Assembly (NCBI RefSeq): GCF_009765995.1
Contig: NZ_LMUI01000013.1
Coordinates: forward strand, 100,807-164,806
Length of the DNA: 64,000 nt
Reading direction: 5' to 3'
Origin: Methylocapsa sp. S129
GTDB taxonomy: Bacteria > Pseudomonadota > Alphaproteobacteria > Rhizobiales > Beijerinckiaceae
The notes under the pieces were generated by a model. That model was not told the origin of the DNA. It did no database searches and saw only the letters and a list, made by a program, of their open reading frames with translations. Of the stretch, positions 1 through 64,000 are shown one piece after another. Each line of letters begins with the position of its first letter. Position 1 is the stretch's first letter. Position numbers and translations under genes: made by a program.

Positions 1-6
1 GCCTAT

Positions 7-327
7 ATGCTCGATCAGTCGCATAACGTCACCGACCCGATCGAGAGCCTGATGCAATCGGCGATCGAATTGCAGCGCGCTTATGCGCAGGCCTTGATCG
101 TCGATCGCGCCGCGCTCGCCGCGGCGCAGCGGGCCAATGACGCGCTCGGCGCCCATCTCGAACTCAAGCGCGCCTTCACGACCGACGTCTCGCCGCTCCT
201 CGCGATGGCGCGCCGGCGCTCGGGCGGCGCCATCGCGCCGATCGAGACCTATCGCGCGTCCGGCTATCGCGCGCACAAGGCTAAGGAAAGGCCGGCGGTG
301 GCGGGAACGTCGGCGGGGATTGTGTGA
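7..327 (+). CDS. hypothetical protein, possibly cut by the window edge
   Basis: This reads as a 106-residue protein beginning at ATG 7. The two codons before it are also open, so the real start may lie outside the window. The sequence is mostly helical and charged (roughly residues 10-55), followed by a basic, low-complexity tail. I recognise no domain. It ends 17 bases before the palindromic repeat that separates it from the convergent gluconokinase gene. Codon use has the strong G/C third-position bias of its neighbours, which supports a real gene, but its function is unknown. Confidence 0.5.
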   Translation: MLDQSHNVTDPIESLMQSAIELQRAYAQALIVDRAALAAAQRANDALGAHLELKRAFTTDVSPLLAMARRRSGGAIAPIETYRASGYRAHKAKERPAVAGTSAGIV

Positions 328-343
328 AGGCTAGGGTCTTTAG

Positions 344-442
344 CGTCATTGCGAGGGAGCGAAGCGACGAAGCAATCCAGACTGGGGGTTGGATCGGCTC
401 TCGTCTGGATTGCTTCGTCGCTGACGCTCCCTCGCAATGACG
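344..442. repeat. long inverted repeat, family A, copy 1
   Basis: Two arms of about 39 bases (344-382 and 403-442) are complementary apart from a one-base bulge, around a 20-base loop. The arms begin CGTCATTGCGAG and contain GAAGCAATCCAG. The same core recurs at 38543-38700 and, as half a copy, at 57991-58026. The right arm ends two bases from the gluconokinase stop codon, so the hairpin would form at the 3' ends of two convergent transcripts and could terminate or protect both. Confidence 0.9.
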
Positions 443-443
443 G

Positions 444-992
444 TTAGGCGCGCAAAAGGCGTTCGATCGTCTCATCCAAAACGGCGGAGAGATCAGCGTC
501 GGCGGGAATCGTCACGACATCGCCCTCTCCCTCCGGCGATTCCAGCGCGGCGAACTGACTGTCGATCAGCGACGCCGGCATGTAGTGCCCCTTGCGCGCG
601 GCGACGCGGGCGCCCATCAGCGCCTTGTCGCCCTTGAGAAATAGAAACCGCAGCGAAGGGCCGACGACCGCGCGCAGGCGATCGCGATAAATGCGCCGCA
701 GCGCCGAACAGGCGATGATCGCGCCGTCGGGATGGGCGGCGGCATCGGCCAAGACATGGGCGATCCGCTCCAGCCACGGCGCTCTGTCTTCATCGGTCAG
801 GGGAATTCCGGCGGTCATTTTCGCGCGCGCTTCAGGCGAGTGAAGATCGTCGCCGTCGAAGAAAGCGATGCTGCGCGCTTTGGCGATTGCGACTCCGACC
901 GTGGTCTTTCCACTTCCCGAAACGCCCATGACGATGAGCGTAAAACGAGGGCCGGATGGAAGCGAAATCGTCGCCATAGAACCAATATCCAT
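444..992 (-). CDS. gntK: gluconokinase
   Basis: Phosphorylates D-gluconate with ATP to 6-phosphogluconate, feeding the pentose-phosphate or Entner-Doudoroff pathways in the cytosol. A P-loop GVSGSGKT lies at residues 23-30, followed by FFDGDDLHS and a CSALRRIYRDRLR stretch, all typical of the GntK/IdnK family. The length of 182 residues is slightly above the usual 165-175. A start at the second Met (977, MATISL) would be closer to the family length, so the N-terminus is uncertain by five residues. It is divergent from a sugar-type oxidoreductase gene, which suggests a shared role in sugar acid use. Confidence 0.93.
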   Translation of the reverse strand: MDIGSMATISLPSGPRFTLIVMGVSGSGKTTVGVAIAKARSIAFFDGDDLHSPEARAKMTAGIPLTDEDRAPWLERIAHVLADAAAHPDGAIIACSALRRIYRDRLRAVVGPSLRFLFLKGDKALMGARVAARKGHYMPASLIDSQFAALESPEGEGDVVTIPADADLSAVLDETIERLLRA

Positions 993-1130
993 TCAAGAGG
1001 TTCGAAACTTTCGAACGGCAATATCGCGCGAGCCGATCAATTCGTCCATATCGGCGTCGAACTGGTTGACAGCCATCCGCCAGCATCGCAACTGTCCCGA
1101 CCGCGAACTTCACCAGAGAAGGACCCGGCC

Positions 1131-2219
1131 GTGACTGACGCCTCCACAACAGATATCCGCGTGCTTGTCGTCGGCCTCGGCACGATGGGCCTGAGCCATG
1201 CGCGCGCTTATCACAAGATTCCAGGCTTCAAGCTCGTCGGCCTGTGCACCAGCCGCTCGGCGGCGCGCGAGGATCTTGCCGCGGAATTTCCCGATGTCCC
1301 GCGCTTCGACGATTTCACCGAAGCCTTGGCCACGTTGAAGCCCGACGCCGTCGCCGTCTGCACCTATACCGAGACCCACGCCCATCTCGCGATCCAGGCT
1401 TTCGCCGCCGGCGCGCATGTGTTTTGCGAAAAGCCGCTCGCCGAGAATATCGCCGCGGCCGAGCGCGTCGTCGCAGCGGCGAAGGCGTCGGGCAAGGCGC
1501 TGCTGATTGGCTATATCCTGCGCGTGCATCCCTCGTGGACGCGCTTTGTCGAGATCGGCCAGACGCTCGGCAAACCGCTGGCCATGCGCATGAACCTCAA
1601 TCAGCAATCGTCAGGCTCGCATTGGAACGTCCACAAGAACCTCATGCGTTCGACCTCGCCGATCGTCGATTGCGGCGTCCATTATGTCGACGTGATGTGC
1701 CGGGTGACGCAGGCCAAGCCCGTCATGGTCCATGCGATCGGCGCGCGCATGACCGACGAAATCGCACCGACGATGTATAATTATGGGCATCTGCATATCG
1801 TCTTTTCCGACGGTTCGGTCGGCTGGTACGAAGCGGGCTGGGGCCCGATGATGAGCGAGACCGCTTTTTTCGTGAAAGATATGATCGGCCCCAAGGGCGC
1901 GGTGTCGATCGCCGCCAAGGAAAGCGCGAGCGAGAAGCCCACCTCGGCCGACCACGACAGCCATACGCGCACCAATGCTTTGCGGCTGCACCATGCGGCG
2001 TTGAATGCCGACGGGAGTTTCGCCAAGCCCGATGAGATCATCACCACCGCCGAGGAGCCCGGTCATCAGGACCTTTGCGATCTCGAACAGAAGCTGTTCC
2101 TCGACGCGATCGTCAACAAACGCGATCTTGCCGCCCATCACGAGGAAGCGCTGAACTCGCTGCGCATCGTCTTCGCGGCTGACGAGAGCATCAGGACGGG
2201 CGAGGTGGTGCGGCTATAG
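1131..2219 (+). CDS. Gfo/Idh/MocA family NAD(P)-dependent oxidoreductase
   Basis: A 362-residue dehydrogenase. The N-terminal Rossmann fold has GLGTMG at residues 15-20, and the family's EKP motif is at residues 100-102 (HVFCEKP). The C-terminal alpha/beta domain contains a DCGVHYVDV stretch typical of the substrate pocket. I chose GTG 1131 because AGAGAAGGA lies just upstream and the Rossmann fold follows at once; the frame is open much further upstream but that part looks non-coding. The family oxidises sugars, inositols or related polyols. The substrate cannot be read here, though the divergent gluconokinase hints at sugar-acid metabolism. Confidence 0.85.
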   Translation: MTDASTTDIRVLVVGLGTMGLSHARAYHKIPGFKLVGLCTSRSAAREDLAAEFPDVPRFDDFTEALATLKPDAVAVCTYTETHAHLAIQAFAAGAHVFCEKPLAENIAAAERVVAAAKASGKALLIGYILRVHPSWTRFVEIGQTLGKPLAMRMNLNQQSSGSHWNVHKNLMRSTSPIVDCGVHYVDVMCRVTQAKPVMVHAIGARMTDEIAPTMYNYGHLHIVFSDGSVGWYEAGWGPMMSETAFFVKDMIGPKGAVSIAAKESASEKPTSADHDSHTRTNALRLHHAALNADGSFAKPDEIITTAEEPGHQDLCDLEQKLFLDAIVNKRDLAAHHEEALNSLRIVFAADESIRTGEVVRL

Positions 2220-2290
2220 GCGGGGCGACGACGCCCAAAGAGGCGATTGGCGAGGCCCGCAAAACATGGTCGATGACCAGGTGGGCGGCC

Positions 2291-2899
2291 TTACGCGTCT
2301 TTGACGACAATGGCGACATTGATGACGCCGTTGTCCTCCCGTCCGATCAGGAGATCGTCAAGAAACGCGGATAGAGAATCGCCGATCGGCACGAAGGCGC
2401 CCTGCTTGTCGCGAAGCCAGGGGATGATCTGGTCCGCGCTATAGCTTTCCAGCTTGCGCTTGTAAGCGGCCTCGAATTCGCTGGCCGACATCTGCAGATC
2501 ATCGTCGATCAGCATGACGTGGCCGCGTAATTTTCCCTGGTGAACCTGCACGACCGGATTCCCGCCAGGCCCTTTGCCGATCGGGTAGACAAAACGCAGA
2601 TAGGCGGGATCGATGATGCCTCTGGCGATCTCAAGAGCAAGATCGTTGTATTGCCATCCGGTTTCAATCCCGAAGATATATTGCAGGAAATCGATCAGAT
2701 TATATTCGATCGCCCAATCGGGCGCCGCGGTGAGCGAGTCGAAATTATAGCCGTTGTATCGGCGCAGGAAGGCCAGATAATCTTCGCAGAACGTGAAGCC
2801 GTATCGCTTTTCGAGCGCTTCGATATCGACTTGCTGCACGGGGTTGAAACGCCTGGCGTTCGGGTGATCCTCAAATCGGAAAGCGTTTGGATGGGACAA
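2291..2899 (-). CDS. SMI1/KNR4 (SUKH) family protein
   Basis: A 202-residue protein whose N-terminal half follows the SUKH pattern: an acidic helix (IEALEKRYGFTFCEDYLAFLRRYNGY), a hydrophobic strand region (LIDFLQYIFGIETG) and a later FVYPIGKGPGGNPVVQ segment. Bacterial SUKH proteins often act as immunity proteins for polymorphic or contact-dependent toxins, binding and blocking a nuclease or deaminase in the cytosol. No recognisable toxin gene adjoins it. The 220 bases upstream hold no convincing ORF, so the protein may be an orphan immunity gene or have a housekeeping role. The family call is good; the function is inferred. Confidence 0.75.
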   Translation of the reverse strand: MSHPNAFRFEDHPNARRFNPVQQVDIEALEKRYGFTFCEDYLAFLRRYNGYNFDSLTAAPDWAIEYNLIDFLQYIFGIETGWQYNDLALEIARGIIDPAYLRFVYPIGKGPGGNPVVQVHQGKLRGHVMLIDDDLQMSASEFEAAYKRKLESYSADQIIPWLRDKQGAFVPIGDSLSAFLDDLLIGREDNGVINVAIVVKDA

Positions 2900-3119
2900 G
2901 GCCGGCCTCTTCGGAAGAGCGCGCGATTGGCGAATTCACGGTCGCGCGCGGTTTGCTCGAAAGGTTACGGTCTGAAAAACGCGCCTGGGGATCAGCCTGA
3001 AATTTGTCGAGGATCATCGCCCTGCAGGCCCTGGACGCCTCGCAGCGGGCGCCTGATCTCGAGACAGATACGATCACGCGCGTTTTCGATCCCGCCGGCA
3101 AATGACCTGCCGAAAACCG

Positions 3120-3446
3120 CTATCTGCCTTTCGACCGCACGCTGCCGAAATGCCTGGCGAGATATACGGCGGCGACTAGGACGCCGAGGCCGACGATCAT
3201 CCATTCCGCCGCCACTTCGGACCCTTTGGGCGCAAAGGACCAAAGAAGCGAGAAGCCGATCGCGATATTGGCGAAGCCCCAGAGCACGTTGACGACCGGC
3301 GAGGATTCGCCGACGCCGCGCGGCGTCGCGAATGGCGTCTGAAACCAATGGCCGCTAATCCCCTGGACGAAATGGGGGACGCCATTGGCGAGAAACAACC
3401 CGCTGACGAATTGCAGGAGATAGATGTACCAGGGCAGATCGGACAT
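3120..3446 (-). CDS. small integral membrane protein, unknown function
   Basis: A 108-residue protein with about three hydrophobic segments: YIYLLQFVSGLFLANGVPHFV near residues 7-27, NVLWGFANIAIGFSLLW near 53-69 and WMIVGLGVLVAAVYLA near 82-97. A short basic tail (RHFGSVRSKGR) probably faces the cytosol. The conserved-looking NGVPHFVQGISGHWFQTPFA segment between the first two helices suggests a defined family, but I cannot name it. It precedes the HigBA pair in gene order, without overlap. Confidence 0.72.
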   Translation of the reverse strand: MSDLPWYIYLLQFVSGLFLANGVPHFVQGISGHWFQTPFATPRGVGESSPVVNVLWGFANIAIGFSLLWSFAPKGSEVAAEWMIVGLGVLVAAVYLARHFGSVRSKGR

Positions 3447-3482
3447 TGCGGCTCGCTTATATCATTGAACGGCGCAGCAAAA

Positions 3483-3770
3483 TTACGCCGCGACCGGCGC
3501 GGGCTTGATTTCCTCTACGATTCGCGGCCCTATTTCGCGCTCGGCGACGGCCAGTTCATACGCCATTTGCAGATTGAGCCAGAACCGGGCGCTATTGCCC
3601 AAATACCGGCCAAGCCGCAACGCCGTATCAGGCGAAATTCCGCGCTTGCCATTGAGAATGTCCGTGATCCGGCCAGACGGCAGCTTAAGCTCCAGCGCCA
3701 GCCGATTGGCCGACAGGGTGCGCGCCTTCAATTCTCGCCTCAAGATGCGGCCAGGATGAACAGGGACCAT
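3483..3770 (-). CDS. higA: HigA-type antitoxin (XRE-family HTH)
   Basis: A 95-residue antitoxin of the HigA family. It opens with HPGRILRRELKARTLSANRLALELKLPSGRITDILNGKRGISPDTALRLGRYLG split across residues 5-57, an XRE-type helix-turn-helix with the HigA-specific N-terminal HPG motif. It should bind and neutralise the HigB toxin encoded 12 bases upstream and repress the operon. Toxin-first gene order is the usual arrangement for higBA. The palindrome at 4070-4090 is the natural operator candidate. Confidence 0.92.
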   Translation of the reverse strand: MVPVHPGRILRRELKARTLSANRLALELKLPSGRITDILNGKRGISPDTALRLGRYLGNSARFWLNLQMAYELAVAEREIGPRIVEEIKPAPVAA

Positions 3771-3782
3771 GCTCGCGTCCTT

Positions 3783-4061
3783 TCAATGATAGTCAACAAT
3801 TTCAACGTCCCAGGCGTCGCCATCTTCAAACCTGAAACATACGCGCCACGGGCCGTTGATCGTCATCGCCCATTGGCCTTTGCGACCTTCCTTCAACTTG
3901 TGAAGGCCGACAGACTTGAGCGGGCTTAGATCGCTAAGCGACGCCGCGGCGGCAAGCGCCGCAAGCATTTCAATCGCCGCGTCTTCATCAAGACCAGAGA
4001 ACTTGCATTTGCCTCCTTCGGCAAAGCGCTGGGTCGCCGCATTGGCCCATGTCTTGATCAT
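3783..4061 (-). CDS. higB: HigB-type toxin (RelE superfamily mRNA interferase)
   Basis: A 92-residue toxin of the RelE/ParE fold. It has the family's LxxLKEGRKGQWAMTINGPWRVCFRF arrangement near residues 54-78 (HKLKEGRKGQ then NGPWRVCFRF) and ends EIVDYH, a hallmark of HigB proteins. HigB cleaves mRNA on the ribosome until bound by HigA. The start at 4061 places the ATG nine bases downstream of a perfect palindrome. The gene is first in a two-gene operon with higA. Confidence 0.92.
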   Translation of the reverse strand: MIKTWANAATQRFAEGGKCKFSGLDEDAAIEMLAALAAAASLSDLSPLKSVGLHKLKEGRKGQWAMTINGPWRVCFRFEDGDAWDVEIVDYH

Positions 4062-4069
4062 CGCTGTGG

Positions 4070-4090
4070 ATACTACGTTTACCGTAGTAT
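4070..4090. promoter_or_regulatory. candidate HigBA operator palindrome
   Basis: ATACTACG and CGTAGTAT form perfect 8-base arms around a 5-base spacer, directly upstream of the higB start codon. HigBA operons repress themselves through such inverted repeats, and no other gene starts here. This is direct sequence evidence for the palindrome; the binding partner is inferred. Confidence 0.7.
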
Positions 4091-4155
4091 GTCAATCGTA
4101 GTGATGCCAAAACTTTTGGCGGCCGCGTTATAGGCGGTTTGCGAACCGTGCGCCG

Positions 4156-4821
4156 CTAACGCGCATAGGCATATGGCCCGCCTTTTTTGAGGGCCGTTTT
4201 ATAGGCCGGACGCGCGTGAATGCGTTCGACGAAGGCCTTCAGGCGCGGCCGCCCTTCGAAGGCGCCGGCGCGCAGAGAGCCCGTTTCGAGCGGAAAGCTC
4301 ATCATAACATCGGCGGCGGAAAACTCATCGCCCGCGAACCATTCCGACTTGCCCAACTCGCCTTCCAGAAAGTCGAAATGGTTTTTCAGTTGCGGATCGA
4401 CGAATCCCGTTTGCGCCCGCGCCGCAATATTGCGCACCAGCCCGCGCAAGAGCATGGGCGAGCGCGCGGGCATGATGCTGAACACCAGTTTCATCAGCAA
4501 AGGCGACATCAGCGAGCCCTCGGCATAATGGAGCCAGAAGGTCCAGCGCAATCGTTCGGGGGTTTCAGCCTGAGGGCGAAGGCGGCCGCCGGCCTTGTCC
4601 ACGAGATATTCGACGATGGCGCCGGTCTCGGCCACTGTGATGTCGCCGTCCGTGAGCACCGGCGACTTGCCGAGGGGATGAACGGCGCGCAATTCCGGCG
4701 GCGCCAGCATGGTTTTTGGATCGCGCTGATAATATTTTATTTCATAGGGCAGCCCCAGTTCTTCCAGCAACCAAAGCACGCGCTGGGAGCGCGAATTGTT
4801 GAGATGATGAACCGTCAGCAT
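4156..4821 (-). CDS. glutathione S-transferase family protein
   Basis: A 221-residue GST. The N-terminal thioredoxin-like domain begins MLTVHHLNNSRSQRVLWLLEELG, with Ser10/Ser12 as candidate glutathione-activating residues. It contains the cis-Pro region GKSPVLTDGDITVAETGAI, where the ES/ET-type gamma-glutamyl contact lies near residues 66-68. The C-terminal helical domain includes FSAADVMMSFPL, the conserved N-capping box. GSTs conjugate glutathione to electrophiles in the cytosol; the substrate is not predictable. Next in the direction of nirA is a regulatory intergenic region, so it is probably transcribed alone. Confidence 0.9.
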   Translation of the reverse strand: MLTVHHLNNSRSQRVLWLLEELGLPYEIKYYQRDPKTMLAPPELRAVHPLGKSPVLTDGDITVAETGAIVEYLVDKAGGRLRPQAETPERLRWTFWLHYAEGSLMSPLLMKLVFSIMPARSPMLLRGLVRNIAARAQTGFVDPQLKNHFDFLEGELGKSEWFAGDEFSAADVMMSFPLETGSLRAGAFEGRPRLKAFVERIHARPAYKTALKKGGPYAYAR

Positions 4822-4982
4822 GGAAACTCCGCGTCAAGCGCCGGCCGCTTTATCTCGCGCGGCGCCATCCGGCACAAGAAGATAGACAAAGCAACGCGCC
4901 ACGCCGCGGCAGTCGGGGCAAAATGCGGGACGATCGGAAACGGCCGGCAGCGATCGATAGACGCGCACGAGCCGTCGCTCTC

Positions 4983-4999
4983 TGCACATTTATTGTGCA
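4983..4999. promoter_or_regulatory. candidate NtrC enhancer site
   Basis: TGCACATTTATTGTGCA is a perfect palindrome with the GCAC-N7-GTGC core of NtrC sites (general form TGCACY-N5-RGTGCA). It is centred about 120 bases upstream of the start predicted from the sigma-54 element at 5084-5099, a normal enhancer distance. The sequence match is direct; NtrC occupancy is inferred. Confidence 0.75.
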
Positions 5000-5083
5000 A
5001 CGCACAAAGCCGATTGGACGTCGAGCCGTCCGGAATCGCCAAAAGCCGGCGCTTTAGCCCGATTCCTCGGGAAGTCCAGCGTT

Positions 5084-5099
5084 TGGCATGGCGATTGCT
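5084..5099 (+). promoter_or_regulatory. candidate sigma-54 (RpoN) promoter for nirA
   Basis: TGGCATGGCGATTGCT has GG at 5085-5086 and GC at 5097-5098, separated by exactly 10 bases, matching the -24/-12 consensus TGGCAC-N5-TTGCW with one deviation. Transcription would begin near 5110, about 60 bases before the nirA ATG. Together with the upstream NtrC-type palindrome it indicates induction under nitrogen limitation. Confidence 0.75.
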
Positions 5100-5170
5100 G
5101 CGTTTTTCGCTTTGCGCGACGCGCTCGCGTTCGAGCCTGCGTTCGCGGCGGAACGGACGGCCCAAGCATC

Positions 5171-6934
5171 ATGATCGGCGATCTCACCCCGGATCAGAAA
5201 CGTTATCTCGAAGGATTCGCATCGGGCCTGAGCGCGCGCGCCGCGGGCGGCCTGTCGCCTTCCGGCGGCAATAGCGCGCCTACGCCCATGGGTCCCGACG
5301 CGCCGCATCTGCTTGCGCAGGACGCCGTGACGAAGGCTGGCAAGAAGCTTGTCGACCAGGAGAAATGGAAGCGCGAGGAGCATCCGTTCGACGCCTATTC
5401 CAGGCTGAACGATCAGGCGAGGCGCGACGAGTTCCCCAAGCCCGCCGACAATTTCCGCTGGCGCTATTATGGGCTTTTCTATGTGGCGCCGACGCAGGAC
5501 AGTTATATGTGCCGGTTGCGCATCCCCAACGGCGTTCTGACGCATGGGCAATTGGCCGGAATCGCCGATATCGCGGAAAAGTTCGCGGGCGGCTACGCCC
5601 ATGTGACGACGCGCGCCAACATCCAGATGCGCGAGATCGCCGCCAAGGACGCGATCCATATCGTCGAGAGCGTGCAAGACCTCGGCCTGACCTCGCGCGG
5701 TTCCGGCGCCGACAATATCCGCAACGTCACGGGCGACGCGACGGCGGGAATCGGCGCGCATGAATTGATCGACACGCGGCCTTATGCGCGCGCCTGGCAC
5801 TTCCATGTTCTCAACCAGCGCGCGCTCACCGGCCTGCCGCGCAAATTCAATGTCGCTTTCGACGGCGGCGGCGCCATCCCGACGCTTGAGGAGACCAACG
5901 ACATCGGCTTCCAGGCTGTCGCAATCGCCGACGCCGGCGTCGCCTTTCGATTGGTGCTTGGCGGCATAACCGGGCACATGGATCTCGCACGCGACACGGG
6001 CATCATCGTCAAGCCGGAAGAGACGACCGAAGTCGCGGACGCGATCGTGCGAGTGTTCATCGCCGAAGGCGACCGCACCAATCGCACCAAGGCGCGGTTG
6101 AAATATGTGCTCGATCGCGACAGCGCCGACGGGCGCGGATTTGAAACCTTTCTGGCGCGCGTGGAAGCTTTATTGGAACGCAAGCTGACGCGGGTCGACA
6201 AGGCGCGCATTCTGCCGCGCCCGGCGCAAGACAGGCAGGCGCATATCGGCGCGCATGCGCAGAGACAGCCGGGCCTGTTCTATCTTGGAATCGCGCTGCC
6301 CGTGGGCAAGATGAGCGCCGCTCAAATGTGCGCGCTCGCCGATATCGCGCGTGAATGCGGCGACGGCGACTTGCGTCTCACCGTCTGGCAGAACCTGCTG
6401 ATATCGGGCATCGCGGAAGGCAGGCTGGAGGTGGTCAAGGCGCGTGTCGAGGCGGCGGGCTTGGACTGGCGCGCTTCGTCAATTCGGGCCGGCCTTATCG
6501 CCTGCACAGGTTCGAAAGGTTGCAAGTTCGCCGCTTCCGACACCAAGGGCCATGCCGAAGACATCGCGCGCTGGTGCGAGAAAAGGATCACGCTCGACCG
6601 GCCCGTCAACATCCATCTCACCGGCTGCCATCATTCCTGCGCGCAGCATTATATCGGCGATATCGGCCTCATCGGCGCGCGCGTCGCGGTCAATGACGAA
6701 GGCGACACGGTCGATGGCTATCATGTCGTCGTCGGCGGCGGTTTTGGCGAAGAAGGCGCGATCGGCCGCGAGGTGCTTCGCGACGTGAAGGCGGATGAGG
6801 CGCCCGGCGCGGTGGAGCGCCTGCTGAAATCCTATCTCAGGCATCGCGCCGACGATGCGGAGAGCTTCCACGCCTTCGCGGCGCGCCACGAAGTCGACGC
6901 GCTCAAGGCCCTCGTCGCCCTGGAGGACGCATGA
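5171..6934 (+). CDS. nirA: ferredoxin-type assimilatory nitrite reductase (NirA family)
   Basis: Reduces nitrite to ammonium with six electrons, using siroheme and a 4Fe-4S cluster in the cytosol. It has 587 residues, with two repeated nitrite/sulfite reductase ferredoxin-like halves (DSYMCRLRIPNG and HVTTRANIQMREI in the first, GDLRLTVWQNLLI in the second). The cluster/siroheme ligands are C445-x5-C451 (CTGSKGC) and C486-x3-C490 (CHHSC). An N-terminal extension of about 70 residues is typical of this rhizobial NirA type. Its stop overlaps the next gene's start (ATGA), so it is translationally coupled to a flavin reductase that probably feeds it electrons. Sigma-54/NtrC signals lie upstream. 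Siroheme comes from cysG, elsewhere in the window. A pure sulfite reductase is less likely because a nasA remnant follows the operon. Confidence 0.9.
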   Translation: MIGDLTPDQKRYLEGFASGLSARAAGGLSPSGGNSAPTPMGPDAPHLLAQDAVTKAGKKLVDQEKWKREEHPFDAYSRLNDQARRDEFPKPADNFRWRYYGLFYVAPTQDSYMCRLRIPNGVLTHGQLAGIADIAEKFAGGYAHVTTRANIQMREIAAKDAIHIVESVQDLGLTSRGSGADNIRNVTGDATAGIGAHELIDTRPYARAWHFHVLNQRALTGLPRKFNVAFDGGGAIPTLEETNDIGFQAVAIADAGVAFRLVLGGITGHMDLARDTGIIVKPEETTEVADAIVRVFIAEGDRTNRTKARLKYVLDRDSADGRGFETFLARVEALLERKLTRVDKARILPRPAQDRQAHIGAHAQRQPGLFYLGIALPVGKMSAAQMCALADIARECGDGDLRLTVWQNLLISGIAEGRLEVVKARVEAAGLDWRASSIRAGLIACTGSKGCKFAASDTKGHAEDIARWCEKRITLDRPVNIHLTGCHHSCAQHYIGDIGLIGARVAVNDEGDTVDGYHVVVGGGFGEEGAIGREVLRDVKADEAPGAVERLLKSYLRHRADDAESFHAFAARHEVDALKALVALEDA

Positions 6935-8544
6935 ACGCCGTCGCCCCGCCACCCGCGTTCGCGTCGTTCATCCCGGAAAGCGCTCCGTTCAGCGCCGAAC
7001 AGCGCGCCTGGCTCAATGGGTTTTTCGCCGGCGTTCTTTCGCCCGATCCGGCATCGGCCGCGCCGCCGCTCGGCATGGCGGGCGGCGCCGCCCCTGACGG
7101 CGACGATGACGAGGCGCCCTGGCATGACCAGACGCTCGCGCTGCACGAGCGCATGAAGCTTGCCGAAGGGCGCCCGATGCGGCGGCGCATGATGGCGGCG
7201 ATGGCGCAGCAGGATTGCGGGCAGTGCGGCTATAATTGCCAGGACTATTCCAGCGCCATCGCCGAACAGGCCGAAGAGCGCCTGAACCTCTGCGTGCCCG
7301 GCGGCAAGGAAACCGCGCGGATGCTGAAAGCCCTTGTCGAGGAGATGGGCGGCGGCGCGACCGATCCTGAAGAATCCAAAATCAAGGCCGAAGCGAAACA
7401 GCTCGAAAAGGCGCGCAAAGCCGACGCGCGCCTAGGCCGCTCGCGCGAGGCGCCGGCCGAGGCCGTGTTCCTCTCCCGCCGGCGGCTCAACAGCGAGGGC
7501 TCGGAAAAGGCGACCTATCATGTCGAGTTCGACCTTTCGACGGCTGAGCTCGATTATGAAGTGGGCGACAGTTTCGGAATCTTTCCCGTCAATGACGTCA
7601 GGCTCGTCGATCGGGTGATCGCCGCCATCCATGCGCCGGCGGATTTTCCGGTTGCAGGCAAGACGCTACGGGAAGTTCTGACCACCGACGTTTGCTTGGG
7701 CTTGGCGCCGGACGTTCTGTTCGAACTCATCTCCTATATGACGGGAGGCGAACGCCGGGCCAAGGCGAAAGCTTTGGCCAAGGGGCTCGATCCCGATGGC
7801 GATGCGGCGATGCTCGACGTGCTCGCGACGATCGAAAAATTCCCCGGCCTGCGTCCCGACCCCGAAGCTTTCGTCGAAGCATTGGAGCCGCTGCAGCCGC
7901 GCCTCTATTCGATCTCATCGTCGCATAAGGCGCAGCCGGGCCTTTTGTCGCTGACGGTCGACCACGTCCGCTACGCCATTGGCGAGCGCGAGCGCTTGGG
8001 CGTCGCCTCGACCTTTCTTGGCGGCGCGGTGCAGCCGGGCGAAAAGATCAAGGTCTATGTGCAGCGCGCCCATGATTTTGCGCTGCCCGCCGACGGCGAC
8101 ACGCCGATCATCATGGTCGGTCCGGGCACAGGCGTGGCGCCTTTCCGGGCCTTCCTGCATGAACGCGTCGCGACGCAGGCGAAAGGCCCCGCATGGCTGT
8201 TCTTCGGCCATCAGCGGCGCGGCGCGGATTTCTTCTATGAAGAAGAATTGTCGCATTTCCAGGCGGATGGATCGCTTGCAAAACTGTCGCTCGCCTGGTC
8301 GCGCGACGCGGGGCCGAAAGTCTATGTGCAGGACCGCATGCGCGAAGAAGGCGCCGAACTCTGGTCGTGGCTTGCGCGCGGCGCCCATTTCTATGTCTGC
8401 GGCGACGCCAAGCGCATGGCGGCCGATGTCGAAAAGACGCTGATTGCGATTTGCGCCGGACATGGCGGCATGAATGAAGCGGCGGCGCAGTCCTTCGTGA
8501 AAGACCTGCGCGTCAAGGGCCGCTATCAGACGGACGTCTATTGA
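6931..8544 (+). CDS. CysJ-like NADPH-flavin reductase with an N-terminal 4Fe-4S motif
   Basis: A 537-residue electron-transfer protein. Residues 1-90 resemble the start of NirA (FSAEQRAWLNGFFAG). A four-cysteine motif follows: C96-x2-C99-x3-C103-x17-C121 (DCGQCGYNC then LNLCVPGG), which looks like a 4Fe-4S site. From about residue 180 it is a sulfite reductase flavoprotein/FNR module with RLYSISSS (FAD), GPGTGVAPFR and FFGHQRR (NADPH) and a C-terminal YQTDVY, as in CysJ. The flavodoxin (FMN) domain of true CysJ is absent and the Fe-S segment takes its place. It most likely passes electrons from NADPH via FAD and the cluster to NirA, with which it overlaps by four bases. Confidence 0.85.
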   Translation: MNAVAPPPAFASFIPESAPFSAEQRAWLNGFFAGVLSPDPASAAPPLGMAGGAAPDGDDDEAPWHDQTLALHERMKLAEGRPMRRRMMAAMAQQDCGQCGYNCQDYSSAIAEQAEERLNLCVPGGKETARMLKALVEEMGGGATDPEESKIKAEAKQLEKARKADARLGRSREAPAEAVFLSRRRLNSEGSEKATYHVEFDLSTAELDYEVGDSFGIFPVNDVRLVDRVIAAIHAPADFPVAGKTLREVLTTDVCLGLAPDVLFELISYMTGGERRAKAKALAKGLDPDGDAAMLDVLATIEKFPGLRPDPEAFVEALEPLQPRLYSISSSHKAQPGLLSLTVDHVRYAIGERERLGVASTFLGGAVQPGEKIKVYVQRAHDFALPADGDTPIIMVGPGTGVAPFRAFLHERVATQAKGPAWLFFGHQRRGADFFYEEELSHFQADGSLAKLSLAWSRDAGPKVYVQDRMREEGAELWSWLARGAHFYVCGDAKRMAADVEKTLIAICAGHGGMNEAAAQSFVKDLRVKGRYQTDVY

Positions 8545-8725
8545 TGAAACCACGCACGCTGGCCCCGGCGTGCGCACGACCTGTCCTTATTGCGGCATTG
8601 TCGCGACGCTCGACGGGCTTGGCGGCGCGGCAATCGCGGGCAATGCGACCCATTTCGCCAATGCCGGCCGGCTTTGCTCGAAAGGCTCCGCGCTCGGCGA
8701 AACGCTCGCCCTTGAGGCGCGCCCC
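8544..8725 (+). pseudogene. nasA: truncated, frameshifted remnant of assimilatory nitrate reductase
   Basis: ATG 8544 overlaps the stop of the preceding gene (TGATG), as a third operon gene would. After a one-base frameshift between 8546 and 8570 the reading continues VRTTCPYCGIVATLDG, GGAAIAGNATHFANAGRLCSKG and ALGETLALE. That is the N-terminal 4Fe-4S and molybdopterin entry segment of NasA-type nitrate reductases, which normally begins TTCPYCGVGCGV. The GCG tract with the third cluster cysteine is missing, and similarity stops near 8725, where the opposite-strand cyclase gene begins. Only about 60 of the usual ~900 codons remain, so it cannot work. Confidence 0.85.
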
Positions 8726-8736
8726 GAACTACCCGA

Positions 8737-10881
8737 TCATGCGGCCGTCAAAGGCTTCGCGCTCCGTTTAGGAGGCAGGCTTGAAGCGCGGACGACCATG
8801 TTCCGGCCGCTGTCTTTCGCGCGATAAAGGGCCCGGTCGGCATTTTGAAGAAGAGCGTCGGGTCCCTCTTCGAAAGAATCTTGTGCGGCGGCGGCTCCGG
8901 CGCTGATGGTCACGACGCGGTTCGCGCCAGTGTGATGCTCCATCGCCAGGAGAAGGACGGCTTTTCGTATCCGCTCGGCGATGGTCGCCGCGCCGTGCTC
9001 ATCGGTGTTGGGCAAGAGCGCCGCAAACTCTTCGCCGCCATATCGCGCGGCCATATCGCCCGGACGGAGGACCGTCGTCCTGATCGCCGCGCTGATCTGC
9101 CTTAAACATTCATCGCCTGCCGGATGGCCGTAGCGATCGTTGAACGCTTTGAACCAATCGACATCGATCATGATGAGGCCGAGGCGCGTTCCCTCACGCT
9201 TGGCGCGGTTATATTCCCGGGTAAGCGCGTCGTCGAAAGCGCGCCGGTTCGCCAGCCCTGTCAGCCCATCCTGCGCCGCCAGCGCCTCCAGGCGCCGATT
9301 GGCCTCCGCGAGTTGATCCTCGACGACCTTTCGAGCCGAAATGTCTCTCACAGTCCCGATAATGCCGGTAACCGCGCCGGTCTGCGGGTCCTTCAGCGCC
9401 CGATATTGCGCCTCCACCCAAATCCAGCGCCCATCGCGGTGCCGTCTGCGGGCGATCACCGCATCGCGATCGGTGTGGCCATTGCGCAGCGATTGAAGAA
9501 CCTGCGCCACGCGCCCCGCATCCTCGGGATGCGCCATGCCGCCCGACTTGTCGCCCATCAATTCTTCCGGCTCGTAACCGAACATCTCGCGGCAAGCCGG
9601 GGACACATACCGACGCACGAGGTTGAGGTCGAGTTGAAGCACCATGTCGGTGCTATGCTCGGCCAGAAGACGATAGCGGGCTTCGCTTTCTCTCAGGCGT
9701 TGCTCCGCGGCGACGCGCTGCTCAATGTCGCGAACAATGACGAGGCGTTGCGGCAAATGTCCCGGCTCCGCCGCGATTGCCCGCGAAACGCTCTCGACCC
9801 AAACGTAACTGCCGTCCTTGCGGCGCATGCGATAATTAAACGCCGTCGCCTCATCGTCGCTATAGGCCCGCTGATCTTCCAAAAATCCGACATCATCGGG
9901 ATGGATCGCCTCCTGCGAGGATATGCAAAGCATTTCCTCGGGCTCATAACCCAGCAGCGTACGGCAGGCTGGGGAGGCATAGAACCGCGTTCCGTCGCGA
10001 CGGACGAGGAGAATCATGTCGGTCGAAATTTCGGCAAGCAGACGATAGCGGGCCTCGCTCTCCTTGAGACGTCGCTCCGCCACGACGCGTTTCTCAACGT
10101 CGCGGCCGACGGATTGAACGGCCGTCACTTTTCCCTCAGTGTCTCTGAGGGCTCGATTGGTCCAGGCGATCCATCGCATTTCGCCGTTCGGCAAGATCAC
10201 CTGGTTTTCATCTTCGACGCTTTGATCGGCGCCGCACACCTTTCGAAGATGTTCCGCGACAGCCGCGTGGGCTTCCCTCGGGACAAAGTCAAAGAGACTT
10301 TTTCCCACCATGTCATCTGGCTGCCTCTCGTAGTGCCGCGCATAGGCATGATTGACGAAGAGCAACCGGCCTGCCGGCGTGGCGAGCGACACCAATTCCG
10401 ATTGATCTTCGACCAACCCTCTGTACCGCGCCTCGCTCTCAGCCAGGCGCCGCTCGATGACCTTTAACACGGTCACATCCGTGATCACGGCCAGCGAAAC
10501 GCGACCAGGTTCGATCGCGCTATTGTCCAGAATGCCCGACAGCAGCACGTCGATCACGCGCCCGTCCTTGCACAGCATCTGGTATTCGACGTTCTCGCAG
10601 CGACCGCGCCGGAAGAATTCAGGCAATACGTTCTTGACCGCATGTTCGCGCGATTCCGGGGTCAGGAAATCCGACGAGCGTCTTCCGATGACCTCCTCGC
10701 GCGTGTAACCAAGCTTGGCCAACCAGAGATCGCTGACCGAGATCAGCCGGCCCTCGGCGTCGATCGAATGAAGCATCGCGGGCGTCGTTCTGGAGCGTTG
10801 CTCCAGTTCGGTCCGCAGTCTCGCGCTGCGCTCGAGTTCAACGTCGGGGAGAACGGCGGCGCGGTTCATCCGCCCGCCCAT
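8737..10881 (-). CDS. diguanylate cyclase with four PAS domains
   Basis: A 714-residue cytosolic signalling enzyme with no membrane segment. Four PAS domains lie at roughly residues 30-150, 155-275, 280-400 and 405-525. Each is followed by a PAC-like strand and joined by repeated linkers of the form RLxESEARYRLL. The C-terminal GGDEF domain (about 535-700) has an intact active site YGGEEF and an RPGD allosteric I-site five residues upstream, so it should make cyclic-di-GMP and be product-inhibited. There is no EAL domain. The last dozen codons overlap the nasA remnant on the other strand, and the basic tail PPKRSAKP looks like sequence acquired at that junction. The sensed ligand is unknown; no haem- or flavin-binding residue pattern is obvious. 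Confidence 0.93.
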   Translation of the reverse strand: MGGRMNRAAVLPDVELERSARLRTELEQRSRTTPAMLHSIDAEGRLISVSDLWLAKLGYTREEVIGRRSSDFLTPESREHAVKNVLPEFFRRGRCENVEYQMLCKDGRVIDVLLSGILDNSAIEPGRVSLAVITDVTVLKVIERRLAESEARYRGLVEDQSELVSLATPAGRLLFVNHAYARHYERQPDDMVGKSLFDFVPREAHAAVAEHLRKVCGADQSVEDENQVILPNGEMRWIAWTNRALRDTEGKVTAVQSVGRDVEKRVVAERRLKESEARYRLLAEISTDMILLVRRDGTRFYASPACRTLLGYEPEEMLCISSQEAIHPDDVGFLEDQRAYSDDEATAFNYRMRRKDGSYVWVESVSRAIAAEPGHLPQRLVIVRDIEQRVAAEQRLRESEARYRLLAEHSTDMVLQLDLNLVRRYVSPACREMFGYEPEELMGDKSGGMAHPEDAGRVAQVLQSLRNGHTDRDAVIARRRHRDGRWIWVEAQYRALKDPQTGAVTGIIGTVRDISARKVVEDQLAEANRRLEALAAQDGLTGLANRRAFDDALTREYNRAKREGTRLGLIMIDVDWFKAFNDRYGHPAGDECLRQISAAIRTTVLRPGDMAARYGGEEFAALLPNTDEHGAATIAERIRKAVLLLAMEHHTGANRVVTISAGAAAAQDSFEEGPDALLQNADRALYRAKDSGRNMVVRASSLPPKRSAKPLTAA

Positions 10882-11168
10882 CTGAGATGCGGCGGCGCCT
10901 GAATGAGGGGAGCCTCAGTCTCTCGCAAAAGCGCGATAACCGGATGATTCATATGGGAAATGTCGAGATTTGAGCCAGCATTCGCGATGTCCGGACAGCA
11001 GACATCTCGCGCCATTCCGCCCGACCAGCGCGGTGGCTTTTGCGGGTTCCGTTCAGTCAGGCGAACACTCCAATCGCGACTGTCCATCCCCGACAATGCC
11101 TAGATTTTGATTGTCAAATCCTTAACTCGCCTTTTTGCTTTCAACACGCCTCCGACGCGCCGGCGGCC

Positions 11169-12677
11169 TTATTTTCCCTCGATCAGCTTGCGCGCGTCTT
11201 CCCGCAACGCCTTGCGCGAGTCGTCGCGCATGTAATGCATATGCCCGCCGCCATAGACCTTGAGCGTGAGCCGGCCTGGCGCGCCATAGTCGGGTATCTG
11301 GTCGAGCAGCAGCTTCGTGCCGTAATAGGGCAGTTGCAGATCGGTCAGGCCATGCGTGACCAAAACCCGAAAATTTGGGTCGAGCGCCAGCATCTCTCTG
11401 AGAGGCTGTATCGATTCCGGCGGGTGGAGTTCGCCGCCCCAATCCCAGCCGTGATTGACTCTCGAACTGAGCGGTTCGTAGCGATTGTCGATTTTCCAGC
11501 CCAGACGATGCGCGTAGAGATCCATCATGGCGCTCGCCAGCGGCGCAGAGGAAGCGTCCAGCGCGGGGTCCAGCCAGCGGCTGCGGTTGGATGTGGGCGC
11601 AGGATCATAGGCGGTGATCGTCGCATCATAATCGGCCCCGACCTTGCGATCCGCGCGGTCGAACTCGCGCAGGAAAGTTTCCTTGTCGATGCGCCCGCCA
11701 AGCCGGCGCACCAATGCGGGATCGAGCCCCGTCAGCGCGCTCACGTGGTCAACCATGCGCGCGACCGCGGCGGCGTCGCGCGGGCCGCGCAGATAATCGG
11801 CGAGATAGTCGCCGCTGGCGTATTGCTCGACATCGGCGAGCTGGTCGCGGGTCACGGGACCATTCTTTTCCCTCGCCGCGGCGGCGTAGGAGGGCAGAAG
11901 GATCGCCGAGGAGAACGGCTCATTGGCGTTCGTCACCGTGGCGAAGTCGAGCGCCGGCGAAATCAACACCAGGCCGCTGATTCCGACGCCCTGTTCGGTC
12001 GCCAGCGCCCGCGCCAGACGCGGACCGCGAAACCCGCCATAACTTTCGCCGACAATGAATTTTGGCGACGTCAGCCGATCATTGGCGGCAAGCCAACGGC
12101 GCACGACGACGGCAAGGGCGTCAATGTCGCCATCCACCGACCAAAGTCGCTTGCGCGCCTCTTCGCCGGTGGCGACGATTTGGCTGTAGCCGGTTCCCGC
12201 GGGATCGATGAACACCAGATCGGTGAAGTCGAGCCAGGTGTCGTCATTGTCGACAAGGACGGGCGAAGCGGAGGGATGGGTCGCTCCCGCAACCATCGGC
12301 AGGCGCCATGGCCCCAGGGCGCCCAGATGTAGCCACACCGACGCCGCGCCCGGCCCGCCGTTGAAGACGAAGGTCACCGGACGGCTTTGCGCCGGCGCGC
12401 CATCGAGCTGATAGGCGACATAAGCGATGTCCGCCTGTTCGGCGCCCCGCTCGTCGGTGAGCTTAATGGTCCCCGCCGTCGCCTTGAAGCTGAGCGTGCG
12501 GCCGGGCAGAACAAGCGTCTGTTCGCTCGTCGCATCCGCCGGCAGGCGGCGCGACGCGGCGGCGAGCGGGCGCTGGCTGGTCGTCGGCGCCTCTTCCTGC
12601 GCCTGCGCCGCCAGAGTGAAACTGCCGGCCAGCGCGCAAGCCGCGAGAAATCGCGAAAGACGGTTCGTGAAAAACAT
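11169..12677 (-). CDS. secreted S10-family serine carboxypeptidase-like protein
   Basis: A 502-residue protein with a signal peptide (MFFTNRLSRFLAACALAGSF, cleavage probably after AAQAQ). GGPGAASVWLHLG is the S10 oxyanion-hole region. GESYGG near residue 211 carries the nucleophile Ser, HGLTDLQLPY the Asp, and GGGHMHY the His. The start at 12677 was chosen for the AGGAGA ribosome site and the signal peptide. Family members cut C-terminal residues from peptides at acid pH. It lies 125 bases downstream of nagA in the same direction, so it may be co-expressed with amino-sugar catabolism, perhaps acting on peptide stems in the periplasm; that link is inference only. Confidence 0.87.
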   Translation of the reverse strand: MFFTNRLSRFLAACALAGSFTLAAQAQEEAPTTSQRPLAAASRRLPADATSEQTLVLPGRTLSFKATAGTIKLTDERGAEQADIAYVAYQLDGAPAQSRPVTFVFNGGPGAASVWLHLGALGPWRLPMVAGATHPSASPVLVDNDDTWLDFTDLVFIDPAGTGYSQIVATGEEARKRLWSVDGDIDALAVVVRRWLAANDRLTSPKFIVGESYGGFRGPRLARALATEQGVGISGLVLISPALDFATVTNANEPFSSAILLPSYAAAAREKNGPVTRDQLADVEQYASGDYLADYLRGPRDAAAVARMVDHVSALTGLDPALVRRLGGRIDKETFLREFDRADRKVGADYDATITAYDPAPTSNRSRWLDPALDASSAPLASAMMDLYAHRLGWKIDNRYEPLSSRVNHGWDWGGELHPPESIQPLREMLALDPNFRVLVTHGLTDLQLPYYGTKLLLDQIPDYGAPGRLTLKVYGGGHMHYMRDDSRKALREDARKLIEGK

Positions 12678-12802
12678 CCCGTCTCTCCTGCCGCCAGAAC
12701 TTGTCAAATCGAAGACCTGCCGGCGCCGCGGTTCCGTCGCAAATCGCGGGCGCCGTCGCAAAAAGCCAGCCGGACACGGGCGCCTTGAAGCAGCGCTCTC
12801 TG

Positions 12803-13948
12803 CTATGAGTCGCGGGCGCTCGCCTCGCCGCCGATCCACACGCCGCGCACGCTGAGATCGTCGGCTAGATGAACGAGGTCGGCCCTGTAACCCGGCTTGA
12901 AGCGGCCGATGTTGTCGTCGACGCGCAACAGACGCGCCGGCGTCAGCGTCGCCATCCTCAACGCATCGGTGAGTTCTATCCCAAGCGTTTGCGTCGCATA
13001 GCGCACCGCGTCCATCAGCGTGATCGCCGCCCCGGCCAGCGTGCCGTCGTCGAGCGTCAGTTTTGTGCCGACTTGCGTCACCCGGCGACCCTCGAGATAG
13101 AAAGCCTTGGCGCCGCCCGCCGCCGGCGGCATGGCGTCCGAGATCAACGCGAGGCCGTCGACGCCTTTGGCGTTGAAAGCCGCGCGCGCCGCCGCCTCAT
13201 GCACATGATGGCCGTCGGCGATGAAACCGCAGACAATCCCGCGATCGGCGAGCGCGGCGCCCACCAGACCGGGCTGGCGATGACCGAGCTGGCTCATCGC
13301 ATTGTAGAGATGCGTGACGGCGCTGGCGCCCGCTTTGAAGGCCGCTTGGGCCTCTTCGGCGGTCGCTTCGGAATGGCCGATGCTGACGATGATTCCGTTC
13401 TGGGCGAGCCGGGCGATGAGATCGTTCGAAACGGCCGCGGGCGCGAGCGTTACCACCATGATTCCGGCCTTCGCCGCGATCAGCCGGTCGGCGTCTTGCC
13501 GCGTCATCGCGCGGATGAACGCGAGGGGATGAGCGCCCTTGCGCCTGATGTCGATGAATGGCCCCTCGACATGAATCCCGAGCGCGCCGGGCACGCTTCT
13601 ATGCGCCTCGGCGGCGGCCGCAAGCGCAGCTTCCAACTTGTCCGGCGCATCGGTGATGAGGGTGGGCAGCAGCGATGTCGTGCCGTCGCCGCGATGCGCC
13701 TCGACGATCGCGCGAATGCCCGCGACTGTCGGCGTTTCGTTGAACAATACGCCGCCGCCGCCGTTGACCTGCCAATCGATCAGGCCCGGCGCCAGAACGC
13801 CGCCGCGAAGGTCGCAGCTCTCCGCGTCAAGCGGGCGCGCCGCAAAGGGCGTAACCGCGACAATCGCGCCGTCTTCGACGACCAGCGCGCTATCCTCGAT
13901 CATGCGCTCGCCGTCGAACAGCCGCGCGCCGGAAAAGACCTTCCTCAT
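12803..13948 (-). CDS. nagA: N-acetylglucosamine-6-phosphate deacetylase
   Basis: Removes acetate from GlcNAc-6-phosphate to give glucosamine-6-phosphate. It has 381 residues with the amidohydrolase fold: LAPGLIDWQVNGGGG near residues 53-67, metal ligands in HVEGPF, a GHSEA histidine, HLYNAM and DGHHVH, and the catalytic ISDAMPPAAG. The first metal-site motif reads WQVNG instead of the commoner DxQxNG, as in many proteobacterial NagA. It is 13 bases downstream of the SIS deaminase gene in a leftward operon, so the two enzymes run consecutive steps. Confidence 0.94.
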   Translation of the reverse strand: MRKVFSGARLFDGERMIEDSALVVEDGAIVAVTPFAARPLDAESCDLRGGVLAPGLIDWQVNGGGGVLFNETPTVAGIRAIVEAHRGDGTTSLLPTLITDAPDKLEAALAAAAEAHRSVPGALGIHVEGPFIDIRRKGAHPLAFIRAMTRQDADRLIAAKAGIMVVTLAPAAVSNDLIARLAQNGIIVSIGHSEATAEEAQAAFKAGASAVTHLYNAMSQLGHRQPGLVGAALADRGIVCGFIADGHHVHEAAARAAFNAKGVDGLALISDAMPPAAGGAKAFYLEGRRVTQVGTKLTLDDGTLAGAAITLMDAVRYATQTLGIELTDALRMATLTPARLLRVDDNIGRFKPGYRADLVHLADDLSVRGVWIGGEASARDS

Positions 13949-13961
13949 TGAAACGCCCGCA

Positions 13962-14996
13962 TCATTTGGTCTCCGTCACTTTGCGCAAATGCGGCGGATT
14001 GTCGGGATCGCGGCCAAGCATTATCGCGCAGGCCTCGACGATCGCGTAGAAGCGATGCAGCATGACGATCGGCGTCAGCAGAGGATGGTCGGCGGGCGGA
14101 ACGACAAGCGCCGATTTCATCGGCGAGGCAACCGCGTCGACGACGACGACATGAGCGCCCATCGCCGCGAGGCGCTCCAATGTTTCGCTCATGCCCTCGC
14201 GCGCCGCGTCCGCCGGCATGAAGGCGATGATGAGAAAGCCGGGCGTGATCACGCCGGCCGGACCATGCAGAACCTCCGCCGACGAAAACGCCTCGGCATG
14301 AATCGCGCAGGTCTCCTTGAGCTTCAACGCGGCCTCGGCCGCGATCGCGAAAGTGGAGCCGCGCCCGAGCACGAAGGCTGATTTGGCGCCCGCGATAAGA
14401 TCAACCAAAGCGCGCGGCGAAGGTTCGCTCGCCTCGCTCAACAAAGCCGGCAACCGGGCGACGGCGGCGGTGAGTTTTTCGTCGCCGACCCAGTGGGCGA
14501 CGAGCGCGGCGCCAGCGACGAGCGCGGCGATCATCGACTTGGTGGCGGCGACCGATCGCTCGACGCCGGCATGAAGCGGCAGCAAGCATTGCGCGCCGCG
14601 CGCGACTGGCGAATCGACGTCATTGACCAAGGCCAGGGTCAAGGCGCCGGCGCGGTTGACCGCGTCCTGCAAAGCGACGATATCGGGACTGCGACCCGAT
14701 TGGGAAATCGTTATCGCGAGCGCGCCCTCAAGCCGCAGCGGCGCATCATAGAGCGAAGCGATGGAGGGGCCGATCGACGCGCAGGGAACGCCCAGCGCGA
14801 TCTCGATGAGATATTTGAGATAGAGCGCGGCATGATCCGAACTGCCGCGCGCGATCGTCGCGACAAGGCGCGGATCGCGTTTTTTGAGAAGGGCCGCGAT
14901 TGTCCCCGTCGCGGACGCATTCGCCGCGAGCTGACGGGCGAGGATCGGGCCCGTTTCGGCGATTTCTCTCGCCATCAGGGAAGGAGGTTTGAACAA
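13962..14996 (-). CDS. SIS-domain glucosamine-6-phosphate deaminase (NagB-II type)
   Basis: A 344-residue protein with two SIS domains: the first around residues 45-170 (ARGSSDHAALYLKY, ISQSGRSPDIV, TKSMIAAL) and the second around 190-330 (LGRGSTFAIAAEAALKLKE, EAFSSAEVLHGP). It matches the isomerase half of glucosamine-6-phosphate synthase without the glutaminase domain. In nag clusters such proteins replace classical NagB and deaminate GlcN6P to fructose-6-phosphate. It lies between the GntR regulator (10 bases) and nagA (13 bases). An aldose/ketose isomerase role for another amino sugar is the main alternative. Confidence 0.88.
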   Translation of the reverse strand: MFKPPSLMAREIAETGPILARQLAANASATGTIAALLKKRDPRLVATIARGSSDHAALYLKYLIEIALGVPCASIGPSIASLYDAPLRLEGALAITISQSGRSPDIVALQDAVNRAGALTLALVNDVDSPVARGAQCLLPLHAGVERSVAATKSMIAALVAGAALVAHWVGDEKLTAAVARLPALLSEASEPSPRALVDLIAGAKSAFVLGRGSTFAIAAEAALKLKETCAIHAEAFSSAEVLHGPAGVITPGFLIIAFMPADAAREGMSETLERLAAMGAHVVVVDAVASPMKSALVVPPADHPLLTPIVMLHRFYAIVEACAIMLGRDPDNPPHLRKVTETK

Positions 14997-15006
14997 AGCG
15001 GCGCCT

Positions 15007-15762
15007 CTAGTTTCGGTTCTTGCGCGTAGCGGGTGAAAGCGTCAGTTCGGAGACAAAATCATAGGTGTCGGCGCGATAATACGAGCGCGTGAATTCGACG
15101 CAGCGCCCATCGGCAAGATAGGCGATGCGCTGGATGTAGAGCGCGGGGCTTTTGGGCTCGACGCCGAGCAGGGCCGCATCCGCGTCGGCCAGCAGCGTCG
15201 CGCGCAAGCGCTGCAACGCGCGCACCGGCTTGAAATTGCGCGCCTCCAGCGCGTCATAGAGCGAAGAGCCGATCGCATTGGCTTCGCCGATATAACGCTG
15301 CGGAACGACGGCATGCTCGATCGCCATCGGCACGTCGCTGGCGAGGCGCAGGCGGGACAGGCGGAAAATTCTTTCGCTGGGCCCGACGCCCAGCATCATC
15401 GCGTCCTCCGGGGTTGGCAGGAACATGCCGCGCTCAAGCTCGCGCGAGCCCGCCACAAAGCCGCGCAGGCGCATGTCCTCGGTAAATCCGGTCAGGCGCG
15501 ACATCGGTTGATCGACGCGCGGCAGAGCGCGGCGGATGAACGTGCCGGCGCCGTGACGATGATAGAGCACGCCCTCCGCGACGAGCTCGGTAATGGCGCG
15601 TCGCAAGGTGGTGCGCGAAACATCGAGCAGCAGCGAGAGTTCGCGCTCGCCCGGTAAAATCTCGGTATCGGCGAAGCGGCCGCCGCCGATCTCGCGCTTG
15701 AGGGTCTCGCAGACCGATCGATAGAGCGTGGCGCGCGCCGGCGTCGCCTCGGCGATGATCAT
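15007..15762 (-). CDS. GntR-family (HutC/UTRA) transcriptional regulator of amino-sugar use
   Basis: A 251-residue regulator. A winged helix at residues 10-75 (LYRSVCETLKREI, LPGERELSLLLDVSRTTLRRAI, YHRHGAGTFI) is followed by a UTRA effector domain (about 90-235) ending in YCV/YYRADTYDF-like sequence. It belongs to the NagR/DasR/NagQ type, which binds GlcN6P or GlcNAc6P and derepresses nag genes. It overlaps the kinase gene by four bases and sits inside the operon it probably controls. Candidate operators lie at 16748-16805 in the divergent promoter region. Confidence 0.9.
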   Translation of the reverse strand: MIIAEATPARATLYRSVCETLKREIGGGRFADTEILPGERELSLLLDVSRTTLRRAITELVAEGVLYHRHGAGTFIRRALPRVDQPMSRLTGFTEDMRLRGFVAGSRELERGMFLPTPEDAMMLGVGPSERIFRLSRLRLASDVPMAIEHAVVPQRYIGEANAIGSSLYDALEARNFKPVRALQRLRATLLADADAALLGVEPKSPALYIQRIAYLADGRCVEFTRSYYRADTYDFVSELTLSPATRKNRN

Positions 15763-16670
15763 GATCCCTCGCTCTTGTTCGGGGAGGCCGGCAGGATTCC
15801 GCCGGCGAGCAATATCGCCCCGTCCGTCGCGTCGAACAGCGGCCGCAGCAGCGCTGAATCGAGATCGGCGGGAAGATGCGGGCGAATGCCCTCGCTCAAG
15901 CCGCCCACGAGCGCGACGCGATCGGCGCCGAGCGCCCGAACGGCGCGCGTCAATGCGGCGAGGGCGGAGGCGGCGGCCTCGACGATCGAGCGGCCCAGAG
16001 CGTCGCCCTCGCGCGCGGCGTCAAGCACGGCCGGAGCAAAAGCGCCATAATCGCTGGGCTTGGCGCTTAACGCCCATTGCAATGCGACATGGGGATCGTT
16101 GGCGAATTTTTGCATGAGGCTTTGGGTCAGCGGCGTCGACGGACCAAGGCCGTCGCAGGCGCGCACCGCGGCGCGAATGGCGTCGGCGCCAATGCGCGCC
16201 GCGGAGCCGTCGTCGCCCAGAAGAAAACCGCGGCCGCCGATCACGATCTCGCGGCCGCCAACGCGTGCGATGCCGGCCGAGCCGGTGCCCGCGATGACGA
16301 TGCCGCCATCGGCGCCGGCATGGGCGCCAAGACAGGCGGTGACGGCGTCATTGGCGGCCCGAACAGACGCGACGCAATCGAGAGTCGCCAGATCAGCGAC
16401 GATGCGGGCCGCTTCGGCGCCCGTCGACAGGCCGGCCAGCCCAAGGCCCAGCGCAACGCATCGGGAATCGTCCAGGCGAAGCCCCGCTTGATCAAGCGCC
16501 TCCGAGATCGCCGCGCGCACGACGCTCAGGGCGCTGGCGTAGTCGACATAGATATTGGCGGCCGGTCCCGCCGTTTGCGCGAGCAAGGCGCCGGAGGAAT
16601 CGCGCAGACGCGCCCGGCAACGCGTCGCGCCGCCGTCAACGCCAAGGAAGAATGGATCGTCCGCCGCCAA
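15759..16670 (-). CDS. N-acetylglucosamine/N-acetylmuramate kinase (BadF/BcrA ATPase family)
   Basis: A 303-residue ASKHA-fold kinase. Phosphate-1 motif FLGVDGGATRCRARL is at residues 7-21, phosphate-2 is near VIAGTGSAGIA and GGRGFLLGDDGSAARIG, and adenosine-binding VALVGGLSEGI lies near the C-terminus. It phosphorylates an imported amino sugar at O6. Because murQ diverges from it and no PTS genes are present, it is the only kinase in the locus. By analogy with MurK-type enzymes it may act on both GlcNAc and MurNAc. It is the first gene of the leftward operon. Confidence 0.87.
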   Translation of the reverse strand: MAADDPFFLGVDGGATRCRARLRDSSGALLAQTAGPAANIYVDYASALSVVRAAISEALDQAGLRLDDSRCVALGLGLAGLSTGAEAARIVADLATLDCVASVRAANDAVTACLGAHAGADGGIVIAGTGSAGIARVGGREIVIGGRGFLLGDDGSAARIGADAIRAAVRACDGLGPSTPLTQSLMQKFANDPHVALQWALSAKPSDYGAFAPAVLDAAREGDALGRSIVEAAASALAALTRAVRALGADRVALVGGLSEGIRPHLPADLDSALLRPLFDATDGAILLAGGILPASPNKSEGS

Positions 16671-16747
16671 TTGGCCTCGCTTTTTCGTTTCCGCCCCGCC
16701 GTGCCGTGAGCGCCGAGATCGTCCGATTGTTTTTGAAAACGATCTCT

Positions 16748-16805
16748 AGACAAGAGGTATACGATTGGCTAACGTTAAAGACAAGAGGTAGGAACCACTG
16801 GTCCT
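16748..16805. promoter_or_regulatory. candidate GntR operator region between the nag and mur arms
   Basis: The 12-mer AGACAAGAGGTA occurs twice, at 16748-16759 and 16779-16790, exactly 31 bases apart (about three helical turns). An imperfect palindrome (AGGAACCACTGGTCCTA, about 16790-16806) follows. The region lies between the kinase start (16670) and murQ (16872), so one regulator could control both arms. The repeats are visible; the assignment to the GntR protein is inferred. Confidence 0.5.
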
Positions 16806-16871
16806 AAGATTGGTTTTCCCGCGCTCTGAAACCGCTGTCTCAAGACCGTTTCCAATCCGCCAAGAGGGTGA

Positions 16872-17762
16872 ATGGCCACGCCGAGCGACGATAAGGATCA
16901 AGGCCAATTCGATGCGCCTTTCCTCGCGGCGCTTCTGGAGAGCCAGAAGCGCGCCGTCGACTCCGTAGCGGCATGCGCTGAAGCCATCGAACGGGCCGCT
17001 GAAACGATCAGCGACCGGCTGCGCGCGGGCGGCCGGCTTGTCTATATCGGCGCTGGCTCCTCGGGCTTGATCGCCTTGCAGGACGGCGCCGAATTGCCCG
17101 GCACATTCGGCCTCGACATCGAACGGATCGTCTTCCTGATCGCCGGCGGGATGGCTGAAATCGCCCGCATCGACTCGGCGGCCGAGGATGACATCGGCGG
17201 CGCTTCCGCGGATATCGCGGCGCTAGGGCCGATGGAGCGCGATATCGTCATCGCCATATCGGCGAGCGGCTCCACGCCCTACACTTTGGCGCGCGCCAAA
17301 GCGGCGCGCGAGCGCGGCGCCAGCGTTATTGCTTTGGCCAATCGCGCGGCCTCGCCGCTGCTGCATATCGCCGACCATCCGATCCTGCTCGATTCCGGCG
17401 CTGAGGCGCTGCATGGTTCGACGCGCCTGGCCGCCGGGACCGCGCAAAAATGCGCGCTCGGCCTGCTTTCGACCATGGCCAATGCGCGGCTCGGCCATGT
17501 CTTTCGCGGCCACATGGTCAATGTCCGGCCCGAAAACGAGAAGCTGCGCCGCCGCGCGGTCCATATTATCGCGAGCGTCGCGGGCGTCGACGAGGACGCG
17601 GCGAGCGCCAGCCTCGGCCGTGCGAAAGGCGATGTCAAATGCGCCATCGTCATCGCCTCGGGCGCCGCCACGCGCGAGCAAGCGCAAGATATGATCCATC
17701 AAGCGGGCGGCCATGTCGGCGCCGCGTTGGCGCGCCTCCATCCAGGCGCCGCAAGTTTTTAG
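16872..17762 (+). CDS. murQ: N-acetylmuramic acid 6-phosphate etherase
   Basis: Cleaves the lactyl ether of MurNAc-6-phosphate to GlcNAc-6-phosphate and D-lactate. It has 296 residues with a SIS fold: RLVYIGAGSSGLIALQDGAELPGTFG near residues 56-81 (the family's GAGTSGRLG...E..PTF region), ISASGSTPYTLARAK, and the C-terminal NEKLRRRAVHII, which matches the MurQ NxKLxxRA signature. It faces away from the nag operon and is 35 bases upstream of the ABC binding-protein gene. This places peptidoglycan-derived sugar at the centre of the locus. Confidence 0.93.
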   Translation: MATPSDDKDQGQFDAPFLAALLESQKRAVDSVAACAEAIERAAETISDRLRAGGRLVYIGAGSSGLIALQDGAELPGTFGLDIERIVFLIAGGMAEIARIDSAAEDDIGGASADIAALGPMERDIVIAISASGSTPYTLARAKAARERGASVIALANRAASPLLHIADHPILLDSGAEALHGSTRLAAGTAQKCALGLLSTMANARLGHVFRGHMVNVRPENEKLRRRAVHIIASVAGVDEDAASASLGRAKGDVKCAIVIASGAATREQAQDMIHQAGGHVGAALARLHPGAASF

Positions 17763-17797
17763 CACCGGGCAAAACGCCCGATCACTGGGAGAGCGAA

Positions 17798-19060
17798 ATG
17801 ACGAAGACGCGTAAAAATCTATTGGGCGCCGGCGCCGCATTGGCGGCGATGCTTGTCGGCCTCGCCGCCGCGCAGGCCGGCGATCTCAAGATCGAAAGCT
17901 GGCGCACCGACGACACCGACATCTGGACGTCAAAAATCATCCCCGCCTTCAACAAGCATTATCCCGATGTCAAGATCGAATTTTCGGCGACCGCGCCCAA
18001 GGAATATGACGCCGCGCTCGGCGCGCGCCTCACCGGCGGCACGGCCGGCGATCTCATCACCTGCCGTCCCTTCGACAAGTCTCTCGATCTCTACACCAAG
18101 AAGAATCTCGACAGCCTGAACGACCTCAAGGGCATGACGAATTTTTCCGACGTCGCCAAATCCGCCTGGACGACGGACGACGGCAAGACGACCTTCTGCG
18201 TTCCGATGGCTTCGGTCATTCACGGCTTCATCTACAATAAGGACGCGCTGAAGAAGGTCGGGGCCGAAGAGCCCAAGACGATGGATGAATTCAACGCGCT
18301 GCTCGAGAAGCTGAAGAAAGACGGAACCTATGTTCCGTTGGTGCTCGGCACGGCCGATCAATGGGAAGCGGCGACGATGGGCTTCCAGAACATCGGCGCA
18401 AACTATTGGGACGGCGAAGCCGGCCGCACCGCGCTGATCGCGGGCAAGCAGAAGTTCACCGATCCGCAATATGTCGCGGTGTTCAAGGAAATGGCGAGCT
18501 GGGCGCCCTATATGGGCAACGGCTATCAGGCGCAGTCCTATCCGGACAGCCAGAACCTGTTCTCGCTTGGCAAGGGCGCCATTTATGCCGCGGGATCGTG
18601 GGATATTTCGACCTTCCGCGCCTCGGCGAAATTCCCGATGGGCGCCTTCAAGGCGCCGACGATCGCCGGCGAGAAGGATTGCTACATCTCCGATCACACG
18701 GATATTGCGATGGGCCTGAACTCGGCGTCCAAGAACAAGGACGACGCCAAGAAATTCCTCGACTGGGTGGCGAGCCCGGAATTCGCGGAAATTTACGCCA
18801 ATGCGCTGCCGGGCTTCTTCCCGTTGTCCAAGACCCCGGTCAAGGTCAACGACGATCTCGCGGCGACGATGGTCGGCTGGCGCCAGGAATGCAAATCGAC
18901 GATCCGCAATTCCTATCAAATTCTCTCGCGCGGCACGCCCAACCTGGAGAACGAATTGTGGAACGTCTCGGCGCAGGTCCTCAACGGCAAGTTGACGCCC
19001 GACGCCGCCGGCGCCCAGCTCCAGACCGGGCTCGACAAGTGGTATAAGCCCGCGAAGTAA
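17798..19060 (+). CDS. ABC transporter periplasmic sugar-binding protein
   Basis: A 420-residue family-1 extracellular solute-binding protein. The signal peptide MTKTRKNLLGAGAALAAMLV ends near AAAQAG. The mature part begins LKIESWRTDDTDIWTSKIIPAFNKHYPDVKIE, a classic start for this family, and includes an ALGARLTGGTAGDL segment and a YAAGSWDISTF strand. It delivers an amino sugar to the permeases at 19286 and 20253. I chose ATG 17798 because GGGAGAG precedes it and the signal peptide follows; the same frame is open far upstream within murQ, but that part is not coding. GlcNAc, MurNAc or chito-oligosaccharide is the likely ligand, judged from neighbours. Confidence 0.92.
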   Translation: MTKTRKNLLGAGAALAAMLVGLAAAQAGDLKIESWRTDDTDIWTSKIIPAFNKHYPDVKIEFSATAPKEYDAALGARLTGGTAGDLITCRPFDKSLDLYTKKNLDSLNDLKGMTNFSDVAKSAWTTDDGKTTFCVPMASVIHGFIYNKDALKKVGAEEPKTMDEFNALLEKLKKDGTYVPLVLGTADQWEAATMGFQNIGANYWDGEAGRTALIAGKQKFTDPQYVAVFKEMASWAPYMGNGYQAQSYPDSQNLFSLGKGAIYAAGSWDISTFRASAKFPMGAFKAPTIAGEKDCYISDHTDIAMGLNSASKNKDDAKKFLDWVASPEFAEIYANALPGFFPLSKTPVKVNDDLAATMVGWRQECKSTIRNSYQILSRGTPNLENELWNVSAQVLNGKLTPDAAGAQLQTGLDKWYKPAK

Positions 19061-19088
19061 GCTCACGGCGATACCATCTTCCGCCGGC

Positions 19089-19235
19089 AGTGTCCCCTCC
19101 CCCCGTGTGGGGGAGGGTTAGGGAGGGGGGTCGCGCTGATCTATCAAAGGGGGGCGCAGGCAAGGCGCTTTGTTTGATGGGTCAGCGCGACCCCCCATCC
19201 GGCCTTCGGCCACCTTCCCCCACAAGGGGGGAAGG
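19089..19235. repeat. long inverted repeat, family C, copy 1
   Basis: The left part carries TGTCCCCTCC, GTGTGGGGGAGGGTTAGG and GGGTCGCGCTGA; the right part carries TCAGCGCGACCCCCC and CCCCCACAAGGGGGGAAGG. The same family recurs at 56310-56443. This copy sits inside the ABC operon, between the binding-protein gene and the first permease, where hairpins often keep binding-protein mRNA more abundant than permease mRNA. That effect is inferred. Confidence 0.88.
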
Positions 19236-19285
19236 AAAAATCGGCGACCTTGAACGATCGCCCTTAACGGAACATCCTGACCAAC

Positions 19286-20233
19286 ATGGCAGCACCTTCC
19301 CAAGTCGTCGCGTCCATGCCGCGCGCCCGCCTCATCGGGCTGATGTTGCTGTTTCTTGGGCCCGCTGTCGCGGTCTATACGCTGTTCTCGATCTATCCGT
19401 TGCTGGCGACCATCTCGCTATCGACCTATTCAACCACCGACACCGGCGACCATGTTTTCGTCGGCCTCGCCAATTTCACGACGCTGCTGACCGATGAGGT
19501 CTGGTCGAAACCTTTCTGGAACGCGTTCTTCAACAACTTTCTCCTGTTTTGCGTGCATATGGTCGTGCAAAACCCGATCGGCATCGCGCTGGCCGGTCTG
19601 CTCAGCCTGCCCGCCCTGCGCTTTCGCGCGACCTATCGCACATTGATCTTTCTGCCGACCATGCTTTCGGTCGTGATCATCGGTTTCGCCTGGAACCTGA
19701 TTCTTTCGCCGCTTTGGGGCGTCGCGGAAGGATTACTCAAAGCAATCGGCCTCGGCTCATGGTTCGCGCCCTGGCTTGGCCTGCCATCGACCGCGCTCGT
19801 CACGCTATCGCTGATTTCAGTCTGGCAATTCATCGGCATTCCGATGATGCTGATCTATGCCGCGCTGCTCAATATTCCTGAAGAACTGGTCGACGCCGCG
19901 CGCGTCGACGGCCTTGGGCAATTCCGCATCTTCACGCATATCAAGCTGCCGCTGATCCTGCCGACGATCGGCATGGTCTCGATCCTGACCTTCGTCGGTA
20001 ATTTCAACGCCTTCGACCTCATCTATGCGGTCAAAGGCGCGCTGGCGGGCCCCAATTTCGCCAGCGACATTCTGGGCACCTATTTCTATCGCACCTTCTT
20101 TGGCTATCAATTGCAGGTCGGCAGTCCGACGATGGGAGCGACGGTGGCCACCGTGATGTTCCTCATCATCCTGGCGGGCGTCTGCGTCTATCTCTTCCTC
20201 GTGCAGCGGCGCATGCTCCGCTACACATTCTGA
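19286..20233 (+). CDS. ABC sugar transporter permease 1 (MalF/UgpA-like)
   Basis: A 315-residue inner-membrane protein with about six transmembrane helices, the first at residues 13-35 (LIGLMLLFLGPAVAVYTLFS). The coupling EAA loop reads EELVDAARVDGLGQFRIFTHIKLPLI near residues 200-225, the segment that docks on the ATPase. It pairs with the permease 19 bases downstream to form the translocation pore of a carbohydrate (CUT1-type) importer. It follows the binding-protein gene after the family C hairpin. Confidence 0.92.
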   Translation: MAAPSQVVASMPRARLIGLMLLFLGPAVAVYTLFSIYPLLATISLSTYSTTDTGDHVFVGLANFTTLLTDEVWSKPFWNAFFNNFLLFCVHMVVQNPIGIALAGLLSLPALRFRATYRTLIFLPTMLSVVIIGFAWNLILSPLWGVAEGLLKAIGLGSWFAPWLGLPSTALVTLSLISVWQFIGIPMMLIYAALLNIPEELVDAARVDGLGQFRIFTHIKLPLILPTIGMVSILTFVGNFNAFDLIYAVKGALAGPNFASDILGTYFYRTFFGYQLQVGSPTMGATVATVMFLIILAGVCVYLFLVQRRMLRYTF

Positions 20234-20252
20234 CGATCGAGGCCGGCAGCCG

Positions 20253-21080
20253 ATGCGCTCACGTTACACAATATTCGGCGTGCACGTGATCTTGCTCGCT
20301 TACACGCTTCTGGCCACTCTCCCGATTCTGCTTGTGATCATGAACTCCTTCAAGAGCCGCAACGCCATCTTCGGCTCGCCGCTCTCGCCGCCGAATGCCG
20401 ACACCTTCTCGCTCATCGGCTATACCAAGGTGCTGGGCAAGTCGCACTTCGTGACGTATCTCCTCAATTCGATGATCGTCACGCTCGGCAGCATGGGGCT
20501 CGTACTCCTGTTTGGCGCCATGGCGGCATGGGCTTTGACCGAATATAAATTCCGCGGGTCGACGCTTCTCGCGCTATTTCTGTCGATCGGCATTATGGTG
20601 CCTATTCGCTTAGGCTCCGTCGCCATCGTCGCGATGATGCGCCAATCCGGCCTCAACGACACGCTGACCGCGCTGGTCCTCGTCTATGTCGCGCAGGGCC
20701 TGCCGATGGCGATCTTCATCCTGTCCGAATTCATCGAGCAGATCCCCAAAGATCTGCGCGACGCGGCGCGCTGCGACGGCGTGCCCGAGACGCGCATTTT
20801 CTTCGAGGTGATCGCCCCGCTGCTGCGCCCGGCGATCGCCACCGTCGCCGTCTTCACCATGGTGCCGGTCTGGAACGACCTTTGGTTTCCGCTGATCCTT
20901 ACATCGAGCGACAGCACGCATACGATCACGCTCGGCGTCCAGCAATTCGTTGGCCAATATACCACCGATTGGAACAGCGTGCTGTCGGCTTTGTCGCTCG
21001 CGATCCTGCCGATCGTCGTCATCTACGTCATCTTCTCACGGCAATTGATCGCCGGCCTGACATCCGGCGCCGTCAAATGA
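20253..21080 (+). CDS. ABC sugar transporter permease 2 (MalG/UgpE-like)
   Basis: A 275-residue permease with six predicted transmembrane helices, beginning with IFGVHVILLAYTLLATLPILLVIMNSFKSR near residues 6-35. The EAA loop reads PKDLRDAARCDGVPETRIFFEVIAPLL near residues 169-195. It completes the CUT1-type transporter with the upstream permease and the ATPase 14 bases downstream. Length and layout are normal for the family. Confidence 0.92.
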   Translation: MRSRYTIFGVHVILLAYTLLATLPILLVIMNSFKSRNAIFGSPLSPPNADTFSLIGYTKVLGKSHFVTYLLNSMIVTLGSMGLVLLFGAMAAWALTEYKFRGSTLLALFLSIGIMVPIRLGSVAIVAMMRQSGLNDTLTALVLVYVAQGLPMAIFILSEFIEQIPKDLRDAARCDGVPETRIFFEVIAPLLRPAIATVAVFTMVPVWNDLWFPLILTSSDSTHTITLGVQQFVGQYTTDWNSVLSALSLAILPIVVIYVIFSRQLIAGLTSGAVK

Positions 21081-21094
21081 AACAGGCATAGGCC

Positions 21095-22183
21095 ATGGCG
21101 ACAGTTCGCATCGCAAAGCTCAACAAATCCTATGGCGACGCCGCCATTTTGCGGGATATCGACCTTTCGGTCGACGACGGCGAATTCGTCGTTCTGGTCG
21201 GGCCCTCCGGCTGCGGCAAATCCACGCTGCTGCGCATGATCGCCGGACTCGACGGCGTGACGTCGGGCGACATCTTCATCGGCGAGCGTCGCGTCAACGA
21301 TCTCGAACCCGCGCATCGCAAGATCGCAATGGTGTTTCAGTCCTACGCGCTCTACCCGCATATGAACGTCAAGAAGAACATGACGTTCGGACTGAAATTC
21401 TCAGGCATGGCGCAGCCCGAGATGGATCGCCGGGTCGCCGAGGCCGCGCGCATGTTGCGTCTCGAGCCGCTGCTCGAACGACGGCCGCGCGATCTGTCGG
21501 GCGGTCAGCGCCAGCGCGTCGCCATCGGCCGCGCCATTGTGCGCGAACCCGATGTTTTTCTTTTCGACGAGCCCCTGTCCAATCTCGACGCGGCGCTGCG
21601 CGTCTCGACCCGCGTCGAGATCGCCAAACTGCATCGCCTGCTCGGCGCGACGATGATCTACGTCACGCATGATCAGATCGAGGCGATGACGCTCGCCGAC
21701 CGTATCGTGGTGATGAACCATGGGCTCATCGCCCAGGTCGGCAAACCGCTCGATCTCTATTACCATCCCGCCAATCTTTTCGTCGCAGGGTTCATCGGCT
21801 CGCCCGCGATGAATTTCTTCGACGCCAGCGTCGCCGCAAAAAACGCGACAGCGGTCACGATTTCCGGCCCGGGCGTCGCCGCTTTCGACGCGGCGGTCAA
21901 AAACTTCTCGGGGCCCGTCGGCGCGAAAATCAAAATCGGCGTGCGGCCGGAACATCTGCTCGCGGAGGGCGGATCGGGCTTCAAGATCGCCGGTGCGGTC
22001 GAACTGGTCGAACGCCTGGGCGAGACCTCCTACGCGCATGTCCGCGCGACGCCCGAAGTCGCGCTGATCGCCGAAATTCGCGGCCGCGACGCGCCGAACG
22101 CCGGAGACCCCATTGCATTGAGCGCGCATGAGCGCGATCTTCATCTGTTCGACGAACGCGGTGAGCGCATTGCGATCGATTAG
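21095..22183 (+). CDS. ABC sugar transporter ATPase (MsmK/UgpC-like)
   Basis: A 362-residue ATPase. Walker A GPSGCGKST is at residues 36-44, the Q-loop MVFQSYALYPHM near 76-87, the signature LSGGQRQRVAIGRAI near 134-148 and Walker B VFLFDEPLSNLDA near 154-166, followed by an H-loop YVTHDQIEAM. The C-terminal 120 residues form the TOBE/MalK regulatory domain, typical of ATPases that energise CUT1 importers. It is the last gene of the rightward operon; such ATPases can also serve other sugar transporters in the cell. Confidence 0.94.
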   Translation: MATVRIAKLNKSYGDAAILRDIDLSVDDGEFVVLVGPSGCGKSTLLRMIAGLDGVTSGDIFIGERRVNDLEPAHRKIAMVFQSYALYPHMNVKKNMTFGLKFSGMAQPEMDRRVAEAARMLRLEPLLERRPRDLSGGQRQRVAIGRAIVREPDVFLFDEPLSNLDAALRVSTRVEIAKLHRLLGATMIYVTHDQIEAMTLADRIVVMNHGLIAQVGKPLDLYYHPANLFVAGFIGSPAMNFFDASVAAKNATAVTISGPGVAAFDAAVKNFSGPVGAKIKIGVRPEHLLAEGGSGFKIAGAVELVERLGETSYAHVRATPEVALIAEIRGRDAPNAGDPIALSAHERDLHLFDERGERIAID

Positions 22184-22201
22184 AGGCAAGTCGCTTGAGC
22201 A

Positions 22202-22849
22202 TTAGCCTCCCGACTTCGCAAGCTGGATGCGCCGCTTGGAATCCGCCAAAAGGTCGATGACGCATTTCGGCAGGCGGCGCGCTTGCGCGATGTCCAGGGC
22301 GTCGCGACCTTGATCATCCGCGATTATCGGATCCGCGCCGGCCTCGATCAACAGGTGCAAGGTCTTCAACCGCTTGAGCCGCGAGGCATAGAAAATCGGT
22401 GTCTCGCCGTGAGCCCTGAGATCGAGCCTCGGCTTGCTCTTCAGAAGTTCGCGGCATAGCACGTCATCGTCTCGCCAGACCGAGGCCTAGAGCGAATAGC
22501 TCGCATCCGCGCCGCGCTTCAAAAGAAACTGCGCCAGGGGTAGGTTCTTGCCTCGCGCCACGGCATACCAAAGCGGCGTCGCGCGAAAATCTCCCTCATC
22601 CTCATCCATCGGCGCCTCAGCCTCCAAATCGGCGCCGGCCTTGAGCAGCACGGCGACCGTCTCGAGCCCACTAGGTTCGCCGAGCGTCCCGCTGTCAGGC
22701 TTCACGGCGCAGGCGAGATGCAGCGCCGTGCGTCCTTTCGAATTCGTCGCCCGCGCGAGGGTGGGAGACGCCTCGAACAGCGCTCGAAGGGCCGCGACGT
22801 CCCAGGCTTTGGCGGCTTCGAAAACGGCGGTCTTGGAGGGCGGTCTCAT
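22202..22849 (-). pseudogene. ankyrin-repeat protein interrupted by one in-frame stop
   Basis: Read leftward from ATG 22849, the frame gives 120 codons with ankyrin repeats (GRTALHLACAV, LKAGADLEAEAP, ATPLWYAVARGKNLPLAQFLLKRGADASYSL), then TAG at 22487-22489. The same frame stays open through 22202, with ASVWRDDDVLCRELLK and two more repeats (GETPIFYASRLKRLKTLHLLIEAGADP). Ankyrin proteins of this type usually have Trp after ..Y-x-L, so TGG to TAG is the simplest explanation. No other damage is visible, so the change looks recent. A sequencing error or stop read-through cannot be excluded. The ancestral role, presumably protein binding, is unknown. Confidence 0.8.
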
Positions 22850-23014
22850 TTTCGGCCTCGGTTACGCCAGACGGCGAGGTTTGCGGCGCCCCCGCAATCA
22901 TTGACAAGTTCCCGGAGGTGAAACACGCTCGCGTCGAGCGAAGTGGCGGATCGCCCCTGATCGTTTCGAGCATAGCGCGCCATCCTTTTGGCGTGCAATT
23001 TTGGGAGGGTCGCC

Positions 23015-24673
23015 ATGAGTCTCGACGCCGACGTCATCGTGATCGGCGCCGGGCTGGCGGGCCTCGTCGCCGCCTGCGAGATCGCCGATTCAGGCAAACG
23101 CGTCATCGTCCTCGATCAGGAGCCGGAACAGAGTCTGGGCGGCCAGGCCTTCTGGTCGCTCGGCGGCTTGTTTCTGGTCGACAGTCCCGAGCAGCGCCGC
23201 CTGCGCATTAAGGATTCGTTCGATCTCGCCTGGCAGGACTGGCAGGGATCGGCGGGCTTTGATCGCGACGAGGATCATTGGCCGCGGCGCTGGGCGGAAG
23301 CTTATGTCGCTTTCGCAGCGGGCGAGAAAAGATCATGGCTGCGCGCGATGGGCCATCGGTTCTTTCCGATCGTCGGCTGGGCGGAACGGGGCGGCGGGAC
23401 CGCGCTTTCGCATGGCAATTCCGTGCCGCGGTTTCACCTCACCTGGGGCACCGGGCCGGGCGTCATCGAACCTTTTGTGCGGCGCGCGCGCGAAGCCGAG
23501 CAGGCCGGGCGCCTGGAGTTCCGCTTCCGGCATCGCGTCGATGCGCTCGATGCGACCAACGGCGCTGTCGACGGCGCGAGCGGCGCCATTCTGGAGGCGA
23601 GCGACATCGCGCGCGGCGAGAGTAGTTCACGCAACGTCGTCGGCCACTTCTCGCTGAAAGCGCAAGCGGTGATCGTCGCGTCGGGCGGCATTGGCGGCAA
23701 TCGCGATCTGGTGCGCGCCAACTGGCCAACGCGGCTGGGCGCCGCGCCGCAACGCATGGTCTGCGGCGTGCCCGCCCATGTCGACGGGCGCATGATCGGG
23801 ATCGTGCAAGATTCGGGTGCCCGGCTCATCAACCGCGACCGTATGTGGCATTATGTCGAGGGCGTCCACAATTGGGCGCCGATCTGGCCCGCGCATGGCA
23901 TTCGCATCCTGCCCGGCCCTTCGTCGCTCTGGTTCGACGCCAAAGGCGAGCGCCTGCCCCCGCCCCTCTTCCCCGGCTACGACACGCTCGCCACCCTCGA
24001 ACACATCATGCGCACCGGCTACGACTATTCGTGGTTCGTCACCAACCAGACCATCGTGCGCAAGGAATTCTCGCTGTCGGGCTCCGAGCAGAACCCCGAT
24101 ATCACAGGCCGCGATTGGCGCCTCGTCGCGCGGCGCGCCATCGGCAAGAAGGCGACGGCGCCGGTCGAGGCCTTCAAGAGCCATGGCGTCGATTTTCTCG
24201 TGAAGGACAATCTGCCCGATCTCGTCGCTGCAATGAATGCGCTCGAGGGAGGCGATCTTCTCAAGCTGGAGGACATCCAGCGCGCGGTCGACGCGCGCGA
24301 CCGGGAAATCGCCAATCCCTTCACCAAGGACGCCCAGATCATGGGCATTCATAATGCGCGGAGGTTTCTCGGCGACAAACTGATCCGCACCGCGCCGCCG
24401 CACGCCATTCTCGATCCCGCTCATGGGCCGCTGATCGCGGTGCGCCTCAACATCCTGACCCGCAAGACGCTCGGCGGCCTGGAGACCGATCTTGACGCGC
24501 GCGTTTTCGGCGCGGGAGGCGCGATCATCCCCGGCCTCTATGCTGTCGGGGAAGCCGCCGGCTTTGGCGGCGGCGGCATGCACGGCTACCGCTCGCTGGA
24601 AGGGACGTTCCTGGGCGGCTGCCTGTTCTCCGGCCGGACGGCGGGACGCGCGGCGGCGAAGACGGTGGCGTAG
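23015..24673 (+). CDS. FAD-binding dehydrogenase (fumarate reductase/KstD-like flavoprotein)
   Basis: A 552-residue flavoprotein. The FAD dinucleotide fold DVIVIGAGLAGLVAACEIAD lies at residues 5-24. The middle includes VIVASGGIGGNRDLVRANWP, and the C-terminal FAD-contacting stretch is PGLYAVGEAAGFGGGGMHGYRSLEGTFLGG. The pattern matches the predicted-oxidoreductase family related to 3-ketosteroid dehydrogenases and fumarate reductase flavoproteins. The start at 23015 follows GGGAGGG by about five bases. It lacks a signal peptide, so it acts in the cytosol. The substrate is unknown; neighbours give no guide. Confidence 0.88.
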   Translation: MSLDADVIVIGAGLAGLVAACEIADSGKRVIVLDQEPEQSLGGQAFWSLGGLFLVDSPEQRRLRIKDSFDLAWQDWQGSAGFDRDEDHWPRRWAEAYVAFAAGEKRSWLRAMGHRFFPIVGWAERGGGTALSHGNSVPRFHLTWGTGPGVIEPFVRRAREAEQAGRLEFRFRHRVDALDATNGAVDGASGAILEASDIARGESSSRNVVGHFSLKAQAVIVASGGIGGNRDLVRANWPTRLGAAPQRMVCGVPAHVDGRMIGIVQDSGARLINRDRMWHYVEGVHNWAPIWPAHGIRILPGPSSLWFDAKGERLPPPLFPGYDTLATLEHIMRTGYDYSWFVTNQTIVRKEFSLSGSEQNPDITGRDWRLVARRAIGKKATAPVEAFKSHGVDFLVKDNLPDLVAAMNALEGGDLLKLEDIQRAVDARDREIANPFTKDAQIMGIHNARRFLGDKLIRTAPPHAILDPAHGPLIAVRLNILTRKTLGGLETDLDARVFGAGGAIIPGLYAVGEAAGFGGGGMHGYRSLEGTFLGGCLFSGRTAGRAAAKTVA

Positions 24674-24778
24674 CGCCCCCAATGCTTGACAAAACAAATC
24701 GACGCCGCGTCAATCCGCGTTCATGAATCTGTCGCACAGATAGACGCAATAGAGGCCAAACGACTCGGGGACATTAAA

Positions 24779-25300
24779 ATGAACGCCATCGCCGACATCA
24801 CGCACCGCCTGCACGAACAGGAGATCAAGCTCCTCGCCCAGTTGCGCTCTGCCCGCCGCAGCAAGACCGACAAGGTCACCCCCGAGTTCTCGATGGGCGA
24901 CAAGGTTGCCGATAAAGTGGCGGCGACGATGGGGTCGTGGCCGTTCATCATCATCCAGACCGCGATTCTGATGGTCTGGATCGTCCTCAACGTCACCGCT
25001 TATGTCGAGCAATGGGATCCCTATCCCTTCATCCTGCTCAATCTCGCACTGTCGTTTCAAGCGGCCTATGCCGCGCCTTTCATCATGATGAGCCAGAACC
25101 GCCAGGCGGCGATCGATCGCGCCGCCGCCCAGACCGACTACGGCATCAACGCCAAGGCCGAACTCGAAATCGAGCTGCTGCATCAAAAGCTCGATCTCCT
25201 GCGCGAAACCGAAGTCTCCGAACTGATCCAGGTCATTCGCCGTCTCGAAGCGCGGCTGCCGCAAGCGGTGGCGGCCGAGGCGGAGGCCAAACCGGCCTGA
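24779..25300 (+). CDS. DUF1003 membrane protein
   Basis: A 173-residue protein. A basic, helical N-terminus precedes GDKVADKVAATMGSWPFIIIQTAILMVWIVLNV, the first transmembrane segment, and the DUF1003 core WDPYPFILLNLALSFQAAYAAPFIMMSQNRQ, the second. A coiled-coil-like tail (ELEIELLHQKLDLLRE, about 125-160) completes it. ATG 24779 is chosen because GGGGAC precedes it; the frame is open for 31 further codons upstream. The family's biochemical role is not established; members are small inner-membrane proteins. Confidence 0.87.
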   Translation: MNAIADITHRLHEQEIKLLAQLRSARRSKTDKVTPEFSMGDKVADKVAATMGSWPFIIIQTAILMVWIVLNVTAYVEQWDPYPFILLNLALSFQAAYAAPFIMMSQNRQAAIDRAAAQTDYGINAKAELEIELLHQKLDLLRETEVSELIQVIRRLEARLPQAVAAEAEAKPA

Positions 25301-25380
25301 CGAATGCGGCGCCGCTCCCAAGACTTGAGCGGCGAACGAACGTAGGAACAAGATAGAAGCTCGGAATCGCCTCGGCCGGA

Positions 25381-26829
25381 TCAAGCCGTGGTCGAGAGAT
25401 GTTGCGCCGCATAGGCCCGCCATGGGCGCCAGAGTTCGGCGCGCGCGAGGAGTTCGCCAGCAAGCGGCCGTCGACCTTCGGCATCGATCAGCGCAGGCGC
25501 AAGACTGACCTCGGCTGCGGAAAACGCGTCGGGCTCGCGCAGCAGACGCGCGGCAATATATTGCGCCGTGGATTCATCCATGCCGCGGACGGACCGCAGC
25601 CGCTGCGCGGTCTCGTCCAACCCGCGATGCGCGCCAAACAGATGGGGATCGGCCGCAATGGCGGCGGCGATGGCGGCGATCGTCGCCGCCGCGTCTTTGG
25701 AAATATCGAGGACCGCCAAATCCGCGGCCGCCAGGACGTCCGGCCGCGGGAACAGCGTCGTGAGCGTGCGATCCGGCGCCGCCAGAGGTTCGCCATGCGC
25801 GGCGGCGAGCCGCCCCGCGAGAGGGGTCGCCGCGAGAATCGTGTTCCGCTGCTCCAGAACCACGCGCACGGCGAGTTCGAACCCGTCCCACGCGCCCGGC
25901 GCGCGCAGCCCCGGCCGCGCTGCGACCAAAGGCGCCAGCGCCGGATCTTGCACAAGATGAGCGCCGATGGCGACAGGGTCGGCGGCCAGATCGAACACGC
26001 GCCGCAGCCGGGCGATGATCGCCGGCAGCGCCGACAATTTGGGAAAGCGGATCGTCGCGCGCAGCGCATGGCCCTCGCCGGGCCTCACCGAGACGCTCCC
26101 TTGCACGCCGTCGAGTTCGATGGTTCGCGAATAGCTGTCGTCGGCGACGGTTTCGACGCCCGGAATGGCGCGCAGCCGCAGAAAGTCCAGCATGGCCGGC
26201 CAATCATAGGGCGGCTGATAGCGCAGCAACAGGCTGACGTCGCCCCGCGCTCCCGCCGAAATCTCCGGCTGGTTCGCGCGCCGCAAGGCGCCTGGCGGCC
26301 GGCTGAACAACGTCTGGAAAGTCTCATTGAACCTGCGGACGCTGCCAAAGCCCGAAGCAAAAGCGACTTCAGTCATCGGCAGACGTGTTTCGTGGATCAA
26401 TTGTTTGGCCAGGAGAACGCGGCGGGTCTGCGCGACGGCGACGGGCGAAGCGCCGAGATGCTGGCGGAACAGGCGGCGCAACTGCCGCTCCCCGACCCCG
26501 AGCCGATTGGCCAAGGCATCGACATCCGCCGCATCCAGCGCCCCCAGTTCAATCAGGGCGAGAGCGCGGGACACGGTATTGGATGTTCCTCGCCAGGCGC
26601 CAAGATCCGGCGCCGTCTCCGGCCGGCACCGCAGGCACGGGCGGAACCCGGCCTCCTGCGCCGCCGCCGCGGTGGGATAGAAGTTCACATTCTGCGCGCG
26701 CGGCGTGCGCGCCGGGCAGACGGGCCGACAGTAAATGCCCGTCGTCTTCACGCCGATGAACAAGCGCCCGTCGAAACGGGCGTCGCGCTGGCTGATCGCG
26801 CGGTAGCAGGCGTCGTGATCGAGATCCAT
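25381..26829 (-). CDS. Ada-AlkA fusion: methyl-phosphotriester sensor, AraC domain and 3-methyladenine glycosylase
   Basis: A 482-residue fusion. Residues 1-75 form the Ada zinc domain, with cysteines in GIYCRPVCPARTP and FRPCLRCRPE; the first accepts methyl groups from DNA phosphotriesters. Residues 85-185 are an AraC-type HTH (LGVGERQLRRLFRQHLGASP, EVAFASGFGSVRRFNETF). From about 195 to the end is an AlkA-like HhH-GPD glycosylase (LRAPGAWDGFELAVRVVLEQ, then IRxxRGMDESTAQYIAARLL). The protein should sense alkylation, activate repair genes and excise alkylated bases. The O6-methylguanine transferase half of Ada is missing here and is encoded separately by the divergent ogt gene. Confidence 0.9.
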   Translation of the reverse strand: MDLDHDACYRAISQRDARFDGRLFIGVKTTGIYCRPVCPARTPRAQNVNFYPTAAAAQEAGFRPCLRCRPETAPDLGAWRGTSNTVSRALALIELGALDAADVDALANRLGVGERQLRRLFRQHLGASPVAVAQTRRVLLAKQLIHETRLPMTEVAFASGFGSVRRFNETFQTLFSRPPGALRRANQPEISAGARGDVSLLLRYQPPYDWPAMLDFLRLRAIPGVETVADDSYSRTIELDGVQGSVSVRPGEGHALRATIRFPKLSALPAIIARLRRVFDLAADPVAIGAHLVQDPALAPLVAARPGLRAPGAWDGFELAVRVVLEQRNTILAATPLAGRLAAAHGEPLAAPDRTLTTLFPRPDVLAAADLAVLDISKDAAATIAAIAAAIAADPHLFGAHRGLDETAQRLRSVRGMDESTAQYIAARLLREPDAFSAAEVSLAPALIDAEGRRPLAGELLARAELWRPWRAYAAQHLSTTA

Positions 26830-26860
26830 GCGTTAGATATGTTGTGAAAGGCCGCCCCCG

Positions 26861-26927
26861 TCTAGCGGTTTTCGGACATGGTCATTTCCGCGACGTGGCG
26901 GGATGACGGTGTCCGAAAACCGCCAGA
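26861..26927. repeat. nested palindrome between divergent alkylation-repair genes
   Basis: GCGGTTTTCGGACA (26865-26878) pairs perfectly with TGTCCGAAAACCGC (26910-26923), and the pairing extends outward with one mismatch. Inside it GTCAT (26881-26885) pairs with ATGAC (26903-26907), and CCGC with GCGG. It occupies most of the intergenic space between the Ada-AlkA and Ogt genes, where their promoters must lie. It may be a mobile palindromic repeat or a regulatory target. Confidence 0.75.
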
Positions 26928-26978
26928 CGCCGACAGCCGCCCGGGCGATGGTCACGGCGTCGTTTGCCGGAGATCGCC

Positions 26979-27530
26979 ATGTCTGTCCAAACCTTCCATC
27001 TCGAACGCGCGAGCACGCCGACCGGCGTCATGCTGATCGTCACCGATGACCAGCATCGCCTGCGCGCCGTGGACTGGGAGGATCACGAAGATCGGATGTG
27101 GCGGTTGTTCCGGCGCCGCTATGGCGAGAACGCGATCGCGCTCGATAAGGCGCAAAACGTCTCGACGGCCAGACGCGCGCTCGACGCCTATTTCGAGGGC
27201 GATTGGGGCGCCGTCGCCCAGACGCCGGTCGCAACAAACGGAACGGAATTCCAGAGCGCGGTCTGGGCCGCGCTGCGGCAGATCCCGGCGGGAGCCACCC
27301 TCAGCTATGGCGCTCTGGCGGCGCGGCTTGACCGGCCCAAGGCGATGCGCGCCGTCGGCCTCGCCAATGGCGCCAATCCGATCGCGATCTTCGTTCCCTG
27401 TCACCGGGTGATTGGCGCCGACGCGTCACTGACCGGCTTTGGCGGCGGCATCCACCGCAAACGCTGGCTGCTGGCGCACGAGAGCGGCGCCGCGCCGGTT
27501 TTGCAGTCGGTTCAACAGGAGACCGCATGA
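26979..27530 (+). CDS. ogt: methylated-DNA--protein-cysteine methyltransferase
   Basis: Removes methyl groups from O6-methylguanine by suicidal transfer to its own cysteine. It has 183 residues. The C-terminal domain contains TEFQSAVWAALRQIPAGATLSYGALA, the DNA-binding helix RPKAMRAVGLANGANPIAIFVPCHRV with the acceptor Cys in PCHRV, and GFGGGIHRKRWLLAHE. The N-terminal 80 residues are the divergent Ogt domain. ATG 26979 has CGGAG upstream; a TTG five codons earlier is possible. It completes the functions missing from the divergent Ada-AlkA protein and overlaps the next gene by four bases. Confidence 0.94.
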   Translation: MSVQTFHLERASTPTGVMLIVTDDQHRLRAVDWEDHEDRMWRLFRRRYGENAIALDKAQNVSTARRALDAYFEGDWGAVAQTPVATNGTEFQSAVWAALRQIPAGATLSYGALAARLDRPKAMRAVGLANGANPIAIFVPCHRVIGADASLTGFGGGIHRKRWLLAHESGAAPVLQSVQQETA

Positions 27531-27952
27531 TGAACGCCGAAGACAACAAACGCGCGGTGATGGCGACATGGAAGGCGTTCGCCAGCCGCGATCCCGCTGA
27601 GATCGCAGCCATGTTCACCGAAGACGCCCAATGGTTCGCCCCGCCAGGGAACGCGACGGCGATCGCGCTCAATGCAACCCATCACATGATGGGCAAGGCG
27701 AAGATCGTTCACTTCATCGCAGTCGATTTTGGCAAATTGTTCAGTCGCGACGTCAAGGTCGATTTCGCGGGCTTTTACGGCGACGGCAATGTCGTCGTGG
27801 TCGAGCAGCGTTTGCAGGCGACATTGTCGAACGGCGCGCCTTACGACAACGATTATTGCTTTGTCCTTGAACTGGAGGACGGCCGGATTCGGCGCGTGCG
27901 CGAGTATATGGACACGGCCAAGGGCCACCGGATGATCTTCGCGGCGGCGTAG
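27527..27952 (+). CDS. nuclear transport factor 2 / SnoaL-like protein
   Basis: A 141-residue protein of the NTF2-like cone fold: KRAVMATWKAFASRDPAEIAAMFTEDAQWFAPPGN at the N-terminus, then strands VKVDFAGFYGDGNVVVVEQRLQATL and YCFVLELEDGRIRRVREYMDT. These small proteins act as ketosteroid isomerase-like enzymes or bind small ligands. It is translationally coupled to ogt (ATGA overlap), so it is expressed with alkylation repair, but no specific reaction can be assigned. Confidence 0.85.
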   Translation: MMNAEDNKRAVMATWKAFASRDPAEIAAMFTEDAQWFAPPGNATAIALNATHHMMGKAKIVHFIAVDFGKLFSRDVKVDFAGFYGDGNVVVVEQRLQATLSNGAPYDNDYCFVLELEDGRIRRVREYMDTAKGHRMIFAAA

Positions 27953-27969
27953 AGCCTGATCCGACGATC

Positions 27970-28977
27970 TTACTTCCAGCACCGGCCGGAATAATCGATC
28001 GCATAAAGCTCCGGCTTGGCGGCGATGGCGGCCATGCCGACCAGCACAGCGTCGGCATGGGTCACCAGCCGCGTCGGAATGCGGCGCGCCATCGCGTCGA
28101 CCGGGGCCTTGGCCTCGAAGGCGGCGCGAAACGCCTTCTCGTCGAGAAGATCGAGAATGCGCGGCAACACGCCGCCGGACAGCGTGACGCCGCCCGTCGC
28201 GACGAAGGTCACGCCCATGTCGCCGGCAAACCGGGCGATGAGCCGCCAGTAGAGAGCGACCGTCGCCGCCTCGTCGCCCGCGCGATTCTGATGCGCGCGA
28301 TCGACGATCGCCGCCCCATCCAGCCCTTCGGCCGGCTTGCACAGAGACGCCAGCCGCGCCGCATGCAGCCGCACGAGCCCGGGACCGGCCATCACGCTTT
28401 CGGTGGTGACGCGGCCATACACGCGCTCCAGATGCGGCCAGATCGCCGCCTCCTCGTCGTCGATTGGCCCGAAATCAGTATGGCAGGCCTCAGAAGCCAG
28501 CGGCGTATGGCGCCCCGCCGCTTCGACAAGGGCGCCGACGCCAAGGCCAGTGCCGGGCCCCAGAATGACCTGTGGACCGCTGCCGGGAGAAAAGCGCGCC
28601 GGCCCGATCAGCCGCGCCCATTGATCGGGAATGGTCGGCAGCGACAAAGCCTGCGCCTCGAAATCATTGAGCAGCAGCCCCTGGTCGAGGCCGACCGCCT
28701 TGGCGACCTTCGGCCCGTCCATCAGCCATGGCGCGTTGGTGAGCTTGAGCGTGCGCCCATCGACCGGCCCGGCCCCGCAGGCGATGACCGAACGCGGCCG
28801 GGCGCCGAGCTTGGCCGCCGCCGCCTCGATCGCTTCGCCAAGCCCTGGATATTCGTGAGTCTTCAAATGGACCGCCTCGCCCGGAGGCGAATCGGGCGCG
28901 CTCTTCAGGGCGAAGCGCACATTGGTGCCGCCGGTATCGCAGACGAAGATGGGAAAGGGAAAGGATATCGCGCTCAT
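27970..28977 (-). CDS. glk: glucokinase
   Basis: Phosphorylates glucose with ATP in the cytosol. From ATG 28977 it has 335 residues. The phosphate-binding CDTGGTNVRFAL lies near residues 10-21, the glucose-contact region LNDFEAQALSLP near 100-111, GPGTGLGVGALVE near 140-152, EACHTDFGP near 165-173 and VATGGVTLSGGVLPRI in the C-terminal half. This is the E. coli-type Glk family. Upstream in-frame codons allow a slightly longer protein, but they give no family sequence. It converges with the NTF2-like gene. Confidence 0.93.
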   Translation of the reverse strand: MSAISFPFPIFVCDTGGTNVRFALKSAPDSPPGEAVHLKTHEYPGLGEAIEAAAAKLGARPRSVIACGAGPVDGRTLKLTNAPWLMDGPKVAKAVGLDQGLLLNDFEAQALSLPTIPDQWARLIGPARFSPGSGPQVILGPGTGLGVGALVEAAGRHTPLASEACHTDFGPIDDEEAAIWPHLERVYGRVTTESVMAGPGLVRLHAARLASLCKPAEGLDGAAIVDRAHQNRAGDEAATVALYWRLIARFAGDMGVTFVATGGVTLSGGVLPRILDLLDEKAFRAAFEAKAPVDAMARRIPTRLVTHADAVLVGMAAIAAKPELYAIDYSGRCWK

Positions 28978-29081
28978 GGCGCCATTCACAGGAAAGGAGG
29001 GGCCGGCGTCAAGATGCCGGCTGGCGCGCGCTGTCGGACGCAAAATGATTTACGCTCGCGCCAGGAGGCGAATCGCGCGCG

Positions 29082-29231
29082 ATGGACAAGCTAGGTTTCT
29101 ACGAATTCTTCTGCGGCGGCGGCATGGCGCGCCGAGCGAACCATTCAACTCGCGCATCGGTGCAACTCGAATGGAATATCGGCGAAGACGATTGCTTATC
29201 CAATTTACCGCCTGTAAAGAACGAAGAGTGA
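29082..29231 (+). pseudogene. N-terminal stub of an older C5-cytosine DNA methyltransferase
   Basis: ATG 29082, preceded by a good AGGAGG site at 29063-29068, encodes MDKLGFYEFFCGGGMARR. This is the SAM-binding motif I region of Dcm-type enzymes, and the family normally continues with AGLG. Here the reading changes at once to unrelated sequence and stops after 49 codons. The downstream intact methyltransferase at 29389 has the same motif (FCEFFAGGGMARAGLG). The stretch GGCGGCGGCATGGCGCGC (29115-29132) matches 17 of 18 bases at 29422-29439, so recombination could have occurred there. The presumed matching C-terminal stub lies at 31196-31381. Confidence 0.72.
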
Positions 29232-29388
29232 ACCTGTTCGGCGCTCACTGAGTCGATTTGCCGATCGACTGTTTGTTGCCGTCGTACGCCATCCACAGAA
29301 GAGTCACACCAATCCTACGAACTCGGAGAAGGGCAGTTTCGAAAGTTAGCCGCTCACTCTAGTCTCGGATCGGGAGACGGTCGTCGAC

Positions 29389-30564
29389 ATGGCCCAATTT
29401 ACATTTTGCGAATTTTTTGCTGGCGGCGGTATGGCGCGCGCCGGGCTCGGTGTTTCATGGCGCTGCCTGTTCGCCAACGACTTCGACGAGATGAAAGTAT
29501 CGACCTACGAGGCCAATTGGGGTTGCGGGGACATTAAGCACGGCGATGTCGCCAAGCTTACGCTAGCCGACCTGCCAGCCAAGACCGTCGACCTTTCATG
29601 GGCGTCATTTCCCTGCCAAGATCTTTCGCTCGCTGGCGACTATCGAGGCCTCGGTCGCGAGCGCGACGACGCCAAGACGCGGTCCGGAACGTTTTGGCCG
29701 TTCTGGAAGCTGATGCGTGGCCTCGTTCAAGACGGCCGCGCCCCACGCGCCATCGTTCTTGAGAATGTCTACGGTTGCTTGACCTCCCACGGCGGCAAGG
29801 ACTTTGCCGCAATCGCTTCGGCCCTTTCGGGATCGGATTACCGTTTCGGAGCTGTGGTGATCAACGCGGCTCATTTCGTCCCGCAGTCGCGCCCGCGCGT
29901 ATTCTTCATCGCTATCCGCAAGGGTGAGACGATCCCGGAAGGGCTCACAACCGAGGGTCCGCAGCGGAGCTGGCATCCGGCGTCGCTCCTCGGAGCGCAT
30001 GCCGCAATGACCGACGAAGCGAAGAGAAAATGGGTTTGGTGGAACGTCCCGATGCCCGCCGTCCGAAATATGGTCTTCGCGGACCTTATTGAAGAGAATC
30101 CGACAAGCGTGAAATGGCATAATGCCGCCGAAACTAAGTACCTGCTCGGGCTGATGTCGCCATTGAACCGCGATAAGGTTGCGAACGCCAGAAAATCCGG
30201 GCGCCGTATAGTGGGCGCAATCTACAGACGCACACGTCCCGATGAAAAAGGCATCAAGCGCCAGCGCGCGGAAGTCCGCTTCGACGATATCTCCGGATGC
30301 CTGCGCACGCCAGCAGGCGGCTCTTCTCGCCAAACCATTCTCGTGGTCGAAGGCAAGACGATACGTTCGCGACTCTTATCATCTCGCGAAGCAGCGCGGC
30401 TTATGGGGTTGAATGACGACTACTTGCTTCCTGCACGTTACAACGAAGCTTATCATGTGTGTGGCGACGGGGTTTGCGTGCCCGTGGTGCGGCACCTCGC
30501 GGAGCGCGTTCTAGAACCGATGTTGGCGACAAATCGAGCAGAAGAATTAATCGCGGCGGAGTAG
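29389..30564 (+). CDS. C5-cytosine DNA methyltransferase of a restriction-modification module
   Basis: A 391-residue Dcm-type enzyme. Motif I is FCEFFAGGGMARAGLG near residues 4-19, motif IV SFPCQDLSLAGDYRGLG near 80-96 with the catalytic Cys, motif VI LENVYG near 125 and motif VIII QSRPRVFF near 165. Motifs IX/X (LSSREAARLMGLNDDY, GDGVCVPVVRHLAERVLEP) close the C-terminus. It methylates the fifth carbon of cytosine in a short site and should protect DNA from the nuclease four bases downstream. Codon use and base composition are visibly less GC-biased than in flanking genes, suggesting recent transfer. Confidence 0.93.
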   Translation: MAQFTFCEFFAGGGMARAGLGVSWRCLFANDFDEMKVSTYEANWGCGDIKHGDVAKLTLADLPAKTVDLSWASFPCQDLSLAGDYRGLGRERDDAKTRSGTFWPFWKLMRGLVQDGRAPRAIVLENVYGCLTSHGGKDFAAIASALSGSDYRFGAVVINAAHFVPQSRPRVFFIAIRKGETIPEGLTTEGPQRSWHPASLLGAHAAMTDEAKRKWVWWNVPMPAVRNMVFADLIEENPTSVKWHNAAETKYLLGLMSPLNRDKVANARKSGRRIVGAIYRRTRPDEKGIKRQRAEVRFDDISGCLRTPAGGSSRQTILVVEGKTIRSRLLSSREAARLMGLNDDYLLPARYNEAYHVCGDGVCVPVVRHLAERVLEPMLATNRAEELIAAE

Positions 30565-30567
30565 GGA

Positions 30568-31149
30568 ATGGCGATAGACCTAGCCTTCCGAAGCAAGGCA
30601 GTTCGTACGCTCACAAACGAAATCGGCTGTTATGTTCTTTGCGATCTCGATCAGGTGCCTATCTATGTCGGGCAGTCTGTCGATGGTATCCGCGCCCGAG
30701 TAAATCGACATCTCACATCAGCTAGGAGCGACATCATCGCGAACCGGCAAGTCGACGTGTGGGAGATCGCCTGGGTCTGGGCTTACCCTGTCGGAAACAG
30801 GGCGGATATAGGCGCCGTCGAGGACGCGCTTTTTCATGAGTTCCACGCTCGGTCTGCTCTTATGAATGGCAAAGTGCCGAAGCTACCGCCACGGAGGACA
30901 AGAGTACCGGAGCCGACTCAGAAAATTCAAGTGATGGCGAACGCTGAAATTAAGGAAAAGAAAGACCCGGCGCTACGCCTCCCACGCCAAGCTGAGCACT
31001 ATCGCCAGATCGTGGGCCACTTTCTGGCAGTGAAGAACTCCAAGGAAATCGCGGTCGCTATCCAAGCACACTTTCAACGGCTCCAGAAGTACCACCGAGA
31101 GCTACTTGGCCTTGCCAGGGAGGTAGAAGGCGATAGCGGCGACGACTAA
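30568..31149 (+). CDS. GIY-YIG family nuclease, probable restriction endonuclease
   Basis: A 193-residue protein. The GIY-YIG core starts near residue 19: GCYVLCDLDQVPIYVGQS supplies the two tyrosine strands, then an arginine-rich helix (IRARVNRHLTS). GAVEDALFHEFHARSALMNGK carries the glutamate that binds metal and the terminal asparagine. The C-terminal 80 residues are helical and basic, perhaps for DNA recognition. It sits three bases after the methyltransferase gene and would cut its unmethylated site. GIY-YIG restriction enzymes (Eco29kI, Hpy188I type) are the closest functional models. The gene shares the lower-GC character of its partner. Confidence 0.82.
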   Translation: MAIDLAFRSKAVRTLTNEIGCYVLCDLDQVPIYVGQSVDGIRARVNRHLTSARSDIIANRQVDVWEIAWVWAYPVGNRADIGAVEDALFHEFHARSALMNGKVPKLPPRRTRVPEPTQKIQVMANAEIKEKKDPALRLPRQAEHYRQIVGHFLAVKNSKEIAVAIQAHFQRLQKYHRELLGLAREVEGDSGDD

Positions 31150-31195
31150 AGCGTGGAACTACTCGGAGGTGAGCCTGATAACGTTACAATCCTGA

Positions 31196-31381
31196 GTGGC
31201 GCTCTTGTTTATGACATCTGACGTTTATGAGCCCGCGCTGCGGGCTAAGGTTTTCGAAACCATCCTCATCGGCGACGGAGTCGCGGCACCGTTCGGGCGT
31301 TTCTTGAGCGACTTGCTTCTTCCGCTAACTAGGGCGCGAAGCGAAGCCAAAAGGGAACCGACGCGCGGCCCGCCCGCATGA
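31196..31381 (+). pseudogene. C-terminal stub of the older cytosine methyltransferase
   Basis: The frame ending at TGA 31379-31381 reads GDGVAAPFGRFLSDLLLPLT. This aligns with the C-terminal motif of Dcm enzymes, such as GDGVCVPVVRHLAERVLEPM of the intact neighbour. It lacks everything upstream and begins in the spacer after the nuclease gene, near 31226. It overlaps the vsr start by four bases (ATGA), as an intact dcm-vsr pair would. Some short protein may still be made from the GTG at 31196, but catalytic motifs are absent. Confidence 0.65.
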
Positions 31382-31809
31382 GGGCCGCGGGCAAACCCAC
31401 TGCGGAGCGCTCCGCGATCATGCGCGCCGTCAAGTCGCGCGACACGGCGCCCGAGCTTATGCTGCGCACAATGCTGCGCAGCATAAAGCCGGGCTATCGG
31501 CTGCATCGAGCCGATCTGCCGGGCAAGCCCGATATCGTCTATGGCCCGCGCCGCCTCGCCATTTTCATGCATGGCTGCTTCTGGCACGGCCATGATTGCA
31601 AGCGCGGCGCCCGTGCGCCAAAAGACAACGCCGCCTATTGGAGCGCCAAGATCGCCAGAAATCGCGCGCGCGACGCGACCCATCTCAAAGCACTGGCGGC
31701 GCTCGGCTGGCGCACGCTCGTCGTGTTCGAATGCGCGCTGAAGGACAAGCCGGCGCTCGAACGCCGTTTGCGGGATGCCCTGGAGGCCGGCGAAGGAGGT
31801 CAGCGATGA
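31378..31809 (+). CDS. vsr: very short patch repair endonuclease
   Basis: Nicks DNA 5' of T in T:G mismatches left by deamination of 5-methylcytosine. It has 143 residues with all family marks: RSAIMRAVKSRDTAPELMLR near residues 11-30, the metal-binding Asp in LPGKPDIVY, the catalytic and zinc-site cluster FMHGCFWHGHDC, then NAAYWSAKIARNRARD and a C-terminal LGWRTLVVFECAL strand pair. Vsr genes accompany cytosine methyltransferases. This one overlaps the C-terminal stub of the old methyltransferase, not the new one, and also overlaps the acyl-CoA dehydrogenase gene by four bases. Confidence 0.93.
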   Translation: MRAAGKPTAERSAIMRAVKSRDTAPELMLRTMLRSIKPGYRLHRADLPGKPDIVYGPRRLAIFMHGCFWHGHDCKRGARAPKDNAAYWSAKIARNRARDATHLKALAALGWRTLVVFECALKDKPALERRLRDALEAGEGGQR

Positions 31810-32972
31810 AGGAACAGGCCGACGCCGAAACGGCGCCACGCAGCCCGTTTTATGGCCCCGAGCACGAGGCGTTCCGTCATTCCATCCGCCGCTTCGTCGC
31901 CCGCGAGATCGAGCCCTATGCGACGCAATGGGACGAGGCCGGAGAATTTCCGCGCGATCTTTATTTGAAGGCCGGCGAGATCGGTTATCTCGGCCTTGGC
32001 TATCCCTCGGAATATGGCGGGTCCGAAGGCGATCGCTTCATGACGATCCTTGCGATGCAAGAACTCGCGCGCGCCGGCTCGGGAGGCGTTTGCGCCGGTC
32101 TGTTCAGCCATGCCATCGCGGCGCCGCCCATTCTGCGGCGCGGCTCGCCGGAAATGAAGGCGCGCGTGCTGCCGCAAATCCTGTCGGGCCAAAAGATCGC
32201 CGCGCTCGCCATCACCGAGCCGAGCGGCGGCTCGGATGTCGCCAATTTGCGCACGACAGCCCGGCGCGAGGGCGATCATTATATCGTCAACGGCTCCAAG
32301 ACTTTCATCACCTCGGGCATGCGCGCCGATTTCCTCACCGTCGCAGCGCGCACGGGGGGAACCGGCGCCGGCGGCATCAGCCTGCTGCTGATCGAGGGGA
32401 ATACGCCCGGCCTGCAGCGCACGCCGCTCGCCAAAATGGGCTGGTGGGCGTCCGACACCGCGACCCTCTATTTCGACAACTGCCGCGTGCCCGCCGCCAA
32501 CCTCATCGGCGAAGAAAGCAGCGGCTTCAAGACGATCATGCTCAATTTCAACGATGAGCGCCTGAACGGCTCGGCGTTCTGCAACGCTTTCTCGCGCGTC
32601 TGCCTGGATGAGGCGATCGCCTATTCCAAACAGCGCGTGACCTTCGGCAAGCCGCTGTCGCATCATCAGGTCATCCGGCATAAACTGGTCGATATGGCGC
32701 AGCGCGTCGCGGCGACGCAGGCCATGCTCGAACTGCTCACCTGGCGCGTCGAGCAGGGCGAAAATCCAGTCGCCGAAATCTGCATGCTCAAGAACCAGGC
32801 GACGCAGACCATGGCCTTTTGCGCATCGGAGGGCGTGCAGATATTCGGCGGCGCCGGCTTTTTGCGCGGCGCCAAGGTCGAGCGCATCTATCGCGAAGTG
32901 AAGGTCAATGCGATCGGCGCAGGAACCGAGGAGATCATGAAGGAGCTCGCCAGCCGACAAATGGGGATTTGA
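31806..32972 (+). CDS. acyl-CoA dehydrogenase
   Basis: A 388-residue FAD enzyme that makes the trans-2 double bond in acyl-CoA. The N-terminal helical domain has [21 protein letters not shown]. The beta-barrel has [22 protein letters not shown] and the C-terminal bundle has [31 protein letters not shown] and [14 protein letters not shown]. The position of the catalytic Glu in medium-chain enzymes reads Ala in IGAGT, as in isovaleryl-CoA and long-chain dehydrogenases that use a Glu elsewhere. ATG 31806 overlaps the vsr stop, so it is now coupled to vsr. Electrons would go to ETF. The acyl chain is unknown. Confidence 0.93.
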
Positions 32973-33078
32973 GCGGGATTTGCGGCGGCGAAAGGGCTGG
33001 CCTTATCCGATGTTTTGTTGTAGGAGGCGCGCTTCCCGGTGGCGGGCTTGCCTCCCCGGTCCCCCTTTGGAGAGCATT

Positions 33079-33270
33079 ATGGCCGTTCCGAAACGTAAAA
33101 CCTCGCCCTCGCGCCGCAATATGCGCCGCTCGGCCGATGCGCTGAAAGCCCCGACCTATGTCGAAGACAAGGATTCGGGCGAATTGCGCCGTCCCCATCA
33201 TATCGACCTGAAAAGCGGCATGTATCGCGGCCGCCAGGTTCTCAAGCCCAAGACCGCCGTCGAAGCCTGA
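33079..33270 (+). CDS. rpmF: 50S ribosomal protein L32
   Basis: A 63-residue ribosomal protein starting [20 protein letters not shown], the invariant L32 N-terminus. It has no cysteines, so it is the zinc-independent form usual in Alphaproteobacteria. The second half has the alphaproteobacterial pattern [29 protein letters not shown] ribosome site precedes ATG 33079. An excellent intrinsic terminator follows at 33298-33323, so the gene forms its own short transcript. Confidence 0.97.
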
Positions 33271-33297
33271 GGGCTTTCGCTCAAGGTCTCATCCATC

Positions 33298-33323
33298 AAG
33301 GCCGGCCTCGCGCCGGCCTTTTT
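33298..33323 (+). terminator. intrinsic terminator after rpmF
   Basis: AAGGCCGGC (33298-33306) pairs perfectly with GCCGGCCTT (33312-33320) over a five-base loop, followed by a T-run (33319-33323). The T-run overlaps the stop codon of the convergent EamA transporter gene. Confidence 0.93.
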
Positions 33324-34227
33324 ATTGGGCCGCCTTCGGCTTGAATGAGGCGATCGCCGCTCCGGCGACGATCAGCGCGCAGGCCAGCGCCAGCGAAGGC
33401 GTCGCCGGCGCAAAGCCTGCGGCGACCAGGATCAGCGTCGACAGCACCGGCGCCGCATAGGCCGCAACGCCGAGCAGGCGGATGTCGCCGTTCTTGACGC
33501 CGTAATCCCAGACATAAAAGGCGAGGCCGACCGGCCCCAGCCCGAGCCCGACGATCGCCAGCCACTGGCCCGCATTGGCGGGAATAATCGTCGTCTCGAA
33601 GGCGAAATGACACAGAGCGGCGAGCGCCGCCGTCGCGAGGCAAAAGCCCGCGACCGCCTCGGTCGGCGCCGCCTTGAGGCGGCGCGACAGCAGCGAATAG
33701 GCGGACCAGACGAAAGCGCAGCAAAGCGCCAGGCCATAGCCAGCCAGCGTCGCGCCGCCGGCGTTGACGAACAATCCTCCGCCCGCCTTGCCTGCAAACA
33801 GAACGGCGGCGCCGGCCAATCCGAGCACGGCGCCCAGGATATGGCGCAGGCTCAAGCGCTCGCCCGGCAGCAGCGCCGAGAACAGGACGATCAGCAGCGG
33901 CCAGAGATAGGCGATCAGGCTCGCCTCGGCCGGCGGCGCGCGGCGCAACGCCGCAAAGTAAAGCGCGTGATAGCCAAACAGCCCGCCGATGCCGACCAGC
34001 CAAACGGGCCAGGGCTGGAGGAAGGCGCCGAGGCGTCCGCGCGCGGCGGCATAGACGAGGCCAAAGCCGCCGCCGATCGCGAAAGTCAGCGCCGCCAGTT
34101 CAAACGGCGGCGCCTCGCCCGACGCGGCTGTCAGCAGGGCAAGCGCCGACCAAAGCAGGATCGCGAGGCAACCGATGAGGGTGGCGGCGGGCGAGGTTTG
34201 TGGAGAGGCGAGCGATGCGTCAGTCAT
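33322..34227 (-). CDS. EamA/DMT-family transporter
   Basis: A 301-residue inner-membrane protein with ten predicted helices in two EamA repeats: residues 10-140 (LIGCLAILLWSALALLTAASGE, FALRRAPPAEASLIAYLWPLLIVLFSALL) and 155-295 (GYGLALCCAFVWSAYSLLSRRL, VWDYGVKNGDIRLLGVAAYAAPVLSTLILV). These are hallmark motifs of the drug/metabolite exporter family, often involved in amino acid or purine export. ATG 34227 is preferred over a longer upstream reading whose sequence is basic and unlike the family. It converges on rpmF and shares its terminator. Confidence 0.9.
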   Translation of the reverse strand: MTDASLASPQTSPAATLIGCLAILLWSALALLTAASGEAPPFELAALTFAIGGGFGLVYAAARGRLGAFLQPWPVWLVGIGGLFGYHALYFAALRRAPPAEASLIAYLWPLLIVLFSALLPGERLSLRHILGAVLGLAGAAVLFAGKAGGGLFVNAGGATLAGYGLALCCAFVWSAYSLLSRRLKAAPTEAVAGFCLATAALAALCHFAFETTIIPANAGQWLAIVGLGLGPVGLAFYVWDYGVKNGDIRLLGVAAYAAPVLSTLILVAAGFAPATPSLALACALIVAGAAIASFKPKAAQ

Positions 34228-34274
34228 GGACGCGGCTGCTAGCAGGGGCGCGGGCGAAAAGAAAGCGGCCGTGG

Positions 34275-34430
34275 TCCTTCTCCCGAGAATCGGGAGAAGG
34301 TGGCCTCGCGAAGCGAGGTCGGATGAGGGGTTCGAAGCTGGGCGCCGCAGAAAAAGGGCCTTCACGCCGTGAGGCCCTCATCCGGCCGGCTCCGCCGGCC
34401 ACCTTCTCCCGATTCTCGGGAGAAGGGGGT
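34275..34430. repeat. long inverted repeat, family D
   Basis: CTTCTCCCGAGAATCGGGAG (inside 34277-34298) is itself a hairpin and pairs with the matching block CTTCTCCCGATTCTCGGGAG near 34404-34423. Between them GGATGAGGGG (34321-34330) pairs with CCCTCATCC (34375-34383). The result is a long stem with side hairpins, placed after the 3' end of the molybdenum hydroxylase gene and before the 5' end of the EamA gene. Only one copy lies in this window. Confidence 0.85.
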
Positions 34431-34444
34431 CCTCCACGCCGCGT

Positions 34445-36616
34445 CTACGCCCCGAGCGCCGCGTTCTTCAGGGGCAGCGACCGGATGCGTTTGCCAGTGA
34501 TCGTGAAAATCGCATTGGCGATGGCGGGGGCGATCGGCGGCGTGCCGGGCTCGCCAATGCCGCCCCATTTGCCGCCGCCCGACAGCGCGAAATGCGTTTC
34601 GATGGTCGGCGCGTCGGCCATGCGGGCGATCTGATAATCGTCGAAATTGCCTTGCTCGACCGCGCCCTTCTTGATCGTGATCTCGCCAAACAGGGCCGCA
34701 GTCAGGCCGTAGAGCACGGCGCTCTCGATCTGCATCTCGACATTGAGCGGATTAACGACATGGCCGCAATCGACGCAGGCGACGACGCGCTCGACCCTCA
34801 CTTCGCCGCTCTTGCTCACCGCGACCTCAGCGATCTCGCCGACGATCGTGCCAAAGCTCTCATGGATGGCGAGCCCGCGTGCGGAGCCCACCGGGAGCGC
34901 CTTGCCCCATTCGCCCTTGTCGGCGAGCTTGTCGAGCACGGCGAGAAAATCCGGCTTGCCGGCGAGCAAAGCGCGGCGATAGTCGAGCGGGTCCTTGCCG
35001 GCGGCATGGGCGAGTTCGTCGATAAAACTCTCGACCGCAAAGGCGTTCTGCGACGAGCCGACCGAGCGCCAGAACATCACAGGCACATGCGTGTTCTTGA
35101 GCAGGCAATCGACATTCAGCGCGCTGGCGAGATAGGGAACATTGGACAGGCCCTCCACCGCGCTCGGCTCGACGCCGCTGCTCGCCGCGCCCCAGCCTAG
35201 CGAGCGCGTGATCGAGCCGACCGCCGTGCGAAAATCGAAAGCCGTCGGCATGCCGTCGGCGCCGAGGCCGGCCTTCAGCCGCAGGGCGGCCTGCGGGCGA
35301 TAACGGTCATGCTGGATGTCCTGTTCGCGCGTCCACACCAGCTTGACCGGTTTGGCGATCGCCTTTGAGACCTGGACCGCCTGGCGCAATTCGTCATTGA
35401 CCGCGCGCCGGCCGAAACCGCCGCCAAGATAGCAATTGTGAATGAATACATTGCGCGGATCGACGCCGCCGACTTCCGCCGCCAGTTTCAAAGCGGCGTC
35501 CGCCGATTGCGTGCCGATCCAGGCGTCGATCCGGTCGGGACGCCAATGAACCGTCGCATTCAGCGGCTCCATCGGCGCATGGGCGAGATGGGGGACTTCG
35601 TACAGCGCCTCGACGATTTTGGGCGAAGCGGCGAGCGCGCTCTTCGCGTCGCCGCGTTTGGCGGCGTTGGTCAAAGGGCCGTCGAGCGCGGCGCGATAGT
35701 CGGCGCGAAACTTTTCGCTGTCGGTCGCGGCGGCTGCGCCTTCGTCCCAGACGATCGGCAAAGCGGCGACCATTTCCTTGGCGCGCCAGAACCGATCGGC
35801 GACGACCGCGACCCCATTTTCAACGGGCACGACGGCGATGAAGCCGCGCTTGTTCTTGATCGCCGCCTCGTCGTAGCTCTTCGCCTTGCCGCCGAACACC
35901 GGGCAATTGGCGACGGCGGCATAGACCATGCCGGGCAGGCGCGTATCGATGCCGAATTTGGCGGCGCCGGTGACTTTGACCGGCGTGTCGAGCCGCGCCT
36001 GGCGCTGACCGATCAGCCTGAACTGCTCGGGCGTCTTGATCGCCGGCTCCTCGCGCAAGGAGACATTGGCCGCGTCGCCGACAAGCTGCCCATAGACCGC
36101 TGAGCGGCCTGACGCCTCATGAAAGACGCTCCCGCCGCGCGCGACGCAGGCAATGGGCGCGACGCCCCAGCGCGTCGCGGCGGCGCTGATGAGCCGCGCC
36201 CGCGCCGAAGCGCCGGCCTGTTGCAGAGACACGCGCGAGCGGCGCACCGAAGAGGAGCCGCCCGTCTGCATGTCTCCGTAGACGCCGCCATCCATAAAAT
36301 TGCGGGTGGCGGAAGCATATTCGACTTTGACCTTCGCAAAATCGCATTCAAGTTCTTCCGCAACAATCATCGCCAGCGAAGTCATGACCCCCTGGCCCAT
36401 CTCCGATTTGGCGATCCGCAGCAGGATCGTCCCGTCGGGCTCGACAACAACAAAGGCGTTGACCTCGTTCGCGGTCGTGAGTTCTTCGGGCCCCCAGGGT
36501 TCGGGGCCGAGCGGTACCGCCGAGGCGAAGCGCGGGATGGCGACCATCACGACAAGGCCGCCGGCGGCCGAGAGGCTGGCGGCGATGAACGAACGGCGCG
36601 AGACAATGGCGTTCAT
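34445..36616 (-). CDS. molybdopterin-binding aldehyde/isoquinoline dehydrogenase large subunit
   Basis: A 723-residue xanthine-oxidase-family subunit with a twin-arginine signal (SRRSFIAASLSAAGG near residues 6-20), so the folded, cofactor-loaded enzyme is exported by Tat. Molybdenum cofactor segments include MGQGVMTSLAMIVAEEL, GGSSSVRRS, YLGGGFGRR and, near the C-terminus, GIGEPGTPPIAPAIANAI with the catalytic Glu. This layout matches IorB-type large subunits, which pass electrons to a separate 2Fe-2S subunit and on to a cytochrome. It is 11 bases downstream of that subunit's gene. The substrate (aldehyde or N-heterocycle) is not determined. No cytochrome subunit is adjacent. Confidence 0.9.
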   Translation of the reverse strand: MNAIVSRRSFIAASLSAAGGLVVMVAIPRFASAVPLGPEPWGPEELTTANEVNAFVVVEPDGTILLRIAKSEMGQGVMTSLAMIVAEELECDFAKVKVEYASATRNFMDGGVYGDMQTGGSSSVRRSRVSLQQAGASARARLISAAATRWGVAPIACVARGGSVFHEASGRSAVYGQLVGDAANVSLREEPAIKTPEQFRLIGQRQARLDTPVKVTGAAKFGIDTRLPGMVYAAVANCPVFGGKAKSYDEAAIKNKRGFIAVVPVENGVAVVADRFWRAKEMVAALPIVWDEGAAAATDSEKFRADYRAALDGPLTNAAKRGDAKSALAASPKIVEALYEVPHLAHAPMEPLNATVHWRPDRIDAWIGTQSADAALKLAAEVGGVDPRNVFIHNCYLGGGFGRRAVNDELRQAVQVSKAIAKPVKLVWTREQDIQHDRYRPQAALRLKAGLGADGMPTAFDFRTAVGSITRSLGWGAASSGVEPSAVEGLSNVPYLASALNVDCLLKNTHVPVMFWRSVGSSQNAFAVESFIDELAHAAGKDPLDYRRALLAGKPDFLAVLDKLADKGEWGKALPVGSARGLAIHESFGTIVGEIAEVAVSKSGEVRVERVVACVDCGHVVNPLNVEMQIESAVLYGLTAALFGEITIKKGAVEQGNFDDYQIARMADAPTIETHFALSGGGKWGGIGEPGTPPIAPAIANAIFTITGKRIRSLPLKNAALGA

Positions 36617-36627
36617 GGCGGCGCCCT

Positions 36628-37083
36628 CTAAAGCTTGGCCAGCGCGGCGGCGCGATGGATCGCAGCGCGGATGCGCGGATAGGTTCCACAGCGGCAGATA
36701 TTGGTGATCTCGGCGTCGATATCGGCGTCCGACGGCGATGGATTTTGCGCCAGCAGGCTCGCCGCGGCCATGATCTGGCCGGACTGGCAATAGCCGCATT
36801 GCGGCACGTCGTTCTCGATCCAGGCCGTCTGCACGGCGTGCAAATGCGCAGCGCCGAGGCCTTCGATCGTGAGGATCCTCTTGCCGACCGCGTCGCCGGC
36901 GGAAAACTGGCAGGAGCGCGTCGCGACGCCATCGACATGGATCGTGCAGGCGCCGCATTGGGCGATGCCGCAACCAAATTTCGTGCCGGTCAGGCCGATC
37001 TCATCGCGAAGCACCCAAAGCACCGGCGTCTCCGGCTCGATATCGAGCTCATGAGCCTGGCCATTGATGGAAAGAGAGAGCAT
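36628..37083 (-). CDS. 2Fe-2S subunit of the molybdenum hydroxylase
   Basis: A 151-residue electron-transfer subunit. The plant-type ferredoxin cluster lies in the first half ([19 protein letters not shown]...RSCQFSAG, cysteines near 38, 43, 46 and 58). The second, helical 2Fe-2S domain has [11 protein letters not shown] and [10 protein letters not shown]. This is the IorA/CoxS family. It is the first gene of a two-gene operon with the large subunit. It has no signal peptide, so it is probably exported as a complex with the Tat-signal-bearing partner. Confidence 0.93.
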
Positions 37084-37316
37084 GCGATCGCGCTCCAGGG
37101 TTTTGCGCCGCTCGCGCCGGCGGCGCGGGCAAACCGCTGAGGTTGCAACGCTGGCGAAACGCCAGAGTTTCAAGGCTGGAGGGAGATTAAGGCGGAACTA
37201 ACGATCGGCCGGCGGCGAGGCGTTCACGAAATGGAGAGCGCGAGGCGACGCGGACCGCCGGCAAGAGCGATATTGACACCCTTTTTCCCGCCGCACTCCT
37301 CGTGCTAGAACGCGCC

Positions 37317-38528
37317 ATGAACGCCGCCCTGCCTCTCGCCGCGCCCTCTGCGCTGGCCCCGATCAAGCCCTCTCTCGCTGGCGCAACGCGCACGGAGCTT
37401 GGCGACGCTTTGCGCACGCTCGGCCTGCCCGCGCGCGAGGTGAAGATGCGCGCCGCGCAGCTTTGGCACTGGATTTATTTCCGCGGCGTTCGCGATTTCA
37501 ACGACATGCTCAATGTCGCCAAGCCGATGCGCATTCTGCTGGCGGAGCGTTTCACGCTGGAGCGCCCGGCGATCGCCGCCGAGCAGGTCTCCAGCGACGG
37601 CACGCGCAAATGGCTCATCAAGATGAAGCCGACCGGGCCGTTCGACAAAGGCGCGGAGATCGAATGCGTCTATATCCCGGAGGCCGATCGCGGCACGCTT
37701 TGCGTCTCCTCGCAAGTCGGCTGCACGCTGAACTGCACTTTCTGCCACACCGGCACGCAAAAACTCGTGCGCAATCTGACGACGGCCGAGATCGTCGCGC
37801 AGGTGATGGTGGCGCGCGATCGCCTCGGCGATTTCCCGGGCGGCGTCGCGCCGACCGACGGCATCGTGCCGTCCGGCGAGGGCGTGCGGGCGGTGTCCAA
37901 TGTCGTGTTCATGGGGATGGGCGAGCCGCTCTATAATTTCGATTGCGTGCGCGACGCGATCGGCGTCCTGACCGATGGCGAGGGGCTTTCGCTGTCCAAG
38001 CGCCGCATCACGGTCTCGACCTCCGGCGTGGTTCCGCAGCTTGAGGCTTTGGGCCGGGAATGCGGCACGATGCTCGCCATTTCATTGCATGCGACGAATG
38101 ACGATCTGCGCGACACTTTGGTGCCGCTCAACAAGAAATATCCGATCCACGATTTGCTCGCGGCCTGCCGCGCCTATCCCGGCGCCTCGAACGCGCGGCG
38201 CATCACCTTCGAATACGTGATGCTGAAAGGCGTGAATGACACGCCCGCCGAGGCGCGCGCGCTGGTGCGCCTGCTCAAAGGCCTGCCGGCCAAGATCAAT
38301 CTCATCCCGTTCAATCCCTGGCCGGGCACGGTCTATGAATGTTCGGACTGGGAGACGATCGAGCGCTTCTCCGACATCGTCTTCAACGCCGGCTACGCCA
38401 GCCCGGTGCGCACGCCGCGCGGGCGCGATATTCTGGCGGCCTGCGGTCAACTCAAGAGCGAGACCGAGAAGCTGCGCGCCAGGGCGCGGATGATGCTGGA
38501 GGAGAGTCTGGCGGTCGGGCTGGAGTGA
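37317..38528 (+). CDS. rlmN: dual-specificity 23S rRNA A2503 / tRNA A37 C2-methyltransferase
   Basis: A 403-residue radical-SAM methylase. The cluster motif is [11 protein letters not shown] near residues 138-148 (C-x3-C-x2-C). The N-terminal RlmN domain has [20 protein letters not shown], and the C-terminal half has [41 protein letters not shown] and [12 protein letters not shown] 37317 is used; a GTG five codons earlier is possible. A TTGACA hexamer lies at 37273-37278, but no convincing -10 follows at the right distance. A family A palindrome separates it from the convergent hydroxylase gene. Confidence 0.95.
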
Positions 38529-38542
38529 GGGAATCGCTCAAT

Positions 38543-38700
38543 CGTCATTGCGAGCGGAGCGAAGCAATCCAGAGGTCGTGACGTCAACGGATTTGGCCGC
38601 ATTGTTTGCTTCGCGAGCCATGAATAGCACCACGTAACGTTGCGACGCTCGCGAGCAACGGTCACGACACCTGGGTTGCTTCGCTCCGCTCGCAATGACG
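38543..38700. repeat. long inverted repeat, family A, copy 2
   Basis: The arm 38543-38572 (CGTCATTGCGAGCGGAGCGA, continuing AGCAATCCAG) pairs with 38671-38700 with a single G:T-type mismatch. Pairing continues inward (GTCGTGAC with GTCACGAC) toward further palindromic sequence around GCTCGCGAGC. It fills the gap between convergent rlmN and the fatty acid hydroxylase gene, the same 3'-end position as copy 1. Confidence 0.9.
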
Positions 38701-38701
38701 G

Positions 38702-39292
38702 TTAGGAATAAAGCTTGCGCACCGTCGCGCTTTTCTCGACGCCCTTGGGCTCGCGCCAGGTCCGATAAACCAGGTCGAGCGAGGGATTGCTGACGCCGAA
38801 CCATAGCTTCTCGCTGATGAAATGATGGCGCAGATGATATTGCTTCATCCAGCGGCCAAAGCGGGTGCGCGGCTGGTACGGGATGTGGGCGACGTAGTGC
38901 ACCCATTCGTAATGGAAGATCGCCAGCATCACGCCAAGCATGACCGGCGCGACGGCTGCGACGCCCAGGATCGCGTAAACCAGCGCGGCGGTGATGACGA
39001 GGTTGGGGCCAAGAAACCAGAACGGCAGGAACAGCAGATCGAGCCGGTTCGGTTCGGCATGATGATCGTAATGCAGACGATGCTGCAGGCGCCGCATCCA
39101 GCCCCACGGCGCAGGCGGCGCATGAAAGGCGAAACGGTGCCAGGAATACTCGCTGAGATAAAACAGCAGCGCGCCGACGACGATCCATAGGGGCGACAGA
39201 TGCGGGCCGCCCAACAAAGCCCAGAGCGGGATCGCCAAGATACCCAGAGCCAGTAAGGCGTTGCTGCCGTGTTTGAAGAAATTGAGCAGCAT
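38702..39292 (-). CDS. fatty acid hydroxylase / sterol desaturase family membrane protein
   Basis: A 196-residue membrane enzyme with the di-iron histidine boxes of this superfamily: HRFAFH, HRLHYDHH, HYEWVHYVAH and HLRHHF, in order across residues 50-165. Between the boxes are hydrophobic helices (ALLALGILAIPLWALLGG, PFWFLGPNLVITAALVYAIL). It should hydroxylate a lipid acyl chain or a sterol/hopanoid-like substrate in the membrane. ATG 39292 was chosen because the family sequence begins there, though the frame is open upstream. The substrate is not predictable. Confidence 0.88.
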   Translation of the reverse strand: MLLNFFKHGSNALLALGILAIPLWALLGGPHLSPLWIVVGALLFYLSEYSWHRFAFHAPPAPWGWMRRLQHRLHYDHHAEPNRLDLLFLPFWFLGPNLVITAALVYAILGVAAVAPVMLGVMLAIFHYEWVHYVAHIPYQPRTRFGRWMKQYHLRHHFISEKLWFGVSNPSLDLVYRTWREPKGVEKSATVRKLYS

Positions 39293-39476
39293 GACCGCGT
39301 TTCCCCGAGACGGCGGGAAGCGCTTTGCATGGGCCGCCTCGCCGCGATCATCATTGGGCGATGCGACGGTCAAGTCAAACAATCGAGGCGGCGCCTTGCG
39401 CCGGGATAGTTGTGCGACTTGCGATTCCACGGCGCCGGGCAATTGGCGATTGCAAAAAGCAGCGGCGCGCATTATT

Positions 39477-39493
39477 CTAGTCAGAATGACTAG
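39477..39493. promoter_or_regulatory. candidate operator palindrome of a Phd/VapC-type module
   Basis: CTAGTCAGAATGACTAG has perfect 7-base arms around GAA, 14 bases before the antitoxin start at 39508. Antitoxins of the Phd/YefM family bind such inverted repeats to autoregulate. Confidence 0.65.
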
Positions 39494-39507
39494 TATTGGG
39501 GAACTTC

Positions 39508-39807
39508 ATGACCAAGCCGACGGGCTCTCGCAGGAAATCAGCCGACGTCCCGAAGGCCCATTGGGCCTTGCAGGATGCGAAAGCGCGCTTCAGCGAGCTT
39601 GTACGCCTCGTCCATAGCGATGGCCCCCAATATGTGACGGTGCATGGACGCGACGAAGTCGTCGTCCTCTCCGCCGAGGAGTTCCGCCGTCTGCGCGGCG
39701 AACGAAGCGGCGGCGAACTGGTCAAAGCTATGCAGGCGTCGCCCCATCGCGATATCGAGATTGAGCCTGCGCGCGGAAAAATGTCTGTCCGAGACATCAA
39801 TTTGTGA
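39508..39807 (+). CDS. Phd/YefM-family antitoxin
   Basis: A 99-residue antitoxin. HWALQDAKARFSELVRLVHSDGPQYVTVHGRDEVVVLSAEEFRRL, at about residues 18-62, is the Phd/YefM N-terminal DNA-binding and dimerisation fold. The remaining acidic tail should wrap the toxin. ATG 39508 is preferred; TTG at 39496 is also open. It overlaps the PIN toxin gene by four bases, and a palindromic operator lies just upstream. Confidence 0.9.
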   Translation: MTKPTGSRRKSADVPKAHWALQDAKARFSELVRLVHSDGPQYVTVHGRDEVVVLSAEEFRRLRGERSGGELVKAMQASPHRDIEIEPARGKMSVRDINL

Positions 39808-40244
39808 CCGGCTGGCTGCTCGACACCAATATCCTGTCGGAACTGCGCAGGGCGAGGCCTGAGCCCAGGGTCGTGGCGTTTGTCGCGGCGCAGAAGCTCG
39901 ATCTTCTGTTTGTCAGTTCGGTGACTTTGGCCGAGATACGCTTCGGCATCGAACGCGTCGCCGATCCCGCGCGCCGCGCCGAATTGGCGGATTGGCTGAC
40001 GCATCGCGTCCGGCCGATGTTCGAGGACCGCGTCTTGCCGGTGAGCGAAGACGTCATGTTCAAATGGCGCCTGCTGGTCGAGGACGGGCGCAAGGCGCGC
40101 CACACATTCTCGCAGCCCGACCTCATCATCGCGGCGACCGGACTGGTCCACGGCCTGACGATTGTGAGCCGCGATACGGCCGACCATATGCGGGCGCGGG
40201 CCCCCGTGTTCAATCCATGGGTTGAGGACGCCCCTGCGTCCTGA
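39804..40244 (+). CDS. VapC/FitB-type PIN-domain toxin
   Basis: A 146-residue ribonuclease. PIN acidic residues appear in WLLDTNILSEL (Asp near residue 7), the conserved VTLAEIRFGIE (Glu near 44) and the C-terminal HTFSQPDLIIAATGLVHGLTIVSRDTADH, with the third and fourth acidic residues. The layout with RFGIER and a GLVHGLTIVSRD end is the FitB type. It starts at GTG 39804, inside the antitoxin's last codons. It would cleave RNA, probably tRNA, when the antitoxin is lost. Confidence 0.92.
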   Translation: MTGWLLDTNILSELRRARPEPRVVAFVAAQKLDLLFVSSVTLAEIRFGIERVADPARRAELADWLTHRVRPMFEDRVLPVSEDVMFKWRLLVEDGRKARHTFSQPDLIIAATGLVHGLTIVSRDTADHMRARAPVFNPWVEDAPAS

Positions 40245-40286
40245 GTGCAACTGAGACAATCGACGCCACCCCGGAGCCTATCTTCC

Positions 40287-40769
40287 ATGAACCCCATCTA
40301 CGACATCGATCTGCAGACCATCGACGGAGAGGCGGAAAAGGTCGGCGCGTTCGCCGGCAAAGTGATGCTTGTCGTCAATGTCGCCAGCCAATGCGGCTTC
40401 ACGCCGCAATATGAAGGGCTCGAGGCGCTCTATCGGCGGTATCGAGAGCGTGGCCTGGTAGTGCTCGGCTTTCCCTGCGACCAATTCGGCCATCAGGAGC
40501 CGGGCGATGAGGCCGCAATCAAGAATTTCTGCAACCTCGAATATGACGTGACTTTCCCTCTTTTCGCCAAGACCAAGGTCAACGGCGACGAGACGCATCC
40601 GCTCTACCAGGTGCTCAAAAGCGAGGCCAAGGGCCTGCTCGGCACGCAGGCGATCAAATGGAATTTTACGAAGTTCCTGGTCGACAAAACGGGGAATGTG
40701 GTCAAGCGCTTTGCGCCAACCGAGAAGCCGGCGGATATGGCTGGGGATATCGAGCTGCTGCTGGGGTGA
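40287..40769 (+). CDS. glutathione peroxidase
   Basis: A 160-residue peroxidase of the thioredoxin fold. The peroxidatic cysteine lies in VVNVASQCGFTPQYEGL near residue 36, the Gln-containing loop is GFPCDQFGHQEPG, and the catalytic Trp/Asn pair is in IKWNFTKFLVDKTG near residue 127. It reduces peroxides in the cytosol using glutathione or thioredoxin. ATG 40287 begins the family sequence directly. It converges on the 8-oxoguanine deaminase gene. Confidence 0.94.
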   Translation: MNPIYDIDLQTIDGEAEKVGAFAGKVMLVVNVASQCGFTPQYEGLEALYRRYRERGLVVLGFPCDQFGHQEPGDEAAIKNFCNLEYDVTFPLFAKTKVNGDETHPLYQVLKSEAKGLLGTQAIKWNFTKFLVDKTGNVVKRFAPTEKPADMAGDIELLLG

Positions 40770-40788
40770 TTTGTCATGGCGCGACGCC

Positions 40789-42120
40789 TCAGGCGAAGGC
40801 GCGCGCCGCTTCCTTGTGCTCCGCCACGACGGCCGCCACGTCGACGCCAACCGGCGCGCCGGCGATGACGCGCCATTGGCCCGCGATCATCACGCGGTCG
40901 GCGCGGTGGGCGCCGCACAGAACCAGCGCGGCGAGCGGGTCATGGGCGCCGCTGAAGCGCGGCTCATCGAGCGTGAACATCGCGAGATCCGCCTCCAGCC
41001 CGACGGCGATGCGGCCGATGTCGTCGCGCCCGAGACAGCGCGCCGAACCCTCGGTGGCCCAGCGCAAGACATCGAGATGGGTGACCGCCGAAGCGCCATA
41101 GCGCAGCCGCCCGATCATCAGCGCGTGGCGGACCGCCTCCATGATATTCGAGGAATCATTCGAGGCTGAGCCGTCGACGCCGATGCCCACCGGCGCGCCG
41201 GCGGCGTCGAGATCCTTGGTCGGGCAGATGCCCGAGGCGAGCACCATATTGGACGCCGCGCAATGGCAGACGCCGACGCCCGCGCGGCCCAGGCGCCCGA
41301 CCTCTTCGGCGCTGAAATGAATGCCATGGGCCAACCAAGTGCGGGGGCTCATCCAGCCGGTCTCCTCCAGGAGATCGACCGGCCGTATGCCATACACATC
41401 GAGGCAGAAACGCTCCTCGTCCTTGCTTTCGCACAGATGCGTATGGAGCTGGCAATCATGCTGCTCGGCAAGCCGCGCCGTATCCATCATCAACCGTTTG
41501 GTCACCGAGAAAGGCGAGCACGGCGCGAGCGCGATGCGGATATCGGCGCCGGGCCTCGGATCATGGAACAAGTTCAGCACGCGTTCGCTGTCGCGTAAAA
41601 TCGTATCTTCATCTTGCACGACTTCGTCGGGCGGCAGGCCGCCGTCTTTTTTCGACAGGTTCATCGAGCCGCGCGTCACCGTCATGCGCAGGCCCAGTTT
41701 GCGCGCCTCCTCGACTTCGATATCGACCGCGTTCTCCAGCCCGGCCGGGAAGAGATAATGATGATCGGCGGCCGTCGTGCAGCCTGAGAGCAGAAGCTCG
41801 GTCAAGGCGAGCCGCACGGCGGCGCGCAGGTGCGCGGGCTTCAGACGCGCCCAGATCGGATAGAGCGCGACAAGCCAGGGAAATAAATCCCGGTTGATCG
41901 CGTCCGGATGCGCGCGCGTCAGCGTCTGATAGAAATGATGATGCGTATTGACGAGGCCCGGCAGCACGACATGGCGCGAAGCGTTGAAGGTCGTGCCGAC
42001 AGGCGCAGCCGGCGTCGCGCCGCGCGCGACCAGCTCGACGATGCGCGTCCCCTCGACAACGATTCCGCGCTCCGCGCCTTCGGCGAGAATCGCGATTGGG
42101 TCCTTGATCCACACACGCAT
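40789..42120 (-). CDS. 8-oxoguanine deaminase-like amidohydrolase
   Basis: A 443-residue metal-dependent deaminase of the AtzB/TrzN/SsnA group. Metal site 1 is VLPGLVNTHHHFYQTLTRA near residues 52-70. Further histidines occur in LHTHLCESKDEE and WLAHGIHFSAEEV, and the catalytic Asp in GIGVDGSASNDSSN. The HHHFYQTLTRA start and the CLDVYGIRPVDLLEETGWM segment resemble characterised 8-oxoguanine deaminases, which turn 8-oxoguanine into uric acid. A hydroxyatrazine-type hydrolase is the alternative. ATG 42120 is where family sequence begins. Confidence 0.85.
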   Translation of the reverse strand: MRVWIKDPIAILAEGAERGIVVEGTRIVELVARGATPAAPVGTTFNASRHVVLPGLVNTHHHFYQTLTRAHPDAINRDLFPWLVALYPIWARLKPAHLRAAVRLALTELLLSGCTTAADHHYLFPAGLENAVDIEVEEARKLGLRMTVTRGSMNLSKKDGGLPPDEVVQDEDTILRDSERVLNLFHDPRPGADIRIALAPCSPFSVTKRLMMDTARLAEQHDCQLHTHLCESKDEERFCLDVYGIRPVDLLEETGWMSPRTWLAHGIHFSAEEVGRLGRAGVGVCHCAASNMVLASGICPTKDLDAAGAPVGIGVDGSASNDSSNIMEAVRHALMIGRLRYGASAVTHLDVLRWATEGSARCLGRDDIGRIAVGLEADLAMFTLDEPRFSGAHDPLAALVLCGAHRADRVMIAGQWRVIAGAPVGVDVAAVVAEHKEAARAFA

Positions 42121-42307
42121 CGCGCGTCGCCTTTTCTTTTGGAGTCGCCTATGCGAGCGACGATTCGACAGCCCGCGCATTCACGGGAGCGCGAATTTGC
42201 CTCATCGCGCCGCTTCGGTCCACCTCGGCGCCCCGCAATCGCGATCAAGCGCCCCCGATTCCTTCTGATAGAGTTTCGCTACAATTCGAAACAATAGGAG
42301 GCGCGCG

Positions 42308-43147
42308 GTGACGCTGACGGGCAAGGCGCTCCGGATGATCGAACGCCATCTCGACCGCGACCTCACGCTCGGCGAGATCGCCAGGTCTTGCGGCGTGTCA
42401 AGCTATCACCTCGCCCATGCGTTTGGCGAAAGCGCCGGCGTTTCGGTGATGCAATATGTGCGCGCGCGGCGCCTGACGGCCGCCGCGCAGGCCCTGGCGA
42501 TGGGCGCCCCTGACATTCTCCATCTCGCGCTCGACGCCGGCTACGGCTCGCACGAGGCCTTTACGCGCGCCTTCCGCGCGCAATTCGGCTGCACGCCCGA
42601 AATGGTTCGGCGCAAGGCCAAAACGGAGGATCTGGCTATGATTGAAGCGATGAAAATCCCGGACGACGGCCGCGCCGAATTGGAAGCGCCTCGGATCGTG
42701 GCGGGCAAGCCGATGCTTGTCGTCGGATTGGCGGAACGCCATGCCTTCTCGGACCCGAAAGACATTCCCGGCCAATGGCAGAAATTCATGGCGCTCTATG
42801 GCGAGATTCCGGACAAGGCGAATCCGATCCCGATCGGCGTCAGCGCGAATATGGATGAAGACGGGAATTTCGAATATTTCTGCGCGGTGGAAGTCGCCAG
42901 ATTCTCGTCCGCGCCGCGCGGCCTGAAACAATTGCGCATTCCTGCGCAGACCTATGCTTTGTTCCATCATCGCGACCATGTCGCGAAGATCGGCGCGACC
43001 TATGCGGCGATCTGGAATCGATGGCTGCCGGATAACAATCGCGCCGTCGCCGACGGCCCTAGCATCGAGCGCCACCTCGAAACCTTCGATCCGCGCACGG
43101 GCCTTGGCGGCGTCGAGATTTGGATACCGATTAAGGATGCGGCGTGA
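42308..43147 (+). CDS. AraC-family regulator with GyrI-like ligand domain
   Basis: A 279-residue regulator. Residues 1-105 are two HTH motifs (LTLGEIARSCGVSSYHLAHAFGE, ILHLALDAGYGSHEAFTRAFRAQFGCTP). Residues 120-279 are a GyrI-like small-molecule-binding domain (YALFHHRDHVAKIGATYAAIWNRWLP). The HTH-first order with a GyrI-like C-terminus is the Rob/SoxS-related type that responds to lipophilic compounds. It starts at GTG 42308 with AGGAGG at 42297-42302. Its targets are unknown. Confidence 0.9.
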   Translation: MTLTGKALRMIERHLDRDLTLGEIARSCGVSSYHLAHAFGESAGVSVMQYVRARRLTAAAQALAMGAPDILHLALDAGYGSHEAFTRAFRAQFGCTPEMVRRKAKTEDLAMIEAMKIPDDGRAELEAPRIVAGKPMLVVGLAERHAFSDPKDIPGQWQKFMALYGEIPDKANPIPIGVSANMDEDGNFEYFCAVEVARFSSAPRGLKQLRIPAQTYALFHHRDHVAKIGATYAAIWNRWLPDNNRAVADGPSIERHLETFDPRTGLGGVEIWIPIKDAA

Positions 43148-43154
43148 GGGGTCT

Positions 43155-43538
43155 TCAGAGAACACTCGCGATATCGGTTCTGGAAAAATCATCGCCGACG
43201 TAAAGCAGGCGACAAGCATGTTCCTTCGCCGCCTCATAAGCAAAGCAATCGCCGAAGTTGAGGGCGGCCGGGTTCACGCCTTTACCCCATCGTCCATAAG
43301 CTTCGGCGACACGGCGCGCCGCCGCTGAGGTGACGCTTACGACCTCGAAGCCGAGCCCATCGATGACGCTGGCCATTTCCGTCCCGACGCCCCGACGCGC
43401 TGACACGATCAAGGCCTCGGCCATCGTGCCGGCGGAAATCAGGATTTGGTCCTCGGCTTCAAGCGCGGCGATGCAAGCCTCGGCTTCCGGTTCGTCGAGG
43501 ACGATCGCCATGAGCGCCGATGTATCGACGGCGATCAC
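43155..43538 (-). CDS. vapC: VapC-type PIN-domain toxin
   Basis: A 127-residue PIN toxin: MIAVDTSALMAIVLDEPEAE with the first acidic residues, SAGTMAEALIV with the conserved Glu near residue 42, and FGDCFAYEAAKEHACRLLYVGDDF with the third and fourth. This is the Rv-type VapC pattern (NFGDCFAYALA). It overlaps the antitoxin gene by four bases and would cleave RNA when unopposed. Confidence 0.92.
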   Translation of the reverse strand: MIAVDTSALMAIVLDEPEAEACIAALEAEDQILISAGTMAEALIVSARRGVGTEMASVIDGLGFEVVSVTSAAARRVAEAYGRWGKGVNPAALNFGDCFAYEAAKEHACRLLYVGDDFSRTDIASVL

Positions 43539-43813
43539 CCGGGCAGTCCGTCGTCGCCGTACAGGAAATCCTGACTTCGTGCAGCGCCTGGCCCAGCCTT
43601 CGCCTTGGCGCTGCCGGAACGTCGCGCCGCTTCGAGCAGCGCCCGACGGGATTTCCTATCCATCGCAGCCTTGACAGCGACCAGCCGCGCCGCCGGCTGG
43701 CCATGCCGGGTCAGCACGACCTCGTCGCCTGCCTCGGCGCGACGCACCAGGTCCGTCAATTGCCCCTTGGCCTCAGTGACGGATATGCGCACTTCATCTC
43801 CTCCGCCGGCCAT
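43535..43813 (-). CDS. Phd/YefM-type antitoxin
   Basis: A 92-residue antitoxin beginning MAGGGDEVRISVTEAKGQLTDLVRRAEAGDEVVLTRHGQPAARLV (residues 1-45), the Phd/VapB-like fold common beside PIN toxins. The basic helical tail ends SQDFLYGDDGLPG, the toxin-binding arm. ATG 43813 gives the normal length; the frame extends 38 codons upstream without family sequence, across the candidate promoter at 43833-43861. It is translationally coupled to vapC. Confidence 0.88.
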   Translation of the reverse strand: MAGGGDEVRISVTEAKGQLTDLVRRAEAGDEVVLTRHGQPAARLVAVKAAMDRKSRRALLEAARRSGSAKAKAGPGAARSQDFLYGDDGLPG

Positions 43814-43832
43814 GATGGCCTCAGCGAAGGTA

Positions 43833-43861
43833 ATATTAGACTGTCCAATAGTCCAAATCAA
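43833..43861 (-). promoter_or_regulatory. candidate sigma-70 promoter of the vapBC-like module
   Basis: On the minus strand TTGATT (43856-43861) is followed after exactly 17 bases by TAATAT (43833-43838), about 20 bases before the antitoxin ATG. The spacer repeats TGGAC twice, seven bases apart, a possible autorepressor contact. The hexamers are visible; activity is inferred. Confidence 0.5.
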
Positions 43862-43966
43862 CGGATGCTGTTGCAGAAGCCCCGCCGGCGCGCTCGCGCG
43901 CTTTCTTTGAGGGGTGCATTGAGCCACCGCCAGACAGTCCTTATCGAGGGAAAGCGAGGCGGCCGT

Positions 43967-44263
43967 TCAATTCATTATCGTCACCAGCGTCTTGATGACT
44001 TGGCCCTCGCGGACGAGCGCTATTCCCGCGCGCCCGGCCAGAGCGCGCCAAGACCCGGCCGAACTGGAGAACGTCCACAATTCGTCTCCCGGCTGCATCA
44101 GCGCCTTGAGCGCTTCCCATTTGGCGTTCTGAAAGCCGAAAGGCTTCACAAGCTCTTGACCACGGATGCCGACGCGATCGGATTCGTAAAGATCTTCGGG
44201 AAGCGTTGTATGTTCGGCTTCGATTTCCGAAATCGTTTTGCGCTCAATCAGATCGTCCGCCAT
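43967..44263 (-). CDS. hypothetical protein
   Basis: From ATG 44263 this is a 98-residue acidic protein: MADDLIERKTISEIEAEHTT at the start and a compact WEALKALMQPGDELWTFSS segment followed by RALAGRAGIALVREGQVIKTLVTI. The last part reads like paired beta strands. I know no family for it. An earlier Met at 44284 or 44320 is possible. It stands alone between a toxin module and sdaA. Confidence 0.6.
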   Translation of the reverse strand: MADDLIERKTISEIEAEHTTLPEDLYESDRVGIRGQELVKPFGFQNAKWEALKALMQPGDELWTFSSSAGSWRALAGRAGIALVREGQVIKTLVTIMN

Positions 44264-44329
44264 ATCGCACCCGCTTTTCTCCATCGCCCGCAACATCGGG
44301 ACGGCCGTCGCCGCCAACAACAGTCCGCC

Positions 44330-45700
44330 TCAGCATTCTATGAAATTCACCGCGAGCCCGCCGAGCGACGTCTCCTTATATTTCGACTGCATGTCGGCCC
44401 CAGTCTGGCGCATCGTGGCGATCACCTGGTCGAGTGAGACTTTATGGCTGCCGTCGCCATGCAAGGCGAGCGAGGCGGCGGTGATCGCCTTGACCGCGCC
44501 AAAAGCGTTGCGCTCGATGCAAGGGATCTGGACGAGGCCGCCGACAGGATCGCAGGTCATGCCCAGGTGATGCTCCATGCCGATCTCGGCGGCGTTTTCG
44601 ATCTGTTCGTTGGTCCCGCCCAACGCCGCGCAAAGGCCGGCGGCGGCCATCGAACAGGCGACGCCGACTTCGCCCTGGCAGCCGACTTCCGCGCCGGAAA
44701 TCGAAGCGTTCATCTTGAACAGAGCGCCGATCGCCGTGGCGGTAAGAATGAAGACGTTCATGCCCTCGCGCGTCGCCTCCAGGCAATGGTCGCGGTAATA
44801 GCGCAGCACGGAAGGGATCACCCCAGCCGCGCCATTGGTGGGCGCCGTCACGACGCGGCCGCCGGCGGCGTTTTCTTCATTGACCGCCATCGCATAGACG
44901 CTGACAAAATCCATGATCTCATGGGCGGCGCGCGCGTTCTGTGTCGCATTGGCGCGCAGGCGGTCGTAGATCGCCTTGGCGCGGCGCTTGACCTTGAGCC
45001 CGCCGGGCAATTGCCCGTCTACCGACAGGCCGCGATCGACGCAGGCGAGCATGGTCGCAATGACGAGATCGATATGCGCGGCGACTTCGGCCGGCGGGCG
45101 CAAAGCCGCCTCATTGGTGCGCATCAGATGGGCGATCGACAGGCCGCCCTCGCGCCCGCGCGCCAGAAGGTCGACAGAGGAGCGGAACGGATAGGGCCAG
45201 ACGACGGCGCCCTCGCCCGTCGGCTCCGCCTCGTCCTCGCGAATGATGAAGCCGCCGCCGACCGAGCACCAGGCTTCGTCGAGCAGGACATCGCCCCGCG
45301 CATCCCTGGCGCAAAAGCGCAGGGTGTTGGGATGGCGCTTGGGGAGGCTGACAAAATCGAAAACAATGTCGGCTTCCGGATCGAAAGCGATCTCCCTGGC
45401 GCCGGCGAGCGCCAATGTCTTTTGCGTTTTCACGCGCGCCACGATCGCCTCGACATTGTCGGGGTCGATCGTGGCGGGCGCTTCGCCCGACAGGCCGAGG
45501 ATCACCGCCTTGTCGACCGCATGGCCTTTGCCGGTGAAGGCGAGCGAGCCATAGAGCGTGACCGTTACCGAGGCGACGCGCGCGATCGCGCCGCGCTCGG
45601 CGAGGCCCTCAGCGAAAGCCGACGCCGCTTTCATCGGCCCGACGGTATGGGAGGATGAGGGGCCGATGCCGATCTTGAACAATTCGAAGACGCTGATCAT
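44330..45700 (-). CDS. sdaA: L-serine ammonia-lyase (iron-sulfur type)
   Basis: Converts L-serine to pyruvate and ammonium with a catalytic 4Fe-4S cluster. It has 456 residues in one chain: a beta domain first ([22 protein letters not shown], residues 5-26), then the alpha catalytic domain. Cluster cysteines lie in [16 protein letters not shown] and [20 protein letters not shown], with the conserved [20 protein letters not shown] before them. Length and order match SdaA. A family B palindrome lies upstream of the start, so transcription probably begins between it and the gene. Confidence 0.96.
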
Positions 45701-45741
45701 CGTCGGCTCCTGGATCGGCTGAACATGGGGCCGGCGCTTAG

Positions 45742-45854
45742 CCCGTCATGGCCGGACTTGTTCCGGCCATCCACGCCGTGACGCAGAGAATAACATCAGA
45801 GGCTTGCCGCAGTGGCGCCGCGTGGATGGCCGGAACAAGTCCGGCCATGACGGG
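45742..45854. repeat. long inverted repeat, family B, copy 1
   Basis: Arms 45742-45776 and 45820-45854 are perfectly complementary over 35 bases. Each contains an inner hairpin GGCCGGACTTGTTCCGGCC. The second copy is at 54622-54732. This one lies between the 5' end of sdaA and the 3' end of the SoxG gene. Confidence 0.93.
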
Positions 45855-45869
45855 AGGAGTCGCCCACCC

Positions 45870-46430
45870 TCAGCACAAATCCTGATCGCTGGCCGCTTGC
45901 GCGAGGATGGCCACGACATAGGGGCCGAACGAGCGCGAAAATTCGACGCGGAAAAGATCAGGCGCACGGCGCCACAACACGATCTCCGCCTTGGTCAGCA
46001 AGGTGCGCGCGACCATGCCGACTGGAAAGGCTGATATATCGAGATCAAGCATCACGCCCGCGTTGAGGAGGCGCGCCGCGCCCGGCCCGCTGACCTCCAA
46101 CGCGCCCTGGCGATGCGAGACATCGATAAGACCGTGAGGAACCGACGCCAACGCCGCCTCCAGAGCCGCGCCAAGCGCGAGCTCTGAATCCTCGGCGATC
46201 AGCAGCCATTCGTCCGGGCCCATCCAAAGCGCCGACCGTGCGCCCACGGTCTGGCTGCGCAGCGGCTCCAAGGGCGGCGCCGCGCCGAAGGCCGGGCCAA
46301 CGCTTGCGGCGACTTCGCGCCCGCCGCGCAAGATGAAGCGCGTCGCCGGCGGACAGGGGGCGACCATCGCCGCGCTATTGCGCGGCATGGCGAGGCCATC
46401 GAGGATGGATCGGCGAACAGCTTCAGGCAT
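45870..46430 (-). CDS. soxG: sarcosine oxidase gamma subunit-like protein
   Basis: A 186-residue protein of the SoxG family, related to the folate-binding T-protein fold: RFILRGGREVAASVGPAFG, GPDEWLLIAED, then LIDVSHRQGALEVSGPGAARLLNAG and DLFRVEFSRSFGPYVVAIL. The gamma subunit stabilises the heterotetrameric sarcosine oxidase. ATG 46430 overlaps the end of soxA by eight bases, showing coupling. SoxB and SoxD genes are not next to it, which is unusual. Confidence 0.88.
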   Translation of the reverse strand: MPEAVRRSILDGLAMPRNSAAMVAPCPPATRFILRGGREVAASVGPAFGAAPPLEPLRSQTVGARSALWMGPDEWLLIAEDSELALGAALEAALASVPHGLIDVSHRQGALEVSGPGAARLLNAGVMLDLDISAFPVGMVARTLLTKAEIVLWRRAPDLFRVEFSRSFGPYVVAILAQAASDQDLC

Positions 46431-49413
46431 CGAGGCGCTTGCCTTCCTTATCGTAGAAAATCGGCTCGACGATGCGCACCAGCGCCGTTCCCTGCATCGT
46501 CGTGACGTAAGCCGTCCCGCCGATCCGGCTACGGCCTCCGGCGACCAACGCCATTGCGAAAGTGCGCCCCAGCGTCGGGCTGAAATAGGAGGAGGTGACA
46601 TGGCCGAGCGCCGATGTGCCGATCGCCGGAGCGATTGCGTCGACGACCTGCGCGCCTTCGTCGAGCTTGAACTGGGAATCGTCGGGAAGCAGGCCGACCA
46701 ATTGCTTGCGTCCTTCGCGCGCGAGGTCGGGCATGGCGAGCGAACGCTTGCCGACAAAGTCGGGTTTGCTTTGCGCGATCATCTTGCCGAGTCCGAGATC
46801 GTCGGGCGTCACAGTGCCGTCGGTCTCCTGGCCGACGACGATGAAGCCTTTCTCGGCGCGCAGGATCAGCAGCACATCGAGGCCATAAACAACGCAATCG
46901 ACTTTGCGCCCTTCGGCCCAGATCGCCTCCCAGATCGCGCGTCCATAATCGGCGGGCACATTGACCTCGAAGCCAAGTTCGCCGGTGAAACTGACGCGCG
47001 CCAGGCGCGTTGGAACGCCGCAAATATGGCCCTCGCGCATGCTCAAATGCGGCATTGCGGCGGCGGATATGTCGATGCCCTCGACCAAAGGCTCCAGCAT
47101 CTGGCGCGCGCGCGGCCCATTGATGGCGATCGTCGCCCATTGTTCTGTGGTCGAGGTGAACCAGACTTTCAGATCCGGCCATTCCGTCTGAGCGAAATCC
47201 TCCATCAGTGTGATCACGTGGGCGGCGCCGACGCTGGTCGTAGTGACGTGAAAGCGATCTTGCGCGAGGCGCGCGATGACGCCGTCGTCCATCACATAGC
47301 CCGCCTCGTTCAGCATCAATCCATAGCGGCAACGCCCGACGCCGAGCTTGGCGAACGCATTGATGTAAAGCCGGTTGAGGAATTCGGCGGCGTCCGGGCC
47401 GACGACCTCGATCTTGCCGAGCGTCGAGGCGTCCATCATGCCGGCGCGCTCGCGGGTGCCGAGGCACTCGCGCGCGACCGCGGCCTTCACATCCTCGCCG
47501 GGCCGTTTGAAATAGGAGGCGCGCTTCCACAGGCCCGCTTCCTCGAAAGTCGCGCCATTTTCCGCGGCCCAGGCATGCAGCGGCGTCTGCCGCACGGGAT
47601 CGAAGAGTTCGCGACGCGACATGCCGGCGATCGAGGCGAAAGTCACCGGCGTATAAGGCAGGCGAAACGTCGTCAGTCCGACCTGCGGGATGGTCTTGCC
47701 GAGCGCCTGCGAAGCAATGGCGAGCGCGTTCATATTCGACGTCTTGCCCTGATCGGTCGCCATGCCGGTCGTCGTATAGCGCTTGATATGTTCGATCGAA
47801 CGCATGCCCTCGCGCGTCGCCAGCGTCACATCGCGCGCGGTGACGTCGTTCTGGAAATCGACGAAGGCCTTCGACTTCTGTGGATCGCCATGCGGGGGCG
47901 AAAGCCCGAGGAAGCCGCCATGCGCAGCAGGCGCGCCTTCGACGCTGACGGGCGCCGGCGCGGCAGCGCTGACTGCCGCGGCCCCGGCGGCCGCGCCGTC
48001 GGCGAGCGCCTCGGACAGCGCGAAGGCGCCCCGGCAGGCGCCGGCCGAACGCTCGGCCTGAGCGGAAACATCGGGAACGAAGGCTTGCAGCGTCTCGTCG
48101 AAGGCGAGCTTGCCGCGCGATTGCGAGAATAAATGGACGCTCGGCGTCCAGCCGCCGCTCATTGCGATGAGGTCGCAGGCGATCGCTTCGCCGCGCCCCG
48201 CCGACCCATCCGCCCAGCGTTTGGCGACCAGGGCGTGCGAAACGCGTAAATGCCCGCGCGTCCCGACGATCGCCGCGCCTGTCTCGACGCGCAGACCAGC
48301 TTTGCGCGCGGCCTCCGGCCATTCGCCTTCCGCGTTGGGGCGCAGGTCGGCGATGAGAGCGATGGCGACGCCCGCTTGCGCCAGCTCCAGCGCCGCGCGA
48401 TAGGCCGAATCATGCGCGGTCGCGATGACCGCGCGCGCGCCCGGCGTGACGCCGTAGCGCGCAAGGAACCCGCGCGCCGCATCGGCCAGCATGATGCCCG
48501 GCCTGTCATTGTCAGGAAAGACGAGCGGGCGCTCATGCGCGCCGGCCGCCAGCACCACGCGCTTGGCGCGTACACGCCAAAGCCGTTCGCGCGGCAGTTT
48601 TGGATCGGGCGACGCGAGATGATCGCTGACGCGCTCCAGGCCGGCGAGGAAATTCTGCGCGTAATAACCGAAGATCTGCGTGCGCGGCAGCAGCGTGACA
48701 TGGGGCGCCGCCGCAAGTTCGGCGAGCGTCGCCGCAAGCCAATCGGCGGCGGGCTTGCCGTCGATGCGGGCGGCGCTTTCGGCGAGCAAGGATCCGCCAA
48801 GTTCAGCCTGCTCGTCGAACAGCATCACCCGGGCGCCGCCGCGCGCGGCGGCAAGGGCGGCGGCCAGACCCGCGGGGCCCGCGCCGACGATCGCGACGTC
48901 GCAATGGGCGTAGAGATTGGCGTAATGGTCGGCGTCGCGCGCTTTCGGCGCACGCCCCAGACCGGCGGCGCGGCGGATCAGCGGCTCATAGAGGCTTTCC
49001 CAGGCGCCCTTCGGATGCATGAAGGTCTTGTAATAAAAGCCGGCGGGAATGAACGACGAGAACAGGCCATTGACCGCCTGGAAATCGAGGCTCAGCGAAG
49101 GCCAATTGTTCTGGCTGACCGCCGTGAGCCCTTCATAGAGCTCGACCTGCGTGGCGCGCAGATTGGGCGTGAAGCGGCTCTCCTGCGATCCGACGCCAAC
49201 CAGCGCGTTGGGCTCTTCCGAGCCCATGGTGAGAAGCCCGCGCGGCCGGTGATATTTGAACGACCGCCCCATCAGATGGACGCCATTGGCGAGCAAGGCG
49301 GAAGCCAGCGTGTCGCCGGCGAAACCGGTGAATTTCTTGCCGTCGAAGGTGAAGCCGATCGGCTTGGCGCGGTCGATGCGGCCGCCGGACTGAACGCGAT
49401 TGTCGCCCGTCAT
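46423..49413 (-). CDS. soxA: sarcosine oxidase alpha subunit-like protein
   Basis: A 996-residue subunit. Residues 15-90 are the ferredoxin-like domain (FTFDGKKFTGFAGDTLASALLANG). DVAIVGAGPAGLAAALAAARGG near residue 175 is an NAD-binding Rossmann fold, and a second part follows in VVLAAGAHERPLVFPDNDRPG. From about residue 600 it is a folate-binding aminomethyltransferase domain (GMMDASTLGKIEVVGPDAAEFLNRLY, GTAYVTTM near the end). In complete enzymes SoxA binds NAD and tetrahydrofolate and takes the formaldehyde produced from sarcosine at SoxB. Without SoxB and SoxD alongside, the actual substrate is uncertain; a distant soxBD locus or a different demethylase partner is possible. Confidence 0.92.
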   Translation of the reverse strand: MTGDNRVQSGGRIDRAKPIGFTFDGKKFTGFAGDTLASALLANGVHLMGRSFKYHRPRGLLTMGSEEPNALVGVGSQESRFTPNLRATQVELYEGLTAVSQNNWPSLSLDFQAVNGLFSSFIPAGFYYKTFMHPKGAWESLYEPLIRRAAGLGRAPKARDADHYANLYAHCDVAIVGAGPAGLAAALAAARGGARVMLFDEQAELGGSLLAESAARIDGKPAADWLAATLAELAAAPHVTLLPRTQIFGYYAQNFLAGLERVSDHLASPDPKLPRERLWRVRAKRVVLAAGAHERPLVFPDNDRPGIMLADAARGFLARYGVTPGARAVIATAHDSAYRAALELAQAGVAIALIADLRPNAEGEWPEAARKAGLRVETGAAIVGTRGHLRVSHALVAKRWADGSAGRGEAIACDLIAMSGGWTPSVHLFSQSRGKLAFDETLQAFVPDVSAQAERSAGACRGAFALSEALADGAAAGAAAVSAAAPAPVSVEGAPAAHGGFLGLSPPHGDPQKSKAFVDFQNDVTARDVTLATREGMRSIEHIKRYTTTGMATDQGKTSNMNALAIASQALGKTIPQVGLTTFRLPYTPVTFASIAGMSRRELFDPVRQTPLHAWAAENGATFEEAGLWKRASYFKRPGEDVKAAVARECLGTRERAGMMDASTLGKIEVVGPDAAEFLNRLYINAFAKLGVGRCRYGLMLNEAGYVMDDGVIARLAQDRFHVTTTSVGAAHVITLMEDFAQTEWPDLKVWFTSTTEQWATIAINGPRARQMLEPLVEGIDISAAAMPHLSMREGHICGVPTRLARVSFTGELGFEVNVPADYGRAIWEAIWAEGRKVDCVVYGLDVLLILRAEKGFIVVGQETDGTVTPDDLGLGKMIAQSKPDFVGKRSLAMPDLAREGRKQLVGLLPDDSQFKLDEGAQVVDAIAPAIGTSALGHVTSSYFSPTLGRTFAMALVAGGRSRIGGTAYVTTMQGTALVRIVEPIFYDKEGKRLDA

Positions 49414-49689
49414 CGGGTCGCCCCGGCCTGAAGCACGCTGTTGGTCGCGCCATAAGTCGCCTCAGCCAATCTCATCGCCTCCGTCATCCCCGGCTTGCCA
49501 TCCCGAGACAACCTAAAGGGAAGTCGGGCAAAGAGGAAACCGGTTTTCCGCCGCGCCGCGCGACAAAATAAGATGACGGCGCGCCAAAACGCGCCGAATG
49601 GCGGCGCTCGCCCCTGGCGCAAGCTTGCAAATGGGCGCCCTGGCCCATAGTTAGAGGTGATGTGAGGCTTTCCGCCACGGAGCTGGCCC

Positions 49690-50247
49690 TTGTTCATTCA
49701 AACCGAAGTGACGCCGAACCCCGCCACGCTCAAGTTTCTTCCCGGCCGTCCGGTGATGGACGAGGGCACTTTCGAGGCGCGCGATCTGGGCGAGGCCGAG
49801 CATTCGCCGCTCGCCAAGGCGCTGATGCAATTGCCGGGGGTCAGCGGCGTGTTTTTCGCGCCCGATTTCATCTCGGTCACCAAGAATACCGGCGAATGGC
49901 AGCATTTGCGTCCGGCCATTCTGGGCGTCGTCACCGAATTCTATCTGTCGGGCGCGCCGCTGATCGAGGGCGAGGCGGCGCCCACGGCAGATTCGGGCGA
50001 GTTCTTCGCGGCCGGCGATTCCGAAATTGTCGAGACGATCAAGGAATTGATCGAAACGCGCGTCCGCCCCGCAGTGGCGGGCGACGGCGGCGACATCACT
50101 TTCAAGGGTTTTCGCGACGGCATCGTCTATCTCGCGATGAAGGGGGCCTGCTCGGGCTGCCCGTCCTCGACCGCCACGCTGAAACACGGCATCGAGAACC
50201 TGTTCAAACATTTCCTGCCCGAAGTGCAGGGCGTCGAGCAGATCTGA
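49690..50247 (+). CDS. NifU/Nfu-type iron-sulfur carrier protein
   Basis: A 185-residue Fe-S carrier. The Nfu N-terminal domain opens FIQTEVTPNPATLKFLPGRPV and includes GVFFAPDFISVTK. The C-terminal NifU domain has RPAVAGDGGDITFKGF and the cluster-binding CSGC in MKGACSGCPSSTATLKHGIE. It transfers 4Fe-4S clusters to enzymes. The start is TTG 49690 with CGGAGC upstream. It may serve the several Fe-S enzymes in this window (NirA, SdaA, RlmN), but that is general inference. Confidence 0.93.
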   Translation: MFIQTEVTPNPATLKFLPGRPVMDEGTFEARDLGEAEHSPLAKALMQLPGVSGVFFAPDFISVTKNTGEWQHLRPAILGVVTEFYLSGAPLIEGEAAPTADSGEFFAAGDSEIVETIKELIETRVRPAVAGDGGDITFKGFRDGIVYLAMKGACSGCPSSTATLKHGIENLFKHFLPEVQGVEQI

Positions 50248-50274
50248 CGCCGCGCGCGTCTTGATCAATGAGGC

Positions 50275-51093
50275 TTAGTCGGCGCCAAGCGGCGATCGTA
50301 GAAACGATCGCACCAGCGGGTTGACGATATCGGGCCGGGTGAGCGGCGCCATATGGCCGCCTTCGGCGATCTCCCGATAGGTCCACATCGGGCAATTCTG
50401 ACGCAGCAAGGCCGTGATTTCGCGGATGGGCGTCACCGTATTGGGATCGCTGACGACGAGCGTGGCGCGCGGCAGCAGGCGCGCCCATTGCGCCAACGGC
50501 GTAACTTCGTCCATCACGGCGTCCCATTCGAAATAATTTGGCTTGAGCGCGTCGGCGAAGGCGCTGCGCCGTTCGGGCGGCATATTGCGCCATGAGCCAG
50601 CGCCGCCCCAATAATCGGCGAATTGCTCGGCCGCGACCGACCATTCGCCAAGCGCTCCGAATTTCTTGATGCAATCGCGCAAGTCCATCGCCTCGGCGAA
50701 GGCGTCCGCTTGGCCCGCTTGCCTGAGGAGATAAAACGGATTGGCCTCCAGGAGCACGAGCTTGGCGACCCGGCCAGCCAGCCGCGCGGCCAGTTTCATC
50801 GCGACCGACCCGCCGAAGGAATGGCCGACGAGGCAGATATTGTCCGCATTCGCTGGCAATGCGGCTTCTGCGAGACGCGCCTGATCGTCGAGGGATTGCC
50901 GCGTCTCATTCGGCCAGGGCGGAGTCTTGCCGTAGCCAAACAGGTTCACCGCGCGGACATGATGGTCGGCTTTCAGATCGTCCATCAGATGGCGCCATTG
51001 GCGCGCGCCCGACACGCTCGAATGCAAAAGCATGACGAGCGGACCGGCTCCGGCTTCGAGAAAGTCAACCGCGATCGACGACGATCCGCTCAT
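50275..51093 (-). CDS. alpha/beta hydrolase
   Basis: A 272-residue hydrolase. The oxyanion strand LVMLLHSSVSGARQW lies near residues 17-31 (HS instead of the usual HG). The nucleophile elbow is GHSFGG near residue 90, and the catalytic His is in GGHMAPLTRPDIV near the C-terminus; the Asp is probably in VVSDPNTVTP. A lid region (residues 125-190) is rich in aromatic residues. It is cytosolic and the substrate is unknown. ATG 51093 begins the fold; a longer upstream frame is basic and not family-like. Confidence 0.9.
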   Translation of the reverse strand: MSGSSSIAVDFLEAGAGPLVMLLHSSVSGARQWRHLMDDLKADHHVRAVNLFGYGKTPPWPNETRQSLDDQARLAEAALPANADNICLVGHSFGGSVAMKLAARLAGRVAKLVLLEANPFYLLRQAGQADAFAEAMDLRDCIKKFGALGEWSVAAEQFADYWGGAGSWRNMPPERRSAFADALKPNYFEWDAVMDEVTPLAQWARLLPRATLVVSDPNTVTPIREITALLRQNCPMWTYREIAEGGHMAPLTRPDIVNPLVRSFLRSPLGAD

Positions 51094-51130
51094 CGGCCGG
51101 CGCGCCGAAGGCCTGTCGAGAGGCGCGCGA

Positions 51131-51472
51131 TCATGCCTCCGCCTCCGGCCATTCATCATTCGACTGGGCGTGAAGCGGTTCAGCCGGACGGACTTCGCCC
51201 GCGACGTTCTGCTTTGCGCGCTGGGCTGAGACAAGCAGCGCCGCGCGATCCGCATTGCCGGGATCGGCCATCAGTTTTTCGAAGGATGACGGCTCGGGCA
51301 AGGCCTGGCCGGCCCGCTCCATCTCCTCAATGGCGGAGGCGAGATGGTCGCCCAGCGCATGGCGGAGTTTGTCGAAGCTCCTCGCGGCTGAGAACAGCCC
51401 AGGAAAGTCGGGCAATTGCGCCGAGAGGCCGCGGTCCGGGCTCACCTGAACAAGAGCGATATATCGGCGCAT
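51131..51472 (-). CDS. HicB-like antitoxin, no HicA partner seen
   Basis: A 113-residue protein whose first 60 residues have the HicB partial RNase-H fold: RYIALVQVSPDRGLSAQLPDFPGLFSAARSFDKLRHALGDHLASAIEEME. The C-terminal half is a helical, low-complexity tail with no clear HTH or RHH DNA-binding domain. HicB normally blocks the HicA RNase. No hicA-sized ORF with the GSHH motif adjoins it, so it is an orphan or a HicB-fold regulator. It is 37 bases upstream of the hydrolase gene in the same direction. Confidence 0.8.
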   Translation of the reverse strand: MRRYIALVQVSPDRGLSAQLPDFPGLFSAARSFDKLRHALGDHLASAIEEMERAGQALPEPSSFEKLMADPGNADRAALLVSAQRAKQNVAGEVRPAEPLHAQSNDEWPEAEA

Positions 51473-51544
51473 AACGATCGTCTCCGCGGCGCTGAGGCTT
51501 CAGTTTGGCGCCCGGCGGAGAATGCTCGAATCGGACGCGGCGGT

Positions 51545-51925
51545 CTAGGCGTCCCTCTCTCCTCGCCGACCGGCAATCCGGATAGCGAGCAACCGCCCGG
51601 CGATCGCGCCGCCAAGCTCATCGGTGATCTTCACCGGCAGGCATTTGGCCAAAGCGCCGATAGCGCCCGCCACAAAGGCTTTTTGCGCGTCCGCGCCGCC
51701 GATCAGATGGGAATGGGTTATTCTCGGCGTTCCGAGCAGAGAGCCATCGCGCCTGAGAGAAAAGACGATCGTCAGTTCGGAACCCGCATGGCCGCCTGGC
51801 GCTCTGACGCATGCGCCGAGCTCGCGCCACAGATCGGGCAATGTGTTGGCGGGAACGGTTTGCGCCTCGACCGAGGTCGCGGCCAGGAGCGCCTGCGCCA
51901 TCACGATGAAAAGCATCCGCCGCAT
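51545..51925 (-). CDS. exported protein with a TonB/TolA-C-like domain
   Basis: A 126-residue protein with a signal peptide (MRRMLFIVMAQALLAATSVEA, cleavage near AQT). The mature part LWRELGACVRAP, ELTIVFSLRRDGSLLGTPRI, FVAGAIGALAKCLPVKI resembles the periplasmic TonB/TolA C-terminal fold seen in many small rhizobial proteins. Two cysteines (in GACVRA and AKCLPV) could form a disulfide. Function is unknown. ATG 51925 was chosen because the signal peptide starts there. Confidence 0.72.
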   Translation of the reverse strand: MRRMLFIVMAQALLAATSVEAQTVPANTLPDLWRELGACVRAPGGHAGSELTIVFSLRRDGSLLGTPRITHSHLIGGADAQKAFVAGAIGALAKCLPVKITDELGGAIAGRLLAIRIAGRRGERDA

Positions 51926-52017
51926 AGCCGGAGGATAACCCAAATCGGAGGACGCCGCATGATCTTAGATCGAAACGGTCGAGGATGATCCATCGTTTCG
52001 CATGGCGGAGCGTGTGT

Positions 52018-52105
52018 CACCTCAGAAGGTTCGTCAAGTGCGCGCCAAGGCGCGCCGCCTCCGGCGGTCGCCTGAAAGGCGACACTTGACCAACCTTCTG
52101 AGGTG
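52018..52105. repeat. exact cloverleaf-forming palindromic element
   Basis: The outer arms 52018-52040 and 52083-52105 pair over 23 bases with one mismatch. The 42 bases between them are completely filled by three perfect hairpins: 52041-52054 (CGCGCC/GGCGCG), 52055-52067 (CCGCC/GGCGG) and 52068-52082 (TCGCCT/AGGCGA). No base is left unpaired at the junction. It lies after the epimerase gene and before the small exported-protein gene. A run of A follows at 52106, which on the transcribed minus strand is an upstream T-run, so it is not a standard terminator. Confidence 0.85.
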
Positions 52106-52188
52106 AAAAAAATGCCTCCATGCGAACAATGGCTCAATAACGAAACTGTCGCCGATAGCCGTTCGATTCAATCAATTCTCGTCTTGCT

Positions 52189-53055
52189 CTAGCGCCCACC
52201 TTCTCCGGCCGCCGCCAGCGCCCGCAGGCCCTCGCGATAGGTCGGGTATTTCGGCGCGAAGCCCAATTCGCTTTTCAGTTTGGCGATCGAGACGCGTTTG
52301 TTGTCGGCGTAGAAGCTGCGCGCCATCGGCGTCATGTCCGCCGTATCGAACGGCTCTTCGGGCGGCGGCTCCATCCCCAGAAGCGCGGCGGCGAAAGCGA
52401 TGACGTCCTGCGGCGGCGCCGGCTCCTCGTCGGCGACGTTCCACAATCCGCCCTGCCCTCCTGCGGCGAGCGTCAGCCCGATCGCCTGCGCGATGTCCTC
52501 GACATGGGTGCGGTTGAAGGTCTGGCCGGGCTTGACGATGCGCCGCGCTTGCCCTGCGCGCAATTTCGTCAGCAGGTTGCGCTCGGGCCCGTAAATGCCG
52601 GCCAGACGCAGGATATGGACGGGGACGTCCATCGAATCCCCCAGCGCGCGCCATTGCTGTTCGGCGCCAAGCCGGGCGCGGCCTCGTTCGGAACGGGGCG
52701 AGGTCGGGCTCGTCTCGTCAACCCAGGCTCCATTATGGTCGCCATAGACGCCGATGGTCGAGAGATAGACGATCGCGCGCAGACGCCGCATCGCGCCGAT
52801 CGCGCTGGCGAAGCGCGCCAGCACTGGATCGGCAGCGCCCGGCGCGATCGAGACGAGCAAAGCCTCCGCCTCGGCCAGACGCGGCGCAATCGCCGCTTCG
52901 GCGCGCTGGCCGTCGAAAACCAAGGCGTCAACGCCATCGCGCCTCAGCGCTTCCGCTTTATCCGAATCGCGCACCGTGCCGCTCGCCTGGACGCTCTCCT
53001 GGGCGGAGAGAAAATGCAGCGCGGAATAGCCAAGGCCGAAGCAGAAGATTTTCAC
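52189..53055 (-). CDS. NAD-dependent epimerase/dehydratase family protein
   Basis: A 288-residue Rossmann protein of the atypical YeeZ-like SDR group. The N-terminal KIFCFGLGYSALHFL (GxGxxxxxL near residues 6-14) replaces the usual GATG motif. LSTIGVYGDHNGAWVDETSP holds the Ser/Tyr region, and LRLAGIYGPERN follows. It starts at GTG 53055, overlapping the cysG stop by four bases. Substrate and reaction are not known; the YeeZ group has no firm assignment. Coupling to cysG is the only contextual hint. Confidence 0.85.
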   Translation of the reverse strand: MKIFCFGLGYSALHFLSAQESVQASGTVRDSDKAEALRRDGVDALVFDGQRAEAAIAPRLAEAEALLVSIAPGAADPVLARFASAIGAMRRLRAIVYLSTIGVYGDHNGAWVDETSPTSPRSERGRARLGAEQQWRALGDSMDVPVHILRLAGIYGPERNLLTKLRAGQARRIVKPGQTFNRTHVEDIAQAIGLTLAAGGQGGLWNVADEEPAPPQDVIAFAAALLGMEPPPEEPFDTADMTPMARSFYADNKRVSIAKLKSELGFAPKYPTYREGLRALAAAGEGGR

Positions 53056-54518
53056 GGCGCGGCGCTCCCCTCGGCGTTGTTCGCGCGGTCCAGCGTTTGC
53101 CCATAGAGCAGCATGCATGGCCCGGTCGGCGCGGCCGCCGCGATCAGCGCCGGCATGTCGGCGAGCGTCGCGACGAAACGGCGCTCTTCGGGCAGGCTCG
53201 CATTTTCGATCATCACGGCGGGCGTCAGCGGGTCGAGCCCTTCGTCAAGCAGGCGCCGCGCCAAAGCCGGCAAGGTCTTGACCCCCATATAGACCGCCGT
53301 CGTCGCGCCGGGATCGACGAGCGCCGGCCAATCGAGCCGCACCGGCAACGAGCCGTCCGCCGCATGCGCGGTGATGAACTGGATGCGGCGCGCCCGGTCG
53401 CGCTCGCTCAGCGAGATTCCGAGCGAGGCGGCGGCGGCGAGCGCGGCGGTGACGCCAGGAACAATCGTGCATTCGATGCCGGCGGCGCGCGCGGCGGCGA
53501 TTTCCTCGTTGGTGCGCCCGAATACAGCGGGATCGCCGCCCTTGAGGCGCACGACCTTCTTGCCGGCAAGGCCCAGCGACACCAGCAAGGCGGAAATATC
53601 GGCCTGGCCGACCGACGGCCCGTGCCCGCGCTTGCCGACATTGATGCGCTGCGCTTCCCGGCGCGCCAGTTCGAGCACGGCGGGCGAGATCAGATCATCG
53701 AACAGGATGACATCGGCCGATTGCAACGCGCGCACCGCCTTCAGCGTCAGCAATTCGGCGTCGCCCGGCCCACCGCCGACGAGAACCACTTGACCGAGGG
53801 TCGCTGCGCCCTTTTCCGCGGCTGCGGCGGCCAGAAGGCCGTCAAGATCATGGGAGGCAGGCTTGCGGCCGCCGCTGGCGAGGGCGAGCGTCGCGAACCG
53901 CTCCCAGAAATTGCGCCTTTGCCGGAACGCCGCGCCCAATTCCGAAAATTGCGGCCGCCATTCCTTGGCCGCCCGCGCCCAGGCGGAAAAATTCGCCGGG
54001 ATCAACGCTTCGATCCGCGCCCGCAAAGCCTGGCCGAACACCGGCGCCGCGCCATCGGTCGAAATGCCGATGACAAGGGGCGAGCGGTTGACGATGGCGC
54101 CGAACGAAAAATCGCAAAACTCCGGCTGGTCGATCACATTGACCGGCGTTTTGGCCTGACGCGCCGCCTGGGCGAAAGCTTCGGCCTCCGCCGCATTGGC
54201 GGCGTCGGCGACGGCCAGCGCCGCGCCGGCGAGATCTTCGGCGGCCCAGGCCCGCAGAAAAATGGCGATCTGCGGATGACGCCCCGCCGTCTCCAGCATC
54301 TTCGGCGCAGGCGAAGGCGCATATACCGCGACATCCGCTCCGCTGGCGGCGAGCAATTCGGCCTTCCACGCCGCCGCCTCCGACCCGCCGGCGACCACGA
54401 CCCGCCGCCCCGTCAGCTTGAAGAAGACCGGCAGGTTGGCGAGCGGGCGAATGGCGTCGAGCGCCAGTTCGCTGGGGTTGCGGCGCGGCGTCGCATCGGC
54501 GCCGGTTGCATCGGGCAT
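53052..54518 (-). CDS. cysG: siroheme synthase (trifunctional CysG)
   Basis: Makes siroheme from uroporphyrinogen III by two methylations, an oxidation and iron insertion. It has 488 residues. Residues 25-230 are the Met8-like dehydrogenase/ferrochelatase domain (LPVFFKLTGRRVVVAGGSEAAAWKAELL, GISTDGAAPVFGQALRARIE). Residues 240-480 are the SAM-dependent methyltransferase domain (VVLVGGGPGDAELLTLKAVRALQSADVI, VRLKGGDPAVFGRTNEE, IVPGVTAALAAAA). It supplies the cofactor for NirA at 5171, although the two loci are 46 kb apart. ATG 54518 was chosen for length; ATG 54539 is possible. Confidence 0.95.
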   Translation of the reverse strand: MPDATGADATPRRNPSELALDAIRPLANLPVFFKLTGRRVVVAGGSEAAAWKAELLAASGADVAVYAPSPAPKMLETAGRHPQIAIFLRAWAAEDLAGAALAVADAANAAEAEAFAQAARQAKTPVNVIDQPEFCDFSFGAIVNRSPLVIGISTDGAAPVFGQALRARIEALIPANFSAWARAAKEWRPQFSELGAAFRQRRNFWERFATLALASGGRKPASHDLDGLLAAAAAEKGAATLGQVVLVGGGPGDAELLTLKAVRALQSADVILFDDLISPAVLELARREAQRINVGKRGHGPSVGQADISALLVSLGLAGKKVVRLKGGDPAVFGRTNEEIAAARAAGIECTIVPGVTAALAAAASLGISLSERDRARRIQFITAHAADGSLPVRLDWPALVDPGATTAVYMGVKTLPALARRLLDEGLDPLTPAVMIENASLPEERRFVATLADMPALIAAAAPTGPCMLLYGQTLDRANNAEGSAAP

Positions 54519-54621
54519 ATCTTCACCACCATTGGACAAGGCGCGTGATTGTCCTTCAAACGCCCCGGCAAGAGGCCTATATCAAATGCCGAGCGATCCA
54601 AAGCCTCGATAGAGGCTCCGA

Positions 54622-54732
54622 CCGTCATGGCCGGGCTTGTCCCGGCCATCCACGCGGCGCCGTTGCGCGAAACCTTCGAGGTTCGCGCAGTTGGCCGGGC
54701 GCGGATGGCCGGGACAAGCCCGGCCATGACGG
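54622..54732. repeat. long inverted repeat, family B, copy 2
   Basis: Arms 54622-54655 and 54699-54732 are complementary with one mismatch and match family B copy 1 with small changes (CCGGGCTTGTCCCGG in place of CCGGACTTGTTCCGG). The loop holds its own hairpin, GCGCGAAACCTTCGAGGTTC and following bases, near 54665-54690. It lies between the divergent cysG and mrp genes, so promoters must fit around it. Confidence 0.92.
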
Positions 54733-54783
54733 AAACGCTTGCGAGCCGGATCGCGAGAAGACGTCAATCCACGGAGACCTATT

Positions 54784-55890
54784 TTGCTCGACGAGAACGC
54801 GATCACGCAGGCGCTTGGCGCGGTTCATGGGCCGGACGGCAGGACGCCGCTGACCCAATCGGGGGCGATCGGCGGGCTCACCCATCGCGACGGCAAGGTC
54901 TATCTGTCGATCGTCGTCGATCCCGCCCAGGCGGATAGAGCCGAGCCGATGCGCAAGGCGGCGGAGAATGCGCTTCGCGCGGTTGCCGGCGTCACGGCGG
55001 CGATCGTCACGTTGACCTCGGAGCGGGCGCCCGGCGCGCCGGCGCCGCATAGCCATTCCCATGCGCCCGCTAAAGCCGCGACCCGGCGCGTGCCCGAAAG
55101 CGTCGCCGGCGTCCGGCACATTATCGCCGTCGCATCGGGCAAGGGCGGCGTCGGCAAATCGACGACCGCCGCCAATCTCGCCATCGCCATGGCCAAAGAG
55201 GGCTGGCGCATCGGCCTGCTCGACGCCGATGTGTTCGGTCCCTCGGCGCCGCGCCTGTTCGGCCTGACGGAGAAGCCGAAGGTCGAACAGAGCTTTCTGG
55301 TGCCGCTCGTCGCGCATGGCATCAAGGTGATCTCGATCGGCCTGATGATCGACGAAGAAGCGCCTGTCGTCTGGCGCGGGCCGATGGTGATGTCGGCGGT
55401 GACGCAATTGCTGCGCGAAGTCGCCTGGGGAGAACTCGATTGCCTTGTCGTCGACATGCCGCCCGGCACTGGCGACGTGCAACTGACCATGGCGCAAAGC
55501 GCGCCGCTGGCCGGCGCCATCATCGTCTCGACGCCACAGGATCTGGCGCTGATCGACGCCAGGCGCGGCATCGCCATGTTCGAGAAGGTCAGCATTCCGG
55601 TGCTCGGGATCATCGAGAACATGAGCTATTTCATCTGCCCGCATTGCCAGGGGCGCAGCGATATTTTTGCGCATGGCGGCGCACGGCACGAGGCGGAAAA
55701 GCGCGGCGTCGCCTTCCTTGGCGAAGTGCCGCTCGATATTGAAATTCGCGAGACCTCGGATTCCGGGCGCCCGATCGTCGCCGCCTCGCCCGACAGCCCG
55801 CACGCGCTGGTTTATCGCACCATTGCGCGCGCGGTGATCGGCAAGCTCGATGCGCCGCAACGCGCCGCGCCAAAGATCGTGATCGGTTAA
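54784..55890 (+). CDS. Mrp/NBP35-type iron-sulfur cluster carrier ATPase
   Basis: A 368-residue protein. Residues 1-90 form the MIP18/DUF59-like domain (ITQALGAVHGPDGRTPLTQSGAIGGL). A His-rich linker (PHSHSHAPAK) follows. The ATPase has the deviant Walker A ASGKGGVGKSTTAANLAIAMA near residues 120-140, Walker B LVVDMPPGTGDVQLT and the cluster CxxC in FICPHCQGRSDIF. It inserts or carries 4Fe-4S clusters. The start is TTG 54784, preceded by CGGAGACC; upstream in-frame codons lie within the repeat region. DUF971 follows five bases later, a common pairing. Confidence 0.93.
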   Translation: MLDENAITQALGAVHGPDGRTPLTQSGAIGGLTHRDGKVYLSIVVDPAQADRAEPMRKAAENALRAVAGVTAAIVTLTSERAPGAPAPHSHSHAPAKAATRRVPESVAGVRHIIAVASGKGGVGKSTTAANLAIAMAKEGWRIGLLDADVFGPSAPRLFGLTEKPKVEQSFLVPLVAHGIKVISIGLMIDEEAPVVWRGPMVMSAVTQLLREVAWGELDCLVVDMPPGTGDVQLTMAQSAPLAGAIIVSTPQDLALIDARRGIAMFEKVSIPVLGIIENMSYFICPHCQGRSDIFAHGGARHEAEKRGVAFLGEVPLDIEIRETSDSGRPIVAASPDSPHALVYRTIARAVIGKLDAPQRAAPKIVIG

Positions 55891-55895
55891 GGCGC

Positions 55896-56222
55896 ATGGC
55901 TGAGCAAAAGTCGGAAAAGAAAGCCGAGCCCTGGCCAACCGAATTGCGGCTGACGGAGGAGGGCCGGCTGTTGACGATCGCCTATGATTCCGGCGAGGCC
56001 TTCGCGCTTTCGGCTCGAAGCCTTCGCCTCGCCACGCCGAGCGCCGAGGCCAAGCGCCTGTCGCCGGCCGAGCGCGAGGCGCAGATCGGCGACAGGCCCG
56101 TTCGCATCAAGGAGATCGAGCAGGTCGGCAATTATGCGATCCGCCCGACCTTCGACGACGGGCATTCGACGGGGATTTTCACCTGGGCCTATCTGGCCGA
56201 GCTCGGGCGGAAGGCGAAGTGA
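55896..56222 (+). CDS. DUF971 (GBBH-like N-terminal) protein
   Basis: A 108-residue protein: WPTELRLTEEGRLLTIAYDSGEAFALSARSLR, then VRIKEIEQVGNYAIRPTFDDGHSTGIFTWAYLAELG. This matches the DUF971 fold, which is also the N-terminal domain of gamma-butyrobetaine hydroxylase. Stand-alone copies are often next to mrp and are thought to take part in Fe-S handling. It is five bases downstream of mrp, so the two are co-transcribed. Confidence 0.92.
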   Translation: MAEQKSEKKAEPWPTELRLTEEGRLLTIAYDSGEAFALSARSLRLATPSAEAKRLSPAEREAQIGDRPVRIKEIEQVGNYAIRPTFDDGHSTGIFTWAYLAELGRKAK

Positions 56223-56309
56223 GGCCATGGCGGACGCGCCCTTTCCGTGCTCTATAATATCCGGCGACGGCCTGATGGCCGAATGAACGAAATTGACGAG
56301 ATGCCCAGA

Positions 56310-56443
56310 TGTCCCCTCCCCCCTTGTGGGGGAGGGTTAGGGAGGGGGGTCGCGCCGACCTATCGAAGATTGAGGCGCAATTATTTTTTCGGATAAGCCT
56401 GTGCGACCCCCCTCCCCCAACCCTCCCCCACAAGGGGGGAGGG
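56310..56443. repeat. long inverted repeat, family C, copy 2
   Basis: The left arm 56310-56355 (TGTCCCCTCCCCCCTTGTGG, continuing GGGAGGGTTAGGGAGGG and GTCGCGC) pairs with 56401-56443 (GTGCGACCCCCCTCCC onward) with few mismatches. The loop near 56376 contains a T-rich ATTATTTTTTCGG. It follows the DUF971 gene and could end the mrp transcript. Confidence 0.88.
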
Positions 56444-56521
56444 AGAAACAGCGGCGCCTTTCTATCAAGCTGACGCAGACTGCGACGCATATTACGGCGC
56501 GCCAGAATGGGATGAATTTAA

Positions 56522-56794
56522 GTGACTCCTGAACAATGCAGAATGGCGCGGGCCGGTCTTGCGATCGGCGTTCGCGAACTCGCGGAATCGGCGCGCGTAT
56601 CGATCGGCACGGTGTCGCGCTTCGAATCCGGCCAGAGCGTCCCGGACATGACCGTCGGGCTATTCCAGAAAGCGCTCGAACGTTTCGGCGTGGAATTCAT
56701 CTCCGACGGCGGCGATGTCGGCGTCTGGTTGCGCAAAGGCGGCGCGGGCGCCGCGATCCCGGTCGAGGAGCTGAACGCTCAAAACGACGAGTGA
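56522..56794 (+). CDS. XRE-family DNA-binding protein
   Basis: A 90-residue protein from GTG 56522. The HTH is QCRMARAGLAIGVRELAESARVSIGTVSRFESGQSVPDMTVGLFQKALERFGVEFI (residues 5-60), the pattern of small XRE repressors in Hyphomicrobiales. The tail is Gly/Ala-rich (WLRKGGAGAAIPVEEL). No toxin gene adjoins it. Its target is unknown, possibly its own promoter. Confidence 0.85.
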   Translation: MTPEQCRMARAGLAIGVRELAESARVSIGTVSRFESGQSVPDMTVGLFQKALERFGVEFISDGGDVGVWLRKGGAGAAIPVEELNAQNDE

Positions 56795-56873
56795 ACGAGG
56801 GTCGGCGAGAATCGCGATCCGGCGGCGTCGGCCTTTCGCGCCGACGCATCTAGCCATTGGATTTGCGGAGGCG

Positions 56874-57413
56874 TCAGGCGGCCTGAGTTGCGGCTGGAAT
56901 CGCGCCGCGGTCCACGATGGCTGAAGAGAGCGCGACCGGCACGGGATTGCGTAAAATGTCGAGGACCGGACAATGGCGATCGACCGTCTCTTTCAATCTG
57001 CGCAGGTCGTCTTCCGACGCCGGGCTTTCGAGAGTGACGACCGCCTCTATGCGCTGGAAACCGGGTCGGACGCTGTCGTCGACGGCGAAGAACCCGCGCA
57101 GATCGACCAGGCCTCGCAGTTTGACCGACACGCTCGTCAATGGGATTTTGAGCGCATCCGCGTAGAGCCGATAAGTAATTTCCTGGCATGAGCCGAGCGC
57201 CACCAGAATATATTCGACGGGGTTGGGCGCCGAGTCTTTCCCGCCGAGCCCTGTGGGCTCATCGACATGCGTCGTGAACTGGCGAACGGCGGCCGTGCTG
57301 TTGAATCCCTCCCCCAGCCGCGTCTGCGCCTCGAACCACGCATTAGCCTGATCGGGAGCGTCTTTGAGCGCAGATTGAGTACCATCGAAAATGTCTTTGA
57401 AATTAATCGACAT
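56874..57413 (-). CDS. OsmC-family protein
   Basis: A 179-residue peroxidase-like protein. The OsmC fold spans residues 45-165: FTTHVDEPTGLGGKDSAPNPVEYILVALGSCQEITYRLYADAL, with the first catalytic Cys in GSCQE, and LKETVDRHCPVLDIL, with the second in HCPV. This Cys pair reduces organic hydroperoxides. ATG 57413 was chosen because family sequence starts there. The 40 bases upstream are AT-rich, compatible with a promoter. Confidence 0.92.
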   Translation of the reverse strand: MSINFKDIFDGTQSALKDAPDQANAWFEAQTRLGEGFNSTAAVRQFTTHVDEPTGLGGKDSAPNPVEYILVALGSCQEITYRLYADALKIPLTSVSVKLRGLVDLRGFFAVDDSVRPGFQRIEAVVTLESPASEDDLRRLKETVDRHCPVLDILRNPVPVALSSAIVDRGAIPAATQAA

Positions 57414-57586
57414 GGCAGGGCTCCGGTGATGAGAGCAGAGAGTAGAATTTAGTCTATAGAAAATGTCAATTAATAAAATGAGCAATGGACCGCCCGTTGC
57501 TCCACGGGCGATTGCGTATCGATCCACATTGGGTCTTTAGCCTCGGCTCAAATAAATCGACGGCCAGGAACAGCCCCGGCGCTCGC

Positions 57587-57895
57587 TCACGTCGGCGACA
57601 GGATGTGGATGGCGCGGCTGGCGATCAGGTCTTTTGTTTTCTCGCCATAGGCCGCCATATGCGGGGCGACGGCATGCGCTTTCAAAGCGTCGGCGTCGGT
57701 CCAGGTCTCGATGACGACGAATGTGTCGGGACCCATTTTGGCCTGGAATGAACCGAACCCCTCGGCGTCGATCGTCGGCCCGTATTCGATGCAGCCCTTT
57801 TCGGCGCGCACGGCCGGAACATTGGCGCGAAAAGCGGTGAGGATTTCCTCCCGGCGTCCAGGTTTGGCGGTGACGATCGCAATGACCCGGATCAT
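57587..57895 (-). CDS. antibiotic biosynthesis monooxygenase (ABM) family protein, putative quinol monooxygenase
   Basis: A 102-residue ferredoxin-like alpha/beta-barrel protein: MIRVIAIVTAKPGRREEILTAF, GCIEYGPTIDAEG, FVVIETWTDADALKAHAVAPHM. This is the ABM/YgiN pattern. Members act on quinones or related aromatics without a cofactor, or degrade haem. It lies 173 bases upstream of osmC in the same direction. Function beyond the family is not readable. Confidence 0.9.
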   Translation of the reverse strand: MIRVIAIVTAKPGRREEILTAFRANVPAVRAEKGCIEYGPTIDAEGFGSFQAKMGPDTFVVIETWTDADALKAHAVAPHMAAYGEKTKDLIASRAIHILSPT

Positions 57896-57990
57896 GTTTC
57901 TCTCCCTGTGAAATTTTGACGCCGACGGCTCGGCGCTATGCTCGCATGGGCGAGGAAAAATCGCCAGCGCGGCTGTAATCGGACCATTGC

Positions 57991-58026
57991 CGTCGCGAGA
58001 AGGCGTAGCGACGAAACAATCCAGAC
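57991..58026. repeat. half copy of inverted repeat family A
   Basis: CGTCGCGAGAAGGCGTAGCG followed by ACGAAACAATCCAGAC matches one arm of family A (compare 344-382) with several changes. The complementary arm is absent and the next gene ends 14 bases away, so this is probably a decayed copy. Confidence 0.7.
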
Positions 58027-58039
58027 TTTGGCTCCTAAT

Positions 58040-58291
58040 TTACTGGCCGCCGAGCGTTAGCGACGCCAAGGCCGCCAGGACGGCCGACGAGCTTTGAGCC
58101 GTGGCTGTCGTGCTAGAGGCAGGAGGCGCAGTCGCTGTGCCATAATTCCCATCCTTCTCTTTAACCAAGCCTAGTTTGGTCGCAGCGGCAGGATCGGCGG
58201 CAACGGACGAAGCCGTGTATTCGCCATTCGCCAACTGGACCAGCGCAGCGGCGGAGGTGGTTGCGGATGCGGAAAGTGCAGAAATTGTCAT
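58040..58291 (-). CDS. small Ala/Ser/Thr-rich protein
   Basis: An 83-residue protein: MTISALSASATTSAAALVQL, then NGEYTASSVAADPAAATKLGLVKEKDGNYGT, an Ala/Ser/Thr spacer and ALASLTLGGQ. The arrangement of a VQLANGEYT segment, GLVKEKDGNYG and a short hydrophobic end resembles small proteins of unknown function I associate with Bradyrhizobium-like genomes. No signal peptide or HTH is evident. It diverges from the abrB-doc module. Confidence 0.7.
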   Translation of the reverse strand: MTISALSASATTSAAALVQLANGEYTASSVAADPAAATKLGLVKEKDGNYGTATAPPASSTTATAQSSSAVLAALASLTLGGQ

Positions 58292-58370
58292 GACGAAAGT
58301 CTCGGAGGCGAGCCTCCTCGATAGCGCATGGCGATTAACAGTTTGCTATCTATCCTGCGTCCGCCATGCC

Positions 58371-58396
58371 GACATAATTATAAACATCATAATGTC
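58371..58396. promoter_or_regulatory. possible operator of the abrB-doc module
   Basis: GACATAAT and ATAATGTC form 7-of-8 complementary arms around a 10-base AT-rich spacer, about 50 bases upstream of the antitoxin start. AbrB-type antitoxins bind AT-rich inverted repeats. Weak evidence. Confidence 0.35.
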
Positions 58397-58447
58397 ACTG
58401 CCGAAATGACAGCGCGGCATTATCTATGTGTTTCGAGAGGACTCTTA

Positions 58448-58675
58448 ATGCTCACCCTCAAGCTCACCGCGATCGGCGCCTCCACGGGCGTCATCATCCC
58501 GAAGGAGATGCTGGCCCGCATGAATCTGAGCAAGGGCGATTCTCTTTACGCCGTCGAGGCCCCGGACGGCAGCTATCGTCTGACGCCTTATGATCCGGGC
58601 TTCGCCAGGAAGATGGAAAAGGCCGACGACATCATGCGCCGCTACCGGAACGCGCTGCACGTTCTCGCTCAATGA
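58448..58675 (+). CDS. AbrB/MazE-type antitoxin
   Basis: A 75-residue protein: LTLKLTAIGASTGVIIPKEMLARMNLSKGDSLYAVEAPDGSYRLTPYD is the swapped-hairpin AbrB DNA-binding fold with the conserved GxSxGVxIPKE pattern. The helical tail FARKMEKADDIMRRYRNALHVLAQ would bind the toxin. GAGAGGA at 58434-58440 is the ribosome site. It overlaps doc by four bases. AbrB-type partners for Doc occur in rhizobia, in place of the classical Phd. Confidence 0.9.
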   Translation: MLTLKLTAIGASTGVIIPKEMLARMNLSKGDSLYAVEAPDGSYRLTPYDPGFARKMEKADDIMRRYRNALHVLAQ

Positions 58676-59067
58676 CGGGCGCGGAGCCGATCTGGATTGA
58701 GGAGCTTGATGTCCTCACGCTGCATGATCGGCTTCTGGCGTTTCATGGCGGCCCGGCCGGCGTGCGCGATGAGGGATTGCTGAAATCGGCGCTCGCGCGC
58801 GCCAGGCCATTGGCGGCCTATGGCGACAGCGCCGATTGGGTCGACATGGCGGCCGTCTATACCGCCGAGATCTTCAAGAACCATCCCTTTGTCGACGGCA
58901 ACAAGCGAACGGGCTTCGTCGCCGGAATCCTGTTTCTCGAATTGAACGGCTATCGCTTCACAGCAACCGAGGCCGCCGCGGCGGACTCCGTGCTCGCCTT
59001 GGCGGCGGGGACGTTGAGCGAGGCGGGGTACATGGCGTTTCTCCGGGAGAACGTTACGAGTGAATAA
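58672..59067 (+). CDS. doc: Doc-type Fic-fold toxin
   Basis: A 131-residue Fic-family protein: GGPAGVRDEGLLKSALARARPLAAYG, then AAVYTAEIFKNHPFVDGNKRTGFVAGILFLELNG. The active-site motif HPFVDGNKRT matches HxFxDGNKR near residues 68-77. P1 Doc phosphorylates elongation factor Tu with an HxFx[ND]AN[KR]R loop. The Gly at the sixth motif position is closer to AMP-transferring Fic proteins, so the exact chemistry is open. The AbrB-type antitoxin precedes it with a four-base overlap. Confidence 0.92.
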   Translation: MTGAEPIWIEELDVLTLHDRLLAFHGGPAGVRDEGLLKSALARARPLAAYGDSADWVDMAAVYTAEIFKNHPFVDGNKRTGFVAGILFLELNGYRFTATEAAAADSVLALAAGTLSEAGYMAFLRENVTSE

Positions 59068-59503
59068 TGGACGGCGAGAGGGTGGGAAAAGCCTGCGCGG
59101 AACCGAACCCACGAACCATTCGGGTTTCATCATCAGCATTCCGGCGAGGCGCCCGCATTTGTCAAATGACACGAGGCGGCTGAACGAGGGCGCGCTCATC
59201 GGGAAATGCCGAATCACTCATGTCGAGCACTGGAATAAGGGCGGCGAGAAGACGGCCGCCAGCAAGCCGCACTGCGCTTGCCAGGATTGGCAGGCGAACG
59301 CATCGGCGAAGCCTGCATGCACCTCGTCAGTGGCGCGTGCGAGGAGCGGATAGAGCCCGAATAGACGCGGCGTGAACCTGCCGCTCCTCCCGTGTGAAGG
59401 GAGCGCTCTAACTTGAGGGAGTCATCGTCCGCTTCGTCGTGGGCGCGACGACGGCGTCCTATTGGCGTACCAACAACTGCCGACGATAGGACGCCGCAGA
59501 AAT
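59068..59503. other. 436-base stretch without a convincing gene
   Basis: Short open frames exist on both strands, but none has family sequence, and base use is erratic. The right end holds an 11-base inverted repeat (59452-59496). The left part around 59110-59200 may be gene debris, but I cannot name a source. Confidence 0.5.
59452..59496. repeat. inverted repeat downstream of the crystallin-like gene
   Basis: CGGCGTCCTAT (59452-59462) and ATAGGACGCCG (59486-59496) are perfectly complementary over 11 bases with a 23-base loop. It starts eight bases after the stop codon of the leftward crystallin-like gene, so it could stabilise or terminate that message. No T-run follows. Confidence 0.7.
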
Positions 59504-59785
59504 TTATCCGCTAATAAGCTGCACCGATGAAATAGTATTGTCGACAATGCCGACCGAGGTTGTAGAGCGATATTCCCCTGGACCCAAATCTTTCGAAGCG
59601 CCTTGATAATTTATATCTGCAAAAAACCTCCAAGTACCAGAAGCTACTTTAATTGAAGATGTTTCATCATTCCAATTCTGCCCTGGGAACTCTCCGCTCA
59701 TATTCCGAAAATCTGGAATGCTATTGTTGATAACATATGCATTGCCAGAAAAATTTTCATCCCAAAATATTGTGCACTGTGCCAT
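59504..59785 (-). CDS. single-domain beta/gamma-crystallin-type calcium-binding protein
   Basis: A 93-residue protein with two Greek-key motifs: AQCTIFWDENFSGNAYVI ... WNDETSSIKVASG, then WRFFADINYQGASKDLGPGEY ... VDNTISSVQLISG. Each half ends with the canonical calcium motif (N/D)(N/D)xx(S/T)S: NDETSS near residues 39-44 and DNTISS near 83-88. Microbial beta/gamma-crystallins bind calcium in stress or spore proteins. No signal peptide is seen. The ribosome site AAGGGGGG precedes ATG 59785. The gene is strikingly AT-rich compared with its surroundings, suggesting acquisition from elsewhere. Confidence 0.85.
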   Translation of the reverse strand: MAQCTIFWDENFSGNAYVINNSIPDFRNMSGEFPGQNWNDETSSIKVASGTWRFFADINYQGASKDLGPGEYRSTTSVGIVDNTISSVQLISG

Positions 59786-59851
59786 CGGTTCCCCCCTTGA
59801 AATTGGCCGACCTCAAGTGACCGCGGCCGCGCCGTAAAAGTTAAGAAAGTA

Positions 59852-59965
59852 TTAACGCACGAAGAACATGGGTCTTGGTAGCGTGAACTTGAACAACTGC
59901 TGCTCAGATTTGAGCATCGGCGGTTCGCCGTCTTTGGAACGGAGTTTGTCGCTCCTCAATCGCAT
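59852..59965 (-). CDS. candidate 37-residue small protein
   Basis: Leftward ATG 59965 to TAA 59852 encodes 37 residues, starting MRLRSDKLRSKDGEPPMLKS and ending QLFKFTLPRPMFFVR. It is basic with an aromatic, hydrophobic C-terminus. AAAGGA lies seven bases before the ATG, a strong ribosome site. It is 66 bases upstream of the crystallin-like gene in the same direction, so the two may be one transcript. I do not recognise the sequence. Conservation in related genomes would decide whether it is real. Confidence 0.5.
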   Translation of the reverse strand: MRLRSDKLRSKDGEPPMLKSEQQLFKFTLPRPMFFVR

Positions 59966-59992
59966 GGTAATGTCCTTTATCGTGCTCTTTTG

Positions 59993-60523
59993 ATGGAGCA
60001 GGATCGCGCCATGCTCGATCCGCCACGCCCCACGATCGCGACGAGTCCAGCCCTTCAGCCGATTCCGGTGTTTGCCGGGCGCGGGGCGATCTGTCGCGAG
60101 GTGCTGGAATCTTTGCCGGCGTGGTTCGGCATTGCGTCGGCGATCGAGAGCTACGTCTCGGCGGCCGACGGGATGCCGATGCTGGCGTGTTTCGACCCCG
60201 CCGGCCCGGTGGCGGGCTTCGTGTCAGTGAAAGTTCAGACGGCCGTCGCAGCGGAAGTGTATGTCATGGGCGTCAAGCGTCAGTGGCATCGCCAGGGGAT
60301 CGGTCGCAGCTTGATTGAAGCCGCCGTGCAACTCGCCGCCGCGCAAAGATCGCGGTTTTTGACGGTGAAGACGCTTTCCTCGTCGAAGGCCGATCCGAAT
60401 TACGCGGCTACGCGGCGGTTCTATGAGGCGATCGGTTTCCTGCCAATCGAGGAATTTCCGACCCTCTGGGGCGCGGACAATCCCTGCCTGTTGATGCTTC
60501 GACCCTTGTCACCTCTCACCTGA
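59993..60523 (+). CDS. GNAT-family N-acetyltransferase
   Basis: A 176-residue acetyltransferase. The acetyl-CoA-binding motif is VYVMGVKRQWHRQGIGRSLIEAAVQLAAAQ near residues 91-120 (Q/RxxGxG/A as RQGIGR), followed by FLTVKTLSSS and the C-terminal ATRRFYEAIGFLPIEEF, a typical GNAT ending. It transfers acetyl from acetyl-CoA to an unknown amine. ATG 59993 is used; ATG 60011 would also fit. Confidence 0.9.
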   Translation: MEQDRAMLDPPRPTIATSPALQPIPVFAGRGAICREVLESLPAWFGIASAIESYVSAADGMPMLACFDPAGPVAGFVSVKVQTAVAAEVYVMGVKRQWHRQGIGRSLIEAAVQLAAAQRSRFLTVKTLSSSKADPNYAATRRFYEAIGFLPIEEFPTLWGADNPCLLMLRPLSPLT

Positions 60524-60600
60524 GCCGGCTCGCAAATCTTCGATCCGCGGCTTCCAATCGCCCCGACGGCATCTTCGCGAAGGCGTCCATAAACCTGCGC

Positions 60601-60969
60601 TCAGATCCGCCCGAGCGCAAACGCTGTTTTGCCGAGCGAATCCCAAATGATCCCGCGCAAGAGTTCGCTGTCGAGATGCGCCTCGACGCGTCCGCCGACG
60701 AAAGTCAATTCGACGCGGCGGCCGTCGCGCGAGAACCTGACGCTCTTGATCCGGCGCGGCGCCTTGACGTCCTCGGGATCGGCGGCGCCCGCAACGGCAA
60801 ATTGCAGAATTTTGCTGTGGGCGACCGTCAGCCGCACGGTTCGGCCCTTGTCGTCCTCCCCGACCCAGTCGCCCTCGATCGCCGTTGCGGCGCGCGCGGC
60901 GCCTGGTAAAACGGCGAGCGAAAGCGCGAACGCCAAAGCCATCCTTCGGCTAGCGAATATCGACGGCAT
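60601..60969 (-). CDS. exported hypothetical protein
   Basis: A 122-residue protein with a signal peptide (SIFASRRMALAFALSLAVL, cleavage near ARAAT). The mature part IEGDWVGEDDKGRTVRLTVAHSKILQFAVAG, RIKSVRFSRDGRRVELTFVGGRVEAHL looks like a small beta-sandwich. I recognise no family. GGAG nine bases before ATG 60969 supports this start; ATG 60984 is possible. It probably resides in the periplasm. Confidence 0.72.
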   Translation of the reverse strand: MPSIFASRRMALAFALSLAVLPGAARAATAIEGDWVGEDDKGRTVRLTVAHSKILQFAVAGAADPEDVKAPRRIKSVRFSRDGRRVELTFVGGRVEAHLDSELLRGIIWDSLGKTAFALGRI

Positions 60970-61118
60970 TTTGGCTCCGCTCATCTCGCATCGGCGACGC
61001 ATCTCAGTTTGCGCCGCCACACTTCGCGCGGCAAGGCGAGGCAAGGCGAGCTCTTGTATCCCTCGGAAATGACGGCGCCTGCGCCCTTTATTCACTGATC
61101 GACGCTTTGGACTGCGCC

Positions 61119-61754
61119 CTACCGCCGGCGTTTCGCCGGCTCATCTCCAAGCCTGTCCGCCAGATACAGCCGCGTCATCTCGCGCAGTTCGGTCATGGCG
61201 CCGGAATCCGCGCCGTCCGCGGCCTCACGCTTCAAATGCGCCATCGTCTTCATCATATGCATCAGGACGATCGCGATATCGCGAACGCGTTCGTCGTCAA
61301 GTTTCGAGCGAGACAGCTTGAGCGTCTGCGCGATGCGTCGCCCGAGCCTGCTCTTGAATTCCGCGCGCCGGGCCGACCAATCCGAATGCGCATCGAGAAG
61401 GGCGACGATGGTCCGCTTTTCGCGGTGCATCTTGCCGATCAAGCCAAACAACGCATCCGTCAGCGCCCCCACCGACAATGTCGCGGCCTCCGCGTCGATC
61501 GCGGCAAACGATTCGTCGATGAGATCGGCGAAGCGCTGGATCAAAGCGTCGGCGAGGACCTCTTTATTCGGGAAGAAGCGGTAGAGCGAGCCAATCGGCG
61601 CGCCGGCGCGCGCGGCGACCTCGGCCATGGTCGCGGCCTCATAGCCGCGCTCCGCGATCACGTCGGCCCCCGCCTCCAGCAGCGCCGCGACCCGCAGCCT
61701 GCCCGGGCGCCGTTGCGGCTCAAGCGCGCCGCGCTCGATCAAAACAGTTGACAT
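61119..61754 (-). CDS. TetR-family transcriptional regulator
   Basis: A 211-residue repressor. The HTH at residues 18-62 reads LRVAALLEAGADVIAERGYEAATMAEVAARAGAPIGSLYRFFPNKEVL, the classic TetR pattern. The helical ligand domain follows. It diverges from a DHA2 efflux transporter, with 103 bases between the starts, so it most likely represses that gene until a toxic compound binds. Direct repeats in the gap are operator candidates. Confidence 0.93.
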   Translation of the reverse strand: MSTVLIERGALEPQRRPGRLRVAALLEAGADVIAERGYEAATMAEVAARAGAPIGSLYRFFPNKEVLADALIQRFADLIDESFAAIDAEAATLSVGALTDALFGLIGKMHREKRTIVALLDAHSDWSARRAEFKSRLGRRIAQTLKLSRSKLDDERVRDIAIVLMHMMKTMAHLKREAADGADSGAMTELREMTRLYLADRLGDEPAKRRR

Positions 61755-61767
61755 TATGCGAGCCTAC

Positions 61768-61805
61768 CCTCAAATATCAATACATGAGCCAAACCTCAAC
61801 TATCA
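61768..61805. promoter_or_regulatory. direct repeats in the tetR-MFS promoter region
   Basis: CCTCAAATATCA (61768-61779) and CCTCAACTATCA (61794-61805) differ by one base and lie 26 bases apart, between the two divergent start codons. They are candidate binding half-sites for the TetR protein. The repeats are visible; binding is inferred. Confidence 0.45.
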
Positions 61806-61857
61806 TAGAACCGATCGCCGAGACGTCAAAGCTCTCATTGCGCAGGAAGGTGTGAAG

Positions 61858-63498
61858 ATGGCCGCCGCCCAGCCCGACACCTATCAAGACCTGTCGCCGC
61901 GCGCGGTGCTGGCGACGGTGATCGGCGTCATGATTGCGATGCTGATGGCCGCCCTCGATCAGACGATCGTGGGAACCGCCATGCCGCGGATCATCTCCGA
62001 ACTGCACGGCTTCGAGCATTATTCGGCGGTCGTCACCGCTTATATGATCGCCTCGACCGCCATTCTGCCGATCGCGGGCAAGCTGAGCGACGTCTATGGC
62101 CGCAAGCCGTTCCTTCTCGTCGGCGTGCTGTGGTTCATGGCGACAAGCGCGCTCTGCGGCTTTGCCGGCGACATGCTGCAACTGGTGATCTTTCGCGCGC
62201 TCCAGGGCCTTGGCGCCGGCGTCATGCAGACGATGGCGTTCACCACCATCGCCGACCTCTATCCCCCCGCCAAACGCGGCCGCGTGATCGGGATCGCCGC
62301 GTCCGTCTTTGGATTGTCGAGCGTAATCGGACCGTTGATCGGCGGCTTTCTGACGGACGGCCCGGGCTGGCGCTATGCGTTCTACGTCAACCTCCCCGTC
62401 GGATTTGTCGCTCTGGCGATCCTCTATTTCTTCTTCCCGCACATCCGGGCGCAAAAGGCGGCGGACTTCCGGATCGACTATGCCGGCTCGCTGTCGCTCG
62501 TCGCGTCGATCGTGCCCGTCCTGCTCGCCCTGAGCTGGGGCGGCCGCGACTATGCCTGGGCCTCGCCGACCATCCTTGGCCTGTTGCTGACTGGCGTTGT
62601 TTTTGGCGCGCTGTTCTTCGTCGTCGAGCTCCGCGCCGCGCACCCAATCGTCAATCTCGCGCTGTTCCGCAACGCGATCGTCAGCGTTGCGCTATCGACA
62701 GCCTTCCTGACTTCGGCCGCGATGTTCGGCGCGGTCCTGTTCATCCCGTTGTTCGTCCAGTCGGTGCTCGGAAGCAGCGCCACCGACAGCGGCAAAATCC
62801 TGATGCCGCTCACTTTGGCGCTGTTGCTGACGGCGGTCGTCGCCGGCCAGGGCATCTCGCGGACGGGACGCTATCGCCCGTTCGCGATCGGCGGCGCCGC
62901 CATGGGCGCGATCGGCATGTTCCTGCTCTCCAGGATGGACCCGTCCACGAGCTATTTCATGGTGGTGCGCAATGTCGCGATCCTCGGCGTCGGGCTCGGG
63001 GCGGCGATGCCGGTCTTCAACCTTGCCGTTCAGAACGCGGTCGAGGCGCGCGTGGTCGGCAGCGCGACCTCGATGGTGCAGTTCGTGCGCTCGATCGGCG
63101 GCACGCTGGGCGTCGCCGCATTCGGAAGCGTGCTCGCCAGCGGCTTTGCTCCGGCGTTCCGCCGGGCCCTGCCCGCCGACATCGTCGCAGACGTCTCTCC
63201 GCAGCCGATCGCCGCCCTCACCGACGCCCAGCTTTACATGACGTCGGCCGGCGCCAAACAGCTTGAGGCGATCCTCAACGGCTTCGGTCTCAACACCGAC
63301 GCGATGATCGACGCCGTTCGCCAGGCCGCGCGCATAGCGCTCGCCGGTTCGCTTCGCGACGTCTTCGAGATCGCGGCGGCGCTGCTCCTGGCGGCGACGG
63401 CGCTCGCCCTCTTCTTGCGCGAAATTCCGCTTCGCAAGACCAATCAACGCGCGGCGGAGCCGATCGCCGACAATGGCGCGGAATTGCACGGCGCGTGA
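61858..63498 (+). CDS. DHA2-family MFS multidrug efflux transporter
   Basis: A 546-residue inner-membrane exporter of the 14-helix DHA2 family. Signature motifs are LMAALDQTIVGTAMPRI (motif D1, near residues 28-44), the motif A loop GKLSDVYGRKP near 81-91, and motif C VIGPLIGGFLTDGPGWRYAFYVNLPVG near 155-180. The last 100 residues form a helical extension before the final membrane helix (AALLLAATALALFLREIP). ATG 61858 is preceded by AGGAAGGT; the frame is open 34 codons upstream through the operator region, which is unlikely to be translated. It is expected to respond to the divergent TetR repressor. Confidence 0.92.
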   Translation: MAAAQPDTYQDLSPRAVLATVIGVMIAMLMAALDQTIVGTAMPRIISELHGFEHYSAVVTAYMIASTAILPIAGKLSDVYGRKPFLLVGVLWFMATSALCGFAGDMLQLVIFRALQGLGAGVMQTMAFTTIADLYPPAKRGRVIGIAASVFGLSSVIGPLIGGFLTDGPGWRYAFYVNLPVGFVALAILYFFFPHIRAQKAADFRIDYAGSLSLVASIVPVLLALSWGGRDYAWASPTILGLLLTGVVFGALFFVVELRAAHPIVNLALFRNAIVSVALSTAFLTSAAMFGAVLFIPLFVQSVLGSSATDSGKILMPLTLALLLTAVVAGQGISRTGRYRPFAIGGAAMGAIGMFLLSRMDPSTSYFMVVRNVAILGVGLGAAMPVFNLAVQNAVEARVVGSATSMVQFVRSIGGTLGVAAFGSVLASGFAPAFRRALPADIVADVSPQPIAALTDAQLYMTSAGAKQLEAILNGFGLNTDAMIDAVRQAARIALAGSLRDVFEIAAALLLAATALALFLREIPLRKTNQRAAEPIADNGAELHGA

Positions 63499-63622
63499 GG
63501 TGTCGATTGTAATCCGGGGGCGGCGATTTGCGGGCGGCTGCGGTCGGCGGTTACGGTGATGGCGTGGACGGCGTCCGCACGGCATCCGGATGATCCCGGA
63601 ACAGAATTGGGAAGGCCCCACC

Positions 63623-64000
63623 ATGCGTCTTCTTTGCGCGGCGATGCTGCTCAGCGCGCTCGGCATGGGCGAGGCTTTGGCCGAAGACAATGGCGAGAGG
63701 CTTTTCCAGATTTTTGAGAGGACGTGCGCCATGAAGCCGGTCTCCGGCGAGGCGCTGGATGCGCAGGCGCGCAGCCTCGGCTACATCCATCAAGATGGTC
63801 CCGTCGCGCCCGACGACCTCAAGCGGGACCCTGATGACATCAATTTCTGGAAGCTCTCCGATCAAGGCTCGAACTTCGCCATCGACGCCTATTTCGGAGG
63901 GCCGCGCGCGCATTATCAGGTCAGTTGCTCGGTCCACGCCGACAACGTCGACCCCGCCGCCTTCATCGAGCGCCTCAAGCGCGAGACGACATTGCCCGAT
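63623..64000 (+). CDS. exported protein, cut by the window end
   Basis: From ATG 63623, with GGGAAGG at 63609-63615, the frame is open to the last base (126 codons, no stop). MRLLCAAMLLSALGMGEALA is a signal peptide with cleavage near ALA-ED. The mature part contains FQIFERTCAMKPVSGEALDAQARSLGYIH, INFWKLSDQGSNFAIDAYFGGPRAHYQVSC and HADNVDPAAFIERLKRETTL. It resembles small periplasmic proteins of unknown function from rhizobia. Two cysteines may form a disulfide. The C-terminus is outside the window. Confidence 0.75.
   Translation, partial: MRLLCAAMLLSALGMGEALAEDNGERLFQIFERTCAMKPVSGEALDAQARSLGYIHQDGPVAPDDLKRDPDDINFWKLSDQGSNFAIDAYFGGPRAHYQVSCSVHADNVDPAAFIERLKRETTLPD

Follow-up and report, generated by a model that had tools for sequence, protein, structure and literature searches.

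The window analysed here, a stretch of 64,000 nt from contig NZ_LMUI01000013.1 of Methylocapsa sp. S129 (the genus to which its relatives are referred below is Roseiarcus), carries a locus marked on one side by a divergent, glk-like glucokinase gene (27970..28977, reverse strand), whose orthologue directly adjoins the dcm or methyltransferase (MT) gene in 8 of 10 genus relatives. Beside it lie, in order, the remnant of a resident type A dcm, recognised by motif and DNA match and running from the start codon to motif I FYEFFCGGGMAR (29082..29132, forward strand); the leader of an incoming module (29133..29388), in which no homology to type A dcm was found and which holds an exact match to the LexA/SOS box motif, GAACGAAGAGTGAAC (29219..29233); an intact type B C5-cytosine MT gene of 391 codons (29389..30564, forward); the GIY-YIG nuclease gene of the module, encoding 193 residues (30568..31149, forward); an in-frame, homologous remnant of the type A dcm C-terminus (31196..31381, forward); and an intact resident vsr encoding 143 residues (31378..31809, forward). 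The coordinates given in the initial annotation of this locus were all correct on checking, and the four-base overlap that it described between the C-terminal dcm fragment and vsr is borne out as ATGA.

The MT matches PF00145 over nearly its full length (E 4.9e-44) and contains both FAGGG (motif I) and FPCQ (motif IV), as found in C5-cytosine DNA methyltransferases. Its best PADLOC model is DruM2/DruM (PDLC00028, E 3.5e-167), the latter a component of Druantia type II, but the two proteins encoded downstream match no Druantia model where DruE, DruF or DruG would stand beside DruM. The GIY-YIG ORF scores above the gathering threshold of PF01541 (E 3.5e-5) and belongs to that superfamily, with Y22, Y33, R44, H48, E85 and N100 invariant in all 19 aligned homologues. 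The residue pattern of Eco29kI consists of the GIY-YIG family tyrosines, R-x3-H and the E/N positions, and by alignment the window protein has these too. Its structural model (pLDDT 88) is closest among solved folds to the UvrC nuclease domain, which is also its only PDB profile hit, and neither Eco29kI nor Hpy188I appears among the PDB sequence hits or the best 50 of 96 Foldseek matches. The Vsr ORF passes the cut-off of TIGR00632 (E 3e-39) and aligns to E. coli Vsr 1cw0 (E 1.4e-27) with the active-site E, D, H, H and D positions kept, the roles of these residues being those listed in PMC12907096. A second copy of the module was looked for in the strain's own genome, and none was found.

Both dcm fragments match the resident type A dcm better than they match the intact MT next to them. 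The start fragment, which opens with the ATG at 29082, reads MDKLGFYEFFCGGGMAR and is divergent thereafter; its motif I agrees with five type A Dcm proteins of the genus at 11-12 of 12 positions (12/12 with L038, L039 and L046) and with six type B proteins, the adjacent MT included, at 10 of 12, while its DNA is identical to that of L038 at 36 of 38 positions (94.7% over 38 bp). The end fragment, GDGVAAPFGRFLSDLLLPL, matches the C-termini of four glk-linked type A proteins at 12-16 of 19 positions with one gap allowed, those of type B proteins at 8-11 of 19, and that of the fifth type A protein, L044, at 10 of 19. Comparison with related loci by tblastn, proposed in the initial annotation, recovers the end fragment at E 6e-8 over 46 residues (L005) and 6e-7 over 51 residues (L011), and the stretch from 31226 to 31350, which had been singled out there, aligns to Dcm C-termini. 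At the DNA level, homology to type A ends at 29131-29132 and resumes at about 31196-31259, being clear from about 31223-31259. What is left of the type A dcm as scars is its opening 17 codons and, at its end, some 50-60 codons.

Relatives with an uninterrupted dcm-vsr at this site, the existence of which had been anticipated, were found: a type A dcm followed by vsr stands intact and divergent from glk in G002, G003, G006 and G010, and the type B arrangement glk, MT, GIY-YIG and vsr occupies the same site as in the window in G001, G004, G005 and G007 (the contigs of G003 and G007 end within vsr). In the MT tree the methyltransferases of the genus separate into types A and B, with a genus B clade supported at 100/99, while in the Vsr tree all genus rows fall into one 98/98 clade in which A and B rows are mixed, and none of 200 bootstrap trees unites either type in a single clade; vsr is therefore the resident and the methylase was swapped beside it, probably more than once. 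In the glk tree the window joins three type A genomes (97/96). A flank of the site, glk might have undergone exchange too, and several nodes of the LexA/RecA tree have low support (51-66%). The insert had been described as less GC-rich than its surroundings, and it is, at 0.569 (29133-31195) against 0.654 (29000-29132) and 0.656 (31226-31809). Over whole genes, 6 of 6 type B loci have an MT with a lower GC content than their vsr (0.589 against 0.662 in the window), whereas in 5 of 5 type A loci the MT has the higher value; we use whole-gene GC because GC3 fails to separate all loci, the type B loci L037 and L043 differing from vsr no more than type A genes do. Homology, trees and composition thus show that the interior of the gene was replaced and support the view, put forward at the outset, that a resident dcm-vsr pair was broken by a foreign MT and GIY-YIG module and vsr was left intact.

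The 17-of-18-base repeat between 29115-29132 and 29422-29439 is real and lies within a 36-nt pair at 78% identity, but its role as a simple crossover point finds no support: an exchange at motif I would fuse the two copies, yet both persist, 307 bp apart, with the module's own 256-bp leader and its SOS box between them, and we reject it for this reason. L043 (G007) was likewise considered as a clean motif I crossover from type A and dismissed, its leader being without a match to that of its sister L044. With three type B leaders the window leader has in common an SOS box and, as seen by eye, an ATCCACA block. No repeat or crossover that explains the breakpoints was found, nor was a donor for 29133-29388 (no blastn match at E 1 among the loci compared) or for the gap at 31150-31195.

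The leader motif at 29219-29233 has the form of a GAAC-N7-GAAC LexA operator upstream of the MT and has 2 mismatches to the box that precedes lexA in this genome (GAACACAGAGTGAAC); the same box precedes 11 of 11 lexA and 6 of 7 recA genes of the genus. An exact box stands before 14 of 28 GIY-linked MTs, where 0.30 are expected (P 3e-21), and before 0 of 15 MTs without GIY (Fisher 6e-4), a group in which we placed L051 with its divergent GIY protein (27% identity); without the four loci that suggested the test, the counts are 10 of 24 and 0 of 15 (one-sided P 0.003). The box is missing from the other 14 of the 28 GIY loci, the genus member L043 among these, and a search of ten box-less loci for SOS operators of other phyla yielded only a core GAAC-N4-GTTC upstream of a Paenibacillus MT (L122). 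Two loose CTG-N10-CAG matches at L105 were not counted. We infer SOS control from the motif itself, from how often it accompanies the module and from its likeness to lexA and recA operators, which suggest that the module is under LexA and raised by DNA damage. The putative LexA box in the module leader and its association with GIY-linked MTs are new within the open-access literature searched, where none of the matches listed describes SOS boxes on modules of this kind.

Between types A and B, identity amounts to 70% in the recognition loops, 57% in the catalytic core and 31% in the linker. Since the loops are more alike than the cores, a switch of target is unlikely; the incoming enzyme very likely shares the methylation site of the old one, and the suggestion that Vsr may now serve a different site is disfavoured. 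Avoidance of the target site is frequent in the hosts of restriction-modification (R-M) systems and is not required. Among palindromic 4- and 6-mers, none is consistently depleted in 6 GIY-holding genomes relative to 6 others (the 20-kb sample of G371, L222, was left out of this count), and we therefore name no target.

Taken together, we consider the following account likely as a whole. The site beside glk first held a solitary type A dcm and then vsr, as it still does in relatives, until a mobile type B module, consisting of a leader with a LexA box, an MT and a GIY-YIG nuclease, replaced the interior of dcm and spared vsr. With an unchanged target, the nuclease would have entered a chromosome that was already protected, the need for the old dcm would have lapsed, and Vsr would continue to repair deaminated 5-methylcytosine at the same sites. 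The LexA box would keep the module repressed and allow its induction by DNA damage, and the nuclease would, in the weakest step of the account, probably cut DNA that lacks the methylation, that is, act in restriction. The locus resembles E. coli dcm-vsr and solitary pairs of a C5 MT and Vsr such as Caulobacter ScmA/VsrA (PMC12907096) in having had a resident dcm followed by vsr and in a Vsr with the E. coli active-site residues; it differs in that the methylase partner has been replaced and vsr has not moved.

That the fragments are not dcm remnants at all but belong to the type B module, one as a leader in which motif I is duplicated and the other as a peptide encoded downstream, is highly improbable. 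In its favour, motif I is kept in all aligned methyltransferases, and the two copies have 17 of 18 bases in common. Against it, both fragments fit type A over type B, and the four relatives with type B at this position have only about 109-212 bp from glk to the MT and at most a few tens of bp from GIY to vsr, with no fragment seen in either interval. Moreover, the N-terminal fragment lies about as far from glk as a dcm does, and the C-terminal one retains the ATGA overlap with vsr. It is also unlikely, though less so, that the association with LexA boxes is a by-product, the boxes serving another gene or regulator and the module not being SOS-controlled in this strain. The window leader is without a recognisable promoter (a scan of 28900-31900 found none, and by eye it is without the TTGACA that in three relatives stands ahead of the box), the stop codon of the dcm-remnant ORF and the box overlap, and among loci the distance from box to start ranges from 23 to 274 bp, with the nearest box more than 170 bp away in 4 of 14. 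Against this, four type A leaders that have the same divergent glk are without the box, and it recurs in distantly related alphaproteobacteria, on plasmids and on a viral contig.

A more serious, if still rather doubtful, alternative retains the same history and assigns the GIY-YIG protein to repair, as a UvrC-like nuclease in an SOS-induced operon for 5-methylcytosine damage together with MT and Vsr. Of the initial reading of the module as R-M, the pairing of MT and GIY-YIG stands, while the latter's role as a restriction enzyme is unproven in view of its UvrC fold, the lack of consistent palindrome avoidance in six sampled GIY-holding genomes and locus L161, where an intact-looking GIY and Vsr are retained beside an MT with an internal deletion and a frameshift, an arrangement that sits uneasily with active restriction. 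All three also speak for repair, as do the SOS box upstream of half of the modules scored, a Vsr within about 2.5 kb in 17 of 28 and the SOS box reported for a UvrC-like protein of Caulobacter (PMC1839093). The remaining 11 of 28 modules, however, are without vsr in the stretch examined, and GIY-YIG active sites also occur in genuine restriction enzymes (PMC4081073): in the type II R-M systems Eco29kI, Cfr42I and Hpy188I an MT likewise stands beside a GIY-YIG nuclease, although the window protein has no sequence hit to these, is nearest to UvrC in fold and is only predicted to cleave, and its module type differs by the SOS box and the frequent Vsr. Carriage on plasmids and a phage also looks like that of an R-M module, as does the company of the nuclease: of the 30 GIY loci whose neighbourhood is visible, 29 have MT sequence within 1 kb and 28 a full-length MT, a count that takes in L123, L161 and L118, the last with an MT fragment and a truncated GIY.

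Beyond this locus, our preferred account, with a restricting nuclease, would allow a wider proposal, tentative and on balance doubtful, that a LexA-controlled mobile family of MT and GIY-YIG spreads by taking over the loci of solitary methylases of the same specificity. Host methylation would deprive the newcomer's nuclease of unmethylated targets, and the resident Vsr, which does harm where methylation is missing, would select for one methylase at the site; in Caulobacter, according to PMC12907096, loss of the methylase leads to a VsrA-dependent SOS response and vsrA is damage-inducible. If true, placing the module under SOS control would be the Type II equivalent of restriction alleviation, or else a defence set off by damage. 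The locus captures a methylase swap with visible scars, whose remnants reveal the earlier gene, and relatives display both its earlier and its completed state. Two questions can thereby be put to the test, namely whether Vsr obliges a genome to retain a methylase that matches it, for which Caulobacter (PMC12907096) offers a model, and whether a solitary host methylase eases the entry of a restriction module of the same specificity. The module is carried by two plasmids and by Burkholderia phage AH2, where it lies near the integrase gene; the cassettes of AH2, pMEA05 and pKB14400_4 have the same GIY family (65-69% identity), the same MT family and Vsr, and differ from the window in an extra gene, gp34 (AH2), or in a GIY-first order (pMEA05 and pKB14400_4).

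The 6.87-Mb genome of Methylocapsa sp. S129, whose genus includes Roseiarcus fermentans, carries the site, which is flanked by a divergent glk gene on one side and a gene for acyl-CoA dehydrogenase on the other. It comprises, on the forward strand, the first 17 codons of a dcm gene (29082-29132), an intact C5-methyltransferase gene (29389-30564) preceded by a 256-bp leader, a GIY-YIG open reading frame (30568-31149), a C-terminal fragment of dcm (about 31196-31378) and vsr (31378-31809). A search of the genome returned no second copy of the segment. The initial annotation, which saw a restriction-modification pair inside a broken dcm with vsr intact, is borne out in both its observation and its core history. 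The search covered ten relatives in the genus. In four of them (G002, G003, G006 and G010) the gene next to glk is a dcm without interruption, and vsr comes after it (type A). In another four (G001, G004, G005 and G007) glk adjoins a methyltransferase-GIY-vsr arrangement (type B). Two of these contigs, those of G003 and G007, stop within vsr. The type A pair is also present in G008, on a contig with no glk match. In G009 the type B methyltransferase lacks GIY and is separated from vsr by about 10 kb containing several large ORFs (L045, 2268-13640), with glk on a different contig; the operon looks to have been broken apart there.

Both dcm fragments are remnants of the resident gene. The N-terminal one matches motif I at 12/12 positions in three of five type A proteins and 11/12 in the other two, against 10/12 for all six type B proteins; the C-terminal one matches the four glk-linked type A proteins at 12-16 of 19 positions, with 10/19 for the remaining type A protein (L044) and 8-11/19 for type B. 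At the DNA level, homology to type A extends from close to the glk start across the intergenic region, ends at 29131-29132, and resumes at about 31259 by blastn, or at about 31196-31223 when proteins and aligned DNA are compared, from which we estimate that about 2.06 kb replaced 0.9-1.0 kb of dcm. A crossover at motif I, previously considered likely, was not borne out.

The site kept its vsr and exchanged its methylase. A tree of 24 Vsr proteins, built without that of Paenibacillus locus L122 and partial ones of ≤100 residues (including that of G003), places the ten genus rows of both types in a single clade with one family member (98/98), and none of its 200 bootstrap trees has type A or type B as one clade. 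The tree of 36 methyltransferases has the genus type B rows as one clade (100/99), nested in a 97/90 clade with three GIY-linked enzymes of Sphingomonadaceae and Rhodobacteraceae, and groups the type A rows in a 10-row fork (85/93) together with dcm-vsr-bearing members of the family. Whole-gene composition agrees with a methylase change beside a retained vsr: the methyltransferase has a lower GC content than the vsr of its own locus in 6/6 type B loci and a higher one in 5/5 type A loci (in the window, methyltransferase 0.589, GIY 0.552, vsr 0.662). At third codon positions the methyltransferase lies 0.11-0.30 below vsr in four type B loci (the window, L040, L041 and L045), the gap being only 0.01-0.02, no larger than in type A, in L037 and L043. 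In the glk tree, which is to be read with the proviso that glk adjoins the site and so may have moved along with it, the window clusters with three type A genomes (97/96) and G007 (type B) is sister to G008 (type A; 100/100); several nodes of the LexA/RecA tree are poorly supported. By our reading, at least three swaps are required if type A is ancestral, the program counting two with the window unlabelled. This repeated, Vsr-sparing takeover of the methylase with the same recognition loops is a new point.

The segments from YRRTRP to GGSSRQ, which we take to be the target-recognition loops by analogy with HhaI, have a mean identity of 70% between types A and B (68% for the window enzyme against A). 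The core reaches 57%, the linker 31% and the C-terminal part 52%. In a PDB search the flanking motifs align with HhaI and the loops do not. Of 35 aligned methyltransferases, 32 have CLRTPxGGSSRQ unchanged, and L048, L019 and L122 each deviate from it by one residue. Because loop identity exceeds that of the core, we think, judging from sequence, that the swap preserved specificity and that Vsr would still be serving its old sites, and the earlier suggestion of a changed Vsr target was not upheld. No candidate target site emerged consistently when palindromes were counted in six genomes with GIY and six without. In 304 kb sampled from the S129 genome (L173-L184 and the window), CAGCTG hardly occurs (2 vs 39.6 expected), and there is strong avoidance of CTCGAG (40 of 138) and AGATCT (22 of 67), a hint of other restriction systems there; in the GIY holder G212 (L213-L217), GGCGCC hardly occurs (observed/expected 0.07, 48 expected), and GCCGGC, GAWTC and GASTC are low too.

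The 193-residue GIY protein occurs in 4/385 sampled genomes of the class, S129 included, on two plasmids (pMEA05 and pKB14400_4) at 65-67% identity among 10 plasmid records with any match, and in Burkholderia phage AH2, close to an integrase gene; in the phage an 855-bp gene, gp34 (L172, 4134-4988), lies between the methyltransferase and GIY genes. The AlphaFold model of the GIY protein (pLDDT 88) has the UvrC nuclease domain as the closest fold among the matches listed (E 7e-4), also the single match of a profile search (E 0.004), and known GIY-YIG restriction enzymes appeared neither by sequence nor among the best 50 of 96 fold matches. It is therefore probably a restriction nuclease, judging from its genetic company rather than from sequence or fold matches: methyltransferase sequence lies within 1 kb of GIY in 29 of 30 loci with a visible neighbourhood, full-length in 28, the exception (L118) having only a methyltransferase fragment about 1.3 kb from a GIY gene that is truncated as well. 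Against restriction counts L161 (2760-3621; G371:C100), in which full-length GIY and Vsr genes adjoin a same-family methyltransferase that carries a frameshift and has lost residues about 26-102, unless another methylase protects the cell or this part of the draft assembly is in error.

The leaders of the window (29219-29233) and of three type B relatives contain GAAC-N7-GAAC, which we take as the SOS box of the genus because the same motif precedes 11/11 lexA and 6/7 recA genes found in it. For 28 GIY-linked loci and 15 without GIY we scored the 350 bp that precede the methyltransferase, including L161 despite its broken gene, leaving out L123 (36 bp of upstream DNA), L118 (a methyltransferase fragment) and the loci with no methyltransferase on the stretch covered (L109, L111, L124 and L155), and not counting again the duplicates L153 and L154 or the second Roseiarcus copies L101-L103 and L106. 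The box is present in 14/28 GIY-linked loci against 0.30 expected (first-order Markov null, P 3e-21) and in 0/15 of the others against 0.17 expected (Fisher 6e-4), and without the four loci that prompted the idea in 10/24 vs 0/15 (one-sided P 0.003), P values that are optimistic because the loci are related. In 10 of the 14 loci the start is no more than 170 bp from the nearest box, and in four it is further away; both plasmids have GIY first, with the box between it and the methyltransferase. Of the 28 GIY-linked loci scored, 17 have Vsr within about 2.5 kb. In L122, GAAC-N4-GTTC, which corresponds to the Gram-positive SOS operator core, stands between divergent methyltransferase and vsr genes (6774-6785).

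The SOS box on the module is a new point; no report of one on methyltransferase-GIY modules is apparent in the extracts of the literature matches listed (including PMC4081073, PMC10855626, PMC3874152, PMC1839093 and PMC10471985). According to excerpts of PMC12907096, loss of a solitary C5 methylase in Caulobacter triggers an SOS response dependent on a Vsr-like protein, Caulobacter vsrA is damage-inducible, Neisseria vsr genes adjoin methylases that are sometimes truncated, and vsr genes, it is suggested, may stabilise methylases.

On the right flank, the acyl-CoA dehydrogenase gene (31806-32972) overlaps the vsr end, and its close orthologues lie on different contigs from vsr in five draft-genome relatives, so this flank may have been rearranged. 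The S129 genome has two further vsr-like genes (L054 and L055; G000:C59:188931-189326 and G000:C27:174214-174594), one with an internal TAG and the other adjoining a distant methyltransferase.
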